64,000 nt of DNA, from positions 1 through 64,000 of the forward strand of contig CANMJR010000008.1 in NCBI GenBank assembly GCA_947498025.1. The letters are read 5' to 3'. A program made the position numbers and the translations under genes. The DNA is from Helicobacteraceae bacterium. Its GTDB lineage: Bacteria; Campylobacterota; Campylobacteria; Campylobacterales; Sulfurimonadaceae. Numbering within the stretch: position 1 is the first letter of the stretch; the number at the start of each line of letters is the position of its first letter. A model generated the notes under the pieces. It was not told the DNA's origin and made no database searches. It worked only from the letters and a program-made list of their open reading frames with translations. Below, in pieces: positions 1 through 64,000 of this stretch.

Positions 1-96
1 AACATCAATCATCGCTTCAAATGTCTCTTTATTTACACCTATAAGTCGCTTGAAATTCTTTGGTTCTTTTTTAGTTAGTTGCTCATATTTACTCAT
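1..96 (-). mobile_element. 5' end of an IS5-family-like transposase gene (cut by window edge)
   Basis: Reading the minus strand from the ATG at 96-94, an open frame runs off the window after 32 residues, beginning MSKYEQLTKKEPKNFKRL and continuing with GVNKETFEAM. This Lys-rich start followed by an F-x-R-L-x-G-V-x-x-x-x-F helix resembles the N-terminal helix-turn-helix region of IS5/IS1031-type DDE transposases. The call rests on that pattern and on the terminal-repeat-like sequence just outside it. Only the start is visible, so intactness cannot be judged. It is divergent from cheX at 165, which fits an element inserted beside that operon. Confidence 0.55.
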
Positions 97-130
97 GCTA
101 CTTTAACAGCAATTTTAGTGCCTATTTTTG

Positions 131-148
131 GAGTTTTGCAAGAAGTCT
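131..148. repeat. Probable terminal inverted repeat of the IS
   Basis: GAGTTTTGCAAGAAGTCT lies outside the partial transposase gene. Read inwards on the minus strand it is AGACTTCTTGCAAAACTC, like the termini of some IS5-group elements. The partner repeat would lie left of the window. If this is the edge, the IS ends about 16 bp before the cheX start codon. Confidence 0.4.
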
Positions 149-164
149 ATAAAAGGAAAAATAG

Positions 165-635
165 ATGGTATTAGATTCGTTAATTCTTCAATCAAAACTT
201 TTTTTTACAGAGGATATGGGTATTGAAATAGAGGATATTGTTCGAAAAGAAAAGAGTGCTGAATTAAATTTAAAATCCCATACAGCTATGATAGGTGTTG
301 GCGGTGAGCTGAATATGATGGTTGTCATTAGTTTTGATACTCCAATGCTCAATAAACTCGTTGAAGTTTTTATGGAAGGAGAAGATGTTGCTCCGGAGGA
401 AGAAGAAGAGATTAAAGAGAGCGTAACAGGTGAAGTAATAAATACAATTATTGGTTTATCTATTCCAACATTTCCAAAAAGAGGTAAAGGTGTGACTATA
501 ACACCTCCAATCAGCATAAATGATGCTTCAAATATTAAAAAACACAAAGATTCAAAGATAGTCTCAGCAAATATTAAAACACACTATGGTGAACTCAGCA
601 TTAGTGCTATTATTGCTAAAGATGTGTTGAAATAA
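165..635 (+). CDS. cheX: CheX-family chemotaxis phosphatase
   Basis: This 156-residue protein has the size and layout of CheX/CheC-family phosphatases, which dephosphorylate CheY-P in the cytoplasm. The diagnostic helix is visible as ESVTGEVINTIIG (about residues 85-97), carrying the E-x-x-N pair that enters the CheY active site. An acidic loop (EDVAPEEEEE) precedes it. The start is supported by AAGGA at 153-157, seven bases before the ATG. The next gene, 19 bp downstream, is a CheY-like receiver, its likely substrate, so the pair probably forms a small phosphorelay module. The upstream region has been taken over by an IS end, so the native promoter may be displaced. Confidence 0.85.
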   Translation: MVLDSLILQSKLFFTEDMGIEIEDIVRKEKSAELNLKSHTAMIGVGGELNMMVVISFDTPMLNKLVEVFMEGEDVAPEEEEEIKESVTGEVINTIIGLSIPTFPKRGKGVTITPPISINDASNIKKHKDSKIVSANIKTHYGELSISAIIAKDVLK

Positions 636-654
636 TTTATAAATAGGAAAAAAA

Positions 655-1068
655 ATGTTAAAAATTTTAATAGTAGATGATTCTCTGATAATAAGAAAAA
701 AGATAACAACCATTGTAGAAAAATTGGGTCACGAAGTTGTCGGACAAGCTAAAACAGGAGAAGAAGCCATAGATATTTATGAAGGTGTAAAACCGGATTT
801 AGTGACAATGGATATAACTATGCCGGACATGGACGGTATCACTGCAGTAAAACATATTATAGAAATGGACAAAAATGCAAAAATCATCATGGTAACTTCG
901 CATGGTCAAGAAGACATGGTAATTGATTCGATCAAAGCAGGTGCAGTTGGATATATGTTAAAACCTATTACGGATGAGAAATTGGCAGAAGTAATCGGTG
1001 AAGTTTTTTTAGAATATGCATGCGATGAACATGAAGATGATTTAGAACTCTCAGATGATGATTTATAG
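655..1068 (+). CDS. CheY-like single-domain response regulator
   Basis: A 137-residue receiver domain with nothing else attached except an acidic tail (DEHEDDLELSDDDL). The acidic pair D8-D9, phosphoacceptor D53 (in TMDITMPDMDG), switch residue T81 and conserved K103 (in MLKPI) are all present, so it should be phosphorylatable. It follows cheX closely and is followed six bases later by a PAS-GGDEF gene, with a hybrid kinase next. It may therefore be a phosphoryl target in a pathway linking chemotaxis-type control to c-di-GMP. RBS AGGAAA lies just before the ATG. Whether it binds FliM or acts elsewhere cannot be told from sequence. Confidence 0.88.
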   Translation: MLKILIVDDSLIIRKKITTIVEKLGHEVVGQAKTGEEAIDIYEGVKPDLVTMDITMPDMDGITAVKHIIEMDKNAKIIMVTSHGQEDMVIDSIKAGAVGYMLKPITDEKLAEVIGEVFLEYACDEHEDDLELSDDDL

Positions 1069-1074
1069 GGATAA

Positions 1075-2010
1075 ATGATGCAAGAAAATAAACTCTTTGA
1101 AGCACTTTTAGATGTGATTCCATTTGCAGCGTATGCTGTGGATGTGGATACATATGAAGTGGTTTATGCAAATAAGCTTATGACTGAAAACATGTACGCA
1201 CCACGAGAAAAGCATTGTTGGAAAAAAATTTTTGGACAAAATGAAGTTTGTAGTTGGTGTACAATTGATGAGCTGAAAAAAAGACAAGCTATTTATAAAA
1301 GCGAAAAGCTTATTAACCATTTTTTTGATGAAGTGACGGATAGTTGGTTGCAAATTTACGATGAGATTTTAAAATGGCCGGATGGAAGAACGGTTAAGTA
1401 CTCTATAACGGTTGATATTACAGAACAAAAAGAGATACAAGCTGCGATGATAACAACGCATACAAAACTAACCATGCAAAGTCAAAAACTAAAAGAGGCA
1501 AATGAAAAACTAGAATTTATGGCTAAAAAAGATTTTTTAACAGCTGTGAATAATCGAGGCAACTTTTTTAATCTAGGTGAAGATTTTTTTGCCAAAACTT
1601 TGCGAGAAGATGAATCTATTTTTGTTGCAATGTTTGACCTTGATAAGTTTAAATTGCTGAATGATAATTATAGTCATAAAGTGGGTGATTTGGCGCTCCA
1701 AGCTTTTACGAAAACACTCGAGAAGCACTTGAATGAAACGGATATATTCGGAAGATTAGGCGGCGAAGAGTTTGCTCTCATAATGCAATCTCCTTGTAGT
1801 GATAGCGTCATACAAAAACTGCAAAAGATAAGAGAAGATACGGAAAAAATCATTATAAATCATAATAATCAAGAGATAAGTTTTACAGTAAGTATAGGTT
1901 TAGTTAAAAAAGAGCTTAATGATACACTAGATATAACACTTGAATGTGCAGATAAAGAACTATACAGTGCAAAAGAGACAGGTAGAAATCAATTGAAATT
2001 TAGGTTGTAG
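1075..2010 (+). CDS. PAS-GGDEF diguanylate cyclase
   Basis: A 311-residue soluble protein. Residues about 1-125 form a PAS-like sensor ending in the usual D-I-T-E-Q-K-E exit motif. A short helix (about 126-150) leads to a GGDEF domain with the active motif GGEEF at 229-233 and DLDKFKLLND at 188-197. It should make c-di-GMP from GTP. The PAS holds Cys48, Cys59 and Cys62 in a C-x10-C-x-x-C arrangement, which suggests metal, Fe-S or redox sensing (inference). The first 120 residues are very similar to the N-terminus of the next gene, so a sensor duplication gave two outputs. Two ATG codons are adjacent at 1075 and 1078; either could be used. Confidence 0.88.
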   Translation: MMQENKLFEALLDVIPFAAYAVDVDTYEVVYANKLMTENMYAPREKHCWKKIFGQNEVCSWCTIDELKKRQAIYKSEKLINHFFDEVTDSWLQIYDEILKWPDGRTVKYSITVDITEQKEIQAAMITTHTKLTMQSQKLKEANEKLEFMAKKDFLTAVNNRGNFFNLGEDFFAKTLREDESIFVAMFDLDKFKLLNDNYSHKVGDLALQAFTKTLEKHLNETDIFGRLGGEEFALIMQSPCSDSVIQKLQKIREDTEKIIINHNNQEISFTVSIGLVKKELNDTLDITLECADKELYSAKETGRNQLKFRL

Positions 2011-2013
2011 CAC

Positions 2014-4365
2014 ATGTTAGAAAATAAATTATTTGAAGCACTTTTGGATGTTATTCCGTTTGGTGCGTACGCTGTTGATGTCGATACTTACGAAGTTGTT
2101 TATGCAAACAAACTCATGCGTGAAAATATGTATGCACCCAAAGAGACACACTGCTGGGGAAAAGTTTTCGGACAAGAGGAAATTTGTAGTTGGTGTAGTA
2201 TTTTCAAACTTCAAGATAGGCGAATAAAAAAATTGGTATCCGGAAAATATATATGTGAATTTTTTGATGAAGCGGATGACAAATGGATTAAATCTTATGA
2301 TGAACTTATGAGTTGGCCCGATGGTAGAAATGTGAAGTATTCTATTTTGGTAGATATAACAGACCAAAAAGAGATACAAGGGTCTATGATGAAATCACAT
2401 GCTGCCCTTGCTATAAAAAATAAACAAGTTTCAAATACAAATAAAAACCTTCAAATTACAAAACTAGAGTTGCAAAAATCTTTAAATGAGTTAGAAATAC
2501 AAAAGCAAAAAGCAGAAGAGTCAACAAAATTTAAATCAAGTTTTTTAGCGAATATGTCGCATGAGATAAGAACGCCCATGAACGCTATTATCGGAATGAC
2601 ACATCTTGTAAAAGAGACCTCTCTGGATGAAAAACAACTGAATTACATAAATAAAATTGAATCTGCATCCAATAATCTTTTAAATATTATAAATGATATT
2701 TTAGATTTTTCTAAAATAGAAGCCACAAAGTTAAGGATAGACAATATTGATTTTGATATAAACGTAATGCTCAGCAATGTAAGAATTCTGGTTGAACAAA
2801 AGGCGTATGAAAAAAGTTTACAATTTAGTGTAAAAAATGATTCTGGGAGCTCTATTTTTTATGGGGATTCACTTAGAATTGAACAAATTCTCATAAATAT
2901 TTTAAGCAATGCTATAAAATTTACGACTCTTGGCGAAGTGGAACTCATTATAAATGATATGCCAAACGACATCGTTAGATTTTGCGTAAGAGACACGGGG
3001 ATTGGGATAAGTAAGGTGCATCAAGAGAGTCTGTTTAAACCATTTAGTCAAGCAGATGCGAGTACCACGAGAAAGTATGGCGGAACGGGTTTGGGTCTTA
3101 GTATATCTAAAGAACTTGTAGAGTTGATGGGTGGCAGAATTTGGATAGAGAGTGAGGTTGGAGTTGGAAGTGAGTTTATTTTTGAATTAAAATTGCCGTA
3201 TGGTAATAAAGAAAATATCCAATCTGTAACACATGCGAGCAGTATCAAAGAAGAGCTTGCCTCTTTAAATAGAAGTAAGATTCTCTTGTGCGAAGACAAC
3301 ATCACAAACCAAGAAATAATCATAGGGTTACTAGAAAACAGCGGAATAATTATCGATATTGCAAACAATGGAAAAGAGGCAGTTGATAAGTTTACGGCAA
3401 ATTTTTATGACCTCATCTTAATGGATTTACAGATGCCGATTATGGATGGTTATGAGGCAGCGAGAATTATCCGAGAGGTTGACAAAGATATTCCAATCAT
3501 AGCACTCACGGCAAACGCCATGAGAGAGGATGTGGAACAAACTAAAGCATTTGGGATGGACGAACATCTCAATAAACCGATAGATTTTGGGATGGACGAA
3601 CATCTCAATAAACCGATAGATGTGGAGAATCTTTATAAAATACTTTTGAAACACATTTCTAAAAAAAATGCGGCGCACCCCGAGAGTACTTCCTCGCTTA
3701 CGCTCACAGTGCACCCCAAGAGTACTTCCTCGCTTACGCTCACAGCGCATGCGGAAGTTTCACAGACAAAAGATGAGTTTCATATTCCTGAGTTTAAAAC
3801 AATAGATACAACACAAGGCTTAAAATATTTGGTCGGAAACAAAAAACTCTACCTCAAAATCTTAAATAACTTTTTAAATAATTATAAAGATTTCAGTTTT
3901 GTAAACCTAAACAGTGAAGAGTTTCAAAGAGCAACCCACACAATAAAAGGTCTGAGCGCAAATGTCGGTGCGACGGCTTTGCATGCAATCTCAGAGAAGC
4001 TGGATGAGAGACAGGATAAAACTTTACTGGACTCTTGGCATGAAGAGATGAAAAAAGTTATTGAAGAGTTGAGCAATAAGCTGTCTGAGATAAAAAAAGA
4101 AGAAACAAAAGAACAAAAAAAGGAGCTTTCACATGTGTCCGAGCAAAGCGACAAATGCTTTTGGGGCACTAAAAGAGAAGAACTCCTTTCTAAACTCAAA
4201 GAGGCTGCTGCAACTTCAAGACCAAAAGAGTGTGAAGCAATTATGAGAGAAATAGAGGGGTATGAGTTGTCCACAGATGATAATGAGTTATTCAATAAAA
4301 CAAAAATATTAATAGAAAAATATGAGTTTAAAGAAGCTTCTGCCATGTTGAAAAAAATAGAATGA
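2014..4365 (+). CDS. Hybrid sensor histidine kinase (PAS-HisKA-HATPase-REC-Hpt)
   Basis: A 783-residue cytoplasmic hybrid kinase. Domains in order are a PAS-like sensor (about 1-125) with Cys47, Cys58 and Cys61 matching the preceding cyclase, a coiled coil (about 130-175), HisKA with phospho-His183 in [16 protein letters not shown], HATPase with N, G1 (DTGIGI) and G2 (GGTGLGL) boxes, a receiver with Asp471, and a C-terminal Hpt with His642 (THTIKG). Two 36-bp in-frame tandem repeats lie in and after the receiver: residues 513-536 duplicate the K-P loop, and 554-577 duplicate a Ser/Thr-rich linker. The gene ends in an ATGA overlap with the receiver-GGDEF gene, which makes that protein a likely phosphotransfer partner. 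Confidence 0.88.
3550..3621 (+). repeat. Perfect 36-bp tandem duplication inside the receiver domain
   Basis: Two identical copies (3550-3585 and 3586-3621) encode [12 protein letters not shown] twice (residues 513-524 and 525-536). The unit carries the conserved Lys-Pro of the receiver beta5-alpha5 loop, so the domain has two candidate active-site lysines. Identity at the DNA level suggests a recent slip or a culture-specific variant. Confidence 0.95.
3673..3744 (+). repeat. 36-bp tandem repeat in the REC-Hpt linker
   Basis: Two copies (3673-3708, 3709-3744) differ at only two bases and encode [12 protein letters not shown] and [12 protein letters not shown]. They sit in the linker between receiver and Hpt domains. 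The partial motif GCGCATGCGGA follows. On the opposite strand the unit contains TACTCTCGGGGTGCG, nearly matched by intergenic DNA at 22410-22424. Confidence 0.9.
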
Positions 4366-5246
4366 GAAAAAAAATAACAATTTTAGTCGTAGATGATACT
4401 GAGACAAATATAGATATTTTACTAAATTTGCTGGGTGATGATTATGATCTTACAGTTGCACTAAGTGGAGAGAGCGCCCTAGAAATTGCAAATACAGAGT
4501 CTCTTGACCTGATTTTACTTGATATAATGATGCCGCAAATGGATGGTTATGAGGTTTGTGAAATTTTAAAAGCAAATGATAAAACAAAAGATATACCGGT
4601 CATATTTATAACAGCCAAAACAGATGAAGATAGTATAGAAAAGGCATATGAAGTTGGGGGAATAGATTATGTTACGAAGCCTTTTAAACCCCGCGAGTTG
4701 ACTGCCAGGGTTAAAACGCAGCTGAATTTGAAGTTTTTGATTGAAGATCTTGAATTTATCGCTTCTTATGATCAGATGACCGGTATATGTAATAGAAGAA
4801 AATTCTTTGAGTTGGCTGAGAGAAAATTTCTTACAGATAAGAATAATCTTTATGCCGTCATGATAGACATTGATAAATTCAAGTTAATCAATGATACACA
4901 TGGACATCCAATCGGCGATGCTGTCATTATAAAAGTTACAGAAACAATTAGCCAATATCTTGAGAGTGAATTCATTTTTGGAAGATTGGGTGGCGAAGAG
5001 TTTGCAATTGTCTGTAACTGTGAATCTTTAGATGAAATCACTCAAAAGCTTGAACGCATAAGAAAAGCAGTGGATAGTTTTGAGCTGTTGAGTGACAAAA
5101 ACGAGAGTATAAAATGTACCATAAGCATGGGTTGTTCAAAAATTAAACAAGAGACAAAAAATTTAGATGCACTTTTAAAAGAGGCGGATGTTGCTCTATA
5201 TGAGGCAAAAGGCTCTGGAAGAAATAAGATTATCTTTAGAAGTTAA
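4362..5246 (+). CDS. Receiver-GGDEF response regulator (diguanylate cyclase)
   Basis: A 294-residue two-domain regulator of PleD/WspR-like design. The N-terminal receiver has D11-D12, phospho-Asp54 ([13 protein letters not shown]), T85 and K106 (TKPF). The C-terminal GGDEF domain carries [11 protein letters not shown] and the active motif GGEEF at residues 210-214. Phosphorylation would be expected to promote dimerisation and c-di-GMP synthesis. The start overlaps the end of the hybrid kinase by four bases (ATGA), so translation is probably coupled and the kinase is the obvious phosphodonor. The operon then ends at a palindromic repeat (5251-5298). Confidence 0.9.
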
Positions 5247-5250
5247 GAAT

Positions 5251-5298
5251 GGATGTTACGCACCTAAACGGACGCATTCGTTTTAGTGCGTAATATCA
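5251..5298. repeat. Dispersed TIR repeat, copy 1 (short form)
   Basis: GGATGTTACGCAC on the left and GTGCGTAATATCA on the right bracket one hairpin (CTAAACG...CGTTTTAG). This is the minimal, 48-bp form of the family whose longer copies are at 7145, 20205, 45782 and 47263. It lies between converging genes (stops at 5246 and 5311) and could act as a bidirectional terminator (inference). Confidence 0.75.
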
Positions 5299-5310
5299 GT
5301 TACGAATTTT

Positions 5311-6399
5311 TTACAGATTGTCTATCAGCTTTTTAAGCTCCTCAGGACGATTTGAGTTTTTAAGTGCATTTTCTTTAGAAATCTTTTTTCTTTGTACTAA
5401 ATCAATGAGCTGCTGCGTTTGAGTGGTCATACTTGTTTCAGTTTGATTTAACTGCATTTGAGAGTAGAGTTGGTGTACTTTGTCCTCTCTGATAAGGTTT
5501 GAAATTGCCGGATTGGTTATTAAAATCTCTTGAGAAGCAACTTTTCCCCCACCGATTTTTGGTATAAGCGACTGAGCCACAACAGCGATAAGAGAAGATG
5601 CCAGTTGCGCTCTTACCTGCGCCTGCTCCTGCCCGCTAAAAACATCGATAATACGGTTTATAGTACTCGGTGCAGAATTTGTGTGGAGCGTTCCAAAAAC
5701 TAAGTGACCAGTCTCAGCCGCAGTAAGCGCTGCACCGATAGTCTCGGCATCCCGCATCTCACCGATGAGTATAATATCGGGATCTTGTCTTAGAGCAAAT
5801 TTGAGTGCCGTTGCAAAGGACGCAGTGGAGTTTCCTACATCTCTTTGAGAGAAAAGAGATTTGATATTTTTATGCACAAACTCAACCGGGTCTTCTACTG
5901 TTATGATGTGCCGTCTCTCTGTGAGGTTTATTTCATGGAGCATAGAGGCCAAAGTTGTTGATTTACCGCTGCCGGTTGGTCCTGTTACAAGAATGAGACC
6001 CTTCTCTCTTTTGATGAGTTCTTTAAAAATAGGAGGATTTCCATACTCATCAAGCGTTGGAATATCGATGGGAATCATACGAAAAGCACAACCGATTCCA
6101 TAAATAGTACGGTAGTAGTTCGCACGGAAACGACCGATTCCCTCGAGTTGAAATGAGAAGTCAAGTTCATTATGTTCCTCAAACTCCTTTTTCTGCTTAT
6201 CTTCAATAAGAGAGTATGCCATTTCTTCTATCTCTTGTGCATTCAAAACCGGTAAATTAAGAGGTCTTAACTCTTTATCTATACGAATCTGCGGTTCACT
6301 TCCAACTACAAGGTGCAAGTCAGACGATTTAAAAGCCAAAACACTTTTTAATAATTTTTTAATATCAATCGGTTTTTTTTCTTCTACTTCATCACTCAT
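5311..6399 (-). CDS. pilT: PilT-type retraction ATPase (type IV pilus)
   Basis: A 362-residue secretion ATPase of the GspE/PilT superfamily, close to the usual PilT length. The Walker A motif GPTGSGKST is at residues 140-148, followed by the Asp box (HIITVEDPVEF), the Walker B region (LRQDPDIILIGEMRD) and the His box (ETGHLVFGTLHT). AIRNLIRE-like C-terminal sequence is present as AISNLIRED. It would hexamerise at the inner membrane and power pilus retraction. No other pilus genes are adjacent. It is translationally coupled to the ArsC-like gene upstream, whose end overlaps its start by four bases; that pairing looks like operon packing rather than shared function. Confidence 0.92.
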   Translation of the reverse strand: MSDEVEEKKPIDIKKLLKSVLAFKSSDLHLVVGSEPQIRIDKELRPLNLPVLNAQEIEEMAYSLIEDKQKKEFEEHNELDFSFQLEGIGRFRANYYRTIYGIGCAFRMIPIDIPTLDEYGNPPIFKELIKREKGLILVTGPTGSGKSTTLASMLHEINLTERRHIITVEDPVEFVHKNIKSLFSQRDVGNSTASFATALKFALRQDPDIILIGEMRDAETIGAALTAAETGHLVFGTLHTNSAPSTINRIIDVFSGQEQAQVRAQLASSLIAVVAQSLIPKIGGGKVASQEILITNPAISNLIREDKVHQLYSQMQLNQTETSMTTQTQQLIDLVQRKKISKENALKNSNRPEELKKLIDNL

Positions 6400-6737
6400 A
6401 AAAACACTCCTTTATAAATCTCTTCATCAAATCCTACTATAACTTTTTCGTCAAACTCTACTATGGGTCTTTTTATTAGCAAATTTTCCTTGCAAAGCCA
6501 CTCTTCTTTGGCTTTGTCGTTTAGGTTTAGCTCTTTAAGGTTGTATTTTCTGTATGTTGTGCTTTTTGAGTTGAAGAGGGTTTTCATTTCCACATGTCTA
6601 AGCCATGAAGAAATTTTGTCGCAAGAGAGTTTTTCTGCTTTAAAATCGTGTAGTTTGCACTCAATATTATGTGTTTTAAAAAATGAGAGTGCCTTTTTTA
6701 CACTGCTGCAGCTCTTAATTCCATAAACTTGTATCAT
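6396..6737 (-). CDS. ArsC/Spx-like thioredoxin-fold protein (YffB-type)
   Basis: A 113-residue protein beginning MIQVYGIKSCSSVKKAL, the pattern of the ArsC/Spx/YffB family. The active-site position is Cys10-Ser-Ser-Val, so the CxxC second cysteine is absent. The mid-region (FDEKVIVGFDEEIYKGVFL) matches the family C-terminus, where a conserved 'RPIVEFDEKVIVGF' strand follows the catalytic arginine. Family members reduce arsenate or bind RNA polymerase; small proteobacterial YffB-like members are mostly uncharacterised. It lies between gatC and pilT in a minus-strand cluster, only four bases from gatC's stop. A role in arsenate reduction is not supported by any neighbouring ars gene. Confidence 0.75.
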   Translation of the reverse strand: MIQVYGIKSCSSVKKALSFFKTHNIECKLHDFKAEKLSCDKISSWLRHVEMKTLFNSKSTTYRKYNLKELNLNDKAKEEWLCKENLLIKRPIVEFDEKVIVGFDEEIYKGVFL

Positions 6738-6741
6738 TGTT

Positions 6742-7032
6742 TTATTCTATAATTTTTGGAACTATAAAGAAGTTGTCTGCACTTTGCGGAGCATGTCTTA
6801 AAATATCATCACTTATTTGTGCATTACCTACTACAACATCTTCTCTAAGAAATGTACTTGCATCGCTCATAGCAAAAGTGTCATCCACTCCATCGGTATT
6901 TAATTCGCTCAAATTGTCAACAAAACTGACAATTTCAGACAGCTGATTTATAATCTCCTCTCGTTTATCGTCTGAAACTTTTAAAAAAGAGAGCTTTTCA
7001 AGTTTTGTTAATAGTGCATCATCTACTTGCAT
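6742..7032 (-). CDS. gatC: Glu-tRNA(Gln)/Asp-tRNA(Asn) amidotransferase subunit C
   Basis: A 96-residue GatC. This subunit wraps around GatA and stabilises the GatCAB complex, which converts misacylated Glu-tRNA(Gln) or Asp-tRNA(Asn) to the correct amide. Typical features are the N-terminal helices (DDALLTKLEKLSFLKVSD), the LSEIVSFVDNLSELNTDGV segment, and the LREDVV loop that threads into GatA. gatA and gatB are not in the window, a dispersed arrangement common in Campylobacterota. It is first in the minus-strand cluster gatC-arsC-like-pilT. Its upstream region holds a long copy of the dispersed TIR repeat. Confidence 0.9.
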   Translation of the reverse strand: MQVDDALLTKLEKLSFLKVSDDKREEIINQLSEIVSFVDNLSELNTDGVDDTFAMSDASTFLREDVVVGNAQISDDILRHAPQSADNFFIVPKIIE

Positions 7033-7144
7033 GTAATAGTCCTAGAAGTTTAAATTTACAAAATTGTAACAGAAAAAAGATGTGTGTTTGATGAAACTTT
7101 AACAAACTATGCGATATTATTTTGAACAATTTTAAAATATATAC

Positions 7145-7284
7145 TGATGTTACGCACTTTTATGAAAAAGCGCGTAAAAATCTTATTATTCTCAAAAAAC
7201 AGAGTTTTTTGTAGCTTTAGGGGGTTGTAGGGACATCTGTCCCTGCCATCTAAACGGACGCGTTCGTTTAGATGCGTAACATCA
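7145..7284. repeat. Dispersed TIR repeat, copy 2 (full length)
   Basis: A 140-bp element with TGATGTTACGCA at the left end and its exact inverse complement at the right end. Inside are two hairpins: AGGGACA/TGTCCCT, then a near-perfect 24-nt palindrome with arms TCTAAACG and CGTTTAGA. It fills most of the divergent gap between gatC and the YfgM-like gene. No ORF is present. It is the best-preserved member and the reference for the family. Confidence 0.85.
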
Positions 7285-7303
7285 AAATAAAAAGGAAATG
7301 TTT

Positions 7304-7900
7304 TTGAGCTTTAGAAATGATATGGATATGGTTAAAGAAGAGTTAAACTCCGAAGAAAAGTTTTTTGAAAAAGCCGTTATAACTGAAAGATTTGTTAAAA
7401 AATACAAAAATGTGATAATAGGCTCTTTTGTAGCAGTGGTTGTTGTTGCTTTTGCAAATATTGCTTATGATATTAATAAGCAGAACACAATAGAGTCTGC
7501 GAACAAAGCTCTCTCAGACCTTAGTAAAGATGCAAACAGTATCGACGCTCTGGCAAAGCTTAAATCGTTAAGCCCAAATTTACATGATGTTTGGCTTTAC
7601 TCAAAAGCAGTGGCAGATAAAGATTTGGCTGCATTAGAAAAATTTAAAGATTCAAAAGCAATGTTGGTGGGTGATTTGGCCTCTTATGAGATAGCTCAAA
7701 ACACAAAAGATGCTGCAAAGTTGGATGCGTATGCTTTGGCGCAAAATGCTGTTTATAAAGATTTGGCACAGGTTCAAAGTGCAGTATTACTTATAAATGA
7801 AGGCAAAATTGAAGCTGCACACCAAAAACTCTCTTTAATCGGCGAACAATCACCACTGAATACTATAGCAAAAGCATTGCTTCATTATGGTGTGAAGTAA
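7304..7900 (+). CDS. YfgM-like membrane-anchored TPR protein
   Basis: About 198 residues. A cytoplasmic N-terminus (SFRNDMDMVKEELNSEEKFF) is followed by one membrane helix (IIGSFVAVVVVAFANIAY) and a periplasmic all-helical domain rich in Ala/Leu/Lys. This is the layout of YfgM/TPR_21 proteins, which work with PpiD at the Sec translocon. The next gene is a BamB-like lipoprotein, matching the yfgM-bamB order of E. coli, which supports the call. I prefer the TTG at 7304, because AAAGGAA at 7291-7297 is well spaced from it; an ATG at 7298 sits too close to that RBS. Sequence similarity is weak, so the name is provisional. Confidence 0.55.
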   Translation: MSFRNDMDMVKEELNSEEKFFEKAVITERFVKKYKNVIIGSFVAVVVVAFANIAYDINKQNTIESANKALSDLSKDANSIDALAKLKSLSPNLHDVWLYSKAVADKDLAALEKFKDSKAMLVGDLASYEIAQNTKDAAKLDAYALAQNAVYKDLAQVQSAVLLINEGKIEAAHQKLSLIGEQSPLNTIAKALLHYGVK

Positions 7901-7903
7901 GTT

Positions 7904-8899
7904 TTGAAAAAGTTATTTTTACTATTTTTAGCGCTTTTTGCACTTTTTTTTAGTGCATGTAGCACAAAGAAAGTTTTTGAGCCACAAGTAGTTGCAGGTA
8001 GCTGGGACAAACATGGCAGTATTGATGATAAAGTTGTTGATATTACTTCAAGTGTAGCACTGCTGGAAAACCGTAAAGTTTTAGCAAAAGATAAAATTAT
8101 AGAGATAGAAGTTGCAGAGTCCTATAGACTTTTGGCAAGCAGCGATGGGTGGATAATAAGCTCTACCATTGATGGCAAGCTCATGCTTCAATATATCGCA
8201 GATAATAAAATGGTTGAGAAGTTTGACCTTAAAAAAACAATAGCGAGTGCCAGTGTAAAAAATGACATGTTGGCAGTTTTGTTTGCCGATAATGAGATGG
8301 CGCTTTACTCAATAGGAACGAAAGAGTTACTTTTAAAAGAGCAGGGCGATGCCGCTTTAGCGGTTGATTCTAGGATTGTAAGTCCACATTTTATGGGTGA
8401 ATTGGTTCTCTTCCCGACTCTTGACGGAAAAGTTGTTATTGTCAATACGAAGTTAAAAAAGAAACTGCGTACTATTATTGTTTCTTCAGAAGAACATTTT
8501 AATAACATTATCTATTTTGATGTGATAGACAATAAAATTGTAGCAGCAACCGGTCATAAAATACTCTCCATGTCCACCAAAGAGGAGAGAGAGCCCTATG
8601 AGATTCGAACTATTGTTTATGACAACAAGGATATTTTCCTAACTACAAAACAGGGTGAAGTTGTCTCTGTTACGCCTGATTTGAAACTGAGTGCAAAGAC
8701 AAAATTTCCTTTTGCCCACTTTTTGGGAATGATTGTTAAAGAAGATAAAGTATATCTTTTGGAAAAAGAGGGGTATATCATAGAATTGAGTAAAGATTTT
8801 AAAGAGCAGAAAATATATAAGGTTAGCTTGGCAGATGGGTATGTTTTTGCAGCAGATAAGATGTTTTACATAGATGATGCGTATATCTCAGTTGAGTAA
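7904..8899 (+). CDS. BamB-like beta-propeller lipoprotein
   Basis: A 331-residue protein beginning with a lipoprotein signal peptide (KKLFLLFLALFALFFSAC) whose lipobox FSAC puts the lipidated Cys near residue 19. The rest is beta-rich with repeated blocks of W/V-D-G-K-hydrophobic type (DGWIISSTIDGKLMLQ, ELVLFPTLDGKVVIVNTK, NKIVAATGHKILSMSTK, LTTKQGEVVSVTPD), as in PQQ-like propellers such as BamB. It follows the YfgM-like gene by three bases, the E. coli order. A role in outer-membrane protein assembly is therefore likely but inferred. The start is TTG at 7904; no ATG lies upstream of the signal peptide. It overlaps the recombinase gene by one base. Confidence 0.6.
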   Translation: MKKLFLLFLALFALFFSACSTKKVFEPQVVAGSWDKHGSIDDKVVDITSSVALLENRKVLAKDKIIEIEVAESYRLLASSDGWIISSTIDGKLMLQYIADNKMVEKFDLKKTIASASVKNDMLAVLFADNEMALYSIGTKELLLKEQGDAALAVDSRIVSPHFMGELVLFPTLDGKVVIVNTKLKKKLRTIIVSSEEHFNNIIYFDVIDNKIVAATGHKILSMSTKEEREPYEIRTIVYDNKDIFLTTKQGEVVSVTPDLKLSAKTKFPFAHFLGMIVKEDKVYLLEKEGYIIELSKDFKEQKIYKVSLADGYVFAADKMFYIDDAYISVE

Positions 8900-9714
8900 T
8901 GTCTAACGAGCTAGAAGCTTACTTAGAATATATAAGCGTTACAAGAGCGCTTAGTAAAAAGAGTGTAGAAGCTTATAAAAGCGACCTGCAGATGATAGAA
9001 GAAGAGCTTCAAAAAGCGCTTATTACTCTGGATTCTAAAACGCTTTTAAGCATCCTCTCAAAATACAAGAATAAAAGAACTCTCAACAGAAAATTATCTT
9101 CGGTAAATGCTTTTTTTGACTTTTGCTATAAAAGTCAGTTTTTAAACGAGCAGACAAAATTAAAACTCTCAAAAATCCCTAAGCTTCTTCCAAAATTTTT
9201 ATCCTATGAAGAGATACAAAGTGCACTAAAAGCCATAGACAGGAGCTCTTGGATAGGGCTTCGTGATTATGCTTTGATACTGTTTTTGTATGCAACAGGT
9301 ACTAGAATTAGCGAATGTTTGGCTTTAGCAAGAGATGATATTGACGGTGAATGGCTCCATATAAGACATGCCAAAGGTGAAAAAGAGAGAATTGTTCCGA
9401 TTGCAAAAGTTGCAAAGATAGCGATAGATGCCTATTTAAGAGAGTTTAAGTATGAAAAAGAGTTTGTTTGGTGCAATTACAAGGGTGAAAATTTGAGTAG
9501 AATCTCCGCCTTTAAGATAACACAAAAATACCTTGGTGTATCGCCCCATGTTCTTCGTCACTCTTACGCAACCTCTCTTATCATCGGCGGAGCAGATTTG
9601 CGAGTTGTTCAGGAGCTTTTAGGACATGCTTCACTCTTAACGACACAAATATATACACATGTTCAAAAGCAGGATTTGAAAAATACCGTAGAATCTTGTC
9701 ACCCAATGGCGTAA
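8899..9714 (+). CDS. Tyrosine recombinase (Xer-like)
   Basis: A 271-residue tyrosine recombinase. An N-terminal SAM-like core-binding domain (about 1-95) is followed by the catalytic domain with Arg136 (TGTRISE), Lys159, His217-x-x-Arg220 (PHVLRHSYATS), His243 (LLGHAS) and nucleophile Tyr252 (TQIYTHV), all intact. Its length is a little under XerC/XerD and well under the 350-residue XerH of Helicobacter. The position in a housekeeping operon, overlapping the BamB-like gene by one base, suggests a chromosomal dimer-resolution or other host function rather than a mobile-element integrase. No dif-like site was recognised in the window. Confidence 0.8.
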   Translation: MSNELEAYLEYISVTRALSKKSVEAYKSDLQMIEEELQKALITLDSKTLLSILSKYKNKRTLNRKLSSVNAFFDFCYKSQFLNEQTKLKLSKIPKLLPKFLSYEEIQSALKAIDRSSWIGLRDYALILFLYATGTRISECLALARDDIDGEWLHIRHAKGEKERIVPIAKVAKIAIDAYLREFKYEKEFVWCNYKGENLSRISAFKITQKYLGVSPHVLRHSYATSLIIGGADLRVVQELLGHASLLTTQIYTHVQKQDLKNTVESCHPMA

Positions 9715-9719
9715 CCGTA

Positions 9720-10190
9720 ATGAACACTGTAGACAACAGCTTCTTTTCAAAACCATACCTGAAATCACTCTTTTGGATTCAAAATAATTGGCACCGGCAC
9801 GGTGTTTTGGTTCATACGCTTCGAGTTACCTATTACATCCTAAAGGCAAGAGATTTTAAACTTTTTACGGCAGGATTACTGCATGATATAGGAAAGCCAT
9901 CCGTTGCCTTTCAAAAACCCGAAGATGTAGAGTTCGGTGAGTATAGTTTTACAGACCATGAAGAGAAGAGCTATCAAATAATTAAAAATTGGTCATTTAT
10001 AAGCGAATACACAAAGCAGATAGTTCGTTATCATTACCTTATTAGAGACATCCAAAAAAGCTTTACAGAAGACAAATCTAGGTATGATTCAAAAAAGAAA
10101 ATATGGGACAGTTTGAGTAAAAATATCCAAAAAGATTTAGAGAGATTTATACACTATGATGACTTAGGCAAGGGCAAAAAGAGAAGATGA
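9720..10190 (+). CDS. HD-domain metal-dependent phosphohydrolase-like protein
   Basis: A protein of about 156 residues with an HD-fold signature: the first His in HGVLVHTLRV, the paired HD in GLLHDIGKP, and a later conserved His in VRYHYLIRD. Such small HD proteins are phosphohydrolases acting on nucleotides or phosphoesters, but the substrate here is unknown. The ATG at 9720, six bases after the recombinase stop, gives the best start; a TTG at 9696 would overlap the recombinase. The end overlaps the next gene by four bases (ATGA). The basic tail (GKGKKRR) is a minor oddity. Confidence 0.7.
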   Translation: MNTVDNSFFSKPYLKSLFWIQNNWHRHGVLVHTLRVTYYILKARDFKLFTAGLLHDIGKPSVAFQKPEDVEFGEYSFTDHEEKSYQIIKNWSFISEYTKQIVRYHYLIRDIQKSFTEDKSRYDSKKKIWDSLSKNIQKDLERFIHYDDLGKGKKRR

Positions 10191-10690
10191 AAAAAATCAC
10201 ACCTTTTTTAATTGTTTTTATAATAATTTTTATTATTGTAACTTTGTTTTTATCTTTGGCATCCTCACAAAAGATGATAGTAATTAAAGAGGGTAATACA
10301 AAAATGTTACCTCTTGAAATGGAGCTAGGCAAATATCAAGACAGTGACTGCGGCATGGTTATAAAAGATTTAGAGTACGCTTCGCAGGTGGTATCAAAAG
10401 GTGGAAAAACTTGGTTTTTTCATGACCATGGAGGGTTCATTAACTGGCTTAAAGATAAAGAGTTTCAGGATGATGTAACTATCTGGGTAATGAGCAAAGA
10501 CACAAAAAGATGGATAGATGCAAAAGAGGCGTTCTACTCTTTGAACGATAAAACGCCGATGGGCTATGGCTTCGGTGCCTATGAAAATAGAGGCAAAGGG
10601 CAGATTGATTTTGAAATCATGAAACTCAGAATGCTTCGTGGCGAAACACTCAATAACCCACATATTAAAAAACAACTCCTAGGCAATTGA
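10187..10690 (+). CDS. NosL-like membrane-anchored protein, probable copper handling
   Basis: A 167-residue protein with one N-terminal membrane helix (FLIVFIIIFIIVTLFLSLA) and a periplasmic domain. The block DSDCGMVIKDLEYASQVV, then GKTWFFHDHGGFINWL, matches the NosL pattern (C-G-M-x-I ... A-x-Q ... F-D-D-x-G). In NosL the Cys-Gly-Met and nearby residues bind Cu(I) for delivery to periplasmic copper enzymes. The neighbour 10690 is a SafE/UreH-type transporter of the kind seen near copper-oxidase maturation genes. Copper supply to an oxidase or reductase is therefore plausible (inference). It overlaps both flanking genes by one to four bases. Confidence 0.65.
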   Translation: MKKITPFLIVFIIIFIIVTLFLSLASSQKMIVIKEGNTKMLPLEMELGKYQDSDCGMVIKDLEYASQVVSKGGKTWFFHDHGGFINWLKDKEFQDDVTIWVMSKDTKRWIDAKEAFYSLNDKTPMGYGFGAYENRGKGQIDFEIMKLRMLRGETLNNPHIKKQLLGN

Positions 10691-11400
10691 TGGAAACCGT
10701 AAATATTTTAACCATTATCAGTATAGCTTTTTTAGGCTCTTTTGGACATTGCATAGGCATGTGCGGAGGAATTGTCGTAGCATACTCAACAATTAAAATA
10801 GATTCGAAAAACTCCAAATTATCTCAAGCACTTTCGCATCTTCTCTACTCCTTGGGCAGAGTCTTGACCTACACAACTTTGGGTGCGATATTTGGAGCAC
10901 TCGGCGGAGTTGCAACTTTTAGCAACAACGCAAATGGCGGATTATTGATTTTTGCCGGTGTTGCCATGGTTCTTGCCGGTCTTTCATTGATGGGGAAGAT
11001 AAAATTTTTAACTCTTATTGAACACTCCTTCGCATCATCACCCCTCTACAAAAGCACCTTTAAAAAGGTACTCAACTCTAAATCAAATCTCAGTTTTTTT
11101 ATTTTAGGCATGTTGAATGGTCTTCTGCCTTGTGGATTTGTTTATTTCTTTGCCATAACAGCGGCTAGTACCGCCGACCCACTCTCCGGTGCTTTGGTCA
11201 TGGCGATTTTTGGACTTAGTACGGTTCCGGCTATGTTTACTCTTGGTTTTATGACATCTCTTGCCTCGGCAACAGGGTTTAGAAATATGATGATGAGTCT
11301 CTCTTCTATAGCCGTAATTTTGTATGGAACATACACGATTTATAATGGGTATGACTATATTTCTAATCCCCAAAAAACATTAAGAGATTGTCATAAATAA
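10690..11400 (+). CDS. Sulfite exporter TauE/SafE (UreH-like) family membrane protein
   Basis: About 236 residues with roughly six membrane helices. The hallmark FGHCIGMCGG is near the N-terminus in the first helix, and a second half-motif GLLPCGFVYFF sits near residue 150. These Cys/His-containing helices resemble the DsbD/CcdA-UreH group that moves metal or reductant. In Campylobacterota, members of this family cluster with cbb3-oxidase maturation genes, so copper or redox transport is likely here. I chose the ATG at 10690, overlapping the NosL-like stop (TGATG); an in-frame TTG lies one codon before. After the stop, a short stem around 11396-11410 is too weak to call as a terminator. Confidence 0.75.
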   Translation: METVNILTIISIAFLGSFGHCIGMCGGIVVAYSTIKIDSKNSKLSQALSHLLYSLGRVLTYTTLGAIFGALGGVATFSNNANGGLLIFAGVAMVLAGLSLMGKIKFLTLIEHSFASSPLYKSTFKKVLNSKSNLSFFILGMLNGLLPCGFVYFFAITAASTADPLSGALVMAIFGLSTVPAMFTLGFMTSLASATGFRNMMMSLSSIAVILYGTYTIYNGYDYISNPQKTLRDCHK

Positions 11401-11419
11401 GAGTTTATTTTTAAAATGA

Positions 11420-11425
11420 TATAAT
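11420..11425 (+). promoter_or_regulatory. Candidate sigma-70 -10 box for the HDOD gene
   Basis: TATAAT stands 22 bp before the GTG start at 11448, with the RBS AAAAAGG at 11434-11440 between them. No clear -35 is visible, which is usual for Campylobacterota promoters. Confidence 0.4.
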
Positions 11426-11447
11426 AAATGAAAAAAAAGGTTTTATT

Positions 11448-12275
11448 GTGAAAAGTTCAATTGTTGATAGCATAATGTCTCTTCCCCCGCTTCCAAAAAC
11501 TATTGCGGATGTCAATTTGATTTATGCTAATGAAGACTCTTCTCTCTCGGACATGACGAAAGCTATAGAATCTGATCCAATGATTGTTGCCAATATATTA
11601 AAAGCTGCTAACTCGCCTCTGTATGGATTTGGCAGAGAGATACAAAGTGTTGCTCAAGCAGTTGCTCTTTTTGGCATAGAGATGACGCGTTCCATTGCAG
11701 TTGGAAACTCTGTTAAAAAACTGTTAAATGTGGATATGCAGCCCTATAGGGTTACATCTGAAAGATTTGCAGAGATATCTTCACTACAGGCTACTTTGAT
11801 GTTAAAGTGGTATAACAAAGTAGATAAGAGAAAAGCTGCAAAACTCTATCTTGCCGCATTTTTACAAGAGACAGGAAAGATAATTATTGCAAGTACCATA
11901 ATGCAAAATGATGAAACTATAAGTTTTTCATCTGAAGTTGAGATGTCAAATAATTTGGCAGAAGTCGAAAAAGCCTATGTTGATGTGACAACTTCTGAAG
12001 TGACGTCAAAAGTGTTCGAACATTGGGGATTTGATAGCGAATTTATAGATATTATTAAATATGCAGATGATCCATATGCTGCTCCAGAAGATATTAAAGA
12101 GTATTCCATGGCTTTAAATATCATTAAAACTATAGTTCCTGTAAACAAACCATTTTCAGAAGTTGCAATAAACTTCGGGTTAAAAAAAGCAATGGATGCG
12201 GAGTTGGATTATCGTTCATTAGAAGAGGCAATAAATGAGATGATAGATGCACAACAAAAGGGGATTTATGAGTAA
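11448..12275 (+). CDS. HDOD-domain signalling protein
   Basis: A 275-residue protein that is almost entirely an HDOD domain. It starts IVDSIMSLPPLPKTIADV and continues with SDPMIVANILKAANSPLYGFGREIQSVAQAVALFG, the classic HDOD opening. Such proteins lack HD catalysis and act as scaffolds in motility and signalling networks; output is unknown. The start is GTG at 11448, with AAAAAGG seven bases before it and TATAAT further up. The end runs past the start of polA (12268) by eight bases, so the two are probably co-transcribed. No second domain is present. Confidence 0.82.
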   Translation: MKSSIVDSIMSLPPLPKTIADVNLIYANEDSSLSDMTKAIESDPMIVANILKAANSPLYGFGREIQSVAQAVALFGIEMTRSIAVGNSVKKLLNVDMQPYRVTSERFAEISSLQATLMLKWYNKVDKRKAAKLYLAAFLQETGKIIIASTIMQNDETISFSSEVEMSNNLAEVEKAYVDVTTSEVTSKVFEHWGFDSEFIDIIKYADDPYAAPEDIKEYSMALNIIKTIVPVNKPFSEVAINFGLKKAMDAELDYRSLEEAINEMIDAQQKGIYE

Positions 12276-14991
12276 AACCGTAACAATCATAGACACATTC
12301 GGTTTTTTCTTTCGTAGTTTTTATGCACTTCCCCAACACCTAAAAAACAGAGACGGTTTTCCGACAGGTCTTTTGACAGGTTTCACAAATTTTATAGCAA
12401 CGCTTCAAAAACAGCATGACAGTGACTACATAGTTTTTGCAATAGACTCAAAAGGTGCAACCTTTAGAAATGAAATAGACCCAAATTATAAGGCTCATCG
12501 CCAAGCACCGCCTGAAGAGCTTACCATGCAGCTGCCGATTGCTATAGAGTGGATTGACAAGATGGGCTATAAAACTCTGGGTCAGGTGGGCTTTGAGGCG
12601 GACGATATTATCGCAACGGTTGTAAAGTTTGCAAAAAATCAGGGTTATAATGTTCGCGTTGTCTCACATGACAAAGACCTTTATCAGCTTATAGACGATG
12701 GCAAAATAGTTCTCGTGGATGCCATAAAAAGAGCAACCGTAGATGAGGATGCATGTTTTCAAAAGTATGGAATCACTCCCAAACAGTTTATAGATTATCA
12801 ATCTATTCTGGGCGACAGTGCCGACAATGTTCCGGGTGTTAGGGGAATCGGCAAGGTCGGTGCCGAAAAACTTCTGGTGGAATATGGAAGCTTAGATAAT
12901 ATTTATGCGCATATAGATGAGATAAAACCTGCAGGAGCTCAGAAAAAACTTATCGAGTCAAAAGCCAATGCCTACATGTCAAGAAAACTTGTTACTCTCA
13001 GAGATGATGTATTGGAGAGTTTTGACTTTGAAGAGTACAAGATGAATATTGAACATCCCTTTTTAAACATCTACGACGAGCTTGTAAAGTATGAGCAAAA
13101 TGCCATTTTAAGAACACTACAGGCAAAAGGGCATGTAAGCCAAGAAGCGCATCAAGAAGCACAAGTTAGAGTGGAGAATAACAAAGAGAGTGAGAGCACA
13201 AATTTGGAGTTTAAAACAACACTTCTGACCGATGTCAAAGAGCTAAATAAAATTTTAGATACTTTAACTAAAGAGACTGTTATTGCCTTTGACACAGAGA
13301 CAACAGGGCTTGAGTATGATAGAGACTCTCTTGTAGGATTTAGTTTTTGCTTCAACGACTCAGAGGCGTTTTATGTTCCAATTGCCCATTTTTATCTCGG
13401 TGTGCCGGAGCAGATAAGTCAAGATGATGCCAAAAAAGCTATTAAAAAGATATTTAACTCTCGCGTTGTCGGGCATAACATCAAGTTTGATTTGCACTTT
13501 GTCACAAGATTTTTAGAAGAGGATGCACTTGAGATATATTCTGACAGCATGCTACTAGGATGGCTTATCAATCCTGAGAGTGCCTTGTCTCTTGATAAAT
13601 TAGCAGAAAAACTTCTTAACCATACGATGGTCTCCTTTAAAAATACGGTAAAAAAAGGGGACACTTTTGCAAGCGTTGCGCTAGAAGAGGCATGCGAATA
13701 TGCGGCGGAAGATGCCTATGTCACTCTGAAACTTTTTCACAGATTTAACAAAATGCTGGAACTGCAAAATGCAAAACATCTCATAGAAGAGGCACAGCAG
13801 GTGGAGATACCTTTTATTCTGACGCTTCTGCACATGGAAAAAGCCGGAATCAAAGTCGATGGTGCATTCTTAAAAGAGTTTTTGGTAGAGGTAAAAGAGA
13901 CGCTTGCCGGACTAACAAAAAGCATCTACGAACAAGCCGGAAGTGAGTTTAATATCAACTCAACACAGCAGTTGGGTGCGATTTTGTTCGATACTTTGGG
14001 ATTACCTTTTGGCAAGAAAACAAAAACAGGCTACTCAACAGATGAAAATGTACTCAGTTCGCTCAAAGATGCACATGAAATAGTCCCTATGCTACTGGAT
14101 TATAGAGAGGTTTATAAGCTCTATTCGACTTATATTGAACCGCTTTTGAAACTGAGCATGGAGAGTGGGAAGAGCCGTGTCCACACCTCGTTTGTGCAGA
14201 CGGGGACGGCAACGGGGCGACTCAGCTCTAAAAATCCGAACCTTCAAAATATACCGGCTAGAACAAAACTGGGTCTGAGAATCAGAGAGGCTTTTGTAGC
14301 ACCAAGCGGCAGAAAACTGATAGGCATCGACTATTCGCAAATCGAGCTGAGACTTCTTGCCCACTTCACGCAAGACCATGTATTGGTGGATGCTTTTAAA
14401 AATGACAAAGATATCCACATGCAGACAGCCATCGCACTCTTTGGCGAAGAGGAAGCAAAAGAGAAAAGAAATGTGGCAAAAACCGTAAACTTTGGACTTC
14501 TCTACGGCATGGGACAAAAAAAACTCTCAGATACTTTGGGCATTACAACCAAAGAGGCAAAAGAGATTATAGAGAGATATTTTGAGAGTTTTAAAAGCGT
14601 CAAAAGTTATTTCCGTTCTATCGTTGACACTTCAAAAGAGCAGGGGTATGTAGAGACACTTTTAAAACGCCGCAGATATTTTGACTACGAAAATGCTTCG
14701 CCGATGTTTAGAGCCGCATACGAAAGAGAGTCGGTAAACAGCGTATTTCAGGGAAGTGCAAGCGATTTGATAAAACTCTCCATGAACAAAATAGACAAAA
14801 TTATAAGAGAAGAGGGGCTTCCTGCCGTGATGCTTTTACAAATACATGACGAACTTATTTTTGAAGTGGATGAAGCTGAAGCAGAAACTTTAGGGGAGAG
14901 ATTCAGAGAAATCATGGAAACTATTATGCAGCTCAATGTTCCGCTTAAAGCGAGTTTGAATATTGGTGATAATTGGGGTGAGTTGAAGTAA
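12268..14991 (+). CDS. polA: DNA polymerase I
   Basis: A 907-residue DNA polymerase I with all three modules. The 5'-3' exonuclease (about 1-290) shows FEADDIIATV and GDSADNVPGVRGIGKVGAEKLL. The 3'-5' exonuclease (about 310-500) retains FDTETTGLEYD and the later YAAEDAYVTLKL, so proofreading looks intact, unlike in some PolI. The polymerase has motif A (DYSQIELRLLAHF), motif B (RNVAKTVNFGLLYGMG) and motif C (QIHDELIFEVDE). It fills Okazaki-fragment and repair gaps. The ATG at 12268 follows AAGGGGA closely; an ATG seven codons upstream lacks a good RBS. It ends before an accessory patch. Confidence 0.95.
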   Translation: MSKTVTIIDTFGFFFRSFYALPQHLKNRDGFPTGLLTGFTNFIATLQKQHDSDYIVFAIDSKGATFRNEIDPNYKAHRQAPPEELTMQLPIAIEWIDKMGYKTLGQVGFEADDIIATVVKFAKNQGYNVRVVSHDKDLYQLIDDGKIVLVDAIKRATVDEDACFQKYGITPKQFIDYQSILGDSADNVPGVRGIGKVGAEKLLVEYGSLDNIYAHIDEIKPAGAQKKLIESKANAYMSRKLVTLRDDVLESFDFEEYKMNIEHPFLNIYDELVKYEQNAILRTLQAKGHVSQEAHQEAQVRVENNKESESTNLEFKTTLLTDVKELNKILDTLTKETVIAFDTETTGLEYDRDSLVGFSFCFNDSEAFYVPIAHFYLGVPEQISQDDAKKAIKKIFNSRVVGHNIKFDLHFVTRFLEEDALEIYSDSMLLGWLINPESALSLDKLAEKLLNHTMVSFKNTVKKGDTFASVALEEACEYAAEDAYVTLKLFHRFNKMLELQNAKHLIEEAQQVEIPFILTLLHMEKAGIKVDGAFLKEFLVEVKETLAGLTKSIYEQAGSEFNINSTQQLGAILFDTLGLPFGKKTKTGYSTDENVLSSLKDAHEIVPMLLDYREVYKLYSTYIEPLLKLSMESGKSRVHTSFVQTGTATGRLSSKNPNLQNIPARTKLGLRIREAFVAPSGRKLIGIDYSQIELRLLAHFTQDHVLVDAFKNDKDIHMQTAIALFGEEEAKEKRNVAKTVNFGLLYGMGQKKLSDTLGITTKEAKEIIERYFESFKSVKSYFRSIVDTSKEQGYVETLLKRRRYFDYENASPMFRAAYERESVNSVFQGSASDLIKLSMNKIDKIIREEGLPAVMLLQIHDELIFEVDEAEAETLGERFREIMETIMQLNVPLKASLNIGDNWGELK

Positions 14992-15021
14992 GCAATTTTC
15001 TTCTAAGCAAAAAGGTTAGTT

Positions 15022-16038
15022 ATGAATCAAAATAGAACGCTCACAACGCAAGATGAACTCACAGAATTTTTACTCTACACTACACCAAACAACAATGTAA
15101 GAGTTGAGATTTATCTCAACAATGAGACCGTTTGGTTGCCTCAAAAGAGGATTGCGGAGCTTTTTGGAGTGCAAAGACCTGCAGTTACAAAACACCTAAA
15201 AAATATCTTTGAGTGCGGTGAACTCGAAGAAAATTCAGTTAGTTCCATTTTGGAACATACTGCCGAAGATGGGAAAAAATATCAAACTAACTATTACAAC
15301 CTCGATGCCATCCTCTCCGTCGGCTACCGTGTAAACTCAAGCCAAGCGACACAGTTTCGCATCTGGGCGACTAAAATCCTCAAAGAGTATATCATCAAAG
15401 GTTTTGCCATGGATGATGAGAGGCTCAAAAACGGCAGATATTTCGGCAAAGATTACTTCAAAGAACTTCTTGAACGCGTCCGTTCTATCCGCACGAGCGA
15501 GAGAAGAATTTACCAGCAAATCACCGACATTTTTGCAGAGTGCAGCATGGATTATGACGCAAAATCACAAACTACAAAAAACTTTTACGCCACCATTCAA
15601 AACAGATTTCACTATGCCATAAGCGGACAAACAGCCGCCGAAATCATCTACGAAAATGCCGACAAAACCAAACCTTACATGGGCTTACAAACTTTTAAAA
15701 ATGCACCAAGCGGAAGAGTTCTAAAGTCGGATACGGTCATCGCAAAAAACTATCTCAGCGAAGAGGAAATCAAAAGATTAGAGCGAGCAGTATCGGGCTA
15801 TTTCGACTACATAGAGCGACTTATAGAAAATAAAACAACCCTCAGAATGGAACAAGTCGCCGACTCTGTCAATAAATTCCTAGAATTCAACGAGTACAAA
15901 ATCCTCCAAAACAACGGCACAATCTCAAAAATACAAGCAGAAGAAAAAGCCTTTGCAGAGTATGAGGAGTTTAACAAAACGCAGAAAATAGAGTCCGATT
16001 TTGACAGAGAGATGAAGAGGGTTTTTGGGAATAGTTAA
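15022..16038 (+). CDS. RhuM-family protein
   Basis: A 338-residue protein recognisable as the RhuM family. An N-terminal winged-helix-like region (VWLPQKRIAELFGVQRPAVTKHLKNIFECGEL) is followed by the conserved YYNLDAILSVGYRVNSSQATQFRIWATKILKEY block. RhuM genes occur in pathogenicity islands, prophage remnants and variable regions, and their biochemical role is not settled; the first region suggests DNA binding. It stands alone after polA and starts an accessory patch before the AAA pair at 16149. There is a 30-bp gap after polA and an AAAAGG RBS. Base composition looks close to the host, so it may be an old acquisition. Confidence 0.8.
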   Translation: MNQNRTLTTQDELTEFLLYTTPNNNVRVEIYLNNETVWLPQKRIAELFGVQRPAVTKHLKNIFECGELEENSVSSILEHTAEDGKKYQTNYYNLDAILSVGYRVNSSQATQFRIWATKILKEYIIKGFAMDDERLKNGRYFGKDYFKELLERVRSIRTSERRIYQQITDIFAECSMDYDAKSQTTKNFYATIQNRFHYAISGQTAAEIIYENADKTKPYMGLQTFKNAPSGRVLKSDTVIAKNYLSEEEIKRLERAVSGYFDYIERLIENKTTLRMEQVADSVNKFLEFNEYKILQNNGTISKIQAEEKAFAEYEEFNKTQKIESDFDREMKRVFGNS

Positions 16039-16148
16039 CTACTTCCTTTCTTGAAAACTATTTCAAAAACTAAAATTGTAAAATTGCTTACTATTGGGTA
16101 AAATGTGATTACAAAAAAAACATAAAAAATTTACAATAAAGTGATGAA

Positions 16149-17375
16149 ATGCCAAATTTGAATCTTAAAAACTTTGCCAAGATAAAAGGTAGTGATTTTG
16201 ATATAGAAGATATAACTGTTTTTGCTGGGAAACCCGGTAGTGGAAAGAGTTATATTATGAAATTTCAGTATGCATATACTGAAGCCATGAGTTCTATATT
16301 GAATGGAACTTATACAATGCATTATGCTTTAATGGATAATTCTGAAAATGAAGAAAGTATACTGCAAGCATTTAGAAACCTATTGTCACATTATGGTATA
16401 AATAATCAAGAAGAAATCAATCAATATATTGATTTAAATGATTATATTAAGGCTTATGAATTAATTGATTCTGAATCAAAAAATGTTGAAGAAAAAAATA
16501 AAGCCTTTATACATGTGATAAAAAATATTTTAAAAAAGCGTTCTGAAAAACAAACAAAATCTTTACTTGCTTCAAAAGATGAAAAGTTTCATTTCATTTT
16601 TAGAAATATTTTAGAATCTACATTTGGAGACATTAATCAACTAAATGAAAATTTTATTTACTCTACAGAAGAAGTAACCATAAATTATGGTGATAATAAA
16701 TTGGCAGTAAATAATTTACTTTTTAATGACAGGAATGAAGGGGCTATATTTGTTGAAACTCCGCTAATACTGGAATTTCAAAAATTTTTGCCAACTGAAA
16801 AATTTAAAGTTCCTTATCACATTGATTCGTTATTGCAAGAATTAAATAAAAATGACTTTACTTTTACAAGTGAAGATACAAATAAATTTATACATGAGTT
16901 TAAGACATCAACTTCTAAAATTATCAACGGAAATATTGCAAAAGGAACGCAAGGGTTTTCGTTTGAGTCAGATAGTGGAAAAAACTACAATATAGTAAAT
17001 GCCTCATCAGGAATAAAAAGTATAGGACTATTGCAATACTTAGTAACAAATAAAGCATTAAAAAAAGGTTCAACACTATTTTGGGAAGAACCAGAAGTTC
17101 ATCTTCATCCGACATGGCAGCTAAAAATGATTGATTTATTTATAGAACTAATGAATGCTGGCGTTAAGATAGTATTTTCTACACATAGCCCTTTTATGGC
17201 AGATTATCTTAATGCAAAAGCACAAAGAGAAAAGTTTTCAGACAGAGTTTCTTTTAATCTTTTAAGTGAAGAAAATGGCGTAGTTTCTAACACGATTTTG
17301 AATGATGAAAATTGGAATTTATTACAAGATGAATTGATGGGTGCTTTTGAGGATATTATGTGGCAATACCTATAG
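16149..17375 (+). CDS. AAA15/OLD-like ATPase, candidate defence protein
   Basis: A 408-residue ABC/SMC-type ATPase. Walker A is GKPGSGKS (residues 27-34), and the C-terminal half has TLFWEEPEVHLHPTWQ (Walker B with catalytic Glu) and VKIVFSTHSPFMADYL (switch His). NASSGIKSIGLLQYL occupies the signature position. There is no TOPRIM domain, so it is not a full OLD nuclease. The middle is AT-rich and Lys/Glu/Asn-rich, visibly different from flanking housekeeping genes. A small gene starts 16 bases before its end, so the two proteins probably work together. ATPase-effector pairs of this shape are common in anti-phage systems such as Gabija, Septu and PARIS; this is not a clear member of any of these. 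Confidence 0.7.
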   Translation: MPNLNLKNFAKIKGSDFDIEDITVFAGKPGSGKSYIMKFQYAYTEAMSSILNGTYTMHYALMDNSENEESILQAFRNLLSHYGINNQEEINQYIDLNDYIKAYELIDSESKNVEEKNKAFIHVIKNILKKRSEKQTKSLLASKDEKFHFIFRNILESTFGDINQLNENFIYSTEEVTINYGDNKLAVNNLLFNDRNEGAIFVETPLILEFQKFLPTEKFKVPYHIDSLLQELNKNDFTFTSEDTNKFIHEFKTSTSKIINGNIAKGTQGFSFESDSGKNYNIVNASSGIKSIGLLQYLVTNKALKKGSTLFWEEPEVHLHPTWQLKMIDLFIELMNAGVKIVFSTHSPFMADYLNAKAQREKFSDRVSFNLLSEENGVVSNTILNDENWNLLQDELMGAFEDIMWQYL

Positions 17376-17905
17376 CCAACATTCAACAGGGTTGTTGTGA
17401 TAGCGATTTAAGTCAATTTACTATTATTGATGGGGATGCCTTAGATAGCGTAGGTTCTACTTGTGATAAAATAATTGAATGTTCGGATAAATATATTTTA
17501 GTAGAAGAAAAAAGTTTACTATTCGGATTTTTTAATTTATGTTGCAATGAGGAAAGTCAAAATCTTGAACACTATAAATATGAGCAAGATGGTACAATTT
17601 ATCTTAGAATTACTGATGTAATAAACCTCATCAATGATATTGATATAGAAATAAAAAAAAGATTGTTTTCTGAAAATATAGCAAATTTACTCTCTTCATC
17701 TTTACATAAAGTAAGTAATACAACACATATATTAGCAACAAAATTTGATAATACTAGAACAGCTAACATGTCAATATTTTATTTATACTGTAATAGTGGG
17801 AAGCCTATTGATAGAATTATGGGTGTTTGGTTATCAAGATATAAAAAAAATGTATTTATTGAGTGTCACGCTTTAAAGGCACTATTGCAACAAAGATTAT
17901 GTTAG
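17360..17905 (+). CDS. Small partner of the ATPase, possible PD-(D/E)XK-like nuclease
   Basis: A 181-residue protein I do not recognise as a named family. Residues 36-51 read D-K-I-I-E-C-S-D-K-Y-I-L-V-E-E-K, which fits the core strand pattern of PD-(D/E)XK nucleases (Asp36, then Glu49-x-Lys51 after a hairpin). The rest is mixed helix and strand with eight or so cysteines, including CC pairs at 12-13 and 61-62. The start is GTG at 17360 with GAGGA six bases before it, overlapping the ATPase frame by 16 bases. Position and overlap argue for a two-protein system with the ATPase as sensor and this as effector. That function is inference. Confidence 0.5.
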   Translation: MAIPIANIQQGCCDSDLSQFTIIDGDALDSVGSTCDKIIECSDKYILVEEKSLLFGFFNLCCNEESQNLEHYKYEQDGTIYLRITDVINLINDIDIEIKKRLFSENIANLLSSSLHKVSNTTHILATKFDNTRTANMSIFYLYCNSGKPIDRIMGVWLSRYKKNVFIECHALKALLQQRLC

Positions 17906-18010
17906 TAAAATCTCAATTTATCCTAAAACTCTTACGCCTCCCACAAACTATAAAAACACTAAAATTTATCAAAAAAACTATTTCTATTGATAAGGCTAGT
18001 CGGTATTGTC

Positions 18011-18083
18011 ATATGGGTAAAATATCCAATAATTTACCCATATAAAATTTATATGTTACAAAAATCGAAAAAATTACCCATAT
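18011..18083. promoter_or_regulatory. Three TTACCCATAT sites, possible operator
   Basis: ATATGGGTAAA (18011-18021) and TTTACCCATAT (18033-18043) form a perfect 11-bp inverted repeat spaced by 11 bp. A third direct copy, TTACCCATAT, is at 18074-18083, about four helical turns on. The array lies in the 258-bp gap between the ATPase pair and the aldo/keto reductase. It looks like a binding site for a dimeric regulator; no regulator gene is adjacent. Confidence 0.45.
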
Positions 18084-18101
18084 CAAAAAACCAAAAGTCT
18101 A

Positions 18102-18123
18102 GCATGTGGAACTTTTCACATGC
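18102..18123. promoter_or_regulatory. Short hairpin upstream of the aldo/keto reductase
   Basis: GCATGTG and CACATGC (18102-18108 and 18117-18123) pair as a 7-bp stem with an 8-base loop in the leader of the gene starting at 18164. There is no T-tract, so it is not a convincing terminator. Confidence 0.3.
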
Positions 18124-18163
18124 CAAACATAAAATAAAAACTCAGCAAAAAAGGAAAAACAAA

Positions 18164-19180
18164 ATGAACTACAGATACATCGGAAAAACGGGGCTTCGTG
18201 TGAGTCCTATTTGTATGGGGACTATGACTTTTGGTTCGCAGTGCGATGAAAAAGAGGCTTTTAAAATTTTGGATAAAGCGTATGATGCCGGAGTGAATTT
18301 TTATGACACCGCAGAGGTCTATCCGATTCCTCCGAGTGCCGAAAAAGTAGGCGTTACTGAGAAGATAGTCGGCATGTGGATGAAAACAAAACCTCGTGAT
18401 AGCATCATTTTGGCTACAAAAGTGGCAGGTGCGGCAAATGGGTGGTTTGTTCCGCCTGTGCGCCATGGTTTGACGGCGATTGACAGCTTCCACATTGAGA
18501 GAGCGATTGAGGGGAGTTTGAAAAATTTGGGCACGGATTATATCGACCTTTATCAGATGCACTGGCCTGATTCTGTTGTGCCGATTGAGGAGAGCATGAA
18601 AGCTTTTGATAGATTGGTTCAAAGCGGAAAAGTGCGTTACATAGGCACTTCAAATGACACCGCCTACGGCACGACCAAAGCTTTGATGACCTCGGCACAT
18701 AAGGGGTATGCAAGGTTTGAGTCTATTCAAAACAACTTTTCACTTCTCAACCGCCGCTTTTTGGATGAACTCGCAACCGTGGCAAGAAAAGAGCAGATTT
18801 CACTCTTGCCCTATTCGCCGCTTGCAGGGGGAGTTTTGAGCGGAAAATATAATCAGGCACATGTCTCGGGCGGTCGTTTTAGAGACTATATAAACTCTCC
18901 AACTCAGCGTTTAAGAGTGATGGCGGACAGATTTATGAATGAGAGAACGCTCGCTTCGACACAAAAGTATCTTAAAATTGCACAAGAGCATGATTTGCAT
19001 CCCGTAACCATGGCGATTGCATGGTCGAAGCAGTTTGATTTTGTGGCTTCTACTATCATCGGAGCAACCTCGGCAGAGCAGTTGGACGCAAGTTTGGCGG
19101 CGATGGAGTCGGTGTTAGGTGCCGAAGTTTTAGCTGCATGCGATAAAGTGCATAGTGAGATTTTATACCCTATGGGTTAA
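18164..19180 (+). CDS. Aldo/keto reductase (Tas-like)
   Basis: A 338-residue aldo/keto reductase starting MNYRYIGKTGLRVSPICMGTMTFG. The catalytic tetrad region is visible: Asp and Tyr in GVNFYDTAEVYP, Lys in ILATKVAG, and the His position in LYQMHWPDS. The C-terminal NADPH site follows (LPYSPLAGGVLSGKY and TIIGATSAEQLD). It reduces aldehydes or ketones with NADPH in the cytoplasm; the substrate is unknown, and Tas-like enzymes are often called general stress reductases. The ATG at 18164 has AAAGGAA upstream; the open frame extends further upstream without coding character. It is a single-gene unit preceded by an operator-like array. Confidence 0.9.
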   Translation: MNYRYIGKTGLRVSPICMGTMTFGSQCDEKEAFKILDKAYDAGVNFYDTAEVYPIPPSAEKVGVTEKIVGMWMKTKPRDSIILATKVAGAANGWFVPPVRHGLTAIDSFHIERAIEGSLKNLGTDYIDLYQMHWPDSVVPIEESMKAFDRLVQSGKVRYIGTSNDTAYGTTKALMTSAHKGYARFESIQNNFSLLNRRFLDELATVARKEQISLLPYSPLAGGVLSGKYNQAHVSGGRFRDYINSPTQRLRVMADRFMNERTLASTQKYLKIAQEHDLHPVTMAIAWSKQFDFVASTIIGATSAEQLDASLAAMESVLGAEVLAACDKVHSEILYPMG

Positions 19181-19267
19181 GCAAACCGCTTTATAGGCGG
19201 CTTGTAGTTTCCCTCTTTCCTCTTTTTTCCTCAAAATATTTCAGAAAATACGAACTGAATAAAAAAA

Positions 19268-19283
19268 TAGAACAATTAATGCA
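19268..19283 (+). promoter_or_regulatory. Sigma-54-type promoter of the nifQ-like operon
   Basis: TAGAACAATTAATGCA keeps the essential -24/-12 geometry, with AG at 19269-19270 and GC at 19281-19282 separated by ten bases. The ATG at 19325 follows at a suitable distance. The same TAGAAC-N5-ATGCA box precedes the ferredoxin-nifX unit and, on the minus strand, the nifS operon. Confidence 0.6.
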
Positions 19284-19324
19284 TCGCAACCTTATATGGT
19301 TCGTAATAGGGTGGAAATAGATTT

Positions 19325-19660
19325 ATGAATGCAGAACATCAAAAAATGTATGATGACTTAACTCAGCTTCTCTCCTCTTACGCTGCGCATGATTCTGCAA
19401 AAAATTTGGCTTCCCATGTCGCTCTCGTTTCGCTGGAGATGAATCATCTTTATGAAGATATGGGTTTTCTAAGCCGTACACAAATGGGTGCATTTATGTT
19501 AGAAAATTTTCCCGCATTGGCAAAGCAAAAACCAAAAGAGAAGCTTTGGAAAAAGTTTTTGTATGAACAGATAAATGCCATTGCTCCTGCATGTGCAAAG
19601 TGTGACGACCAACTGACATGTTTTAGATGCAGCTTAGAACAAAATATGTATGTCTCTTAA
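19325..19660 (+). CDS. NifQ-like molybdenum-handling protein (short form)
   Basis: A 111-residue protein. The segment HLYEDMGFLSRTQMGAF followed by ENFPALAKQ and WKKFLYEQI matches the conserved core of NifQ, and the C-terminus has the Cys cluster C-x2-C-x5-C-x2-C (CAKCDDQLTCFRC). NifQ carries a Mo-Fe-S cluster and delivers molybdenum to FeMo-cofactor assembly. NifQ proteins are usually about 170-200 residues, so the N-terminal part is missing or replaced, and the Cys spacing differs from the usual C-x4-C-x2-C-x5-C. A sigma-54-type box lies 42 bp upstream of the ATG. The next gene, an Nfu-like Fe-S carrier, follows within 20 bp. Confidence 0.7.
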   Translation: MNAEHQKMYDDLTQLLSSYAAHDSAKNLASHVALVSLEMNHLYEDMGFLSRTQMGAFMLENFPALAKQKPKEKLWKKFLYEQINAIAPACAKCDDQLTCFRCSLEQNMYVS

Positions 19661-19676
19661 AATAAAGGAGAATAAG

Positions 19677-20201
19677 ATGAGCAAAATATTTGATAAAAGT
19701 GTATTGACATGTGCAAACTCAGAGTATGATGAAGCGTACATAAAAGCATTGCAACACGCTAAAGAAGCTGCGGATAAAGGGCATGCAGACGCACAACTTA
19801 AAACCGGATTGCTTTATAGACAAGAGGGCAAAATAGCCGAGGCTATGCGTTATCTCATTACCGCCGCACACAACAACAGCACTCAGGCGCAAGCACTTAT
19901 AACTTATGTCAGTAACGCATCTATTGAATCAACAAGAAACAGCGCTTTTCATGATTTAGATAGAGATAAACAGCGTGTTTTAGTCGAAAATATGATTGCG
20001 ACAAAAATCCGTCCGACCCTCGCAGGTGATGGCGGAGGAATCGAACTCATTAACTATGTAGGCGGAAAAACACCGCAAATATGGCTGAACTACTTGGGCA
20101 ACTGTTCGGGTTGTCAGCTTGGTTCTACTTCGACGGCGGACATGTTACTGAAGCATTTTGAAACAATGATTGACAAAAATGTCGTACTTTATCTGATGTA
20201 A
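19677..20201 (+). CDS. Sel1/TPR-NifU C-terminal domain (Nfu-like) fusion
   Basis: A 174-residue protein in two parts. Residues about 1-85 form Sel1/TPR-like helices (YIKALQHAKEAADKGHADAQLKTGLLYRQEGKIAEAMRYL in shorter blocks). Residues about 95-174 are a NifU C-terminal domain with IRPTLAGDGGGIELINY and the cluster-binding CSGCQLG (C-x-x-C). Nfu domains bind a [4Fe-4S] cluster between two subunits and hand it to target enzymes. The helical repeat probably gives partner specificity. The ATG at 19677 has AAAGGAG before it. It follows the nifQ-like gene, so it likely serves nitrogenase maturation. It ends four bases before a dispersed repeat. Confidence 0.8.
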   Translation: MSKIFDKSVLTCANSEYDEAYIKALQHAKEAADKGHADAQLKTGLLYRQEGKIAEAMRYLITAAHNNSTQAQALITYVSNASIESTRNSAFHDLDRDKQRVLVENMIATKIRPTLAGDGGGIELINYVGGKTPQIWLNYLGNCSGCQLGSTSTADMLLKHFETMIDKNVVLYLM

Positions 20202-20204
20202 ACA

Positions 20205-20345
20205 TGATGTTATACCCTCAAATGAGCAAAGCCCATTTGAGTGGCAAGGACACAAGTGTCCTTTGCAATCCCCTAAAGCTTCCAGCTTAAATGCTGGAGA
20301 TTTTTAAGGTTTCTTCGTACCATTTTAAATGAGTGCGTAACATTA
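20205..20345. repeat. Dispersed TIR repeat, copy 3 (diverged, reverse orientation)
   Basis: About 141 bp bounded by TGATGTTAT on the left and GTGCGTAACATTA on the right. Read on the minus strand it shows the same internal order as copy 2 (AGCTTTAGGGG, then a GGACAC/GTGTCC hairpin, then a second stem). The second stem is CTCAAATG/CATTTGAG instead of TCTAAACG/CGTTTAGA, so pairing is kept while bases change. It ends two bases before the sigma-54 box of the ferredoxin unit. Confidence 0.7.
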
Positions 20346-20347
20346 GA

Positions 20348-20363
20348 TAGAACAAAAAATGCA
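20348..20363 (+). promoter_or_regulatory. Sigma-54-type promoter of the ferredoxin-nifX operon
   Basis: TAGAACAAAAAATGCA, with AG and GC ten bases apart, is identical to the nifQ-unit box in its conserved positions. The ATG at 20395 follows 31 bp later, with RBS AGGAGAA between. Confidence 0.6.
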
Positions 20364-20394
20364 AGATAAATTGAAAATATTTTAGGAGAAAAAA

Positions 20395-20781
20395 ATGGCT
20401 GTAATGATAACTGACTTATGTATAAACTGTGGGGATTGTGCTCCTGAGTGTCCGGTAGCGGCGATATTAAGTAATGATGACGAGAAAAACCCACATGCCG
20501 ATGAGCGATTTTATGTAAAAGCCGAGAGTTGTGTTGAGTGCGTCGGTCATGCAGATGCGCCGCGTTGTGCAGCAGTTTGCCCGACAGAAGGTTCAATTGT
20601 TTGGGATATGCCTTATACAACAGAGTTTGAGGAGTATTTTGTGGCAGGGCATGAAGATGGTACATATAAAATTCGTGAACATAAGAAAAAAGGTTTGATG
20701 CTGCCATCAGAAAAAGCACAACCTTTTATGGAAAATATCAGCAAAGAGTTGCGTGAATCACATGCAGCCGTAGCGGTTTAG
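20395..20781 (+). CDS. Nif-associated 2[4Fe-4S] ferredoxin
   Basis: A 128-residue ferredoxin. The first cluster motif is CINCGDCAPECP (C-x2-C-x2-C-x3-C-P). The second has the inserted spacing C-x2-C-x8-C-x3-C (CVECVGHADAPRCAAVCP), a form typical of FdxN/FdxB-like ferredoxins found with nif genes. A 50-residue C-terminal extension (AGHEDGTYKIREHKKKG onwards) follows. It probably carries low-potential electrons to nitrogenase or to a cofactor-assembly step. RBS AGGAG is seven bases before the ATG. A close paralogue lies at 21171, with nifX between them. Confidence 0.85.
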   Translation: MAVMITDLCINCGDCAPECPVAAILSNDDEKNPHADERFYVKAESCVECVGHADAPRCAAVCPTEGSIVWDMPYTTEFEEYFVAGHEDGTYKIREHKKKGLMLPSEKAQPFMENISKELRESHAAVAV

Positions 20782-20793
20782 TAAGATAATCTC

Positions 20794-21171
20794 ATGAATA
20801 TCGCGTTTGCATCCTCTGACGGAGAGCTTATAAACCAACATTTCGGCTGGTCTAAAAAGTTTTATTTATATAGGGTAAATAAAGAGAAGTTTGAGTTTTT
20901 GGGTGAAATTGATAGCTCGAATGAACCGGAGGGTGAAAAAGAGAAGTTAGATTATAAGATTGGTACGATTAGCAGAGCTGAGATACTTTACTGTACTCAA
21001 ATCGGTCCAAACGCTTCAAAGATGGTGCAATCTGCAGGAATTTACCCTGCACGGGTTGCGGAGGGTGAGAGCATAACCGAGGCTTTGAAAAAACTTCAGG
21101 CAACGCTAAACGACAACCCTCCGCCTTGGCTGTTACGAATATATTATAAAACACAAGAGAGGGATGAATAA
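20794..21171 (+). CDS. nifX: NifX/NafY-type FeMo-cofactor carrier
   Basis: A 125-residue protein starting MNIAFASSDGELINQHFG, the signature of the dinitrogenase iron-molybdenum cofactor-binding domain shared by NifX, NafY and the NifB C-terminus. ILYCTQIGPNASKMV and GIYPARVAEGESI complete it. NifX binds the NifB cofactor or the VK-cluster and passes it during FeMo-co synthesis on NifEN. The length is close to other stand-alone NifX proteins. It sits between two ferredoxin genes, and its TAA overlaps the next ATG (TAATG). The RBS is poor, so translation may rely on coupling. Confidence 0.85.
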   Translation: MNIAFASSDGELINQHFGWSKKFYLYRVNKEKFEFLGEIDSSNEPEGEKEKLDYKIGTISRAEILYCTQIGPNASKMVQSAGIYPARVAEGESITEALKKLQATLNDNPPPWLLRIYYKTQERDE

Positions 21172-21551
21172 TGGCGGTAATAATTACGGATCTATGTATA
21201 AATTGTGATGCATGTTTGCAAAATTGTCCGGTGAATGCCATTTTAGATGATACAAACAATCCATTAAAACAGAAGCGTTATTATGTGCAGTCAGAGAAGT
21301 GTGTTGAGTGCGTCGATATTTTTGATGACCCGCAATGTGCCGCAATTTGTCCAAGCATAGGGTGTATAACATGGGATATGCCATTTATTAAAGAGTTTGA
21401 TGCACACTACTTAAATGAAGAACTTTATAGACTTTGTGACATAGACAATATTGTCAAGTCTCCTGCTGTTAAAGAGAAAAAATACCGCAGAGATATTCCT
21501 CTGAATATGCGCGGAATAGGTAAAAAGGTACAGGTTGAGCCATTGAATTAA
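21171..21551 (+). CDS. Second nif-associated 2[4Fe-4S] ferredoxin
   Basis: A 126-residue paralogue of the ferredoxin at 20395. Motifs are CINCDACLQNCP and CVECVDIFDDPQCAAICP, again with eight residues between the second and third Cys of the second site. The C-terminal 40 residues differ from the first copy (KEKKYRRDIPLNMRG) and are basic. It starts on a TAATG overlap with nifX. Two similar ferredoxins in one operon suggest separate electron-donor roles, for example nitrogenase versus NifB/NifEN assembly; that division is inference. Confidence 0.85.
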   Translation: MAVIITDLCINCDACLQNCPVNAILDDTNNPLKQKRYYVQSEKCVECVDIFDDPQCAAICPSIGCITWDMPFIKEFDAHYLNEELYRLCDIDNIVKSPAVKEKKYRRDIPLNMRGIGKKVQVEPLN

Positions 21552-21572
21552 TATGGCAAAACCAGTGAGGAT

Positions 21573-22340
21573 TTAGTTATAATCCTGAACTATTTTATAG
21601 GTCATATCCAAATTAGTCGCTTTTAAAACTTCTATTCTCAGACCCTTAAATCCTACCAAAGCAGTATCGTCGCTCTCAAGCTCATACTCTACATCTTGTG
21701 TAAAAGTGGGTCGTGACATGTCATTTGTAAACTCTCTAAATGATATTTTTATTTGATTACCCACTCTGCCTTGATAGAGAGCCTCGTATTTGAAAGTATC
21801 TATAGAAGCATCTCGTGAGAACGCTGGTATTTTGCTATATTGAATAGGATGCTCAAGCTCAATCAAATTTTCGTTTGGATACTTTGTCGAGTGCGTAAAT
21901 TTATTCTGATTGTATGCATCAATAATACAACGGGCTTTTTCATTACAAACAGCAGTCCAATTGTTCCATTTTCTTAAATATAATACACTAGACGAATCGG
22001 TAGGAGTAGTTGCAGTATCCCCATTCATGTACATTAATCCAGCCCCTGCTGTGGCTACCGGTCCTAGCAGAAGCCATGCGGGATTGTAGCTGTAATCATT
22101 ACTGCTATTTTTTAATACTTCCGCAGGCTCATCTAGCTTTACTGCATAGCTCATATTGCCTAATTTTACATAAATACTTTCACCGACTTCAATCGTATTT
22201 ACAGTGTCAAGTTTAGGGCTATTTGCCTCTTTCTCATAATAAATATTTGGTAATTGAGGTGCTCTTGTTACGCATCCACTCAACATAAATGTCATGGACA
22301 AAATAGCAAATCCGAACATAATCATTTTTATTTTTTTCAA
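21573..22340 (-). CDS. Lipoprotein of unknown function
   Basis: About 255 residues starting at a TTG (22340-22338) with AGGA six bases before it. The signal peptide KKIKMIMFGFAILSMTFMLSGC ends in the lipobox LSGC, so it is lipidated and exported. The mature part contains VGESIYVKLGNMSYAVKLDEP, a short hydrophobic Gly-rich stretch (AWLLLGPVATAGAGLMYMNG) that could be a hairpin or membrane contact, and a beta-rich C-terminal half ending EVLKATNLDMTYKIV. I do not recognise the family. It is a single gene facing the ferredoxin operon, and the 21-bp gap between their stops shows no clear hairpin. Confidence 0.65.
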   Translation of the reverse strand: MKKIKMIMFGFAILSMTFMLSGCVTRAPQLPNIYYEKEANSPKLDTVNTIEVGESIYVKLGNMSYAVKLDEPAEVLKNSSNDYSYNPAWLLLGPVATAGAGLMYMNGDTATTPTDSSSVLYLRKWNNWTAVCNEKARCIIDAYNQNKFTHSTKYPNENLIELEHPIQYSKIPAFSRDASIDTFKYEALYQGRVGNQIKISFREFTNDMSRPTFTQDVEYELESDDTALVGFKGLRIEVLKATNLDMTYKIVQDYN

Positions 22341-22459
22341 TTTTATTCCTCTCAATATTTCACTTCCCGTGTTGTGACATATACTATCTAAAGAGATATG
22401 ATAAGTCAATACTTTCGGGGTGCGGAGTAGGAGGACTCAAAAAAGAGAAGGTATTTTTG

Positions 22460-22573
22460 ATGATAAAAAGTGCTTTTCAAAAGTCAAAGCTGGATATGGA
22501 AGTTATAATCTATTTTCATAACAAGCAGGATTTTTATCTATTCTCTCAGAAAGAGTTGAGAAGAGATAAATGA
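22460..22573 (+). CDS. Possible 37-residue small protein
   Basis: ATG at 22460 opens MIKSAFQKSKLDMEVII and closes at TGA 22571-22573. AGAAGG lies nine bases upstream. The reading is amphipathic and charged, with no signal peptide. It fills most of the gap between the minus-strand lipoprotein and CheW genes, and could equally be a remnant of a longer gene. Confidence 0.25.
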   Translation: MIKSAFQKSKLDMEVIIYFHNKQDFYLFSQKELRRDK

Positions 22574-22580
22574 AGTGGTA

Positions 22581-25172
22581 CTAAGCTTTAGAAGTACAAT
22601 CAACCATCTTTTTATATATTGCATGCACATCTAAAATAGAGAGTAACTGCTCTTTATGTATCTCTTTTTCAGGTCGTACAACTGCTTTTGTCAAAGTATT
22701 GCTTCCTGTAATAGATGATTTATAGTGTTGCATGTCTTTGTTTGCAATTTCAGGACTGTCAAAAATGCGTTCTATTGCAATTCCCAAATGAACCTCTCTT
22801 CCATCCTCACTTAAGCGTAAAAGAATGACATCATGTGCCGTGTGATCATAAGAGAAATTTTCTCCGGTAATAAGTGAATAGAGAGCAACTACGCCGATAG
22901 TTGTACTTTTATGACTGATAACGCCTATAAAGTACTCATTACAGCCGATGATTTTGGTAAGCGGTTGATTGCTTAGAGATGCAACAATATACTCCGATTC
23001 AATACCATAAATCATATTTCCCAAAAAGAATGTGGATATATCTGTTGTTGGCTCCCCGGATTGCGGTTTGGAATAGGAGTAGGACTTTACTTCATTATTT
23101 ATTTCGTCATGGGATGCGTTTGTTTCTCTATCTGCTATTTGTGCAAAAATTAGAGCTATCACATCATTTGAATAGTTATCATTCACTTTATATTCGCGGT
23201 ATCCTTTTGAAAGTGATGCACCGACTGAAAAATATTTACCCTCATACTCTATAATATTCGCATAACTCTCGCCGGATTTGAGGTTAAAAAAGCTATTGTC
23301 AATGTTGAGCGTATCACCAATCTTCAGTCCTTTATTGGTGGAGGAGATAATTGTTTTTTCTTTATCACAAAAGAGGGCAAAATAGCTCTGCTCCGTTTGA
23401 CCTTCGTTATTTTTTGGCAGTGTATCTTCCAGCATGGCATAAAATTCAGGTTCAGAGTTGAAGACAATGGCAATCCCTCCCAAAACCTCACTGTGGTTAT
23501 CTATGTCGGTTATACTCGCTCCGTAAATGTAGGTGCTGCGATGAGAGTATAAAGAGGATTTTGCATAGGGGCTAACGCTATAAAATTGTGAATCCGTGAG
23601 TGCCAAAGTGTCTAAAACCCAGCTATTATTTAACCTATTGCCGATAATATGGCGCTCCTCTTGGTTAGACACGGCAACAATAACACCATTTTTGTCATAG
23701 ATAAATATGTTCGTATAAACCGTGTATAGGTTGTTTATGTAAGCCAATATTTTACTCATAGCTTCATGGTTGGCATTTTCGTTCTTGAGTGACTTTCTGA
23801 AAAATGTCGTTAATGCCCACCATCTGCAATCGTTTGCTCTCTCGTAAAGGTTTCTATCCATTATATCTATGGCTAGTTTTGCCAAAAATGAGACATCATT
23901 TAAAATAGAACTTATAACCGTGTTGTTGAGGTTTGCAATGCTCTCCTCAAAGATGGTTTTTGTTCTTGAGCCTGTTTTTGAAATCTCTATAAGTAAAGAT
24001 TTACTAAAAGAGTTGTCACCGCTTTTTGTGTTTGCAATTTTTACATTTCCGTTCCAAACGGTTACATCCAGCTCTTTTTGTATCTTCTCTGCCTCTTTTG
24101 GAATCGTTATAAGCTCTTCCCCAAAAAGATTGCTGTTTCGCATAACAGATTGTAAAATAGCAGCATCGAGTGAGGGCAATTTCTTATCGGAAGTGATTGC
24201 AAAGGCATTTTCAAGCGGAATCATCACATGTCCCAGCCAGTCAAGACCAAAAAAGCCTTGGTACCCTTTTGTTTTACATGTTTTTGCCAAATACTCTCTT
24301 CCGGCAAATCGTACAATTTTATACTCTCTGTTCATCACTTTTTGCATCGTTGCGCCGAGTGGAATTTGGTAGGCATCAGAGGATGAAATAACCTTTGAGG
24401 AGCCGTCAAGGAGCATAACATTGAGCCAATCCTCTTTGTCGATGAGGTTGTCAAAAATTCCTCGCATCTCATCTTCAAATTTGAAAAACAGAGCAAGTAC
24501 ACCTAAAACTTCAGAACCTGAATCATTTGTTCGGGTTACTCTAAAAGCATAAAGAAGCGTTTTTTCTTTGGATGGAGTTAAGTCGCAGTAGTCATAGTAT
24601 TCTATATAATCTTGAGAGCTTGTGAGTGCTTCGCTGATAAAGTTGCAAGAAGATTTTGTGCATGTATTGTTTTGGTCAAGCTGAACTAATATTTCGCCGG
24701 AGGTATTGAGGAGAACAATATTGTCGTAAACACTATATTTTGCGACATATTCGTTAAATCTTTGTATCAACTCTTTTTTGAGTTTGGATTTTTTGTATCT
24801 GTAATTGTCATCTGTTTTGTTGTTTATCAAAACATGTTCCATATATTCGCGTATATCATCATCTGTTGCCAAAAAACCAATGTCAGCCGTTCGCTCAAAC
24901 AAATTCCGAATGACAATATCAACTGCTACTTGTGCCTTCGAACTCATCTCCGATGTCAATTTTTTGAGCCGTTCTGCGCCTAGTTTGAGCAAAAGCTGCT
25001 CAGTCAAGCTCTGAAATGCTTCTCTAGTATCGGACATATCCATGCCTAAATTGGACATCTGCCCAAGAAGCGTAAGAAGATTCCATCGCTCTGCGAGTGA
25101 GTTTAAAGCACTGTTATAATCCGTAACTTCGGGCATGTAGGCGGTGAGTTTTAAAAGATCGTTGTTCTCCAT
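22581..25172 (-). CDS. Tandem Cache-like-CheW chemotaxis protein
   Basis: An 863-residue protein with no membrane helix or signal peptide. Two long regions (about 60-340 and 420-690) share a pattern: ER-A-x-D, a helix, then VY-[DT]-N-I-x-[LI]-x-x-x-x-G-x-[IL]-V, then E-V-L-G-[VG]-[LI]-A-[LI]-[VF]-F, and a second G-D/G-A-T half. This looks like a duplicated double-Cache sensor kept in the cytoplasm. The last about 160 residues are CheW-like (FFLGNMIYGIESEYIVASL, IIGCNEYFIGVISHKSTTIGVVALY, DVILLRLSEDGREVHLGIAIERIFD). It would couple CheA to receptors while sensing a ligand itself. No methyl-accepting domain is present. ATG at 25172 with AAGG upstream. Confidence 0.7.
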   Translation of the reverse strand: MENNDLLKLTAYMPEVTDYNSALNSLAERWNLLTLLGQMSNLGMDMSDTREAFQSLTEQLLLKLGAERLKKLTSEMSSKAQVAVDIVIRNLFERTADIGFLATDDDIREYMEHVLINNKTDDNYRYKKSKLKKELIQRFNEYVAKYSVYDNIVLLNTSGEILVQLDQNNTCTKSSCNFISEALTSSQDYIEYYDYCDLTPSKEKTLLYAFRVTRTNDSGSEVLGVLALFFKFEDEMRGIFDNLIDKEDWLNVMLLDGSSKVISSSDAYQIPLGATMQKVMNREYKIVRFAGREYLAKTCKTKGYQGFFGLDWLGHVMIPLENAFAITSDKKLPSLDAAILQSVMRNSNLFGEELITIPKEAEKIQKELDVTVWNGNVKIANTKSGDNSFSKSLLIEISKTGSRTKTIFEESIANLNNTVISSILNDVSFLAKLAIDIMDRNLYERANDCRWWALTTFFRKSLKNENANHEAMSKILAYINNLYTVYTNIFIYDKNGVIVAVSNQEERHIIGNRLNNSWVLDTLALTDSQFYSVSPYAKSSLYSHRSTYIYGASITDIDNHSEVLGGIAIVFNSEPEFYAMLEDTLPKNNEGQTEQSYFALFCDKEKTIISSTNKGLKIGDTLNIDNSFFNLKSGESYANIIEYEGKYFSVGASLSKGYREYKVNDNYSNDVIALIFAQIADRETNASHDEINNEVKSYSYSKPQSGEPTTDISTFFLGNMIYGIESEYIVASLSNQPLTKIIGCNEYFIGVISHKSTTIGVVALYSLITGENFSYDHTAHDVILLRLSEDGREVHLGIAIERIFDSPEIANKDMQHYKSSITGSNTLTKAVVRPEKEIHKEQLLSILDVHAIYKKMVDCTSKA

Positions 25173-25238
25173 TTCGTAAACCTTCGTAATTAATATTTTT
25201 ATACCATCGGGTTGAATTACATAAAAATGTTAATTTAT

Positions 25239-25260
25239 ATCCCTAAAATTTTTTAGGGAT
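25239..25260 (-). terminator. Hairpin after the nifS operon
   Basis: ATCCCTAAA and TTTAGGGAT form a 9-bp stem around a short A/T centre, 20 bases past the stop of the last gene of the operon (minus strand). The T-tract is imperfect, so termination is likely but not certain. Confidence 0.55.
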
Positions 25261-25279
25261 AAGAGAGTTGAAAAATGGT

Positions 25280-25843
25280 TTACACGGCTCCGAAAAGCAC
25301 TTTTTTGTTTGCACTTTGGTTTGATTTTACCTCTTCATAACTTTTGTCACTGATGCGAAGTTTAGTAGATTTGATTTCGTCATAGATTGTGTCTATCTTC
25401 TCAACCGGAGAGAGTTTTTTCAAATCACCCTTAGAGAGGTCTGCAAAGTCAACAAGCTCGTTCCAAACCGAACTTTCATCGAGTGAAAAAGCATTAAATG
25501 TAAAACCTTTATACTCAAATTTACCGTTTTTGTCTAAGTCTGTTACGAAGAGTATATAAAGCCCTGTAGGAGAAAGTATCTCTTTGTATTGTTCGACGAA
25601 TGGTTCAAAAAAGTCTAGCGTCTCTAGCTCACATGCCAAAAAATCTATCGTATCGCTATTTGTAACCAAGATAGTTTGCGTAGCGGTCGCTTTCGGCGGG
25701 AGCTGTTTGTCGGCGGAGAGAATATCCCCCGGTGTAATGATGAGACTTCCACGGTACCCGTAAGAATATTTGTCCGTTTTATCATTGAATGATGCTTGCC
25801 ACTGCAAGTTGTTATCTATTATAAACTCTTTTACTGTCGGCAT
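25280..25843 (-). CDS. Unknown protein at the end of the nifS operon
   Basis: A 187-residue soluble protein I do not recognise. It opens MPTVKEFIIDNNLQWQASF and is rich in aromatic and acidic residues, with a central strand-rich part (GLYILFVTDLDKNGKFEYKG). The C-terminus is helical (KSTKLRISDKSYEEVKSNQ). It has one cysteine and no metal motif. It is the last gene of the Tpx-like, SIR2-like, nifS operon, 53 bases after nifS, so its expression should follow nitrogen-fixation control. The RBS AAGGA precedes the ATG by eight bases. A role in nitrogenase protection or cofactor work is only inferred from position. Confidence 0.6.
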   Translation of the reverse strand: MPTVKEFIIDNNLQWQASFNDKTDKYSYGYRGSLIITPGDILSADKQLPPKATATQTILVTNSDTIDFLACELETLDFFEPFVEQYKEILSPTGLYILFVTDLDKNGKFEYKGFTFNAFSLDESSVWNELVDFADLSKGDLKKLSPVEKIDTIYDEIKSTKLRISDKSYEEVKSNQSANKKVLFGAV

Positions 25844-25896
25844 GTGGAAATCCTTGTATCAATTTTTAATGTAAGTGCAACTTTAATTCTATGTTT

Positions 25897-27910
<2,014 letters not shown>

Positions 27911-27914
<4 letters not shown>

Positions 27915-28429
27915 TCGTGGCATCCTTGTCCCGTGTAGCAAATTTGTGCTGCTGCAACTTTGCGCATGAGTGTGTCGACTCTGAATGTGTCATTTAAATC
28001 TTTAACAAATTCATCATAAAAAATTGCCCCGTCTTTGGAGATTAAAATGAGTGCTTTTGTGAGCTCAAAATCATAGGGTTCACCCAGTAATTTGACTCCG
28101 TAAAAGTCTCCAAATTCGCCTTCGGCATCAATCAAAAAATCTATTTTTTCTAGGTGAGGGTTTGTGTGTGACGCATTCGCAACAATCAAAGTAGCAGTCA
28201 CAATAAAGTCCCCTCCCTGTGGAAGAAACTCGTTTATCTGTCTCAACTCCTCCAAAAATGGCTCATCTATAAAAGGAGTCGTTATAAAAAGCTGAGTTTG
28301 ACCGTTCTGTCCGCCAATTACATGGGGAGTGTTTTCTTCATCTTGGAGAGTAACCCTCTGTGAAGCATACCCCACATCAAGTGGTAAATCTTCTAATTTC
28401 ATGGTTTGATTTTTAAATTTTATCTGCAA
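27911..28429 (-). CDS. Thiol-peroxidase-like protein lacking the catalytic cysteines
   Basis: A 172-residue protein aligning by eye along the whole length of Tpx peroxiredoxins: LEDLPLDVGYASQRVTL, LFITTPFIDEPFLEELRQINEF, FIVTATLIVANAS, LIDAEGEFGDFYGVKLLGEPYDFELTKALILISKDGAIFYDEFVKDL. In Tpx the peroxidatic Cys sits in V-D-T-P-T-C; here that stretch is FIDEPF, and the resolving Cys is also gone. The only cysteines are Cys164 and Cys170 in the tail (CYTGQGCHE). Peroxidase activity by the usual route is therefore unlikely. The start is TTG at 28429 with AAGGAG seven bases before it. It is first in the operon behind a sigma-54-type box. Confidence 0.6.
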
Positions 28430-28727
28430 AACAGTCTCCTTGTAAGAGTTTTATTTTATTCTGCATATTGTGTTCTACGTAAAATAAATGTTTTGACAAA
28501 AAATATTATGCTAAAACTATTGACAAAATAAAAATTGTTAATGGAGATTAAAGATGCGAATAATGGCAGGGTGAGTATAATAATAAGAGAAGAGAACTAA
28601 TTTAACTAGCAACACTGTATCAGAAGATAGATATTTGCCTCCGAGATTCACTTATTTGGATGTAATTTTTAGTTTTTGCTTCATCTGTTTTATATCTGTT
28701 TCAATAAGTAGTATTTAGGAATGATAA
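28430..28727. other. 298-bp divergent intergenic region
   Basis: It holds the nifS-operon leader and sigma-54 box on the minus side. On the plus side are two TTGACA-like hexamers near 28494 and 28520, with no ORF longer than a few codons and no clear hairpin. Nothing else was recognised. Confidence 0.5.
28462..28477 (-). promoter_or_regulatory. Sigma-54-type promoter of the Tpx-like/SIR2-like/nifS operon
   Basis: On the minus strand TAGAACACAATATGCA repeats the TAGAAC-N5-ATGCA box found before the nifQ-like and ferredoxin-nifX units. The GC of the -12 element (28464-28463) is about 34 bases before the TTG start. Confidence 0.6.
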
Positions 28728-29726
28728 ATGTATGTATTTGATATAGAAAAGTTACAAGAAGGTGATATTTTACTTACTGCGCAAAGGAAACTATTGAGCG
28801 TTAGTACTGCTATTAGAGTTTTAACATGGAGTAGATATTCTCATTCAATGATATATGTTGGAAATTATAGTTTTATTCATGCAGTGGCTAATGGCGGGGT
28901 AAGACGACAAAATATTCAATATGAATTTTTTAAAAAAGATTCACAAGCGTGTGTGTTAAGAGTCAAAGACACTAAAATTGCAAAAAGAGCTTGTGAATAT
29001 GCAAAGTTGCAAGTACATACTCAATATTCTGTTAGGGAGGCAATAAGAACTAAAATAGAGTTGAAAGAAGAGAGAAACAGGCAATTTTGTTCTAGGTTAG
29101 TCGCTGAGGCATATGCCAAAGCCGGATTGCCATTGGTAAAAAATAGTTCATTGTGTTCACCTCAAGAATTATATGAATCATCATTGACAGAAGTTATTTC
29201 TGGGTGTTTAAGGGAGGTAACGAGTAGCGACTTAATGATTAAAGATACTATAGACACAAGTAATATATGGGCTATGTTTGAAGCAAGTATTTTTAAAAAG
29301 ATACGTATAGTTACTGGTGAAGATATACAAAATACAGAAGATTTGCTGACATTTTTAATGCGAAATCTATACTATGATGATGCAATAGTACAGTTACACA
29401 AAGATGAAAATTACTTTAATTTTCTGAAATCGCTCAATTATCGTGACTATCACCACAGCTACGAAGCTTTAATTAAATATTTCCCCAAAAATATAAGCAA
29501 AGAAAATTTTATAAAAGAAGAAATGCAAAGTATTGAAAAAATGATAAAAGAATGTCAGGATTCTTTCGAGCTATATCAGGCAATAGAAAATGATTTTAAA
29601 TTGAATTTTGCAACAATGATGAAAAGTTATTATCAGAAGGAGTTGAATTTTTTGGAGAATAGGTTGAAGCTCTGTAGAGAATATGCTAAAAAAAATAATT
29701 CTAAATTAAAAAGCTCTTCAAAATAA
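28728..29726 (+). CDS. YiiX/YebB-like permuted NlpC/P60 hydrolase
   Basis: A 332-residue protein. Residues about 1-170 match YiiX/YaeF-type permuted papain-like enzymes: LQEGDILLTAQ, then YSHSMIYVGNYSFIHAV with the active His, then QFCSRLVAEAYAKAGLPL with the catalytic Cys. Related enzymes cut amide or thioester bonds in lipids and peptides. There is no signal peptide, so it acts in the cytoplasm or on membranes from inside. Residues about 190-332 are a Lys/Glu-rich helical region without a known fold. Base composition is more AT-rich than that of its neighbours, suggesting acquisition. It is a single gene without operon partners. Confidence 0.75.
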   Translation: MYVFDIEKLQEGDILLTAQRKLLSVSTAIRVLTWSRYSHSMIYVGNYSFIHAVANGGVRRQNIQYEFFKKDSQACVLRVKDTKIAKRACEYAKLQVHTQYSVREAIRTKIELKEERNRQFCSRLVAEAYAKAGLPLVKNSSLCSPQELYESSLTEVISGCLREVTSSDLMIKDTIDTSNIWAMFEASIFKKIRIVTGEDIQNTEDLLTFLMRNLYYDDAIVQLHKDENYFNFLKSLNYRDYHHSYEALIKYFPKNISKENFIKEEMQSIEKMIKECQDSFELYQAIENDFKLNFATMMKSYYQKELNFLENRLKLCREYAKKNNSKLKSSSK

Positions 29727-29818
29727 GGTTTTGTCTTTATCGTTCCCAATATCTTCATTCACTATTATTAAGTTGAGGACTAAAAGCATATTTTTTAACT
29801 CCTTTTATGAAAAAATAG

Positions 29819-30058
29819 GTGTCCCCACTTTTATGGGCTCTCTTACTATCAAAAGGGCAATTCTACAAAGCAAAAGAGTTCTTTGAGATTGAAAAATATC
29901 AGTTGAAAGATAGATATAAACCTGTCTGGTATGCTCTGATGAAACTCCTCGAAAAAGAGTTTCCCGATGAGATTAAAAAAATGGGAAGTGAACTCTCTGA
30001 GAGTGTGGATGAAATTTTGCTTGAGATTGAAAAATTAAAAATGAAGTATGCTATTTAA
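29819..30058 (+). pseudogene. Fragment, probable C-terminal remnant of a longer gene
   Basis: A 79-codon frame (SPLLWALLLSKGQFYKAKEFF ...) opening at GTG 29819 directly after a TAG. The content is well-formed helical protein: a TPR-like first helix pair, then an acidic helix and coiled-coil-like end (VDEILLEIEKLKMKYA). It starts mid-domain with no RBS, so it looks like the surviving 3' end of a deleted gene rather than a complete small protein. The 92 bp before it show no matching coding sequence in any frame that I could see. Confidence 0.4.
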
Positions 30059-30128
30059 TTTTTTCATTAAGCAATACTAAAATTTGAAAATCAGATATAA
30101 TAAATAAAAAAAATACGAGAATAAATGA

Positions 30129-30851
30129 ATGAGAGAAATTTTTAACAGAATAGAAGATAATAGTTCCATGAGTGTTGAGTTTGAGGTGGATGCCGGTGAT
30201 TACAAAGAGGAGAATCCTTGGCTTTTTAGTATCTTTGTAAAATATGAAGGTATAAGTGAAGATATGGATGGTTACGAGGAGTTTTTGGAGACGAAAGAGT
30301 CTCTGATTATAGCCCTTGAACATGATGAAAAAGCAGTGTATGTAGGCAGCAGAGTGGTAGATGGTTGGAATGAACTCTATTTTTATGCACCTGATTCAAA
30401 AGAGCTTAACTCCATTGTGTCAAAAATTCTGACGCCTTCAAATTACGCCTATGAGAGTAATGTTGTACGGGATACGAAATGGAGTTTTTACGAGCTTCAA
30501 CTCTCTCCGAGTGAGTTAGAACTGCATCATAGCCAGAGTGCAAAAATCATCTTTTTACTAGAAGAAGAGGGCGATGATTTGAGTGTTGCTAGAGAAGTTG
30601 AACACTATGCAGTATTTGACACAAGCACTCAAAAAGAGAGATTTGTGAACAATGCTCTGGAGAATGGTTTTGTATTTAAAGATGATATTGCTACCGATGA
30701 ATATGAGCATGGAGTCGCTCTCATTAAAATTCACATGCCGACAGAAGATGAAGTGAAAAAAACTGTTGAAGAGTTGTACGCACTCATTAAAAAAGAGCAT
30801 GGTTTTTATGAGGGTTGGAGTACAACTTTGGTAGATGAAGAAAACAGTTAA
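30129..30851 (+). CDS. DUF695-RraB domain protein
   Basis: A 240-residue soluble acidic protein with two recognisable parts. Residues about 1-135 resemble DUF695 (NPWLFSIFVKYEG, LEHDEKAVYVGSRVVDGWNELYFYAPD). Residues about 145-235 resemble RraB/DUF1260 (VEHYAVFDTSTQKERFVNNALENGFVF, YEHGVALIKIHMPTEDEV, EHGFYEGWSTTLV). RraB in E. coli inhibits RNase E, but Campylobacterota generally lack RNase E, so this fold must do something else here. A TATAAT at 30096-30101 is a likely -10. It is followed four bases later by the LplT-acyltransferase gene. Confidence 0.7.
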   Translation: MREIFNRIEDNSSMSVEFEVDAGDYKEENPWLFSIFVKYEGISEDMDGYEEFLETKESLIIALEHDEKAVYVGSRVVDGWNELYFYAPDSKELNSIVSKILTPSNYAYESNVVRDTKWSFYELQLSPSELELHHSQSAKIIFLLEEEGDDLSVAREVEHYAVFDTSTQKERFVNNALENGFVFKDDIATDEYEHGVALIKIHMPTEDEVKKTVEELYALIKKEHGFYEGWSTTLVDEENS

Positions 30852-30854
30852 ATT

Positions 30855-32687
30855 ATGACGAAATTGTTTGCCATAACCGGATTTATTAACTATCTTATTG
30901 TCATTTTTCTGAATGCTTTTACAGATTTGGGTCATAAAATCATCATTCAAAATACTATTTTTAAAGTATATGATGGACAAACTCAGATTGTTCTGACGGC
31001 TATCGTAAACGCTCTTATTCTTCTGCCTTTTATTTTAGCATTCTCTCCGTCGGGCTTTTTAGCCGACAAATTTCCAAAAAATAAGATTATGGAGTACGCA
31101 TCTATTTTTGCGATTGTGATTACTCTTGGCATAACCTACTCCTACTATCAAGGGTGGTTTTTTACGGCATTTGCTATGACTTTTTTACTTGGGCTTCAGG
31201 CTGCAATCTACGGACCTGCAAAATACGGTTACATAAAAGAGTTGGTCGGCATTAAATTTATAAGTTCAGGAAACGGAGCCGTCCAAGCCACTACAACGGT
31301 TGCTATTTTGGGAGGAATTATCTTCTATACGGTTCTCTTTGAGGGCATGTTGGATGATAGTTTTAAAACAAAAGAGGATATTTTACTTCTTATTGCTCCT
31401 CTTGGCTGGCTTTTGGTTCTGAGTTCGGTCATTGAGTGGTTTTTGACTTCAAAACTTCCAAATAAAATGGTAGAAATTTCTAAGAGAGAGTTTACACTTG
31501 CAAGATATATAAAAGGTGCCTATCTACGAAAAAATCTAAAGATTATAAGAAGGAAAAAAGAGGTTTTTGAAGCAATTATCGGACTGAGCCTTTTTTGGTC
31601 TATCTCTCAGGTCGTTTTGGCTGTATTTGGCGAGTATGCAAAGAGTGAACTTGGAGTAACGAATACCATCCTTGTTCAGGGTGTAATGGCGCTTGCAGGC
31701 ATCGGGATAGTTATAGGCTCTATCATGGCGGCAAACCTCTCAAAGTATTTTATAAACACGGGTTTAGTGGCTATCGGTTCAGTCGGCATTACTCTTTTGG
31801 TGCTTCTCATTCCCTTTGTCCCTTCGATGGGCGTAATGGCATTCATGTTCACACTTTTCGGCATTTCGGCCGGCTTCTTGATGGTTCCGCTCAATGCGCA
31901 TATCCAGTTTCTCTCTCCGCGAGTGCATTTAGGCGTAGTTTTGGCTGGCAGCAACTTTATTCAGAATGTTTTCATGTTCTCTTTTTTAGTTTTAACTACG
32001 CTTTTTGCCTACTTTGGAATGAACTCTGAAGTGCTTTTTTATCTTATGTTTTTCGTCGGAGTCTATCTCTCTTTTATGCTCTATAGAAGATATTCGGTGA
32101 TGACTATCTGGGCGATTATGGAGATGATATTCAGAACAAGACACAGCTATAACTATGTAGGTTTAGAGAATATTCCCTCCACCAAAGCAGTGTTACTTTT
32201 GGGAAACCATGTAAGTTGGATAGATTGGATAATTTTGCAACTCTCCATAAACAGAAGAATAAGTTTTATGATGGACAGAGATATTTATAAATGGAGAGGT
32301 TTTAACCTCCTTTTTAAAAAAGGGGAGGTGATACCTCTCTCGCCGAAAGCCTTTAAAGATGCCTTTAAAGAGGCGCATAACAGGCTGAAAAACGGTAAAA
32401 TCGTTGCACTCTATCCTGAGGGTGAGATAGCAAAAAATTCAGCTATTGCAGAGTTTAACAGAGGGTATGAACTTATACCGAATGATTACGAGGGTGTTAT
32501 AATTCCATTTTTTATTGACGGAGTTTTTGGAAGTGCCTTTTCAAAATACAAGCCAAAAAAGAAAAAGAGTTTTTTCAGAAGAAGAGAGATAAGCGTCTAT
32601 TTTGCTCCGCCCGTCTCTAAAGATACAAAAGCGGATGAACTCAGACAAATCATACAAAACATGAAGGAGAAATATGAAACTAAATAA
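30855..32687 (+). CDS. LplT-like MFS transporter fused to a PlsC-type acyltransferase
   Basis: A 610-residue fusion. Residues about 1-410 form an MFS transporter of LplT type (FTDLGHKIIIQNTIFK, SGFLADKFPKNKI, YGPAKYGYIKELVG). Residues about 430-610 are a glycerophospholipid acyltransferase with the N-H-x4-D motif at NHVSWID (His452, Asp457), FMMDRDIY, and the YPEGEIAK block. In E. coli LplT brings lysophospholipid inward and Aas re-acylates it; this fusion lacks the acyl-ACP synthetase part of Aas. It overlaps dgkA by 14 bases, so the unit probably recycles phospholipid breakdown products at the inner membrane. Confidence 0.85.
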   Translation: MTKLFAITGFINYLIVIFLNAFTDLGHKIIIQNTIFKVYDGQTQIVLTAIVNALILLPFILAFSPSGFLADKFPKNKIMEYASIFAIVITLGITYSYYQGWFFTAFAMTFLLGLQAAIYGPAKYGYIKELVGIKFISSGNGAVQATTTVAILGGIIFYTVLFEGMLDDSFKTKEDILLLIAPLGWLLVLSSVIEWFLTSKLPNKMVEISKREFTLARYIKGAYLRKNLKIIRRKKEVFEAIIGLSLFWSISQVVLAVFGEYAKSELGVTNTILVQGVMALAGIGIVIGSIMAANLSKYFINTGLVAIGSVGITLLVLLIPFVPSMGVMAFMFTLFGISAGFLMVPLNAHIQFLSPRVHLGVVLAGSNFIQNVFMFSFLVLTTLFAYFGMNSEVLFYLMFFVGVYLSFMLYRRYSVMTIWAIMEMIFRTRHSYNYVGLENIPSTKAVLLLGNHVSWIDWIILQLSINRRISFMMDRDIYKWRGFNLLFKKGEVIPLSPKAFKDAFKEAHNRLKNGKIVALYPEGEIAKNSAIAEFNRGYELIPNDYEGVIIPFFIDGVFGSAFSKYKPKKKKSFFRRREISVYFAPPVSKDTKADELRQIIQNMKEKYETK

Positions 32688-33045
32688 ACCAAAACATTCA
32701 CTCTTTAGAAACGGAAAGTACGCGCTTGAGGGCTTTATTGATATAACAAAAAATGAAACATCCTTTAAGTGGCAGCTTTTGATGCTCTTTGTGATGGGCA
32801 TAGCGGCATGGAATCTGCCTATAAGTTTTGCACATGCAAGCATACTTTTTTGGTCTTTGTTTATTCCTGTTTTGGCCGAGGTTGCAAACAGCTCTATCGA
32901 GAGAGTCGTTGACCTGGTGACGAAGGAGTATCACATACTGGCAAAACAGGCAAAAGATGCAGGAGCGACGCTTGTTCTGCTCAGTTTGATTGTGACGGCA
33001 GGTATCTGGGTTACCGTTTTATTACTAGCATTTAACCTCGTTTAA
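32674..33045 (+). CDS. dgkA: Diacylglycerol kinase
   Basis: A 123-residue DgkA. It has the N-terminal amphipathic part with NETSFKWQ (the conserved Glu of the active site), three membrane helices, and the key block AEVANSSIERVVDLVTKEYHILAKQAKDAGA, which matches E-x-x-N-x-A-I-E-x-x-V-D ... A-K-D-x-x-S/A-A. DgkA phosphorylates diacylglycerol to phosphatidate for reuse. The start overlaps the acyltransferase gene by 14 bases, with GGAG just upstream (AAGGAGAAATATG). Residue Ser in SSIE replaces the common Ala/Thr, a minor change. Confidence 0.92.
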   Translation: MKLNKPKHSLFRNGKYALEGFIDITKNETSFKWQLLMLFVMGIAAWNLPISFAHASILFWSLFIPVLAEVANSSIERVVDLVTKEYHILAKQAKDAGATLVLLSLIVTAGIWVTVLLLAFNLV

Positions 33046-33067
33046 ATGTTTAAAAATAATATATCAG

Positions 33068-33073
33068 TATAAT
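33068..33073 (+). promoter_or_regulatory. Candidate -10 box for the polyamine operon
   Basis: TATAAT is 28 bp upstream of the ATG at 33102, with TTGGAGAA as RBS. No -35 is obvious. Confidence 0.4.
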
Positions 33074-33101
33074 ATCGCAACTATTTTTGGAGAAATTTTT
33101 T

Positions 33102-34280
33102 ATGAAAACAACATTGATTATCGGTGCAGGCGGAGTAAGTAGAGTCGTGGTGCATAAGTGTGTACAAAACGCAGATGTGTTTGGCAAAATTGTATTGGCT
33201 AGCAGAAGCATCGGAAGATGTGAAGTAATTAAGAGCGAACTTCCGCATGCCGACATAGAGATTGCAACTGTTGATGCGGATAACACGGATGAAGTTATAA
33301 AACTTATTAACGCATGCAAGCCGGATATTCTTATAAATGTGGCACTTCCGTATCAGGATTTGACAATCATGGACGCATGTATCGCTACAAAAACTCCCTA
33401 CCTTGACACTGCAAATTACGAGCATCCGGATGAAGCGAAGTTTGAATACAAGCTTCAGTGGGAGAGAGACGCAAAGTTTAAAGAAGCCGGAATTATGGGG
33501 CTTTTAGGAAGCGGATTTGACCCTGGGGCTACAAATGTATTTTGTGCCTATGCGCAAAAACATTACTTTGACGAGATTCACACTATCGATATTTTGGACT
33601 GTAATGCTGGCGACCATGGCTACGCTTTTGCAACCAACTTCAACCCTGAAATTAATCTAAGAGAGGTCTCTTCAAAGGGTCGTTATTGGGAAAATGGAAA
33701 GTGGATTGAGACCGAGCCGATGGAGATTAAAATGGTTTGGGATTATCCTGAAGTAGGTGAAAAAGATAGTTATTTGCTTTACCACGAAGAGATGGAATCT
33801 TTGGTTTTAAACATCAAAGGTCTTAAAAGAATTAGATTTTTTATGACATTCGGACAGAGCTATCTGACGCACATGAAGTGTTTAGAAAATGTCGGCATGT
33901 TAGGCATTGAACCGATTGAACACAAGGGAATGAAAATCGTTCCTATGGAGTTTTTGAAGACACTTCTTCCTGACCCGGCATCTTTAGGACCAAGAACAAA
34001 AGGAAAAACGAATATCGGCGTAGTTGTTGAGGGAATCAAAGACGGAAGCCCAAGAAAAATTTACATCTATCAAGTAAAAGACCATGAGGAGTGCTTTCGT
34101 GAGACAAACTCTCAGGGCGTTTCCTACACAACGGGCGTTCCTGCCATGATTGGTGCAAAACTTATGTTAAAAGGCATTTGGAGCGGTGTTGGTGTGTTTA
34201 ACATGGAACAGATGGATCCTGACGCATTCATGGAAGAGATGAACACGCAAGGGCTTCCTTGGCAAATAAAAGAGCTGTAA
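33102..34280 (+). CDS. Carboxy(nor)spermidine dehydrogenase (saccharopine dehydrogenase family)
   Basis: A 392-residue protein with an N-terminal Rossmann fold (TLIIGAGGVSRVVVHKC) and the saccharopine-dehydrogenase-type core (DTANYEHPDEAKFEYKLQW, GLLGSGFDPGATNVFCAYA). In Vibrio and Campylobacter this enzyme condenses aspartate semialdehyde with diaminopropane or putrescine and reduces the imine to carboxynorspermidine or carboxyspermidine. The decarboxylase partner is 760 bp downstream. The ATG at 33102 has GGAG seven bases before it; a TTG five codons upstream would overlap that RBS. Campylobacter jejuni makes spermidine by this route, and the same is likely here. Confidence 0.88.
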   Translation: MKTTLIIGAGGVSRVVVHKCVQNADVFGKIVLASRSIGRCEVIKSELPHADIEIATVDADNTDEVIKLINACKPDILINVALPYQDLTIMDACIATKTPYLDTANYEHPDEAKFEYKLQWERDAKFKEAGIMGLLGSGFDPGATNVFCAYAQKHYFDEIHTIDILDCNAGDHGYAFATNFNPEINLREVSSKGRYWENGKWIETEPMEIKMVWDYPEVGEKDSYLLYHEEMESLVLNIKGLKRIRFFMTFGQSYLTHMKCLENVGMLGIEPIEHKGMKIVPMEFLKTLLPDPASLGPRTKGKTNIGVVVEGIKDGSPRKIYIYQVKDHEECFRETNSQGVSYTTGVPAMIGAKLMLKGIWSGVGVFNMEQMDPDAFMEEMNTQGLPWQIKEL

Positions 34281-34286
34281 GCTCTT

Positions 34287-35027
34287 TTGTATTTTGCTCT
34301 TCTAAATTTTACATTTTCAATTGTTATTGGTATCGTCGGCATTATGACCTTACGAAAGGCAAGTACTCCTCATGAGGTTGTTTTTGCCAGTCTGCCTCTA
34401 CTCTTTGCCATGCATGAGTTCACGCAAGGGTTTGTTTGGCTCGGAGTTTACGGTCTGATTGAAGCGAGAGCTCTTGAAATTGCTGAATCAATTTATATTT
34501 TTTATGCGCAAGGTCTGCTGCCGTTTATAATTCCATTGGCAATCTGGCTCATAGAACCAAAAGGGTTAAGAAGAGATTTAATTGCGATACTTATGATTAT
34601 GGGTGCTCTATTGTCAATTTATACCATGTGGGGACTCTCTGTACAACCTACGACAGTCTCTCTACAAGATGGATTACTCTATTATGTAAATCCTACGACA
34701 GATCATCACTGGGTGGCGATTATATATATTTTTACAACCTGCGGTTCTCTGATTTTAAGTAAAAATATCTCTATTCAACTCTTTGGATGGCTGAATCTGT
34801 TGGGAATAAATCTTGTCTATTGGTTGAAGCCGTACGCTCTTACATCCCTTTGGTGTCTTTATGCCGCTGTTGTAAGCACCGTTTTATATTTATATTTTGT
34901 TAAACGGCGCATAGCATTTCTTGAACTGCTCAAGAAGAATGAAAACCAGTGGGGCACTCAGTTTGAAAACGAGTTGAATAAACTTGTAAAGCACTACCCT
35001 AGTCTTATAAGTAAAATAAATCACTAA
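34287..35027 (+). CDS. Multi-pass membrane protein of unknown function
   Basis: A 246-residue protein with about seven membrane helices and a charged cytoplasmic tail (KKNENQWGTQFENELNKLVKHY). The first half carries a conserved-looking FAMHEFTQGFVWLGV, with His and Glu inside a helix, and later NPTTDHHWVAIIYIF, possible ligand or metal contacts. I do not recognise a characterised family. The start is TTG at 34287, six bases after the upstream stop, with no good RBS. Lying between the two carboxy(nor)spermidine enzymes, it could move a polyamine or precursor, but position is the only support. Confidence 0.6.
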   Translation: MYFALLNFTFSIVIGIVGIMTLRKASTPHEVVFASLPLLFAMHEFTQGFVWLGVYGLIEARALEIAESIYIFYAQGLLPFIIPLAIWLIEPKGLRRDLIAILMIMGALLSIYTMWGLSVQPTTVSLQDGLLYYVNPTTDHHWVAIIYIFTTCGSLILSKNISIQLFGWLNLLGINLVYWLKPYALTSLWCLYAAVVSTVLYLYFVKRRIAFLELLKKNENQWGTQFENELNKLVKHYPSLISKINH

Positions 35028-35040
35028 AAAGAGTTAGAAC

Positions 35041-36186
35041 ATGAATACAGATACTATAAAAACTCCTTGTTATGTTTGCGAGGAGGAGCTTTTAGAAAAC
35101 AATCTCAAACTCCTTGATTATGTGCAAAAAGAGAGCGGAGCGAAGATAATTCTAGCTCTCAAAGGTTTTGCCATGTGGAGTACATTTCCTTTGGTCTCAA
35201 AATATCTCAAAGGGTGTACTTCAAGCGGACTTCATGAAGCAAAATTGGCGAGAGAAGAGTTTTGCAAATTTAATCCGCATGCCGAGGTTCACACCTACTC
35301 TCCGGCTTTTAAAGATGAGGATATTGAAGAGATTGCTAAAATTTCAGACCACATCGTTTTTAACTTCCCAAATCAACTTTTTAAATTTAAAGAGAGGGTA
35401 AAAGAGATAAATCCTCATGTTGAGCTCTCTCTTAGAATAAACCCGGAGGTCTCCTCTTCTCCAAAAGATATCTACAATCCATGCGGAATTTATAGCCGTC
35501 TGGGTACGACACTTGCAAATTTTGATGAGAGAGTTTTGGAGCATATCGACGGACTCAATTTTCATGCACTTTGTGAGCAGAATGTGGATGCTCTTGAAGA
35601 GGTTTTAGTGGCTTTTGAAGAGAAATTTTCAAAATATTTCAAAGGTCTAAAATATATTAATTTCGGCGGCGGACACCACATAACCAAGAAGGGTTATGAT
35701 GTTGAGAAACTGATTCGTCTCATAAAAGAGTTCAAAGCAAAATATGATGTAGAGGTCTATTTGGAGCCGGGCGAAGCGGTCGGTTGGCAGACAGGTTTCT
35801 TGATTGCAACGGTGTTAGATGTTTTTGAGAACGGCATGCATGTTGCAATTTTGGACACTTCTGCAGAAGCCCACATGCCGGACACTTTGGCTATGCCTTA
35901 CCGAGCAGATGTAAGAGGAAGCGGTGAGGCAGGTGAAAAAAAATATACCTACCGTTTCGGCGGAAACACATGTTTAGCGGGAGATATTATGGGTGACTAC
36001 TCTTTTGATGCACCTTTAAAAATTGGCGATAAGATTATCTTTGAAGACCAAATCCACTACACTTTTGTTAAAAACAGTACTTTTAATGGCATAAAGCTCC
36101 CGTCATTAGCCATTTACAGAAAAGATGGTGTTCTGGATATTGTAAAAGAGTTTGGCTACACAGATTATAGAGGAAGGTTGTCATGA
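35041..36186 (+). CDS. nspC: Carboxynorspermidine/carboxyspermidine decarboxylase
   Basis: A 381-residue PLP enzyme of the alanine-racemase-fold decarboxylases. The PLP lysine is Lys41 (ILALKGFAMW). YINFGGGHHITKKGYD carries the glycine-rich phosphate site, EPGEAVGW the conserved Glu-Pro-Gly-Glu, and FGGNTCLAGDIMGDY the second active-site Cys-Asp region. It removes CO2 from carboxyspermidine or carboxynorspermidine as the last step of this polyamine route. RBS is weak (AAAGAGTTAGAAC), 13 bases after the preceding stop. The end overlaps the MFS gene by four bases. Confidence 0.92.
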   Translation: MNTDTIKTPCYVCEEELLENNLKLLDYVQKESGAKIILALKGFAMWSTFPLVSKYLKGCTSSGLHEAKLAREEFCKFNPHAEVHTYSPAFKDEDIEEIAKISDHIVFNFPNQLFKFKERVKEINPHVELSLRINPEVSSSPKDIYNPCGIYSRLGTTLANFDERVLEHIDGLNFHALCEQNVDALEEVLVAFEEKFSKYFKGLKYINFGGGHHITKKGYDVEKLIRLIKEFKAKYDVEVYLEPGEAVGWQTGFLIATVLDVFENGMHVAILDTSAEAHMPDTLAMPYRADVRGSGEAGEKKYTYRFGGNTCLAGDIMGDYSFDAPLKIGDKIIFEDQIHYTFVKNSTFNGIKLPSLAIYRKDGVLDIVKEFGYTDYRGRLS

Positions 36187-37403
36187 AATCTGTTGCTGCT
36201 CAGGTACTCACGCTTCCTGTTATCGTCATTGCGATGGGATATTTTGTCGATATTTATGATTTGATTTTATTTGGTGTGGTTCGAGTTCAAAGCTTAACTG
36301 AGCTTGGGTTAGATAAAGAGGCAATCACTCTTTGGGGGTCGATTATCCTCAATGCTCAAATGTCCGGGATGCTTATCGGCGGAATTCTTTGGGGGATTTT
36401 AGGAGATAAAAAAGGGCGTTTATCTGTCCTTTTTGCTTCGATTATCCTCTATTCGGTCGCAAATTTTCTTAATGCTTTTGTTACTAATGTCGAACAATAC
36501 GCACTTTTGCGTTTTATTGCAGGGATTGGTTTGGCCGGAGAGCTTGGTGCCGGAGTAACGCTTGTCGCTGAAATTCTGCCAAAAGAGCTGCGTGGATACG
36601 GGGTTATGAGCATTGCTGCATTTGGGGTACTTGGTGTTGTAGCTGCGAATCTTGTTACAGAAGTTTTTGCATGGCGTAATGCTTATATTATCGGCGGGAT
36701 ACTTGGTTTTATGCTCCTCATTTTGAGATTTCGTGTCAAAGAATCAGCGATGTTTGAGCACCATGTAAGTGATGATGTCAAGCGGGGTCACTTCTTTGGA
36801 CTCTTTACCCATAAAAAACTCTTTAGTAAATACATAAAAGCGATTGTAATCGGAATGCCTCTTTGGTATGTGGTGGGTGTTTTGGTGATGTTCTCACCTG
36901 AATTTGCAAAAGCCCTCTCAATCAGCGGCGAAGTGACCGCAGGTCAGGCACTCATGTATTGCTACATTGGGCTTTCAATCGGCGATTTAGCGAGTGGGTA
37001 TCTCTCTCAAAAGATGAAAAGCCGTAAACAAGCTTACACTATTTTCATGATTTTATCTGTTATAAGTGTTCTCTATTATTTTACACTCTCTGGTGCAACT
37101 GCTTCATCTTTTTATATGTCTCTGTTCCTGCTTGGTGTGTTTTGTGGCTATTGGGCGCTTTTTATCACAATGGCAGCGGAGCAGTTTGGAACAAATATCC
37201 GTGCAACGGTGGCAACAACAGTTCCAAATTTTGTTCGAGGTTCCGTTGTGCCGATTACCTCTAGTTTTATGCTTCTCAAAGAGAACTTTGGGGTTTTAGG
37301 CTCCGCTGCAACGGTTGGTGCTGTGGTGTTTGCCATCGCATTGATTGCACTCTATTTTACCCGCGAGACATACCATGAAGATTTAGATTATATCGAAGCT
37401 TAA
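36183..37403 (+). CDS. MFS transporter
   Basis: A 406-residue major-facilitator protein with about 12 membrane helices. The loop 2-3 signature is ILWGILGDKKGRLSVL and the helix 4-5 region has RFIAGIGLAGELGAGVTLVAE, as in the metabolite-proton symporter branch. It begins with an ATGA overlap with nspC, so it belongs to the polyamine operon. A role in polyamine or precursor transport is reasonable but not provable from sequence; organic-acid transport is the main alternative. After the stop there is a 145-bp gap with no strong hairpin and one 13-codon frame (37413-37454) with no support as a gene. Confidence 0.82.
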   Translation: MKSVAAQVLTLPVIVIAMGYFVDIYDLILFGVVRVQSLTELGLDKEAITLWGSIILNAQMSGMLIGGILWGILGDKKGRLSVLFASIILYSVANFLNAFVTNVEQYALLRFIAGIGLAGELGAGVTLVAEILPKELRGYGVMSIAAFGVLGVVAANLVTEVFAWRNAYIIGGILGFMLLILRFRVKESAMFEHHVSDDVKRGHFFGLFTHKKLFSKYIKAIVIGMPLWYVVGVLVMFSPEFAKALSISGEVTAGQALMYCYIGLSIGDLASGYLSQKMKSRKQAYTIFMILSVISVLYYFTLSGATASSFYMSLFLLGVFCGYWALFITMAAEQFGTNIRATVATTVPNFVRGSVVPITSSFMLLKENFGVLGSAATVGAVVFAIALIALYFTRETYHEDLDYIEA

Positions 37404-37548
37404 AGGCTCAATATGACTTTTTTTACAAAGCTTTCAAAGTTTCTAAAGAGATAAACGGGCATAATTCGTAATCGTTTCGTAACCAAATAACTGCATTTTG
37501 GTCATGGTTCCTCGATTTTAATTTCAGAGTCTTACTTTTGGAGCTTTC

Positions 37549-39030
37549 ATGTTTTCTCGCGACAATCTCTTTTTTGGCGGTATCTTTGCCGTAACTACCG
37601 TTATTTTTATGATATGGGGATTTAACTATCTCACAAATCATTACACTCTTTTTGTACTTGCTACACTTTTTGGAATTTTTATGGCTTTCAATATAGGTGG
37701 CAATGATGTTGCAAACTCTTTTGGAACAAGCGTCGGGGCTAAAACTCTCACAGTCAAGCAAGCACTTATGATTGCCGCCATTTTTGAAATCAGCGGTGCC
37801 ATGCTTGCCGGTTCTGCGGTAACAGATACGGTTCGCAAGGGAATCGTAGATGTATCGCAAATGACATTTGAACCGATGCTTTTTGTGTTTGTTATGATGG
37901 GAGCACTGCTCGCTTCTGCTTTTTGGCTTTTGTATGCTTCTAAAAAAGGGTATCCGGTTTCTACGACGCACGCAATCATAGGCGGAATTTTGGGTGCTTC
38001 TATCGCTCTTGGGTATGTTACCATGGAAGAGGGCGGAAGTGTGTTTGGTCTTGTTCGATGGAATGAAATTGGAAAAATTGTAATCAGCTGGGTTGTTTCT
38101 CCGATTCTAGGCGGGATGGCATCTTATGGAATTTATTGGTATCTCAAAAAAAATATTCTTGATTACAACGATACGGTTGAAGAGCATATTGATGATATTA
38201 AATTCAAATTAGCACAACTCAAAGCTTTGCATGATGAAGCTACGGCAACGGCGGAAGAAAAAGCAAGTTATGAAGAGCAGGTGAATGAACTGCACCGTCT
38301 TAAAAAGAAATCAAATGCTTTTTATGCACTTCGTACACATGCCCCGTTGGCTGCTGCTTTTGGGGTTGGTATGATTGCAAGTATGCTTCTTTTTAAAGGG
38401 CTTAAACATGCACATTTAGGATTTGACAATACGCAGATTTTTCTTCTAATCGCCACTTTTTCAACGCTGACTTACGGTATCGTTTTTTCCATCATTAAGG
38501 TGATGCACAAAGATTCTCCGCACAAAGCGACGATGAGACTCTTTAGCATGTTACAGGTTCTTACCGCTTCGGCGTTTGCATTTAGCCATGGAGCAAACGA
38601 TATTGCAAATGCAGTCGGACCTTTCGCTGCCATTATCGATATTTTGGCTACGAATAGTCTCAATGCACAATCTGCTATTCCGGTTATTTTAATGGCAACC
38701 TTCGGTGTCGCTCTTGTGGCAGGACTTTGGTTTATCGGTAAAGAGGTTATCGATACTGTTGGAAGCCGCATCACAGAGATTTTTCCGGTCACAGGATTTG
38801 CGGCAGAACTTGGAGCGACATTTATTATTATGCTTGCAACAGTTCTTGGAATTCCCGTCTCGTCAACGCATATTCTCGTGGGAGCTATCATCGGAATCGG
38901 GATGTTAAACCGTAACGCAAACTGGGCATTGATGAAACCTATTGCTATGGCATGGGTTGTTACTATTCCTGTTGCTGCAGTTTTAGCAGCTATTTTCTTC
39001 TTTATTCTCAAAGTACTCTTTGGCTATTAA
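37549..39030 (+). CDS. pit: Pit-family inorganic phosphate transporter
   Basis: A 493-residue PHO4/Pit transporter. The two inverted halves each have the signature: GGNDVANSFGTSVGAKTL near the N-terminus and SHGANDIANAVGPFAA in the second half, with VSTTHAIIGGILGAS and VSSTHILVGAIIGIG as the paired re-entrant motifs. A cytoplasmic charged loop (about 205-270) separates them. It moves phosphate as a metal-phosphate complex with protons. RBS TTTGGAG is before the ATG. The gene ends at a strong terminator (39041-39072), so it is probably monocistronic. Confidence 0.9.
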   Translation: MFSRDNLFFGGIFAVTTVIFMIWGFNYLTNHYTLFVLATLFGIFMAFNIGGNDVANSFGTSVGAKTLTVKQALMIAAIFEISGAMLAGSAVTDTVRKGIVDVSQMTFEPMLFVFVMMGALLASAFWLLYASKKGYPVSTTHAIIGGILGASIALGYVTMEEGGSVFGLVRWNEIGKIVISWVVSPILGGMASYGIYWYLKKNILDYNDTVEEHIDDIKFKLAQLKALHDEATATAEEKASYEEQVNELHRLKKKSNAFYALRTHAPLAAAFGVGMIASMLLFKGLKHAHLGFDNTQIFLLIATFSTLTYGIVFSIIKVMHKDSPHKATMRLFSMLQVLTASAFAFSHGANDIANAVGPFAAIIDILATNSLNAQSAIPVILMATFGVALVAGLWFIGKEVIDTVGSRITEIFPVTGFAAELGATFIIMLATVLGIPVSSTHILVGAIIGIGMLNRNANWALMKPIAMAWVVTIPVAAVLAAIFFFILKVLFGY

Positions 39031-39040
39031 TCCACATGCC

Positions 39041-39072
39041 ACAAGTGAAGCACTCTAGCTTCACTTGTTTTA
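39041..39072 (+). terminator. Rho-independent terminator after pit
   Basis: ACAAGTGAAGC (39041-39051) and GCTTCACTTGT (39058-39068) form a perfect 11-bp stem with loop ACTCTA, followed by TTTT. The minus-strand recO ends at 39126, so the hairpin may serve both directions. Confidence 0.88.
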
Positions 39073-39125
39073 AAAATTTCTATTTTTACTTTTTTAATGA
39101 TTGTAAAATAACTATGATTGCTATT

Positions 39126-39746
39126 CTATAACCCCTCAAGCAAAACAAACCAAAGTCTATCGACCTCTTTATCACTCAAAAAGAGGCTTGATTTATGAAC
39201 AAACAGCTCAACTAAAGCTTTTTTGTTGATGCTGAGCGTGTGTGAACATGCTTTGTGCGTCGGCAGGTAGGCTCGTATGAGTGAAATCTCTTCCTCTTTT
39301 ATATTTTGCGAACATAAAAAGCAGTTCAGCTCACTATGTAATCTTCCCTCATGCTCTAAAAGTTTTACATAAGATTCTATTGCTACTCTTTTTGGGTTTT
39401 GCTTGTTCCACTCTCTTGAGGCGTTGTCGATGAGTTCAAAGTAAAAATCGCCCAACTCTTCGGCATCTTTGAGGTGTTTATGAAAAAGTGTCAAAAAATC
39501 TTGCCAGAGTCTGAGAAGTTTGTAGTCGTTTATCCACTTAAAACCTATATGCATCACATCTTTGAGTCTTGAGATATTGGATTTACCCGATGGCTCTTTT
39601 TCGTAGTCTATTTTAAACCCTATATTTATGGTTCCATGCCTTGCTCCGTAGAACCGATAAAGCGTATCTAAGCTATCTCGTGATACTATGGTGACAATTA
39701 AATCTTCATCTTTTACTTTATTGAGATTTATGATGTAACCCTGCAT
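39126..39746 (-). CDS. recO: RecO-like DNA repair protein (Campylobacterota type)
   Basis: A 206-residue protein with the N-terminal OB-fold start of RecO (MQGYIINLNKVKDEDLIVTIVSRDSLDTLYRFYGARHG) and a helical C-terminal part with a four-Cys/His-like cluster (CFLCSQN ... THKACSH). RecO helps load RecA onto SSB-coated single-stranded DNA with RecR. Campylobacterota RecO proteins are short and diverged, matching this 206-residue length. It is a single minus-strand gene between pit and gltB. The ATG has AAGAAGAAAA upstream. Confidence 0.75.
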   Translation of the reverse strand: MQGYIINLNKVKDEDLIVTIVSRDSLDTLYRFYGARHGTINIGFKIDYEKEPSGKSNISRLKDVMHIGFKWINDYKLLRLWQDFLTLFHKHLKDAEELGDFYFELIDNASREWNKQNPKRVAIESYVKLLEHEGRLHSELNCFLCSQNIKEEEISLIRAYLPTHKACSHTLSINKKALVELFVHKSSLFLSDKEVDRLWFVLLEGL

Positions 39747-39946
39747 TTTTTCTTCTTTCCTAGTTTCTTATATACACATTATCAAAATTTATTCAAAAAA
39801 TATTCCTATAATTATACTTTTTTAAACCTTTAAAGTGTACAATTAAGCACTTTTTCTCTAAATAGACTAAGTTTCTTTAAAAAGAGATTAAATTTAAAAA
39901 GAATTATCATTAATTTGCATAATTTACTAATAATGTAGGAGTTAAA

Positions 39947-42900
39947 ATGGTTGAACATCATGATTTATTGAGATCGTTTAAAGATAACTGTGGCTTTGGT
40001 CTTATTGCAAACATTAAAAACAGAGCATCTCATAAAGTTTTAGATGATGCAGTTACTGCATTAGAGAGAATGATGCACCGCGGTGCAGTTGCAGCGGATG
40101 GAAAAACAGGCGATGGAAGCGGATTGTTGCTCTCTATGCCCGAAGAGTTTATTCGTAATGAAGCTTCAAAAAGCGGTGTTGAGCTGCCTAAGCAGTTTGC
40201 AGTGGCATCTGTTTTTACAAAAGATAGAAATCATTTGCAGACAATAGAGAAGATTTGTGTAAACAATGATTTAAAAATTGTTTTTACTCGTGATGTTCCT
40301 GTGGATACAAAAGCACTAGGCGACCAAGCTTTAGCTTCACTGCCAAATATTGTGCAACTCATTATTACTCCAAACTCAATTATGGCAACAAACAGATTTG
40401 ATGCGCTTTTGTATCTCTCTCGTAAAGAGTGCGAACATGCACTAGTTTATGATAGAAATTTTTATATAGCTTCCATGAGCTCAAAAGTTCTTTCCTATAA
40501 AGGGCTTGTTATGCCTACACATATTAAAGAGTTCTACAAAGACCTTCAAAATGAGAACTTTAAAATCTCTTTTTCACTTTTTCACCAAAGATTTTCTACA
40601 AATACTTTGCCTGAATGGAGACTCGCACAGCCTTTTCGTGCAGTTGCCCATAACGGTGAGATTAACTCGGTTGAAGGGAACCGTATCAATGTTGAGATAA
40701 AATCTGAATCTATAAAAAGTGAAGTTTTTACAAGCGAAGAGATAGAGAGAATTTTACCGATTCTGCAACTCAACTCATCCGACAGTGCTTCAGCAGATAA
40801 CTTCTTTGAGTTTTTGATTGTAAATGGAATGGACTTTTTTAAAGCCGTTCGCGCGGTTATACCTTCGGCATGGCAAAATGCTCCGCACATGGATCCGGAA
40901 CTTCGAGCATTTTATGAGTATCATTCAACTGTTTTTGAAGCGTGGGACGGACCTGCTGCATTTTCCGTAACTGACGGTCGTTATGTAGGGTGCGTGCTTG
41001 ACCGTAACGGTCTTCGCCCTTCAAAATATATAATTACTAAAGATGATAATCTTCTGATTGCGAGTGAATACGGTGTTGTTGATATTGCAGAGGAGAACAT
41101 CAAAGAGAGAGGTCGTCTTCAATCGGGCGAGATGCTGGGGCTTGATTTGAAGTTTGGAAAAATTCTCAAAAATGAGCAGATAAATGATTATCTCAAAAGC
41201 TCAAATCCATACATGAAGTGGTTAAATGAGCACATGGTCTATCTTCAAGAGCATGTGGAAGAGCAGTACATTACAAAATGTGACTTTAACAGAGAAAATT
41301 TTATAAAAAGACAGAGATTCTTCAATATCACTCAAGAGGTTGTTGAACAGGTGATTGAACCGATGCTCATTGAAGGCAAAGAAGCTGTCGGTTCAATGGG
41401 TGATGATACTCCTTTGGCTGCATTTTCAAACAATCAAAGAGCTTTTTCTGATTACTTTAAACAAAAATTCGCTCAGGTAACAAATCCGCCGATTGACCCA
41501 ATCCGTGAAAAAATTGTCATGAGCTTGAATACGGGTTTTGGTGAAGTTCATAATATTTTAAATGAGCATCCATCCCATGCGCACCGCTTGAAATCCATTT
41601 CACCTATTATTACAAGCGAAAAACTTGAGGTTTTAAAATCTTTCGGCGATAAAAAATCACCTCGTTATCAAGCTTTTTATCACAATGCAACATTCTCAAC
41701 TGCCTATAGCGGTACCCTCAAAGAGGCACTGGATGCTTTAGTGGCTCGAGTGATAGATTCTGTTAAAAATGAGGGCACAAGGGTCGTAATTTTAGATGAT
41801 TATGAGTTTAGTGCAACAAACAAAATTATTCCTATGGCTATGGTTGTCGGTCGTCTTAATTTTGCTCTGCTTAAAGTTAAAATCCGTCACCTTGTTTCTA
41901 TGGTTGCAATAACCGGAGAAGTAACAGATTCACATAGTGCTGCGGTTTTAATAGGGTATGGAGCGAGTGCTATCTACCCTAATTTACTTTTTGCAACTGC
42001 TATTGATATTCTTGAAAAATCAAAAGTTATAAAAATTGATTGCCATGAAGCTCTAAAATCTGTCCATAGTGCTCTCAATGGCGGACTTCTCAAAATTATC
42101 TCTAAAATGGGTATTGCAACAATTGCATCTTACCGTAACGCAGGACTTTTTGATGTTTTAGGTCTCAATAAAAGAGTTGTAGGAGAGTGTTTTGAGAGTT
42201 CAAATAGTGCTCTTGGCGGACTTGATTATGAAGATATAGACGAGAGAATTACAAGATACCATAAAGAAGCATTTAACGAAGATGGATTTAATAAAATTTT
42301 CCCACTTAACATTGGCGGATATTATAAATTTTATAATGGCGGGGAACACCATGATTTCGGTCCTGATGTTATCCATGCTATCCACACGGTTGCAGCGAGC
42401 GGAGAGAAAAAAGATTTTGACAGATTAAAAAATTTAATAAATAAAAGAGGTCTGAAATTTATTCGTGATTTCTTTGAACTGAAATCTGACAGAAAGCCTA
42501 TAAATATATCTGAAGTTGAACCTAAAGAGAAGATATTTAAGAGATTCGCGGCAGCGGCTATGAGTCTTGGTTCAATTTCTCCCGAAGCACATGAGACAAT
42601 TGCGATGGCGATGAACAGCATAGGCGCACAGTCAAATTCAGGTGAGGGCGGAGAGGATTCTCAGAGATTTGGAACGAACAGAAACTCTAAAATCAAACAA
42701 GTGGCTTCAGGACGATTCGGCGTAACTCCGGCGTATTTAAGAAGTGCGGAAGAGATTCAGATAAAAGTTGCTCAAGGTGCAAAACCGGGAGAGGGCGGAC
42801 AACTCTCAGGTCATAAAGTTTCACCTCTGATTGCAAAACTTCGTCATACTGTTCCGGGAGTTACGCTTATTTCGCCTCCTCCACATCATGACATCTACTC

Positions 42901-44386
42901 AATTGAGGATTTGGCGCAACTTATTTTTGATATGAAACAGGTTAATCCACATGCAAGAGTTGCCGTGAAATTGGTTTCAACTATCGGTGTCGGAACAATT
43001 GCAGCGGGTGTTGCAAAAGCGTATGCGGACAAAATTATTATCTCAGGCGGGGATGGCGGAACGGGTGCTGCTCCGCTTACTTCAATCAAATTTGCCGGAA
43101 ATCCTTGGGAAATCGGTCTAAGTGAGGCACATAACGCACTCAAAGCAAATAACCTCAGAGGTTTGGTTGAGCTTCAAACAGACGGCGGACTCAAATCCGG
43201 TTTGGATGTCGTCAAGGCTGCACTTTTGGGTGCTGAGAGTTACGCTTTTGGTACGGGTGTTTTAACAATTGTCGGTTGTAAAATGCTTAGAATTTGCCAT
43301 GTAAATAAGTGTTCCGTAGGTATCGCAACACAAAATGAGAAACTTCGTAAAGAGTTTTTCAAAGGACATGTGGATCAGGTTATAAACTACTTTACGCTCT
43401 TAGCTGAGGATGTTCGTTCTATCATGGCTGAACTAGGCTTTGCAACGATGGAGGAGATGGTAGGTCGTGTGGATATACTTAAAGTGGTGGACGATAAGTT
43501 TGCACAAAAATTTGATTTTTCTGCAATTTTACACCAAGAGAGCGGAGTAAATACGCATCAACAAAAATCAAATCCTCCTTTTGACAATAATGAATTTGAA
43601 AAGGATGTTTTAAAAGAGGCTATGAACGCTATTAAACACCCTGAACATCCTATAAGAATCAGCAGAGAGATAACGAACATTCATAGAAGTTTCGGTGCTT
43701 TAGTGAGTGGAGAAATAGCACACTACTACGGTGATAAAGGTCTAAAAGCAGACACTATTAAAATAAATCTTAACGGCATAGCAGGTCAGGCTTTGGGTGC
43801 ATTTTTAATCCCGGGCGTTTCTATTTATCTCAACGGTGTGGCGAACGATTACATCGGTAAAGGGATGCATGGCGGAAAAATAATCATTACCTCTAAAAAT
43901 GAGGGTGAAGAGTTTAGTGCCGGCGGAAATACATGTCTTTATGGTGCAACAGGCGGTAAACTTTACATCTCCGGAAGTGTAGGAGAGAGATTTGCAGTTC
44001 GTAACTCGGGTGCTTTGGCAATAGTTGAGGGTTCCGGAGATAACGCATGTGAGTACATGACAGGCGGAATCGTTGCAATTCTTGGCAAAACAGGTCTCAA
44101 CTTCGGTGCCGGTATGACAGGCGGAGTAAGTTTTGTTTATGATGCCGACCACAGCTTTGTAGAAAATGTGAATCGCGAGTTGGTTGAAGCTATCCGCATT
44201 GATACGGATGAGGGAGCAGATGCGAGACATCTTCTGAAAAAACTGTTAAAAGATTATGTTGTAGAGACAAATAGCGTTAAAGCAAAAGAGTTACTTGCCA
44301 ACTTTAGAGTAGAGGTGAGAAACTTCTGGCTAATCCGTCCTAAAAACTTAACAAAACTACCTCTTAATCTTGAGAATGGAGACTAA
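39947..44386 (+). CDS. gltB: Glutamate synthase large subunit
   Basis: A 1479-residue GltB. The mature N-terminal nucleophile is Cys15 (DNCGFGLIA), so a 14-residue propeptide is removed. The glutaminase domain has RFSTNTLPEWRLAQPFR. The FMN/synthase domain shows GGEDSQRFG, PGEGGQLSGHKV and ISGGDGGTGAAPLTS. The 3Fe-4S cysteines are Cys1111, Cys1117 and Cys1122 (CKMLRICHVNKC). A C-terminal GXGXG beta-helix follows. It makes glutamate from glutamine and 2-oxoglutarate. gltD starts two bases after its stop. Upstream, a TATAAT at 39807 is a possible -10 and AAAGTG/CACTTT a possible operator; both are weak. Confidence 0.95.
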   Translation: MVEHHDLLRSFKDNCGFGLIANIKNRASHKVLDDAVTALERMMHRGAVAADGKTGDGSGLLLSMPEEFIRNEASKSGVELPKQFAVASVFTKDRNHLQTIEKICVNNDLKIVFTRDVPVDTKALGDQALASLPNIVQLIITPNSIMATNRFDALLYLSRKECEHALVYDRNFYIASMSSKVLSYKGLVMPTHIKEFYKDLQNENFKISFSLFHQRFSTNTLPEWRLAQPFRAVAHNGEINSVEGNRINVEIKSESIKSEVFTSEEIERILPILQLNSSDSASADNFFEFLIVNGMDFFKAVRAVIPSAWQNAPHMDPELRAFYEYHSTVFEAWDGPAAFSVTDGRYVGCVLDRNGLRPSKYIITKDDNLLIASEYGVVDIAEENIKERGRLQSGEMLGLDLKFGKILKNEQINDYLKSSNPYMKWLNEHMVYLQEHVEEQYITKCDFNRENFIKRQRFFNITQEVVEQVIEPMLIEGKEAVGSMGDDTPLAAFSNNQRAFSDYFKQKFAQVTNPPIDPIREKIVMSLNTGFGEVHNILNEHPSHAHRLKSISPIITSEKLEVLKSFGDKKSPRYQAFYHNATFSTAYSGTLKEALDALVARVIDSVKNEGTRVVILDDYEFSATNKIIPMAMVVGRLNFALLKVKIRHLVSMVAITGEVTDSHSAAVLIGYGASAIYPNLLFATAIDILEKSKVIKIDCHEALKSVHSALNGGLLKIISKMGIATIASYRNAGLFDVLGLNKRVVGECFESSNSALGGLDYEDIDERITRYHKEAFNEDGFNKIFPLNIGGYYKFYNGGEHHDFGPDVIHAIHTVAASGEKKDFDRLKNLINKRGLKFIRDFFELKSDRKPINISEVEPKEKIFKRFAAAAMSLGSISPEAHETIAMAMNSIGAQSNSGEGGEDSQRFGTNRNSKIKQVASGRFGVTPAYLRSAEEIQIKVAQGAKPGEGGQLSGHKVSPLIAKLRHTVPGVTLISPPPHHDIYSIEDLAQLIFDMKQVNPHARVAVKLVSTIGVGTIAAGVAKAYADKIIISGGDGGTGAAPLTSIKFAGNPWEIGLSEAHNALKANNLRGLVELQTDGGLKSGLDVVKAALLGAESYAFGTGVLTIVGCKMLRICHVNKCSVGIATQNEKLRKEFFKGHVDQVINYFTLLAEDVRSIMAELGFATMEEMVGRVDILKVVDDKFAQKFDFSAILHQESGVNTHQQKSNPPFDNNEFEKDVLKEAMNAIKHPEHPIRISREITNIHRSFGALVSGEIAHYYGDKGLKADTIKINLNGIAGQALGAFLIPGVSIYLNGVANDYIGKGMHGGKIIITSKNEGEEFSAGGNTCLYGATGGKLYISGSVGERFAVRNSGALAIVEGSGDNACEYMTGGIVAILGKTGLNFGAGMTGGVSFVYDADHSFVENVNRELVEAIRIDTDEGADARHLLKKLLKDYVVETNSVKAKELLANFRVEVRNFWLIRPKNLTKLPLNLENGD

Positions 44387-44387
44387 T

Positions 44388-45773
44388 ATGAAAGAATTTT
44401 TAACAACTGAAAGAGTAGATGCAACAAAAAGATTGGTAGTTGAGAGAACAAGAGATTTTGGTGAAATTTATGAACTTTTTAATCCGCATGATGCGAGCAC
44501 TCAGAGCGAAAGATGTATTCAGTGCGGTGACCCGTTTTGTTTAAACAAATGCCCTCTTCACAACTACATTCCGCAGTGGCTGAAATCTATTGCCGAAAAA
44601 GATTTGGAGTTTGCATTTAAACTCTCAAACGAACCGTCTCCCTTTCCTGAAGTAATGGGAAGAGTTTGCCCGCATGACAGACTTTGTGAGGGTGATTGCA
44701 GTCTCAATGACGGACATGGCGCCATTACAATCGGCTCGATTGAGACACACATTACGGAAGAGGGCTTTAAGCAAGGATTTAAACCTGAATTTCCTGGAAT
44801 TACAACAACTAAAAAAGTGGCAGTTATAGGAAGCGGACCTGCCGGTTTATCGGCAGCTACCTACCTTCTTCGCTCAGGAATTGCCGTAACTATGTATGAG
44901 AGATGCGACCGTGCAGGAGGACTTCTTACTTATGGAATTCCTAACTTCAAGCTTGATAAAAAGATAGTTGAGAGACGCGTAAAACTTCTCGAGGAGGCTG
45001 GTCTCAAACTGGTTCTCAATTGTGAAGTTGGCAAGGATATTACCTTTGAAGAGATAGCAGATACGCATGATGCAATGTTTATAGGTGTCGGTGCTACAAA
45101 GGCTAAAAAAGCAGGTCTCTCAGGCGAGCAGGCTCCTAATGTTTATGCGGCCATGGACTATTTAACACAGATTCAGAAAAAAAACTTTAAATTATCCTAC
45201 GAGAAAAAGTTTGATTTTAAAGATTTAAATGTCGTAGTAATCGGTGGCGGAGATACTGCTATGGATTGTCTCAGAACTGCAAAAAGAGAAGGTGCAAGAA
45301 GTGTAACCTGTCTTTATCGCCGTGATGCACACAACATGCCGGGAAGCCAGAAAGAGTACAAAAATGCGATGGAAGAGGGTGTAGATTTTACCTTCTTTGT
45401 ATCGCCAAAAGAGATAGTGCAAAATGAAAACGGCAAAGCTGTAGGCGTAGAAGTTGTTAAAACAAATCTTGGTGCAAAAGATGAGAGCGGTCGCCAAAAG
45501 ATGGAAGAGGTTAAGGGGAGTGAATACAGAGTAAACGCAGATGTAATTATAATGTCATTAGGATTTGACCCTGCTGTTCCCTCCTTTTTGGCAGAAAACG
45601 GCATTGAAACAAACAGCTGGGGTGGAATCATCATAAATGAAGCAACACATGAAACAACAACTGCAGGAATTTATGCCGGCGGAGATTGCTATAGAGGTGC
45701 CGACTTAGTTGTAACGGCAGCATTTGACGGTCGCGAGGCTGCAAGAAGCATAGCAAAATCTTTACTTAAATAG
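44388..45773 (+). CDS. gltD: Glutamate synthase small subunit
   Basis: About 461 residues. The N-terminal region binds two [4Fe-4S] clusters (RCIQCGDPFCLNKCPLHNYIP and CPHDRLCEGDC). FAD binding is at VAVIGSGPAGLSAATYLLR and NADPH binding at VVIGGGDTAMDCLRTAKREG. The C-terminal FAD end GIYAGGDCYRGADLVVTA is intact. It feeds NADPH electrons to GltB. The ATG at 44388 has GGAGA five bases before it and sits two bases after the gltB stop; an ATG six codons upstream is less likely because it would overlap gltB and lose that RBS. Together the pair is the ammonium-assimilation enzyme expected in a diazotroph. Confidence 0.94.
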   Translation: MKEFLTTERVDATKRLVVERTRDFGEIYELFNPHDASTQSERCIQCGDPFCLNKCPLHNYIPQWLKSIAEKDLEFAFKLSNEPSPFPEVMGRVCPHDRLCEGDCSLNDGHGAITIGSIETHITEEGFKQGFKPEFPGITTTKKVAVIGSGPAGLSAATYLLRSGIAVTMYERCDRAGGLLTYGIPNFKLDKKIVERRVKLLEEAGLKLVLNCEVGKDITFEEIADTHDAMFIGVGATKAKKAGLSGEQAPNVYAAMDYLTQIQKKNFKLSYEKKFDFKDLNVVVIGGGDTAMDCLRTAKREGARSVTCLYRRDAHNMPGSQKEYKNAMEEGVDFTFFVSPKEIVQNENGKAVGVEVVKTNLGAKDESGRQKMEEVKGSEYRVNADVIIMSLGFDPAVPSFLAENGIETNSWGGIIINEATHETTTAGIYAGGDCYRGADLVVTAAFDGREAARSIAKSLLK

Positions 45774-45781
45774 TTAATATC

Positions 45782-45853
45782 TGATGTTACGCACTAAAAC
45801 GAACGCGTCTGTTTTTAGGGGCAGCTGCTTATGTCCCTACAACCCCCTAAAGA
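45782..45853. repeat. Dispersed TIR repeat, copy 4 (truncated, reverse orientation)
   Basis: TGATGTTACGCAC begins the copy. The inverted internal blocks follow (an AAACGAACGCGTCTGTTTT palindrome, then TGTCCCTACAACCCCCTAAAG). The far terminal repeat is missing, and the copy ends against the RBS of the lipoprotein gene at 45864. Confidence 0.7.
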
Positions 45854-45863
45854 AGGAAAAAAG

Positions 45864-46298
45864 ATGAAAAAGTTACTATTTATATCGGCTGCAACTCTAC
45901 TCTTGCTTAGCGGATGTGCTACAAGCGGAGTTCCGGAGTATAGCGGTAAAGATTATAATCAGATAAAAAGATATGATACAGGTGTAGTTGTCGATGCAAA
46001 ACCGGTGGTTATAACGGATGATGGCACGGGTACATTTTTGGGTGCTATCATCGGTGGAGTTGTCGGTTCTACGATGGGCAGAGGTGCCGGAAATACATTG
46101 GCGACACTCGGCGGTGGTTTGGTCGGCGGTTATGCAGGAAGCCAAGTTGCAAAAGCAAATGCTATGGAGCTTACAGTTGACTTAGACAATGGCGAACATG
46201 TGGTGGTAGTTGCAAAAGGTGTTACTATTTTTGCAGGCGACCGCGTAAGAATTGTAAAAGACGGCTCAAAAGTTGCACAGGTTTATAAGATAAATTAG
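45864..46298 (+). CDS. Glycine-zipper outer-membrane lipoprotein (SlyB/PcP-like)
   Basis: A 144-residue lipoprotein. The signal peptide is KKLLFISAATLLLLSGC with lipobox LSGC. The mature part has a glycine-zipper segment (FLGAIIGGVVGSTMGR and GGGLVGGYAGSQVAK), as in SlyB/PcP/Pal-type 17-kDa proteins, then a small beta domain (VDLDNGEHVVVVAKG, FAGDRVRIVKDG). It probably sits in the outer-membrane inner leaflet. The ATG at 45864 has AAGGAAAAAAG before it. The frame is open further upstream, but that part is repeat sequence, not gene. Expression from within or through a truncated repeat copy is likely. Confidence 0.82.
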   Translation: MKKLLFISAATLLLLSGCATSGVPEYSGKDYNQIKRYDTGVVVDAKPVVITDDGTGTFLGAIIGGVVGSTMGRGAGNTLATLGGGLVGGYAGSQVAKANAMELTVDLDNGEHVVVVAKGVTIFAGDRVRIVKDGSKVAQVYKIN

Positions 46299-46336
46299 TT
46301 CTATCAAATTTTTAAAAAAAAACAGAGGTTATTGAC

Positions 46337-47254
46337 ATGCTAACATATATTTTTGGTCACACAAATCCAGACTCTGACTCTATTGTCGGGGCGATTTCAC
46401 TCGCTCATCTTAAAAATCAGTTAGGTGAAGAGTGTGTTGCTACGCGTCAAGGTGAAATATCACCTGAAACAGAATTTATTCTTAACAAATTTGGTGGAAC
46501 ACTTCCCGAGCTTAAAACTTCTTATGCCGGAGAGAGTGTTTATTTGGTTGACTTCTCGGACATTGCACAAGCTCCAAAAGATATAAAAGAAGCGACAATT
46601 TTGGGCATAGTTGACCACCATAAATTAGGCGATATAACGACGGATACTCCTTTAGAGTGCTGGATTCGTCCAATCGGATGTACAAATACTATCATCAAAG
46701 AGATGTATGATTATCATAAAATCGAAATTCCAAAAGATATAGCAGGCATGATGATGTGTGCAATTTTGAGCGATACGGTGATTTTTAAATCTCCGACATG
46801 TACAAAAGTGGACACAAAAGCAGTAAAAGAGCTGGCTGAAATCTGCGGTATTGAAGATTACAAAGCTCTCGGAATGGAGATGTTTATAGCAAAATCACAG
46901 ATTGACGGTGCAACGGCAAGGGATTTAAATACAAGAGACTACAAAGAGTTTGACATGAACGACACAAAAGTCGGTATCGGTCAGCTTGAGATGATAGATA
47001 TTTCTGTATTGGATAGCAGAATCGATGAACTTTTTGCAGATATGAAGCTCCTAAAAGAAGAGGGCAATCTTCACACAATCGTAATTCTTTTAACAGATAT
47101 CATGAAAGAGGGTTCACAACTTTTGGTTTTAAGTGATGATATGAGCAAAGTAGAGAGTGCATTTAATATAAAAATAGAAAATAATCAAGCATGGCTTGAA
47201 GGTGTTTTAAGTCGTAAAAAACAGGTTATTCCTTTTCTTCAACCACAGTTTTAA
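46337..47254 (+). CDS. ppaC: Manganese-dependent inorganic pyrophosphatase (family II)
   Basis: A 305-residue DHH-family pyrophosphatase. Motif I is FGHTNPDSDSI, motif II has VDFSDIAQAP, motif III is GIVDHHKLGD, and a later ILSDTVIFKSPTCT carries the fourth metal Asp. The C-terminal DHHA2 domain ends with LEGVLSRKKQVIPFL, which supplies the substrate-binding R-K-K. It splits pyrophosphate made in biosynthesis. AGAGGTT is about eight bases before the ATG. It stands alone between a lipoprotein and a dispersed repeat. Confidence 0.92.
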   Translation: MLTYIFGHTNPDSDSIVGAISLAHLKNQLGEECVATRQGEISPETEFILNKFGGTLPELKTSYAGESVYLVDFSDIAQAPKDIKEATILGIVDHHKLGDITTDTPLECWIRPIGCTNTIIKEMYDYHKIEIPKDIAGMMMCAILSDTVIFKSPTCTKVDTKAVKELAEICGIEDYKALGMEMFIAKSQIDGATARDLNTRDYKEFDMNDTKVGIGQLEMIDISVLDSRIDELFADMKLLKEEGNLHTIVILLTDIMKEGSQLLVLSDDMSKVESAFNIKIENNQAWLEGVLSRKKQVIPFLQPQF

Positions 47255-47262
47255 TTATATAC

Positions 47263-47410
47263 TGATGTTATTCTCGAAAAACAAAGTTTTATTGAAGAAA
47301 CATTTTCGCTCTGCGAAAAGCGCTTCGCTTGTTTTCCTAGCTTTAGGGGGTTGTAGGGACACTTGTCCCTGCCATCTAAACGGACGCGTTCGTTTTGGTG
47401 CGTAACATCA
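47263..47410. repeat. Dispersed TIR repeat, copy 5 (rearranged)
   Basis: About 148 bp from TGATGTTA to GTGCGTAACATCA. The right half is nearly identical to copy 2 (AGCTTTAGGGGGTTGTAGG, hairpin, AAACGGACGCGTTCGTTT). The left half has lost the CGCAC block and about 35 bp by a deletion between TTA repeats, and gained a GCGAAAAGCGCTTCGC palindrome. A TATAAT at 47415 starts five bases beyond its edge. Confidence 0.8.
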
Positions 47411-47414
47411 GTTG

Positions 47415-47420
47415 TATAAT
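47415..47420 (+). promoter_or_regulatory. Candidate -10 box for the cytochrome operon
   Basis: TATAAT lies just outside repeat copy 5 and about 90 bp before the start at 47511. The repeat end would form the -35 side. Confidence 0.3.
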
Positions 47421-47510
47421 TAATCTATATCAATAAAATTACTGCTAATAGAAGCTATCATCATCTTTATTCAAAAAGAGGGTGGATATTGTGATTAAAA
47501 TGGTTTTAGC

Positions 47511-48761
47511 ATGAATGTATATATAAAAACATTTCTCAAAATAGTTCTCATTGTGATATTGGTTTTTGAAGCTTTATCCTATTTTTTAACAAAAAAAGTA
47601 GATAAACATTATAGTGACGGTGAGCTGAGAGAAACTGCACTCTCTAGGAACATGTCGAGTATTCCAACTACATATAATGAACTTTTAAAGGTGGTTGACA
47701 GCCCGGAAAACAGGTTAAGTAAAGATAAAATTGAGTTGGGGAAGAGTCTCTTTTTTGATAAAACTTTATCTCAAAATAGGGATATAAGCTGTGACACTTG
47801 CCACATGATAGAAAAAGAGACTAAAGAAAATAACACATTCTCAAATATGCTCCTCTCAACAAACAAAGATTCCGCAAAAGATTGTGTCGTATGTCATCTC
47901 TCCGACCAAAGTGGTACGGATAGGCTGGGAGCCGCTATAGGACATAATCAACAAGTAAATCCTCTGCATCTCAACACACTCAGCATCTTAAACTCTGCAT
48001 TGGCAAAACATCAAACATGGAGCGGAGAGGTTCAGAGCGTGGAGCAGCAAGCTGGCAACTCAATACAAGATCCCTATAAGATGAATTTGAATGCGAAAGA
48101 GGCAGAGCAGAGATTATCACAAGATGGCTCCTATGTTGAGAAGTTTGAGAAGGTCTTTAAAGATGAAAAAAATCCAACAGCCCCAACCCTCACTTTTGAA
48201 AATCTGCAAAAAGCTATCGGTGCTTATGTCAGGACACTTTTAACCCGCAGTGATTATGATAGATTTTTAGATGGAAATGATAGTGCAATAAGTCAAGAGG
48301 CAAAAAAAGGTTTAGCAAATTTTATGAATTTTGGCTGCAAAGGGTGTCATACAGGTAAAAGTGTCGGTGGACAGAGCATACAGAAGTTTCCACTGCGAGA
48401 TTACAATAGCTTTCTTGATTTGACAAATACATTCAGTGAAAACACCAAAGGAAGAGCAGTCAGCCAAGTTAGTTTTAATTTCAGTATGAGTCATCCCTAT
48501 CCGTTTGAGAATGTCGGCGGGTTCATGGGTAAAAACAGTCAACGACTGTTTAGGGTTCCGATGCTAAGAAATGTTACTAAAACATCACCCTATTTTCACA
48601 ATGGCTCGGTTGCAAAGCTCAGAGATGCCGTACATATCATGGCAAAACATCAACTAGGCATGAATCTAACAGATACACAAACAGATGAGATAGTGGCATT
48701 TTTAAAAACCTTGGAAGGGGATATTGTAAATTATTCTATTGAAGGTGAAGGAAAGTTATGA
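47511..48761 (+). CDS. Cytochrome c peroxidase-like protein with an extra haem site
   Basis: A 416-residue exported protein with an N-terminal membrane anchor or signal (IKTFLKIVLIVILVFEALSYF). The MauG/CcpA fold is visible (LGKSLFFDKTLSQNRDISCDTCH, AYVRTLLTRSDYDRFLDG, FRVPMLRNVTKTSPYFHNGS). There are three CxxCH sites: residues 94-98, 125-129 and 276-280. The usual enzyme has two, and the extra one lies in a 25-30-residue insertion right after the first. It probably reduces peroxide in the periplasm using electrons from the next gene's product. Its stop overlaps that gene (ATGA). Confidence 0.85.
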   Translation: MNVYIKTFLKIVLIVILVFEALSYFLTKKVDKHYSDGELRETALSRNMSSIPTTYNELLKVVDSPENRLSKDKIELGKSLFFDKTLSQNRDISCDTCHMIEKETKENNTFSNMLLSTNKDSAKDCVVCHLSDQSGTDRLGAAIGHNQQVNPLHLNTLSILNSALAKHQTWSGEVQSVEQQAGNSIQDPYKMNLNAKEAEQRLSQDGSYVEKFEKVFKDEKNPTAPTLTFENLQKAIGAYVRTLLTRSDYDRFLDGNDSAISQEAKKGLANFMNFGCKGCHTGKSVGGQSIQKFPLRDYNSFLDLTNTFSENTKGRAVSQVSFNFSMSHPYPFENVGGFMGKNSQRLFRVPMLRNVTKTSPYFHNGSVAKLRDAVHIMAKHQLGMNLTDTQTDEIVAFLKTLEGDIVNYSIEGEGKL

Positions 48762-50584
48762 AAACGAAGCATATAAAAATATATATACTCTTGCTATTTG
48801 TAACAGGAGTATTGCAATTAGAGATTATAAATATTGATTGGGGATATTTTAAATATATACAAGCACTCCATATAGTAGGTTCTGTTATCGTAACTCTATT
48901 TTTATTGGTGCCGCTGGTCAATATGCATGTGTATAAACACCTGATTGTTCAAAAAGAAAATTCTATAAACGGCTTACTGTTGGGGATTGTACTTTTTTTA
49001 ATTACTGCCAGTGGATTTTATCTTTTTTTGGTTGGAAATCGTGGCGGAGGTGTGCTTGGAAGTTACTCTTTCACTATACACTTTTATGGTTCGTTTCTTC
49101 TACTCATCGCTCTGTTTATACATACCAAAAAGAGGGTAAACCCAACAATCGCAACAAGTATTACAATCCTATTGATGAGCGCTCTTTTTTATCCAACTCT
49201 CTCTTTGAGTGACACTGATAACAAACTTACAAATATACAACTTGAGAAAGGTGTAGAGAGATACCATATTGAGGATTGGACAAATTCGGCTAAATGTAAA
49301 TCATGCCATACCGAAATATTTAACCAATGGGCAGATTCAAATCATAGACATATGGCAGAAACAAATCCTTACTACATGGTTATGGAAAACTTAGCCGCAC
49401 AAGACAAAGGACAAGGGTTCAGAAAATGGTGTATGGGGTGTCACAACCCTAGTGCCGTTACGACCGGACAAGATAAAACAACACATACTATGAATGACAA
49501 TACGATGCCTGATGTTCTTTTTGAGAGCGGTTCCGCAGCTCTTATTGATGAGTTGAAAACACATGGCAATGCAAGATTAGAGCAGGGAATCTCTTGTTTA
49601 ACTTGTCATAGAATTACAAAAACCGAATCCAAAGGAAACAGCTCCTACAGTTTAGATTTAACAAACAGAAAAAAATATGTTTTTGAAGAGAGCAATTCGG
49701 AGGTGAATCAGTGGCTGAATGAAAAGTTTATAAATTCAAATCCAAAAGTTCATAAAGAGAGTTACTCAAATCCTATATATAAAAAAAGCAGCTATTGTGC
49801 CTCTTGTCATGATGAGTTTTTACCCGATAGTAATTTGAGTGTGGTAGCAACTTTTAAAGAGTGGGAGAAATCACCTTTTAACACTCCTACAGATTTGAGT
49901 AAGCACAAAGAGTGTATAGATTGTCACATGACAAATTTAAAAGATGATAAGTTGTCACCTTTAAAAGGCTCTTCAACAGAGGGCGGAAAAATAAAAGAGG
50001 ATGTGAAAGTTCACTATTTCTCGGGTTCAAACCACTTTTTATCGGGGCTTAAAAATAGGGTGAATGAAGAGCAGACAATCCAGCTGCTTAAAACATCGGC
50101 AAAACTGGATGTTGCTATAAAAAATGGCAAAATAGAAGTGGGTGTGAAAAATGTAGGAGCAGGGCACCATTTACCAACCGGAGTTGCCGATTTTAGAGAG
50201 TTGTGGATTGATATAACACTTAAAGACAAAGAGAATAGAGTTGTCTTTGAGAGCGGAAAACTCAACGCTGATAATAATCTAGGAGAAGATGCAAGACCGT
50301 TTATGAAAATATTCGGTGATGAAAACGGTGTGCCTGTAGGTTTGCTCTTTTGGAGATATAAAAAACTTTTAAGCGATACCAGAATACCCGCAGGGGAGAG
50401 AAGGGTAGAGAGTTATGATATAAAAGAGGCTGAGAAATTACAGTACCCATTAACAGCCACTGTAAAACTTAACTTTAGGGTCTATCCTCAGTGGGTGACG
50501 GATGCCGTCAAACGGGCATATCCGCAGCTTCCGAATCCTCCAGTGGTTGAGTTAAATAAAATAGAAAAAGTGTTTTCAAAATGA
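48758..50584 (+). CDS. Membrane-anchored five-haem cytochrome c (c554-like)
   Basis: A 608-residue protein. Residues about 1-150 contain four membrane helices with several His (HIVGSVIVT, NMHVYKHLIV, FTIHFYGSFLLLIALFIHTKK) that could hold a quinone or haem b. A periplasmic part then has CxxCH at 180, 225, 280, 347 and 386, the cytochrome c554/NrfA-like pattern, including CLTCH and CIDCH followed by extra His ligands (HYFSGSNHFLSG). A final beta domain begins GAGHHLPTGVADFRELW. It likely takes electrons from the quinol pool to the peroxidase-like partner, whose gene overlaps it. The c554 label is by motif, not by alignment. Confidence 0.8.
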   Translation: MKTKHIKIYILLLFVTGVLQLEIINIDWGYFKYIQALHIVGSVIVTLFLLVPLVNMHVYKHLIVQKENSINGLLLGIVLFLITASGFYLFLVGNRGGGVLGSYSFTIHFYGSFLLLIALFIHTKKRVNPTIATSITILLMSALFYPTLSLSDTDNKLTNIQLEKGVERYHIEDWTNSAKCKSCHTEIFNQWADSNHRHMAETNPYYMVMENLAAQDKGQGFRKWCMGCHNPSAVTTGQDKTTHTMNDNTMPDVLFESGSAALIDELKTHGNARLEQGISCLTCHRITKTESKGNSSYSLDLTNRKKYVFEESNSEVNQWLNEKFINSNPKVHKESYSNPIYKKSSYCASCHDEFLPDSNLSVVATFKEWEKSPFNTPTDLSKHKECIDCHMTNLKDDKLSPLKGSSTEGGKIKEDVKVHYFSGSNHFLSGLKNRVNEEQTIQLLKTSAKLDVAIKNGKIEVGVKNVGAGHHLPTGVADFRELWIDITLKDKENRVVFESGKLNADNNLGEDARPFMKIFGDENGVPVGLLFWRYKKLLSDTRIPAGERRVESYDIKEAEKLQYPLTATVKLNFRVYPQWVTDAVKRAYPQLPNPPVVELNKIEKVFSK

Positions 50585-50623
50585 ACATTCAACTGATTAT
50601 TTAGCTTGTTCGTTTTCTTCAAC

Positions 50624-50629
50624 TATAAT
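50624..50629 (+). promoter_or_regulatory. Candidate -10 box for the SDR39U1 gene
   Basis: TATAAT is 33 bp before the ATG at 50663, with AGAGGCGC as RBS. No -35 box is obvious. Confidence 0.35.
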
Positions 50630-50662
50630 TCTAAAGTGTAAAATAAAAGATAGAGGCGCATT

Positions 50663-51484
50663 ATGAAAATAGCAATGACAGGAGCAAGCGGTTTTGTCGC
50701 AAAACAGCTCAGAGATACTTTTAGCGACATCGTGGCAATTGAGCGAAAAGATAGCGAAGAGGTTATTTTAGAAAAACTAAAAGGAGTGGATGTCGTCATA
50801 AATCTTGCCGGTTCTCCGATAATAAAAAAATGGACGCAAGAGTATAAAAAACTCCTTATATCAAGCCGTATAGAAACTACTAAAAAAATCGTAAAAGCAA
50901 TCAATAAAAGTGATGTAAAGCACTTTATCTCAACCTCTGCCATCGGCGCATATCCTGATAACATAGCATGTGATGAACAACATGTCGGGTATGGGGATGA
51001 TTTTTTGGGTCAGCTTACTAAAGCATGGGAAGCTGAGGCAAATATATGCGAAAAACCTACAACCATTTTGCGTTTTGGAGTGATTTTAAACAAAGATGGC
51101 GGAGCTTTGGCTCAGATGCTTCTTCCATTTCGCTTAGGTCTAGGCGGAGTAATCGGCAACGGTAAAATGATGATGAGCTGGATTGATAGTGCTGATTTGA
51201 TGAATATTTATAAGTTTGTAATTGATAAAAAAGCAACCGGTGTTTTTAATGCTGTCTCCCCGGAACCAATTTCAAACTACATTTTTACAAAAGCTCTAGG
51301 CAAAGTTTTAAACAGACCGACACTCTTCCCTCTTCCGGAATTTGTACTAAAAATTATTTACGGAGAGGGTGCAACAGTTTTAACAGGTTCAAAAGAGATC
51401 TATCCAAAAGCACTCAGTGAAGCAGGCTTTATTTTTGAATATCCAACGATTGATGCATCATTAACCCATCTTTTAGTTAGTTAA
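50663..51484 (+). CDS. NAD-dependent epimerase-like protein (TIGR01777/SDR39U1, YfcH-like)
   Basis: A 273-residue atypical short-chain dehydrogenase. The NAD(P) loop is MTGASGFVAKQL, with the family pattern VINLAGSPIIKKWTQEYKK, ISSRIETTKKIVKAI, FISTSAIGAYP and TILRFGVILNKDGGALAQMLLPFRLGLGG. The C-terminal DUF1731-like part (LGKVLNRPTLFPLPEFVLKIIYGEGATVLTGS) is present. Bacterial members such as YfcH and SulA-like proteins have no firm activity. It is a single gene converging on the minus-strand rpoN operon, with 30 bp between the stops. Confidence 0.85.
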   Translation: MKIAMTGASGFVAKQLRDTFSDIVAIERKDSEEVILEKLKGVDVVINLAGSPIIKKWTQEYKKLLISSRIETTKKIVKAINKSDVKHFISTSAIGAYPDNIACDEQHVGYGDDFLGQLTKAWEAEANICEKPTTILRFGVILNKDGGALAQMLLPFRLGLGGVIGNGKMMMSWIDSADLMNIYKFVIDKKATGVFNAVSPEPISNYIFTKALGKVLNRPTLFPLPEFVLKIIYGEGATVLTGSKEIYPKALSEAGFIFEYPTIDASLTHLLVS

Positions 51485-51514
51485 GTTAAACTTTAATTTG
51501 GTGGGCAAGGAAAA

Positions 51515-52267
51515 TTATAGTATTTTTTCCTGCCCAATTCTATACAGAGCAAAATCATACTTTAGCGGGTCTTTTTCATCAAACCCTTTTAATGTTTGTG
51601 TAAGTTCTATCGCAGCTTGCAGGTCGTAAGTTTTTCTTTGCAAAAGTCCTAGTTTTTGAGATACTTTAAAAGTATGTGTATCGAGTGGCATAATTAAATC
51701 GCTCTTATCAATTCCCCTCCATAATCCCATGTCAATGTTGTCCTCGCGCACCATCCACCTGAGAAACATCATCCATCTCTTTAGTGCTCCGGCACCTTTT
51801 GTTTTTACGGTGACTTTTGAAATTAAAAAGTTGTATCCTTGCGTGGCATGCGGATATAAAAAAGTTATTGTTTTTATAAGCTCATTTATTCCCTCAATGG
51901 TACTTCTGTTTTTCAGGTATCCGCTCTTAAAAACCTCTTCAAGAGTTGTTGTTTTATTCAGTCGTTTGAGTGCTATAAAAAGAGCTATGACATCTTCACT
52001 TTTTTGAAATCTGTAGTAGTGGCTTTTCAAAGTTTCTCTTATCTCTTCATCACTCTTTTGAAGCAAAGAAAAATCTAATGAGTCTAAAAACTTTACAATC
52101 TGCTTTACATTTCCATACGCAAAAAAGGCACAAATAAGTGAGATTACAGGGTCTTTGTAACGATGCGCTACTAAAATCGGGTCGAGCTTATCGACGGATA
52201 TTTCACCGACTTGATTCCGTTTTTCTACTTCTAAATCTAAGAGTTTTTTTATCTCTTTATTTTTCAC
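51515..52267 (-). CDS. TIGR02757/DUF2400 family protein
   Basis: A 250-residue protein recognised as the TIGR02757 family, restricted mainly to Bacteroidetes and Campylobacterota. Family-like blocks are DPILVAHRYKDPVISLICAFFAYGNVKQIVKFL, YRFQKSEDVIALFIALKRL, MFLRWMVREDNIDMGLWRGI, and DTHTFKVSQKLGLL, a pattern that recalls HhH-GPD DNA glycosylases (helix-hairpin-helix then catalytic Asp). Function is unknown; nucleic-acid repair or processing is a guess. It is the last gene of the S4-trpD-tsaE-lptB-rpoN unit, nine bases after rpoN. Confidence 0.8.
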   Translation of the reverse strand: MKNKEIKKLLDLEVEKRNQVGEISVDKLDPILVAHRYKDPVISLICAFFAYGNVKQIVKFLDSLDFSLLQKSDEEIRETLKSHYYRFQKSEDVIALFIALKRLNKTTTLEEVFKSGYLKNRSTIEGINELIKTITFLYPHATQGYNFLISKVTVKTKGAGALKRWMMFLRWMVREDNIDMGLWRGIDKSDLIMPLDTHTFKVSQKLGLLQRKTYDLQAAIELTQTLKGFDEKDPLKYDFALYRIGQEKIL

Positions 52268-52276
52268 ATAGCAACC

Positions 52277-53545
52277 TTAATGCAAATTATAGAGCTTCTT
52301 CCTCTCGCTTGAACCCGCAATATTGAGCTGTTTTCTGTATTTTGCTATGGTTCTTCTTACCATTACTACTTTGAATTTGTTTTGAATCATGTCTAAAAGT
52401 TTCATATCGCTCAGCGGTTTAGAGTGGTTTTCTTTTTTAATTAAATTTACTACAAACTCTTTTATGGCCGCATTGGACACATCGTCGTCTATGGCGGTTG
52501 TGAAAAATTCCTTCATGGCAAAAACACCTCTGTTGCAAGCTATATATTTATTTGCGATTGCTCTTGAGATGGTGGAGGGGTTGTGTCCGAACTCGTCCGC
52601 CAAAGTTTTGAGTGTCAGAGGCATAATCGCTCCTCCCGTAAAAAACTCATACTGGTATTCAACTATCATAAGCCCGACTTTGTAAAGTGTAGCTTTTCTC
52701 ATGTCGAGGGCATCTACGAGCCCTTTTGCCTCTTTAAATTTTTGGGTTACAAACTCATGCTCGACCCCGTAGTTTGTATCGATGTAGATGGTCGGGTAGT
52801 ATTCATCGTTAAGTTTTACTTCGATTTGCTCATCATCATTAAAAAAAATCATCAAATCCGGGATAACCTGAGCAGACTCTTCTTGAAAATCTATGGATGG
52901 AGGGTTTCGAAATGTACCTAAAATACGCATTACTTCACTGAAATATTTATCATCGGAGTGGCTGTGAATACCCTGCATGTTGTTAATAACTACTACGGCC
53001 AAGGGGTAGGCTTCATCGCTGATTTGTGAGTTTTCAAGTTGAAATATAAAAGACTCTGCCAAATCTTTTGCTCCGATACCTACCGGCTCTACAAAAGCGA
53101 ACCTTGTTCGGATTTTTTCAAACTCTGCTAAGCTGATGCTGTTTTTTTTACAAAATGTTTCACTATTCCCCTCGTAGTAGCCATTTTCATCAAGGTTTGA
53201 GATAACAAAGAGTGCAACGCTCTGTGAGATGGGAGTAGGGAAAAGGGGTTTGGATATTTGCTCTTCTAAAACATCATAAAGAGACTTTTTTTGAATAGTT
53301 AGCGCTTCAATTTTATCTGTGCTTGAGTTGCTTACTTCGCCTGAGATTATTTTTTTTGGAATTCTCTTCTCAAAATCCTCTTCATAGCCAGATTCAACCT
53401 CTATAAGCGGATTGGATTCCACAAAAGGAGCCATTGCCTCGCCTAAATCGCTTAGGCTTGAGTGCAAAATCGGCAGCCAGTTTCGCAGTGTGTTTGATAG
53501 TTTATGTTTACTCTCTACACTTGCGGTCTGTTTTAATCCTGCCAT
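52277..53545 (-). CDS. rpoN: RNA polymerase sigma-54 factor
   Basis: A 422-residue RpoN. The activator-interacting region I contains Leu/Gln-rich helices (NTLRNWLPILHSSLSDLGEAM), shorter and less Gln-rich than in enterics. The core-binding region is intact (LDENGYYEG, FVEPVGIGAKDLAESF), the HTH has LKTLADEFGHNPSTISRAIANKY, and the RpoN box is VRRTIAKYRK near residue 400. It reads -24/-12 promoters and needs NtrC-type activators; in Campylobacterota it drives flagellar genes, and in diazotrophs nif genes. Boxes matching it occur at 19268, 20348, 28462 and 56042 in this window. Confidence 0.92.
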   Translation of the reverse strand: MAGLKQTASVESKHKLSNTLRNWLPILHSSLSDLGEAMAPFVESNPLIEVESGYEEDFEKRIPKKIISGEVSNSSTDKIEALTIQKKSLYDVLEEQISKPLFPTPISQSVALFVISNLDENGYYEGNSETFCKKNSISLAEFEKIRTRFAFVEPVGIGAKDLAESFIFQLENSQISDEAYPLAVVVINNMQGIHSHSDDKYFSEVMRILGTFRNPPSIDFQEESAQVIPDLMIFFNDDEQIEVKLNDEYYPTIYIDTNYGVEHEFVTQKFKEAKGLVDALDMRKATLYKVGLMIVEYQYEFFTGGAIMPLTLKTLADEFGHNPSTISRAIANKYIACNRGVFAMKEFFTTAIDDDVSNAAIKEFVVNLIKKENHSKPLSDMKLLDMIQNKFKVVMVRRTIAKYRKQLNIAGSSERKKLYNLH

Positions 53546-53554
53546 TTTCTGTGT

Positions 53555-54277
53555 TTAGAGCTTAAACTCTTCGCCCAAATAGTGCGTACGGACATCTGCG
53601 TTTTGTCCTATCTCATCGCTGGTTCCACATGCCAACAGTGAACCGGATTTGATAACATACGCTCTATCGCAAACCGCCAAAGTCTCTCGCACATTATGGT
53701 CTGTTATCAAAACACCTATATCATACGAAACCAACTGCTTTATGACCTTTTGTATATCCATAACCGCGATTGGGTCAACTCCGGCAAAAGGCTCATCAAG
53801 CAGCAAAAACTTAGGTTGATTAACAAGTGCTCTTGCAATCTCGACACGACGGCGTTCTCCGCCACTCAAACTAATTCCTTTGCGATAGCGAATCGGCTCA
53901 ATGTTGAACATATCCAGCAGTTCTAATATTCTTGCCTCTTGTGCCTTTTTTCCTTTTATGCCGACTTGTGCAGCTACCATAAGATTGTCTTCGACGCTCA
54001 AATCTTTAAAAATAGAAGCCTCTTGCGGAAGATAGCCGATACCCTTTAATGCTCTCTCGTGCAGTGGCATGTGAGAGAGATTTTCTCCATCAAAAAAGAC
54101 CTCGCCGCCGGTTGATTCAACCAGACCGCATATCATATAAAATGTAGTGGTTTTTCCGGCTCCGTTTGGTCCTAAAAGCCCAACAACTTCACCACTTGAG
54201 ACTTCTAAACTCATCCCTTTTACTATTTCTAAATCTTTAATCTTTTTTACCAGATTGACCGCTTTTAATTTATGCAT
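53555..54277 (-). CDS. lptB: LPS export ABC transporter ATPase
   Basis: A 240-residue ABC ATPase with Walker [11 protein letters not shown]-loop LPQEASIF, signature [15 protein letters not shown], Walker [15 protein letters not shown] and switch His in [12 protein letters not shown]. These are LptB features, including the conserved 'YLPQEASIF' and '[13 protein letters not shown]'. LptB powers lipopolysaccharide extraction by LptFG. It lies upstream of rpoN by nine bases, the common lptB-rpoN order across proteobacteria. The start overlaps tsaE by eight bases. Confidence 0.94.
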
Positions 54278-54683
54278 GCTCTATCCTGTACTCTCTTGCG
54301 TCATCCGAGATTTTTTTTATCTCAATTTTCAGTGTCTCTATTCCTGCAAAACTGAGCAGCTCCAAAAGTTTATCATCGCCCCACTCTATGAAGTGAAGTC
54401 CATCTTTTTCGAGCTCTTCAAGCATACCCAAAGAGATAAAATGATCTAAGCCATGGTTGTAAATGTCGTAGTGAAAAACTCTATTGCCGTAGCAGTGCTG
54501 AAGCGAAAAAGTAGGAGAAGTAACATCTTCTTGAACGCCCAATTTTTTTGCCATCTCTCGCACAAAAGTAGTTTTCCCTGCTGCCAAATCGCCTTGCAAT
54601 AGCACCACTCCGTTAATGAAATTTTTGCTTATTTCATCCGTCAGTACATGAAGTTCATTCAGTTTCAGGTTGTAAATTTTCAT
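54270..54683 (-). CDS. tsaE: tRNA threonylcarbamoyladenosine biosynthesis ATPase TsaE
   Basis: A 137-residue P-loop protein. Walker A is [16 protein letters not shown] (GDLGAGKT is the usual form; Ala replaces Gly here). [10 protein letters not shown] and the HYDIYN and FIEWGDD segments are the TsaE-specific blocks. TsaE works with TsaB and TsaD to make t6A37 on tRNAs reading ANN codons. It overlaps trpD by four bases at its start and lptB by eight at its end, so it is tightly embedded in the operon. Confidence 0.92.
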
Positions 54684-55666
54684 AATTTATTTGATATCTC
54701 TATAATTTGTTTCAGTTTTTCTTTGGCTTTTGCTTTTTTTATAGCTTCGTTTGCCATCTCTAAACCATCTTGAATATCACGAGCTTTGCCATCGACCATC
54801 AAGGCAGCCGCCGTGTTTATCAAAACTATATCTCTTTGAGCATCGGTTGCCGTTTCATCAAAAATAGAGTAAAGAATTTTTGCATTCTCTTTTGCATCAC
54901 CGCCGATAATTGCCTCTAGCGGAGCTTTTTTAATACCGTACATTTGCGGGTCAATTTCGAATTCATGCACTTTTCCATTATGGAGTTGTGAAGCGTAGGT
55001 AATATCGCTGATGCTTATTTCATCCATGTTTTCACGGGAACTTACCACCATTGTAGAGGTAGCACCGTTTATTTTAAGTGCCTCCGCCATTTTTGGTACA
55101 AAAGATTTACTGAAAACACCAAGCAGTGATTTTGTAACGCCTGCAGGATTGGAGAGAGGTCCTAAAATATTAAAAATAGTTTTGTCGGGTATCGTTTTTC
55201 TCACGGGCATTATAAATTTCATAGCAGGATGGTGATTTTGTGCAAACATAAAGGTGAATCCACACTCCTCTAAAAGCCTTGCGCTCTTCTCTATACTCAA
55301 ATCAAGTCTCACTCCAAGCTCTTCAAACATGTCAGCACTTCCTGATTTTGAAGTAACAGAGCGGCTTCCATGTTTTGCAACAGAGCTTCCGCATGCTGCG
55401 GCTAAAATCGATACTGTAGAAGAGATATTAAAACTCCCTATTTTATCGCCGCCTGTTCCTACAATATCGATGCATTTTAGTCGAAGCTCCTCCGAGATAG
55501 GCAAAGTAATCGCATAAGAACGCATTACCTCCGCAGCGGCTGCAATCGAGCCAACAGTAGTCTCTTCACCCAGAGTCATATGAATCAGAAACTCTCTCAT
55601 CTGTGCATCATTCATTTCATGTTTAAAGAGTGAAGTAAATAGAACTTTTGCCTCTTCATAACTCAT
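54680..55666 (-). CDS. trpD: Anthranilate phosphoribosyltransferase
   Basis: A 328-residue TrpD. Substrate-site motifs are DIVGTGGDKIGSFNISS (the GTGGD loop), KHGSRSVTSKSGSADMFEELG (the K-H-G-x-R and D-x-E/L region), and FAQNHHPAMKFIMPVRK. It joins anthranilate to PRPP in tryptophan synthesis. No other trp genes are near, so trpD is detached from the pathway cluster. It starts on an ATGA overlap with the S4-domain gene and ends on an ATGA overlap with tsaE. Confidence 0.93.
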   Translation of the reverse strand: MSYEEAKVLFTSLFKHEMNDAQMREFLIHMTLGEETTVGSIAAAAEVMRSYAITLPISEELRLKCIDIVGTGGDKIGSFNISSTVSILAAACGSSVAKHGSRSVTSKSGSADMFEELGVRLDLSIEKSARLLEECGFTFMFAQNHHPAMKFIMPVRKTIPDKTIFNILGPLSNPAGVTKSLLGVFSKSFVPKMAEALKINGATSTMVVSSRENMDEISISDITYASQLHNGKVHEFEIDPQMYGIKKAPLEAIIGGDAKENAKILYSIFDETATDAQRDIVLINTAAALMVDGKARDIQDGLEMANEAIKKAKAKEKLKQIIEISNKL

Positions 55667-55911
55667 GCAAGCTCCTTGATGTACTCTGATTGTAAAGATT
55701 TTGGTGTTGATTTTGCAGTGGGAATCTGCAACACCTCATATTTTTTGACACTCTCTAAAAAGTTAATTGTGATAACAGTGCCGATTTCAATATTTTTACT
55801 CGCCTTCGCCACAACGCCGTTAATCAGGACAACACCGTTGCTTATCATGTCTTGTGCAACCGAGCGTCTCTTTGTAATATTTACTGAATTTAAAAACTTA
55901 TCTATTCTCAT
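55663..55911 (-). CDS. S4-domain RNA-binding protein (RqcP/Hsp15-like)
   Basis: About 82 residues, nearly all one S4 domain: MRIDKFLNSVNITKRRSVAQDM, then GVVLINGVVAKASKNIEIGTVITINF. The short single-domain form fits RqcP/YabO and Hsp15, which act on stalled 50S-peptidyl-tRNA complexes in ribosome quality control. I chose the internal ATG at 55911, because S4 proteins of this type begin M-R-[IL]-D-K; the frame is open nine codons further. It heads the trpD-tsaE-lptB-rpoN unit and overlaps trpD by four bases. Confidence 0.8.
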   Translation of the reverse strand: MRIDKFLNSVNITKRRSVAQDMISNGVVLINGVVAKASKNIEIGTVITINFLESVKKYEVLQIPTAKSTPKSLQSEYIKELA

Positions 55912-56041
55912 TCTTTGACTTTTCAAATTTAAATACAAAAATAAGCAGAACCCATTTTTGTTACGCTAGCCGCTTTGGCACTTAAGCTTTTTTATTATTT
56001 CGTGTATTGTAGAGTAATAAAACTGAAAGAAATGTAAGAAT

Positions 56042-56057
56042 TGGAACATTTTTTGCA
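56042..56057 (+). promoter_or_regulatory. Sigma-54 promoter of the methyltransferase-PhnD-GGDEF-EAL unit
   Basis: TGGAACATTTTTTGCA is a near-consensus -24/-12 element (GG at 56043-56044, GC at 56055-56056, ten bases apart) and is the strongest sigma-54 match in the window. The expected start of transcription is about a dozen bases before the ATG at 56080. This also rules out the upstream TTG as the gene start. Confidence 0.72.
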
Positions 56058-56079
56058 TGTTTTATCAAAAGAATTCCTT

Positions 56080-57015
56080 ATGTATAAATTCACGACTCAA
56101 AGTATGTTTGAGATACTCCAACTCCTGCAAAACAAAATCGACGCAATGGATGCAAAAGAGATAGTCGCATTTAAGGTTTTAAACCCAGATATTGCCACTT
56201 CTGCGTATGCAGGCACAGCTATTACAGTCGATAACAACGAGTATATTTATAGAGGTTACAAAGCTTGGGTTGATTTAGCCCAGATACTTCAATGCAAAAT
56301 GCTCACCCCTTTAGTTCAAAGCCAAAATCTTGTCACAATTAGATTTGTTAAACTAAATGCTGAAGAGTCATTTCATAAAAGTTTAGATGCAGAGAAGTAT
56401 GGCTCCTCCTCCGAGTTTTCACAAATACATAAAAACGAAGAACCGGCTTTTTTGGCGCACTATCTCAGAGCTTTAAAAAATGTAACCATAAATAAACGCA
56501 CAAGAGTCTTAAATCTTGGCGTAAACAGTGGAGATGAGTTTGAAGTGATACAAAAATATGCCTCAAACTTTGAAAATATGGAGCTTATCGGTATAGACTA
56601 TTGTGCTTCCGCTATAGAAAAGGCAAAAAATAAGTTCTCTGCCAACAAAAATATTTCATTCATAGTTTATAATATCAATGATTTAAACGCTCTAAATTTA
56701 GGCACTTTTGATTTGATTATCAGCATAGGAACGCTTCAAAGCTCAAACTTAGAATTTAATCCGCTTTTTATGAATATTGTTCAAAATTACCTCAAAAAAG
56801 ATGGAGCGATGATTTTAGGTTTTCCGAACTGTCGCTGGATAGATGGCGAGATGGTCTATGGAGCAAAAGCAAAACACTACCCATTTTCCGAGATGTCCAA
56901 CCTCTACAAAGATGCTGTTTTTTGTAAGAAATATTTGCAACAAAAGAAGTTTAGAGTGACACTCACGGGGAAAGAGTATATTTTTTTGACGGCTACTTCC
57001 ATACGAAAAGATTAA
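56080..57015 (+). CDS. SAM-dependent class I methyltransferase
   Basis: About 311 residues. A first half without a known fold (residues 1-130, KFTTQSMFEILQLLQNKID...) precedes a class I methyltransferase: VLNLGVNSGDEFEVI (motif I), MELIGIDYCASAIEKAK (motif II), FIVYNINDLNALN, FDLIISIGTLQSS and AMILGFPNCRW. The GxGxG loop is N-L-G-V-N-S-G. The substrate is unknown. The ATG at 56080 follows a sigma-54 promoter by 22 bases; CCTTATG gives only a weak RBS. It is first in a three-gene unit with a binding lipoprotein and a GGDEF-EAL protein, so a motility or signalling link is likely. Confidence 0.78.
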   Translation: MYKFTTQSMFEILQLLQNKIDAMDAKEIVAFKVLNPDIATSAYAGTAITVDNNEYIYRGYKAWVDLAQILQCKMLTPLVQSQNLVTIRFVKLNAEESFHKSLDAEKYGSSSEFSQIHKNEEPAFLAHYLRALKNVTINKRTRVLNLGVNSGDEFEVIQKYASNFENMELIGIDYCASAIEKAKNKFSANKNISFIVYNINDLNALNLGTFDLIISIGTLQSSNLEFNPLFMNIVQNYLKKDGAMILGFPNCRWIDGEMVYGAKAKHYPFSEMSNLYKDAVFCKKYLQQKKFRVTLTGKEYIFLTATSIRKD

Positions 57016-57048
57016 GAAATAAACTCACTTTGTGATACAATCATCCAC

Positions 57049-57945
57049 ATGAAGTTACAATTTTTTTCAACAATCATTTTAACTGTTTTATTCCTCACCT
57101 CATGCAGTGATAGAGATAAAAAAGTTCTATACAAACCTACTGCAAAAGAGATTCATACGAAAACTTATAAATTCGGTATTCACCCCTATCTAAACTCAAA
57201 AAAAATGTATCTTTCCTATAGACCTATTTTAGATTTTATTGAGAGCAAGATGGAAAATACAAAATTTGAGCTAGAAACTTCGGCAACTTATGCCGAGTAT
57301 GAAATAAAACTCTATCGAGGTGATTTTGATTTTTCACTTCCTAATCCGTTTCAAACCTTTAATGCTCTCTCACATGATTATAGAGTGATTAGTAGAATGA
57401 AGCCGGACACTGTTTTTAGAGGTATATTGGTCGCAAGAAAAGATTCCCATCTCAAAGATACGCAGCAACTCAAAGGAAAAAGTATAAGTTTTCCGGCACC
57501 GACGGCTCTTGCTGCTACAATGATGCCACTCTACTATTTGCATGAACATGGAATTGATGTCAAAAAAGATATAGAACAAAAATATGTGGGCTCTCAATAC
57601 TCCTCTATTTTAAATGCTTTTAGTGGCTACACTATTGCAGGTGCATCGTGGCCACCGCCTTGGGAAGCATGGAAAAGAGAAAATCCTGACAAAGCTGAGG
57701 AGATGGAAGTTGTATGGCAAACGGATTCACTCGTCAATAACGGAGTAGTTGTAAAAAATGGTCTTGATGAGAAAATTGTGACTCGTTTTATGACTCTTTT
57801 GGTTAATCTTGATGAGAGCGAAGAAGGCAAAATATTGCTTCAAAATGCAGGATTTGAGGGCTTTACATCTGCAAATAATTCGGATTACGACAAAGTCGCT
57901 TCTTTTTTAGAGAAGTATGACAGGGCGATAGGCATCCCCAAATGA
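57049..57945 (+). CDS. PhnD-family periplasmic binding lipoprotein
   Basis: A 298-residue lipoprotein: signal FFSTIILTVLFLTSC with lipobox LTSC, then a PhnD-like solute-binding fold (YKFGIHPYLNSKKMYLSYRPILDFIESKM, DFDFSLPNPFQTFNAL, RGILVARKDSHLKDTQQLKGKSISFPAPTALAATMMP, WQTDSLVNNGVVVKNGLD). No ABC permease or ATPase gene is adjacent, so it probably acts as a ligand-sensing partner of the GGDEF-EAL protein, whose gene overlaps its end by four bases. A pairing of PhnD-type sensor with cyclase or kinase is known in other bacteria; the ligand is unknown. Confidence 0.82.
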   Translation: MKLQFFSTIILTVLFLTSCSDRDKKVLYKPTAKEIHTKTYKFGIHPYLNSKKMYLSYRPILDFIESKMENTKFELETSATYAEYEIKLYRGDFDFSLPNPFQTFNALSHDYRVISRMKPDTVFRGILVARKDSHLKDTQQLKGKSISFPAPTALAATMMPLYYLHEHGIDVKKDIEQKYVGSQYSSILNAFSGYTIAGASWPPPWEAWKRENPDKAEEMEVVWQTDSLVNNGVVVKNGLDEKIVTRFMTLLVNLDESEEGKILLQNAGFEGFTSANNSDYDKVASFLEKYDRAIGIPK

Positions 57946-60383
57946 AACTCCTCTCATTTTATACAAGCTATATGCAAAGTGTTAAAAGTAAACTCATAGT
58001 GAGTGTTGTACTTATTCATGCAATTTTAATGGGATTTGTTATTTCTGACCTCGTCCAAAGAGAGAGCAAATTTATACAAGAACAACTCTCTGCTAATGCG
58101 TATGAACTCACTTCTATACTTGCACAAACCTCTTCTGTTTCTCTTTTGAATAATGACTTAGTAGCACTTGAGGAGTCACTCTCAAGCATTAATAACAACT
58201 CCATGGCATTTATACTTGATACAAGCAGCAAAGTAAAAGCTTCAACAAACAAAGAGTATTTTAATAAATATTTGAATGATGAAGTAAGTGAAAATATTTT
58301 TGAAACTATAAAAAACAGACATGCATCGCACTATCAAACGACACATGATAATGTAGTAGATACTATCCAAGTCATCAAGGTAGAAGAGAACATTATCGGG
58401 TATGTGAGAACCATTATAGACTATAGTATCCTCTCTCATAAATTAGCGATTATCACAAATCAAGGTCTCCTCTACATGACCATCGCCATTCTTTTAGGTG
58501 CTTTTTTTGCATGGATAAGTGTGAGAAAAATCACTTTAAGACTCAATAATGTTGCCCTTGCAGCCGAGAAAATAGCAAACAAAAATTTTGATGTCGATTT
58601 GCCTCCCTCAGAAAACAGTGACGAAGTATCTAAAATGATAGATGCTTTTAATGTGATGAGTAAATCTATCCAAGGCTATATAGATGATTTACAAAAAAGT
58701 AATGAGCGTATTTATAGTGAAAAAGAACTCGCAGAGGTTACTCTAAGCTCTATTGGAGATTGTGTTATTGTTACAGATGCATACGGAAAAGTAAAATTTA
58801 TTAATCCTGCAGCCGAAGAGATAATTAAATATAGCATCAGTGAAGCTAAGGGCAAAAGAGTAGAAGAGCTGTTTGAACTCTATAGTGAAGATTCACATGA
58901 AAAACTAGAATCCCAGATATATGTATCTATCAGAGAAGAAAGAATTATCTTACTCAGTAATCACACTTTTCTTATTAATAGATATGGACGACAGTACGCA
59001 ATTGAGAACTCTTTTGCACCGATTAAAAATATTCATGGTGTGATTGAAGGTGCTATTTTAGTCTTTCATGATGTAACACATAAGAAAAAAGAGGAGAGAA
59101 GAGTCAAATGGCAATCTACGCATGACCCACTTACAAAACTGAATAACCGTCTTGGATTTGAAACTATACTGAATAATCTGGCTAAACAGCCACAAAGAGA
59201 CAACTCTCAACATGCTCTGCTTTTTATGGATCTTGATAAATTTAAAACCATCAATGATACAGCCGGTCATATGGCCGGGGATGAAGTTCTTAGACAAGTA
59301 GCATCACTTCTCAATAAAATCATTCGAAAAAATGACTTTTTATCTCGATTTGGCGGAGATGAATTTGGACTTATTTTGTTTAATTGTGACAAAGAACTCT
59401 CAAAAGAGATAGCTCAAAAACTGATAGATACAGTGCTGGAGCATACCTTTGTGTGGCGTGACAAAAAGTTTAAAATCGGTGTGAGTATCGGTATAGCCAT
59501 GATTGATATCCATAACAGTGACCCGACATTGATTTTAAGCAGTGCCGACTTGGCATGTTATGTAGCCAAAGAGCGAGGAAGAAATAGATATTACATCGCT
59601 CAAGAGAGTGATCTTATGCATCTGAATAATGAACAACAATTTAATTGGGTTTCAAAAATAAATAATGCGATAAAAGATAAAAAATTCATACTCCATGTTC
59701 AAAAAATAAAAGATTTAATTACAGAGGATGACCATTATGAGGTTCTAATTCGACTTCTTGATGATGATAACACTATTATCTATCCGGACTCATTTCTTCC
59801 ACATGCCGAGAAATATGCACTACTTCCAAAAATAGATAGATATGTTATAGAAGAATTTTTTAGTTGGTTTACCCTCCATAAAAAAACGCTTCCAAAAAAT
59901 ATAGCATTTTCAGTCAATATAACGGGGCAAAGTATTTCAGATATAGAGTTTGTCAATGATGTACTTTTCCTTACAAAAAAATATAATATGGCTTGCAACA
60001 GAGTTATATTTGAGATTACGGAGAGTACAGCCATAGCCAATCTCAATGAATCTAAAGATTTTTTTAAGAAGCTTATCGCTGAAGGGTTTAAATTTTCACT
60101 CGATGATTTTGGTACAGGGCTCTCATCGTTTGCCTATTTAAAGCAACTTCCTATCCACTTTATAAAAATAGACGGTGTCTTTATCAAACACATGCTCACC
60201 GATAAAATTGACAGAGGCATGGTTGAATCTATCTTTAAAATCGGTTCTCTTATGAATCTAAAAATTATTGCAGAATATAGTGAGAGTGATGCAATTGTCG
60301 CTGAGTTAAAAAAGATAGGTATTCATTATGCGCAAGGCTATGCCGTAGAAAAACCGCATAGTATTGATGATTTGGTACTATAG
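57942..60383 (+). CDS. HAMP-PAS-GGDEF-EAL c-di-GMP enzyme
   Basis: An 813-residue inner-membrane protein. A first membrane helix (about 18-36), a periplasmic region of about 140 residues, a second helix (about 177-197), HAMP (about 198-250), PAS (about 265-380), GGDEF with intact motif at 471-475, then EAL with E-V-L at 600-602 and the downstream residues NITGQSISD, FEITES, DDFGTGLSSF and IAEYSES. The metal and general-base residues appear present, so it could both make and break c-di-GMP. It overlaps the PhnD-type lipoprotein gene by four bases and probably takes its signal from that protein through the periplasmic domain. Confidence 0.88.
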   Translation: MKLLSFYTSYMQSVKSKLIVSVVLIHAILMGFVISDLVQRESKFIQEQLSANAYELTSILAQTSSVSLLNNDLVALEESLSSINNNSMAFILDTSSKVKASTNKEYFNKYLNDEVSENIFETIKNRHASHYQTTHDNVVDTIQVIKVEENIIGYVRTIIDYSILSHKLAIITNQGLLYMTIAILLGAFFAWISVRKITLRLNNVALAAEKIANKNFDVDLPPSENSDEVSKMIDAFNVMSKSIQGYIDDLQKSNERIYSEKELAEVTLSSIGDCVIVTDAYGKVKFINPAAEEIIKYSISEAKGKRVEELFELYSEDSHEKLESQIYVSIREERIILLSNHTFLINRYGRQYAIENSFAPIKNIHGVIEGAILVFHDVTHKKKEERRVKWQSTHDPLTKLNNRLGFETILNNLAKQPQRDNSQHALLFMDLDKFKTINDTAGHMAGDEVLRQVASLLNKIIRKNDFLSRFGGDEFGLILFNCDKELSKEIAQKLIDTVLEHTFVWRDKKFKIGVSIGIAMIDIHNSDPTLILSSADLACYVAKERGRNRYYIAQESDLMHLNNEQQFNWVSKINNAIKDKKFILHVQKIKDLITEDDHYEVLIRLLDDDNTIIYPDSFLPHAEKYALLPKIDRYVIEEFFSWFTLHKKTLPKNIAFSVNITGQSISDIEFVNDVLFLTKKYNMACNRVIFEITESTAIANLNESKDFFKKLIAEGFKFSLDDFGTGLSSFAYLKQLPIHFIKIDGVFIKHMLTDKIDRGMVESIFKIGSLMNLKIIAEYSESDAIVAELKKIGIHYAQGYAVEKPHSIDDLVL

Positions 60384-60387
60384 ACTT

Positions 60388-62163
60388 TTACGAAGCAAAG
60401 CCACTTTTAAAACACTCTTTTTTTACCACTATCTGCTTCTGCTTCTCTTTTCTCATTGTATCTTTTTCCACAAATATTTTTTTTCTAGTTTTTGGGTCTA
60501 GTTCTGTGTAGTACATGACGGCGGAATAAGTTCCGGGAGTCGGGGTAAAAACCTGAGCTTGTTCTGGGTTCATGTGCAATTCGTCTTGAGTGAACCTTTT
60601 GAGTTCATGCATATCCTTCTCCTCACACCCTGGATGTGCAGCGATGAGATAGTAGGTTAAAAATTGGTTTTTGCCTTCTTCTTTGTTTAATTTGTCATAC
60701 AACTTTTTAAAGTCAACAAGAGTCTGTTTACCGGGTTTTCCCATAAGTTCAAGAACATGTTGCTCTGTATGCTCGGGAGCTACTTTCATCTGCCCTGATA
60801 TATGATGTTTTACCATCTCTTTGAGGTATTCGTAACCATGTTTTTTATCTTCAGTTATCAAATCATATCGCACACCCGAAGCCACAAAAGCATGTCTCAC
60901 ACCCTCAACTTCTCTCACTTTACGAAGTAGATTGATATTCCTGCTATGGTCAACTTTCATGACAGGACACAATCTCTCTGCATCTACACATCGCATATGG
61001 TCGCATGTACCTTTTTTTAGCTTCTTATCACACTCGTAACCATACATATTTGCAGTAGGTCCACCAACATCGGAGATAACACCTTTATAATCTTTGTATT
61101 TGTTAAACTCTTTTGCCTCATTGAGAATATTCTCCTCTGAACGGGTTCTGATTTTTCTCCCTTGATGCACACTGATGGCACAAAAGTTACACTCCCCCCA
61201 ACAGCCATGATGCGTCATAATAGAAAACTTGATAGTCTCCAGACACTTCACTTTCCCATCTTTGGCATAGTAGGGATGCAGCTCTCTCGTAAAAGGAAGA
61301 TTTGAGTTTGCGTCCATCTCCGTTTCATCCAGATAATCACAAGGCGGATTTTGGATCAAAAAGCGGTTATCCACCGGCTGACAAAGACCTTTTGCCGAAA
61401 TGGGGTCATTATTGTCGTAAAAGAGGTCAAAAAGATCGATGTATTTCTCTTTATCATCTAAACACTCCTGATGGGATGGCAGTTGATGATGCTTCTCATT
61501 TGGCACTTTTGAAATGTAGCAGACTCCTCGTATATCCCGATAATCATCTCCGCATGCCAGAGCTGCTGTCAGTTCTTCTAAAGCTATCTCCCCCATGCCG
61601 TAAATGAGAATATCTGCTTTAGAGTCAAAAAGTATAGGTTTTTTGAGTTTATTCACCCAGTAATCATAGTGCGTAACTCTTCTTAAACTCGCCTCTATTC
61701 CGCCCAAAACTATCGGTGCGGTATCCTTATGGTAGCGTCTGATTAGGTTACAGTAAACACTCAGGGCACGGTCGGGTCTCTTGTCGTTTTTCCCTCCGGG
61801 AGTGTAGTCGTCACTGTTTCTGAATTTTTTTGTCGCTGTGTAGTTACTTACCATGCTATCGACACTTCCACCGCTCACGCCCCAGTAAAGTTTTGGTTCG
61901 CCTAAACGAGAAATGTCTCTATCGCTGTTTATGTCAGGTTGCCCTATCATGCCTACTTTGTAACCCATTCTTTCAAGCATTCGTCCAACCATTGCTACAC
62001 CGATAAATGGCGAATCTATATACGCATCTCCGCTCACTAAAATCACATCACAATAATCCCAGCCAAGAGCATCCATCTCTTCTCTTGTTGTGGGTAAAAA
62101 ATCTTTTTGGCTAAATGTTACAGAACTTTTACTTATTTGTTTGTTTTTATTTCTTCTACTCAA
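60388..62163 (-). CDS. YgiQ-family radical SAM protein
   Basis: A 591-residue protein with the YgiQ layout. The N-terminal YgiQ domain (CDVILVSGDAYIDSPFIGVAMVGRMLE, LGGIEASLRRVTHYDYW) is followed by the radical-SAM core with cluster cysteines Cys321, Cys325 and Cys328 (CWGECNFCA) and a C-terminal part (QVFTPTPGTYSAVMYYTELDP). The reaction is not known. The start is TTG at 62163 with AAAAGG before it. It converges on the GGDEF-EAL gene with only four bases between stops, leaving no room for a terminator. Confidence 0.9.
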   Translation of the reverse strand: MSRRNKNKQISKSSVTFSQKDFLPTTREEMDALGWDYCDVILVSGDAYIDSPFIGVAMVGRMLERMGYKVGMIGQPDINSDRDISRLGEPKLYWGVSGGSVDSMVSNYTATKKFRNSDDYTPGGKNDKRPDRALSVYCNLIRRYHKDTAPIVLGGIEASLRRVTHYDYWVNKLKKPILFDSKADILIYGMGEIALEELTAALACGDDYRDIRGVCYISKVPNEKHHQLPSHQECLDDKEKYIDLFDLFYDNNDPISAKGLCQPVDNRFLIQNPPCDYLDETEMDANSNLPFTRELHPYYAKDGKVKCLETIKFSIMTHHGCWGECNFCAISVHQGRKIRTRSEENILNEAKEFNKYKDYKGVISDVGGPTANMYGYECDKKLKKGTCDHMRCVDAERLCPVMKVDHSRNINLLRKVREVEGVRHAFVASGVRYDLITEDKKHGYEYLKEMVKHHISGQMKVAPEHTEQHVLELMGKPGKQTLVDFKKLYDKLNKEEGKNQFLTYYLIAAHPGCEEKDMHELKRFTQDELHMNPEQAQVFTPTPGTYSAVMYYTELDPKTRKKIFVEKDTMRKEKQKQIVVKKECFKSGFAS

Positions 62164-62191
62164 TAGTTAAACCTTTTAGCGTCTCTTTATG

Positions 62192-62197
62192 TATAAT
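62192..62197 (+). promoter_or_regulatory. Candidate -10 box for the acyl-CoA synthetase gene
   Basis: TATAAT is 33 bp before the ATG at 62231, within the 67-bp divergent gap to the YgiQ gene. Confidence 0.4.
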
Positions 62198-62230
62198 AAT
62201 ACTTAATAAAATCAAAATAAGAGATTACAG

Positions 62231-63913
62231 ATGAATTACCCCTATGAAAATTTAGAAAACTTTACACTTCGTAGTTTGCTCAATCGTTCCGTTGCAATGT
62301 ATGAAAACGAGCCTGCTTTAGCGAAAGTTGGCAAAGAAGCGATGTCTTATGGTGCATTGAATGAAAAGATTCAAGATATGGTTAAGTTGCTCAAAGAAAA
62401 CGGCATCTCTAAGGGCGATAAAGTAGTTCTGCTTAGTGAAAACATGCCTAACTGGGGAGTTGCATATCTTAGCGTAACCTACTTTGGAGCAGTAATAGTT
62501 CCGATACTTCCCGATTTTCATCCCTCGGATGTGCATCACATCCTAAGACATTCAGAAGCAAAAGCCGTATTTGTTTCTGAAAAATATCTCGCTACCATCG
62601 AAGAGTCTGTCCAAAACAGTCTAAAACTTGTTATAAAGCTTGATACATTAGAGATTGTCTCTGAACTTAGCAGCAAAGATTATCTCTCTGCGCTTAAACA
62701 GAGAACAAAAGAGATGACGCAAAGAATCTCTAACAGTGTCGAGAAACCTCAAGAAGATGATTTGGCGGCTATTATCTACACATCCGGAACAACAGGACAC
62801 TCAAAAGGTGTTATGCTCTCACACAAAAACCTTGTCACAAATGCACTCTCTGCATACAATAAAGTTACGATAACAAAAGAGGATGTTTTTTTATCTATTC
62901 TTCCTTTGGCACATACTTTTGAGTGCACTGCCGGATTTATTGTACCCATCCTCCATGGGAGCAGCATCTATTATATTGACAAAGTACCTACGCCTAGCGT
63001 GCTCTTAAAGGCATTTGAAGTTGTAAAACCTACGATGATGTTTAGCGTTCCCTTGATTATAGAGAAGATTTATAAAAACAAAATTTTGCCTAGATTTACA
63101 GGCTCTTTTATCATGAGACTTCTCTATAAAATACCGATTATCAGAAAGATATTAAATAGTATTGCAGGCAAAAAACTTCTCAAATCATTTGGCGGAAGAC
63201 TTAGATTTTTTGGTATCGGTGGGGCTGGATTATCGCCATTTGTTGAGCAGTTTTTGATTGAAGCGGAGTTTCCTTATGTTATTGGTTATGGCTTGACCGA
63301 GACCTCTCCACTTATAGCAGGCTCAAAACTGGGTGAAAAGCCAAGATTCAAATCCACCGGAACACCCTTTGGCGGCGTAAGTATAAAGATAAAAGACAAA
63401 GACCCCCAAACGGGAGAGGGGGAGATAGTGGTAGAATCCCCGAGTGTCATGCTCGGCTACTACAAAGACGAAGCAAAAACAGCGGAAGTTATGGAAGATG
63501 GATGGTTTTTAACCGGAGATTTAGGCTACATGGATGAAGATGGCTTTCTCTACATAAGCGGAAGAAGCAAAAATGTTATCATCGGTGCAGGCGGCGAAAA
63601 TATTTTTCCGGAACAAATTGAAGCCATAATCAATCAACAAGAGGCAGTTTTAGACTCACTTGTTTTCCAACAAGAGGATAAACTCACAGCCAGAGTCCAT
63701 TTAGATTATGAGCTCTTAGATAAAAAGTTTAGAGCAAATACAAATCCTGATGTGAAGGTAAAAGAGGAGATAAACACACTTTTAGAGCAGATGAGAAATG
63801 AGGTCAATTCGCAGCTCGCATCTTATTCTAAAATAGTGAAATTTATAGAGCAGATAGAGCCTTTCGTAAAAACCCCTACGAAAAAGATAAAAAGATATCT
63901 ATACACAAGTTAG
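62231..63913 (+). CDS. Long-chain acyl-CoA synthetase (AMP-binding)
   Basis: A 560-residue ANL-family ligase. The P-loop is IIYTSGTTGHSKGVMLSH near residue 180, then the A5 block YGLTETSPLI, A7 LTGDLGYMDEDGFLYISGR, A8 with KNVIIGAGGENIFPEQIE, and a C-terminal catalytic Lys in TPTKKIKRYLY. These match FadD15-type long-chain acyl-CoA or acyl-acid synthetases. It activates a fatty acid with ATP; there are no beta-oxidation genes nearby, so lipid recycling or membrane synthesis is more likely than catabolism. The 87 bp after its stop show no gene or clear terminator. Confidence 0.9.
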   Translation: MNYPYENLENFTLRSLLNRSVAMYENEPALAKVGKEAMSYGALNEKIQDMVKLLKENGISKGDKVVLLSENMPNWGVAYLSVTYFGAVIVPILPDFHPSDVHHILRHSEAKAVFVSEKYLATIEESVQNSLKLVIKLDTLEIVSELSSKDYLSALKQRTKEMTQRISNSVEKPQEDDLAAIIYTSGTTGHSKGVMLSHKNLVTNALSAYNKVTITKEDVFLSILPLAHTFECTAGFIVPILHGSSIYYIDKVPTPSVLLKAFEVVKPTMMFSVPLIIEKIYKNKILPRFTGSFIMRLLYKIPIIRKILNSIAGKKLLKSFGGRLRFFGIGGAGLSPFVEQFLIEAEFPYVIGYGLTETSPLIAGSKLGEKPRFKSTGTPFGGVSIKIKDKDPQTGEGEIVVESPSVMLGYYKDEAKTAEVMEDGWFLTGDLGYMDEDGFLYISGRSKNVIIGAGGENIFPEQIEAIINQQEAVLDSLVFQQEDKLTARVHLDYELLDKKFRANTNPDVKVKEEINTLLEQMRNEVNSQLASYSKIVKFIEQIEPFVKTPTKKIKRYLYTS

Positions 63914-64000
63914 ATATTTATAAGTTTGGAGCTAAATCTTCAAATAAAACAGTAGAAAAACAAGAGGTGGTTTAAGTTTCAGAATGTAACTTTTTTTAAA

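Follow-up and report, generated by a model that had tools for sequence, protein, structure and literature searches.

A candidate soluble chemosensory input protein of Campylobacterota with two dCache units and a C-terminal CheW domain

CheW is usually regarded as a passive coupler. H. pylori TlpA, C. jejuni Tlp3 and P. aeruginosa PctA exemplify the periplasmic dCache chemoreceptors, which are extracytoplasmic, membrane-anchored proteins with a single dCache and a full signalling domain. An input domain can also be joined to CheW itself, as in CheV, a CheW-family adaptor that carries a receiver. The nearest described system is CheWS of Treponema denticola, in which CheW is followed by a C-terminal CheR-like sensor of SAM; this protein is anchored in the array and, in the excerpt of PMC10653840, is called the first characterised CheW-fused chemotaxis sensor. 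The same excerpt presents CheW-CZB and CheW-PAS proteins, and refers to a table of 30 unstudied CheW architectures (Fig. S10), 12 of them with input domains. This table may include a dCache-CheW entry, in which case the architecture treated here would be listed, though not studied. No description of a cytoplasmic dCache-CheW protein was recognised in the literature searched. The excerpts of PMC10613068 and PMC2147049 contain nothing on such a protein, and the word 'Cache' is absent from the main text, as far as it was available, of PMC9321776 (on the evolution of chemosensory systems in Campylobacterota) and PMC10782961 (on CheA architectures).

The window analysed here is a stretch of 64,000 nucleotides from contig CANMJR010000008.1 of a Helicobacteraceae bacterium. 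The host is a Sulfurimonas-like, sulfur-oxidising bacterium. According to the open reading frame list and its translation, the window contains an 863-codon frame on the minus strand, and a search of its own genome with the 863-aa protein returned a 100% match with zero internal stops. The gene and its parts are as follows.

22581..25172, minus strand: whole gene, 863 aa, comprising N-terminal helices, dCache1, tip-like linker, dCache2 and CheW
24921..25172, minus strand: N-terminal helical region, residues 1-84 (helices predicted at 14-39 and 47-101, with low confidence)
24213..24920, minus strand: dCache unit 1, residues ~85-320, with the signature RNLFERTADIGFLATD (self-BLAST, BLAST to tip-dCache proteins, pLDDT)
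23928..24140, minus strand: linker, residues ~345-415, a putative decayed tip hairpin (profile searches, alignment)
23118..23927, minus strand: dCache unit 2, residues ~416-685, with the signature RNLYERANDCRWWALT (Pfam dCache_1 at 418-631, VIA-align)
22602..23045, minus strand: CheW domain, residues ~710-857 (PF01584 at 714-853, aligned with 14 CheW domains encoded elsewhere in the genome)

An earlier note on this DNA had proposed a protein of 863 residues free of signal and membrane helices, and this description holds as judged by hydropathy, the best 19-residue Kyte-Doolittle mean being 1.44. Neither a signal peptide nor a membrane helix was found by this measure, so that the protein departs from the extracytoplasmic location expected of a dCache (PF02743). 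Among 50 relatives, the 19-residue hydropathy slightly exceeds 1.6 in eight (maximum 1.77), always in the middle of the protein, and none has a stretch above 1.8 in a 15-residue window starting within the first 40 residues. The Pfam matches of the 863-aa protein up to E 1 consist only of dCache_1, CheW, Cache_WalK and a weak DUF. Within this limit there is no match to the PF00015 signalling domain of methyl-accepting chemotaxis proteins, to a receiver domain such as that of CheV, or to a CheR-like SAM-binding domain such as that of CheWS. A sequence search of the PDB with the whole protein gave zero matches up to E 0.1, and a pattern scan of viral contigs found zero relatives of the twin-dCache protein. 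A second receptor tip was considered for the N-terminal residues 1-84 and rejected, as this region did not outscore decoys, whether it was compared with profiles of linkers, of tips or of both, or by hhalign against shuffled columns.

The predicted duplication was recovered by self-alignment: in a two-sequence BLASTP comparison of residues 1-395 with residues 396-705, positions 45-307 align with ~396-661 at E 3e-11 and 23% identity. A Cache fold had also been predicted, and it is borne out by structural comparison for the second unit and by homology to it for the first. The AlphaFold model of the full protein is shallow (9 sequences, mean pLDDT 54); its Cache cores mostly reach pLDDT 60-90, with a block of 58-85 across residues 101-270 in dCache1. 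Against solved extracytoplasmic dCaches, dCache2 gives VIA-align Z values of 16.9-20.5 among the 50 matches listed, nearly all of them spanning ~413-681, and the best crystal structure among these matches has a Z of 20.3. The first unit lies outside the structural matches listed, and its assignment comes from the duplication, a second Pfam stretch and BLAST to the short tip-dCache proteins described below (E 3e-13 and 4e-11 against two plasmid proteins, with E ~1e-19 for dCache2). The arrangement expected of PF02743, two PAS-like subdomains after a long helix, is thus present in both units, and since each unit is a double Cache the protein contains four Cache subdomains. Pfam dCache_1 matches two stretches of the protein at 40.3 bits, below the cut-off of 45. 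Of eight relatives scanned, four lie above this cut-off (L007, 71.9; L061, 61.2; L071, 51; L068, 49.2), two below it (L069, 42.6; the paralog L010, 29.8) and two have no dCache_1 match (L064, L066). The dCache fold is shared with TlpA, Tlp3 and PctA; in contrast to these periplasmic receptors, the motif R.W[YF], the sole ligand motif tried, occurs in neither dCache of any of the 50 family members, and in 2 of 35 tip-dCache proteins. R.W[YF] is an amino-acid-binding motif.

The closest relatives, 92% and 87% identical, are found in Sulfurimonas metagenome-assembled genomes, and the same genome encodes a 44% identical paralog with the same architecture (L010/L060). At E 1e-20, 59 of the 397 Campylobacterota genomes sampled contain a family member, as counted by eye and including some copies that are split or carry a stop; the match reaches residue 840 or beyond, into CheW, in 52 of these genomes and not in 7, again by eye. 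A few Pseudomonadota also have the family, with 4 of 274 genomes of Neiella's class, Neiella included, at E 1e-10. Two size types can be distinguished, one of ~850 aa with CheW and one of ~630-680 aa without it. All 59 family genomes have chemoreceptor domains, which occur in 342 of the 397 sampled Campylobacterota genomes (lists compared by eye); the chance of this co-occurrence would be 7e-5 if the genomes were independent, which they are not. For the tree, 50 members were chosen, leaving out copies of the same gene (L004, L005, L009, L075, L076, L115 and others), fragments and broken frames (L008, L016, L043, L072, L073, L077) and further close relatives (for instance L019, L020, L031, L032, L034, L036, L037, L039). 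In this midpoint-rooted tree, built on residues ~71-685, the 35 CheW fusions occupy one side of a branch with support of 100/100 that is present in 100% of 200 bootstrap trees. The next to join them (100/98) are three CheW-less proteins, one encoded by Neiella and the others by two genomes from the same class. The deep branching order is unsure because of the midpoint rooting and the long branches on several rows without CheW. Ten columns are invariant in all 50 members.

More distant relatives place the same kind of dCache behind an intact receptor element. A protein search of plasmids gave nine weak matches, two of which are proteins of ~345 aa with an N-terminal chemoreceptor tip (PF00015 E 1e-16 and 2e-15) followed by a homologous dCache-like part; Pfam dCache_1 is detected in one of the two, at 28 bits and below its cut-off. 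At E 1e-20, a plasmid tip-dCache protein is matched by 31 of 398 sampled genomes of Pseudomonadota, the phylum of Neiella, and the tip motif is present at 27 of the 30 loci retrieved. These 27 loci were used as tips; L150 and L151 were left out, and L152 is a CheW fusion. Together with seven proteins from named Alpha- and Betaproteobacterial plasmids (one Rhizobium plasmid match was set aside, its tip being out of frame), they make 34 short proteins with a tip directly before a homologous dCache. Those that are annotated carry the name methyl-accepting chemotaxis protein. In a 19-residue window, 34 of 35 such proteins stay at or below 1.6 and one reaches 1.75, so that no membrane helix is evident. 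They share with the window protein the homologous dCache, the apparent lack of a membrane helix and a chemosensory element directly before the dCache, but differ from it in that their dCache is single, their receptor tip is intact and CheW is absent. Judging from sequence, dCaches of this type thus appear in apparently cytoplasmic proteins next to an array element, which is either a receptor tip preceding the dCache or a CheW domain following it. No functional study of the short proteins was found in the literature searched, and the occurrence of a homologous cytoplasmic dCache directly behind a chemoreceptor signalling tip in Pseudomonadota is, in our reading, new.

These relatives bear on the origin of the linker of ~70 residues between the two dCaches. 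Three of its residues, L368, N374 and G375, are among the ten invariant columns. In the three Neiella-type relatives the linker reads like a receptor tip lacking two residues at the turn. A tip profile was built from 9 receptors and 34 tips (43 sequences). The linkers of two of these relatives score 11.6 and 9.1 bits against it, above all 1000 local shuffles (best 7.3), and that of the third 4.9 bits, a value reached by 1 of 1000 shuffles; at this first step, linkers above decoys come only from relatives without CheW. For the best of them the E value is 0.014 in a database of 1050 sequences. Among 1219 open reading frames, the two linker relatives rank directly behind 19 frames of 18-103 bits that are taken to be receptors. 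If the profile is restricted to the 9 classical receptors, the first relative stays at rank 20 of 1219, now with 6.5 bits and E 0.54, and the second moves down to rank 40. When the two linkers are added to the profile, 12 further linkers rise above all decoys, namely that of the third Neiella-type protein, nine from Campylobacterota proteins without CheW and two from CheW fusions; such extended rounds are not independent evidence, because the added pieces reach up to 25 residues into the Cache helix of the family, and later rounds reach further. In the profile alignment N374 falls on an Asn that all sequences share, namely the receptors (9 of 9), the tips (34 of 34) and the family members (50 of 50). 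Proteins of the CheW type retain the Phe and Glu of the second tip helix in 34 of 35 cases, compared with 0 of 12 for Campylobacterota proteins without CheW. The CheW type has lost the first-helix Glu and Arg of the tip, which persist in 0 and 2 of 35, respectively. The register of this alignment leans towards the tip reading because the profile already included family linkers.

It might be argued that the linker is an ordinary helical connection whose likeness to a tip arose by chance convergence, CheW having simply been added to two dCaches. Such an origin would be compatible with a sensory role of the protein, and it gains from several observations. The window protein's own linker has no direct match above decoys with the tip profile; profile-profile scores are weak, as hhalign comparisons of the linker with receptor alignments are not significant (probability at most 2.6%), and two structure predictions leave the region at pLDDT ~26-43, with strands even drawn there. 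Nevertheless, the match coincides exactly in position with the true tip of other proteins, directly before a homologous dCache, none of the 1000 shuffles reaches the two best relatives, and a mere spacer would not need three invariant residues. We therefore regard chance convergence as unlikely, and consider descent of the linker from a chemoreceptor signalling tip probable on the strength of the sequence comparisons.

The C-terminal CheW-like domain foreseen in the earlier note is present. Its PF01584 match has E 3.8e-9 and 36.7 bits against a curated cut-off of 23.5, covering profile positions 4-134 of 138, and the paralog also scores above the cut-off. The assignment is taken from Pfam and from the alignment, since the full AlphaFold model has a pLDDT of only 22-38 in this part. 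As judged by eye in the alignment, the whole CheW fold is covered, including the strands that bind CheA P5. In E. coli CheW, a salt bridge between Arg62 and Glu38 keeps the sites for receptor and kinase in alignment; its importance lies in signalling and not in assembly, and its retention is tied to class F7, according to the excerpt of PMC3828127. This conserved pair (E. coli numbering) is not retained here: none of the 35 CheW fusions has the 'NLRG' motif's Arg, 20 of them having Lys instead, and only 17 of 35 retain its partner Glu, as against 13 each for Arg and Glu among 14 other CheW domains of the genome. Because of these losses, standard receptor coupling through the CheW domain is doubtful, while docking of the domain into the array is plausible from its sequence. 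The loss of the Arg in 35 of 35 fusions speaks against a simple gating of CheA, and a CheW domain lacking standard receptor coupling fits a protein that brings its own sensor.

The same features could also suit a divergent CheW of mainly structural function, which would occupy or cap ring positions so as to tune array assembly or insulate several chemotaxis systems, with the dCaches serving as ligand-free modules for dimerisation or spacing. In favour of this, the genome has 17 CheW and 36 chemoreceptor matches; the CheW domain of the window protein is the lowest-scoring of the 17, that of the paralog is the next lowest, and the canonical Arg is missing throughout the fusions. A precedent exists in FrzB, which has diverged from other CheW proteins, fails to bind its CheA and lacks the CheA-binding strands, as stated in the excerpt of PMC6952110; those strands are present, by eye, in the alignment of the CheW fusions. 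A mainly structural part seems distinctly unlikely, given that both dCaches keep strong signatures across large distances (RNL[FY]ER...) and that dCache pairs exist without any CheW, which would have no job as ring spacers.

The surroundings of the gene offer a lead as to the signal. It lies within a run of minus-strand genes, with thiol-peroxidase-like, SIR2-like, NifS-type desulfurase and 187-aa genes upstream and a 278-aa gene downstream, and this run adjoins a plus-strand nif group encoding NifQ, a NifU-domain protein, a NifX-like protein and a ferredoxin. The upstream features are listed here.

25239..25260, minus strand: perfect inverted repeat of 10 bp, located between the sensor gene and its upstream neighbour (by eye)
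25280..25843, minus strand: upstream gene, 187 aa, not convincingly matched to any family; L002, L003 and L005 have it in the same immediate upstream position
25897..27078, minus strand: upstream NifS-type cysteine desulfurase (TIGR03403, 612.1 bits against a cut-off of 587.7)

By clustering, a NifS-homologous frame of 393-394 aa occupies the same place in L002, L003 and L005. Inverted repeats of different sequence are seen by eye at a similar place in L001, L002, L003 and L005, and their recurrence before the sensor gene, together with the repeat in the window, suggests a terminator and separate transcription. The repeat at 25239..25260, which a terminator scan did not report, is probably the terminator of the upstream cluster, and the sensor gene is probably transcribed from a promoter of its own; sites resembling promoters occur in this region at chance level (21 found, 18.4 expected). 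An operon with the upstream nifS-like cluster was considered and rejected, given that the inverted repeat and a TATA-like stretch lie between them and separate transcription is predicted. A nitrogen- or sulfur-related signal is possible, as a lead only. In other family members the gene neighbourhood varies with the lineage, and in 44 loci a receptor-like frame is the direct neighbour in just three (L053, L054, L067), other neighbours having received no systematic annotation. An output other than the flagellar array, for instance c-di-GMP turnover or another regulatory partner with CheW as a mere protein-protein adaptor, is hinted at by a same-strand frame after the paralog that looks by eye like an EAL protein, by one tip-dCache relative followed by an EAL gene and, two genes further, diguanylate cyclase genes, and by another followed by a GGDEF gene, but is very improbable in view of this variation of neighbours between lineages and of the chemoreceptor domains found in every family genome.

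The reading that we favour, with some confidence, is that of a soluble chemosensory input protein, which would sense internally through its dCaches, dock through its CheW domain and descend from a soluble chemoreceptor of the tip-dCache type. The two dCache units would sense an internal condition or metabolite, the CheW domain, by its family membership, would dock the protein into the CheA/CheW ring of the array, and a change in the dCaches would then alter the activity of CheA or the make-up of the array. As to origin, the ancestor was most likely a soluble chemoreceptor with its tip hairpin directly before a dCache. This unit would have given rise to two dCaches with a hairpin between them, and in one group the C-terminus would have gained CheW as the receptor signature of the tip disappeared. 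In the light of this scheme, the earlier interpretation stands as regards a cytoplasmic protein with twin dCaches, a CheW domain and a link to chemotaxis, the last through the family genomes with chemoreceptor domains and the tip fusions; its internal metabolite and its direct, receptor-less gating of CheA are hypotheses, and the protein looks more like a modified soluble receptor than like an adaptor that gained a sensor.

Among known proteins, CheWS is the nearest working model. Like it, the window protein joins CheW to a sensor for the cell interior (PMC10653840, excerpt), but its sensor consists of two dCaches placed N-terminal to CheW, with a tip-like linker, and it comes from a different phylum. 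CheW-CZB and CheW-PAS proteins likewise combine CheW with a sensor domain, of a different fold (same excerpt). The likeness to CheV lies in the addition of an input domain to a CheW-family adaptor, this input being a dCache in place of the receiver; two other CheW frames of the genome, of 314 and 322 aa, are CheV-sized and are named from their size. The best reading is that attachment to the array has moved from the receptor tip to CheW, as a variant of the CheW-fused internal sensors known from CheWS. More tentatively, a lineage of soluble receptors may have swapped its docking element, the tip decaying to a linker as CheW was gained, which would make the sensor itself part of the CheA/CheW baseplate ring and give many Campylobacterota a receptor-less route for internal metabolic signals.

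If this is true, the family would represent a second CheW-fused internal sensor, unrelated to CheWS and present in 52 of 397 sampled Campylobacterota genomes. It would also mean that the dCache fold works inside the cell as well, and would provide a concrete evolutionary path from a receptor tip to a ring component, by which the cell may steer by its own internal chemistry.

The sensor gene, which encodes the cytoplasmic twin-dCache protein with a C-terminal CheW domain, lies close to a nif group, in which the NifX-like protein and the YfhL-like ferredoxin score below the NCBIfam cut-offs. The operon that includes nifS, the upstream gene for a NifS-type cysteine desulfurase, is unusual in its make-up and also carries a SIR2-like and a thiol-peroxidase-like ORF; these two overlap each other, and the former overlaps nifS too. 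Elsewhere in the window, GC content falls to 27.5% at 16-18 kb, versus 32-43% in all the other blocks.

15022-17905: low-GC stretch with a RhuM-family protein, an AAA ATPase and a 181-aa ORF
19325-21551: nif group with NifQ, a NifU-domain protein, a NifX-like protein and a YfhL-like ferredoxin
27075-28429, minus strand: SIR2-like ORF and thiol-peroxidase-like ORF

In the low-GC stretch, the RhuM-family protein (PF13310) is a PADLOC candidate (PDC-S05), the AAA ATPase gives defence-like matches to the HEC-02A, AriA and PtuA models, and the 181-aa ORF has no matches. The stretch is probably an acquired islet, of anti-phage or toxin-antitoxin type.

Within the family, the ORF that comes after the same-genome paralog (L010/L060), on the strand they share, resembles an EAL-domain protein by eye. 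L006, a 60% identical CheW-type member from a MAG labelled Piscirickettsiaceae, is placed by the tree within the Sulfurimonas-type group; either the gene was transferred or its contig was assigned to the wrong bin.

The twin-dCache architecture also occurs without CheW, in part of L061-L071 and in L078 and L007. Directly downstream of three such genes (L068, L069 and L071) lie the same two ORFs, of 99 aa and 809-846 aa, which by eye resemble ClpS and ClpA, respectively.

Short Pseudomonadota proteins (L123-L149, L101, L102 and L117-L121) carry a chemoreceptor tip at the N-terminus and a dCache at the C-terminus, and our literature search found no functional study of them. Each is in effect an inside-out receptor that has little helical sequence apart from the tip.
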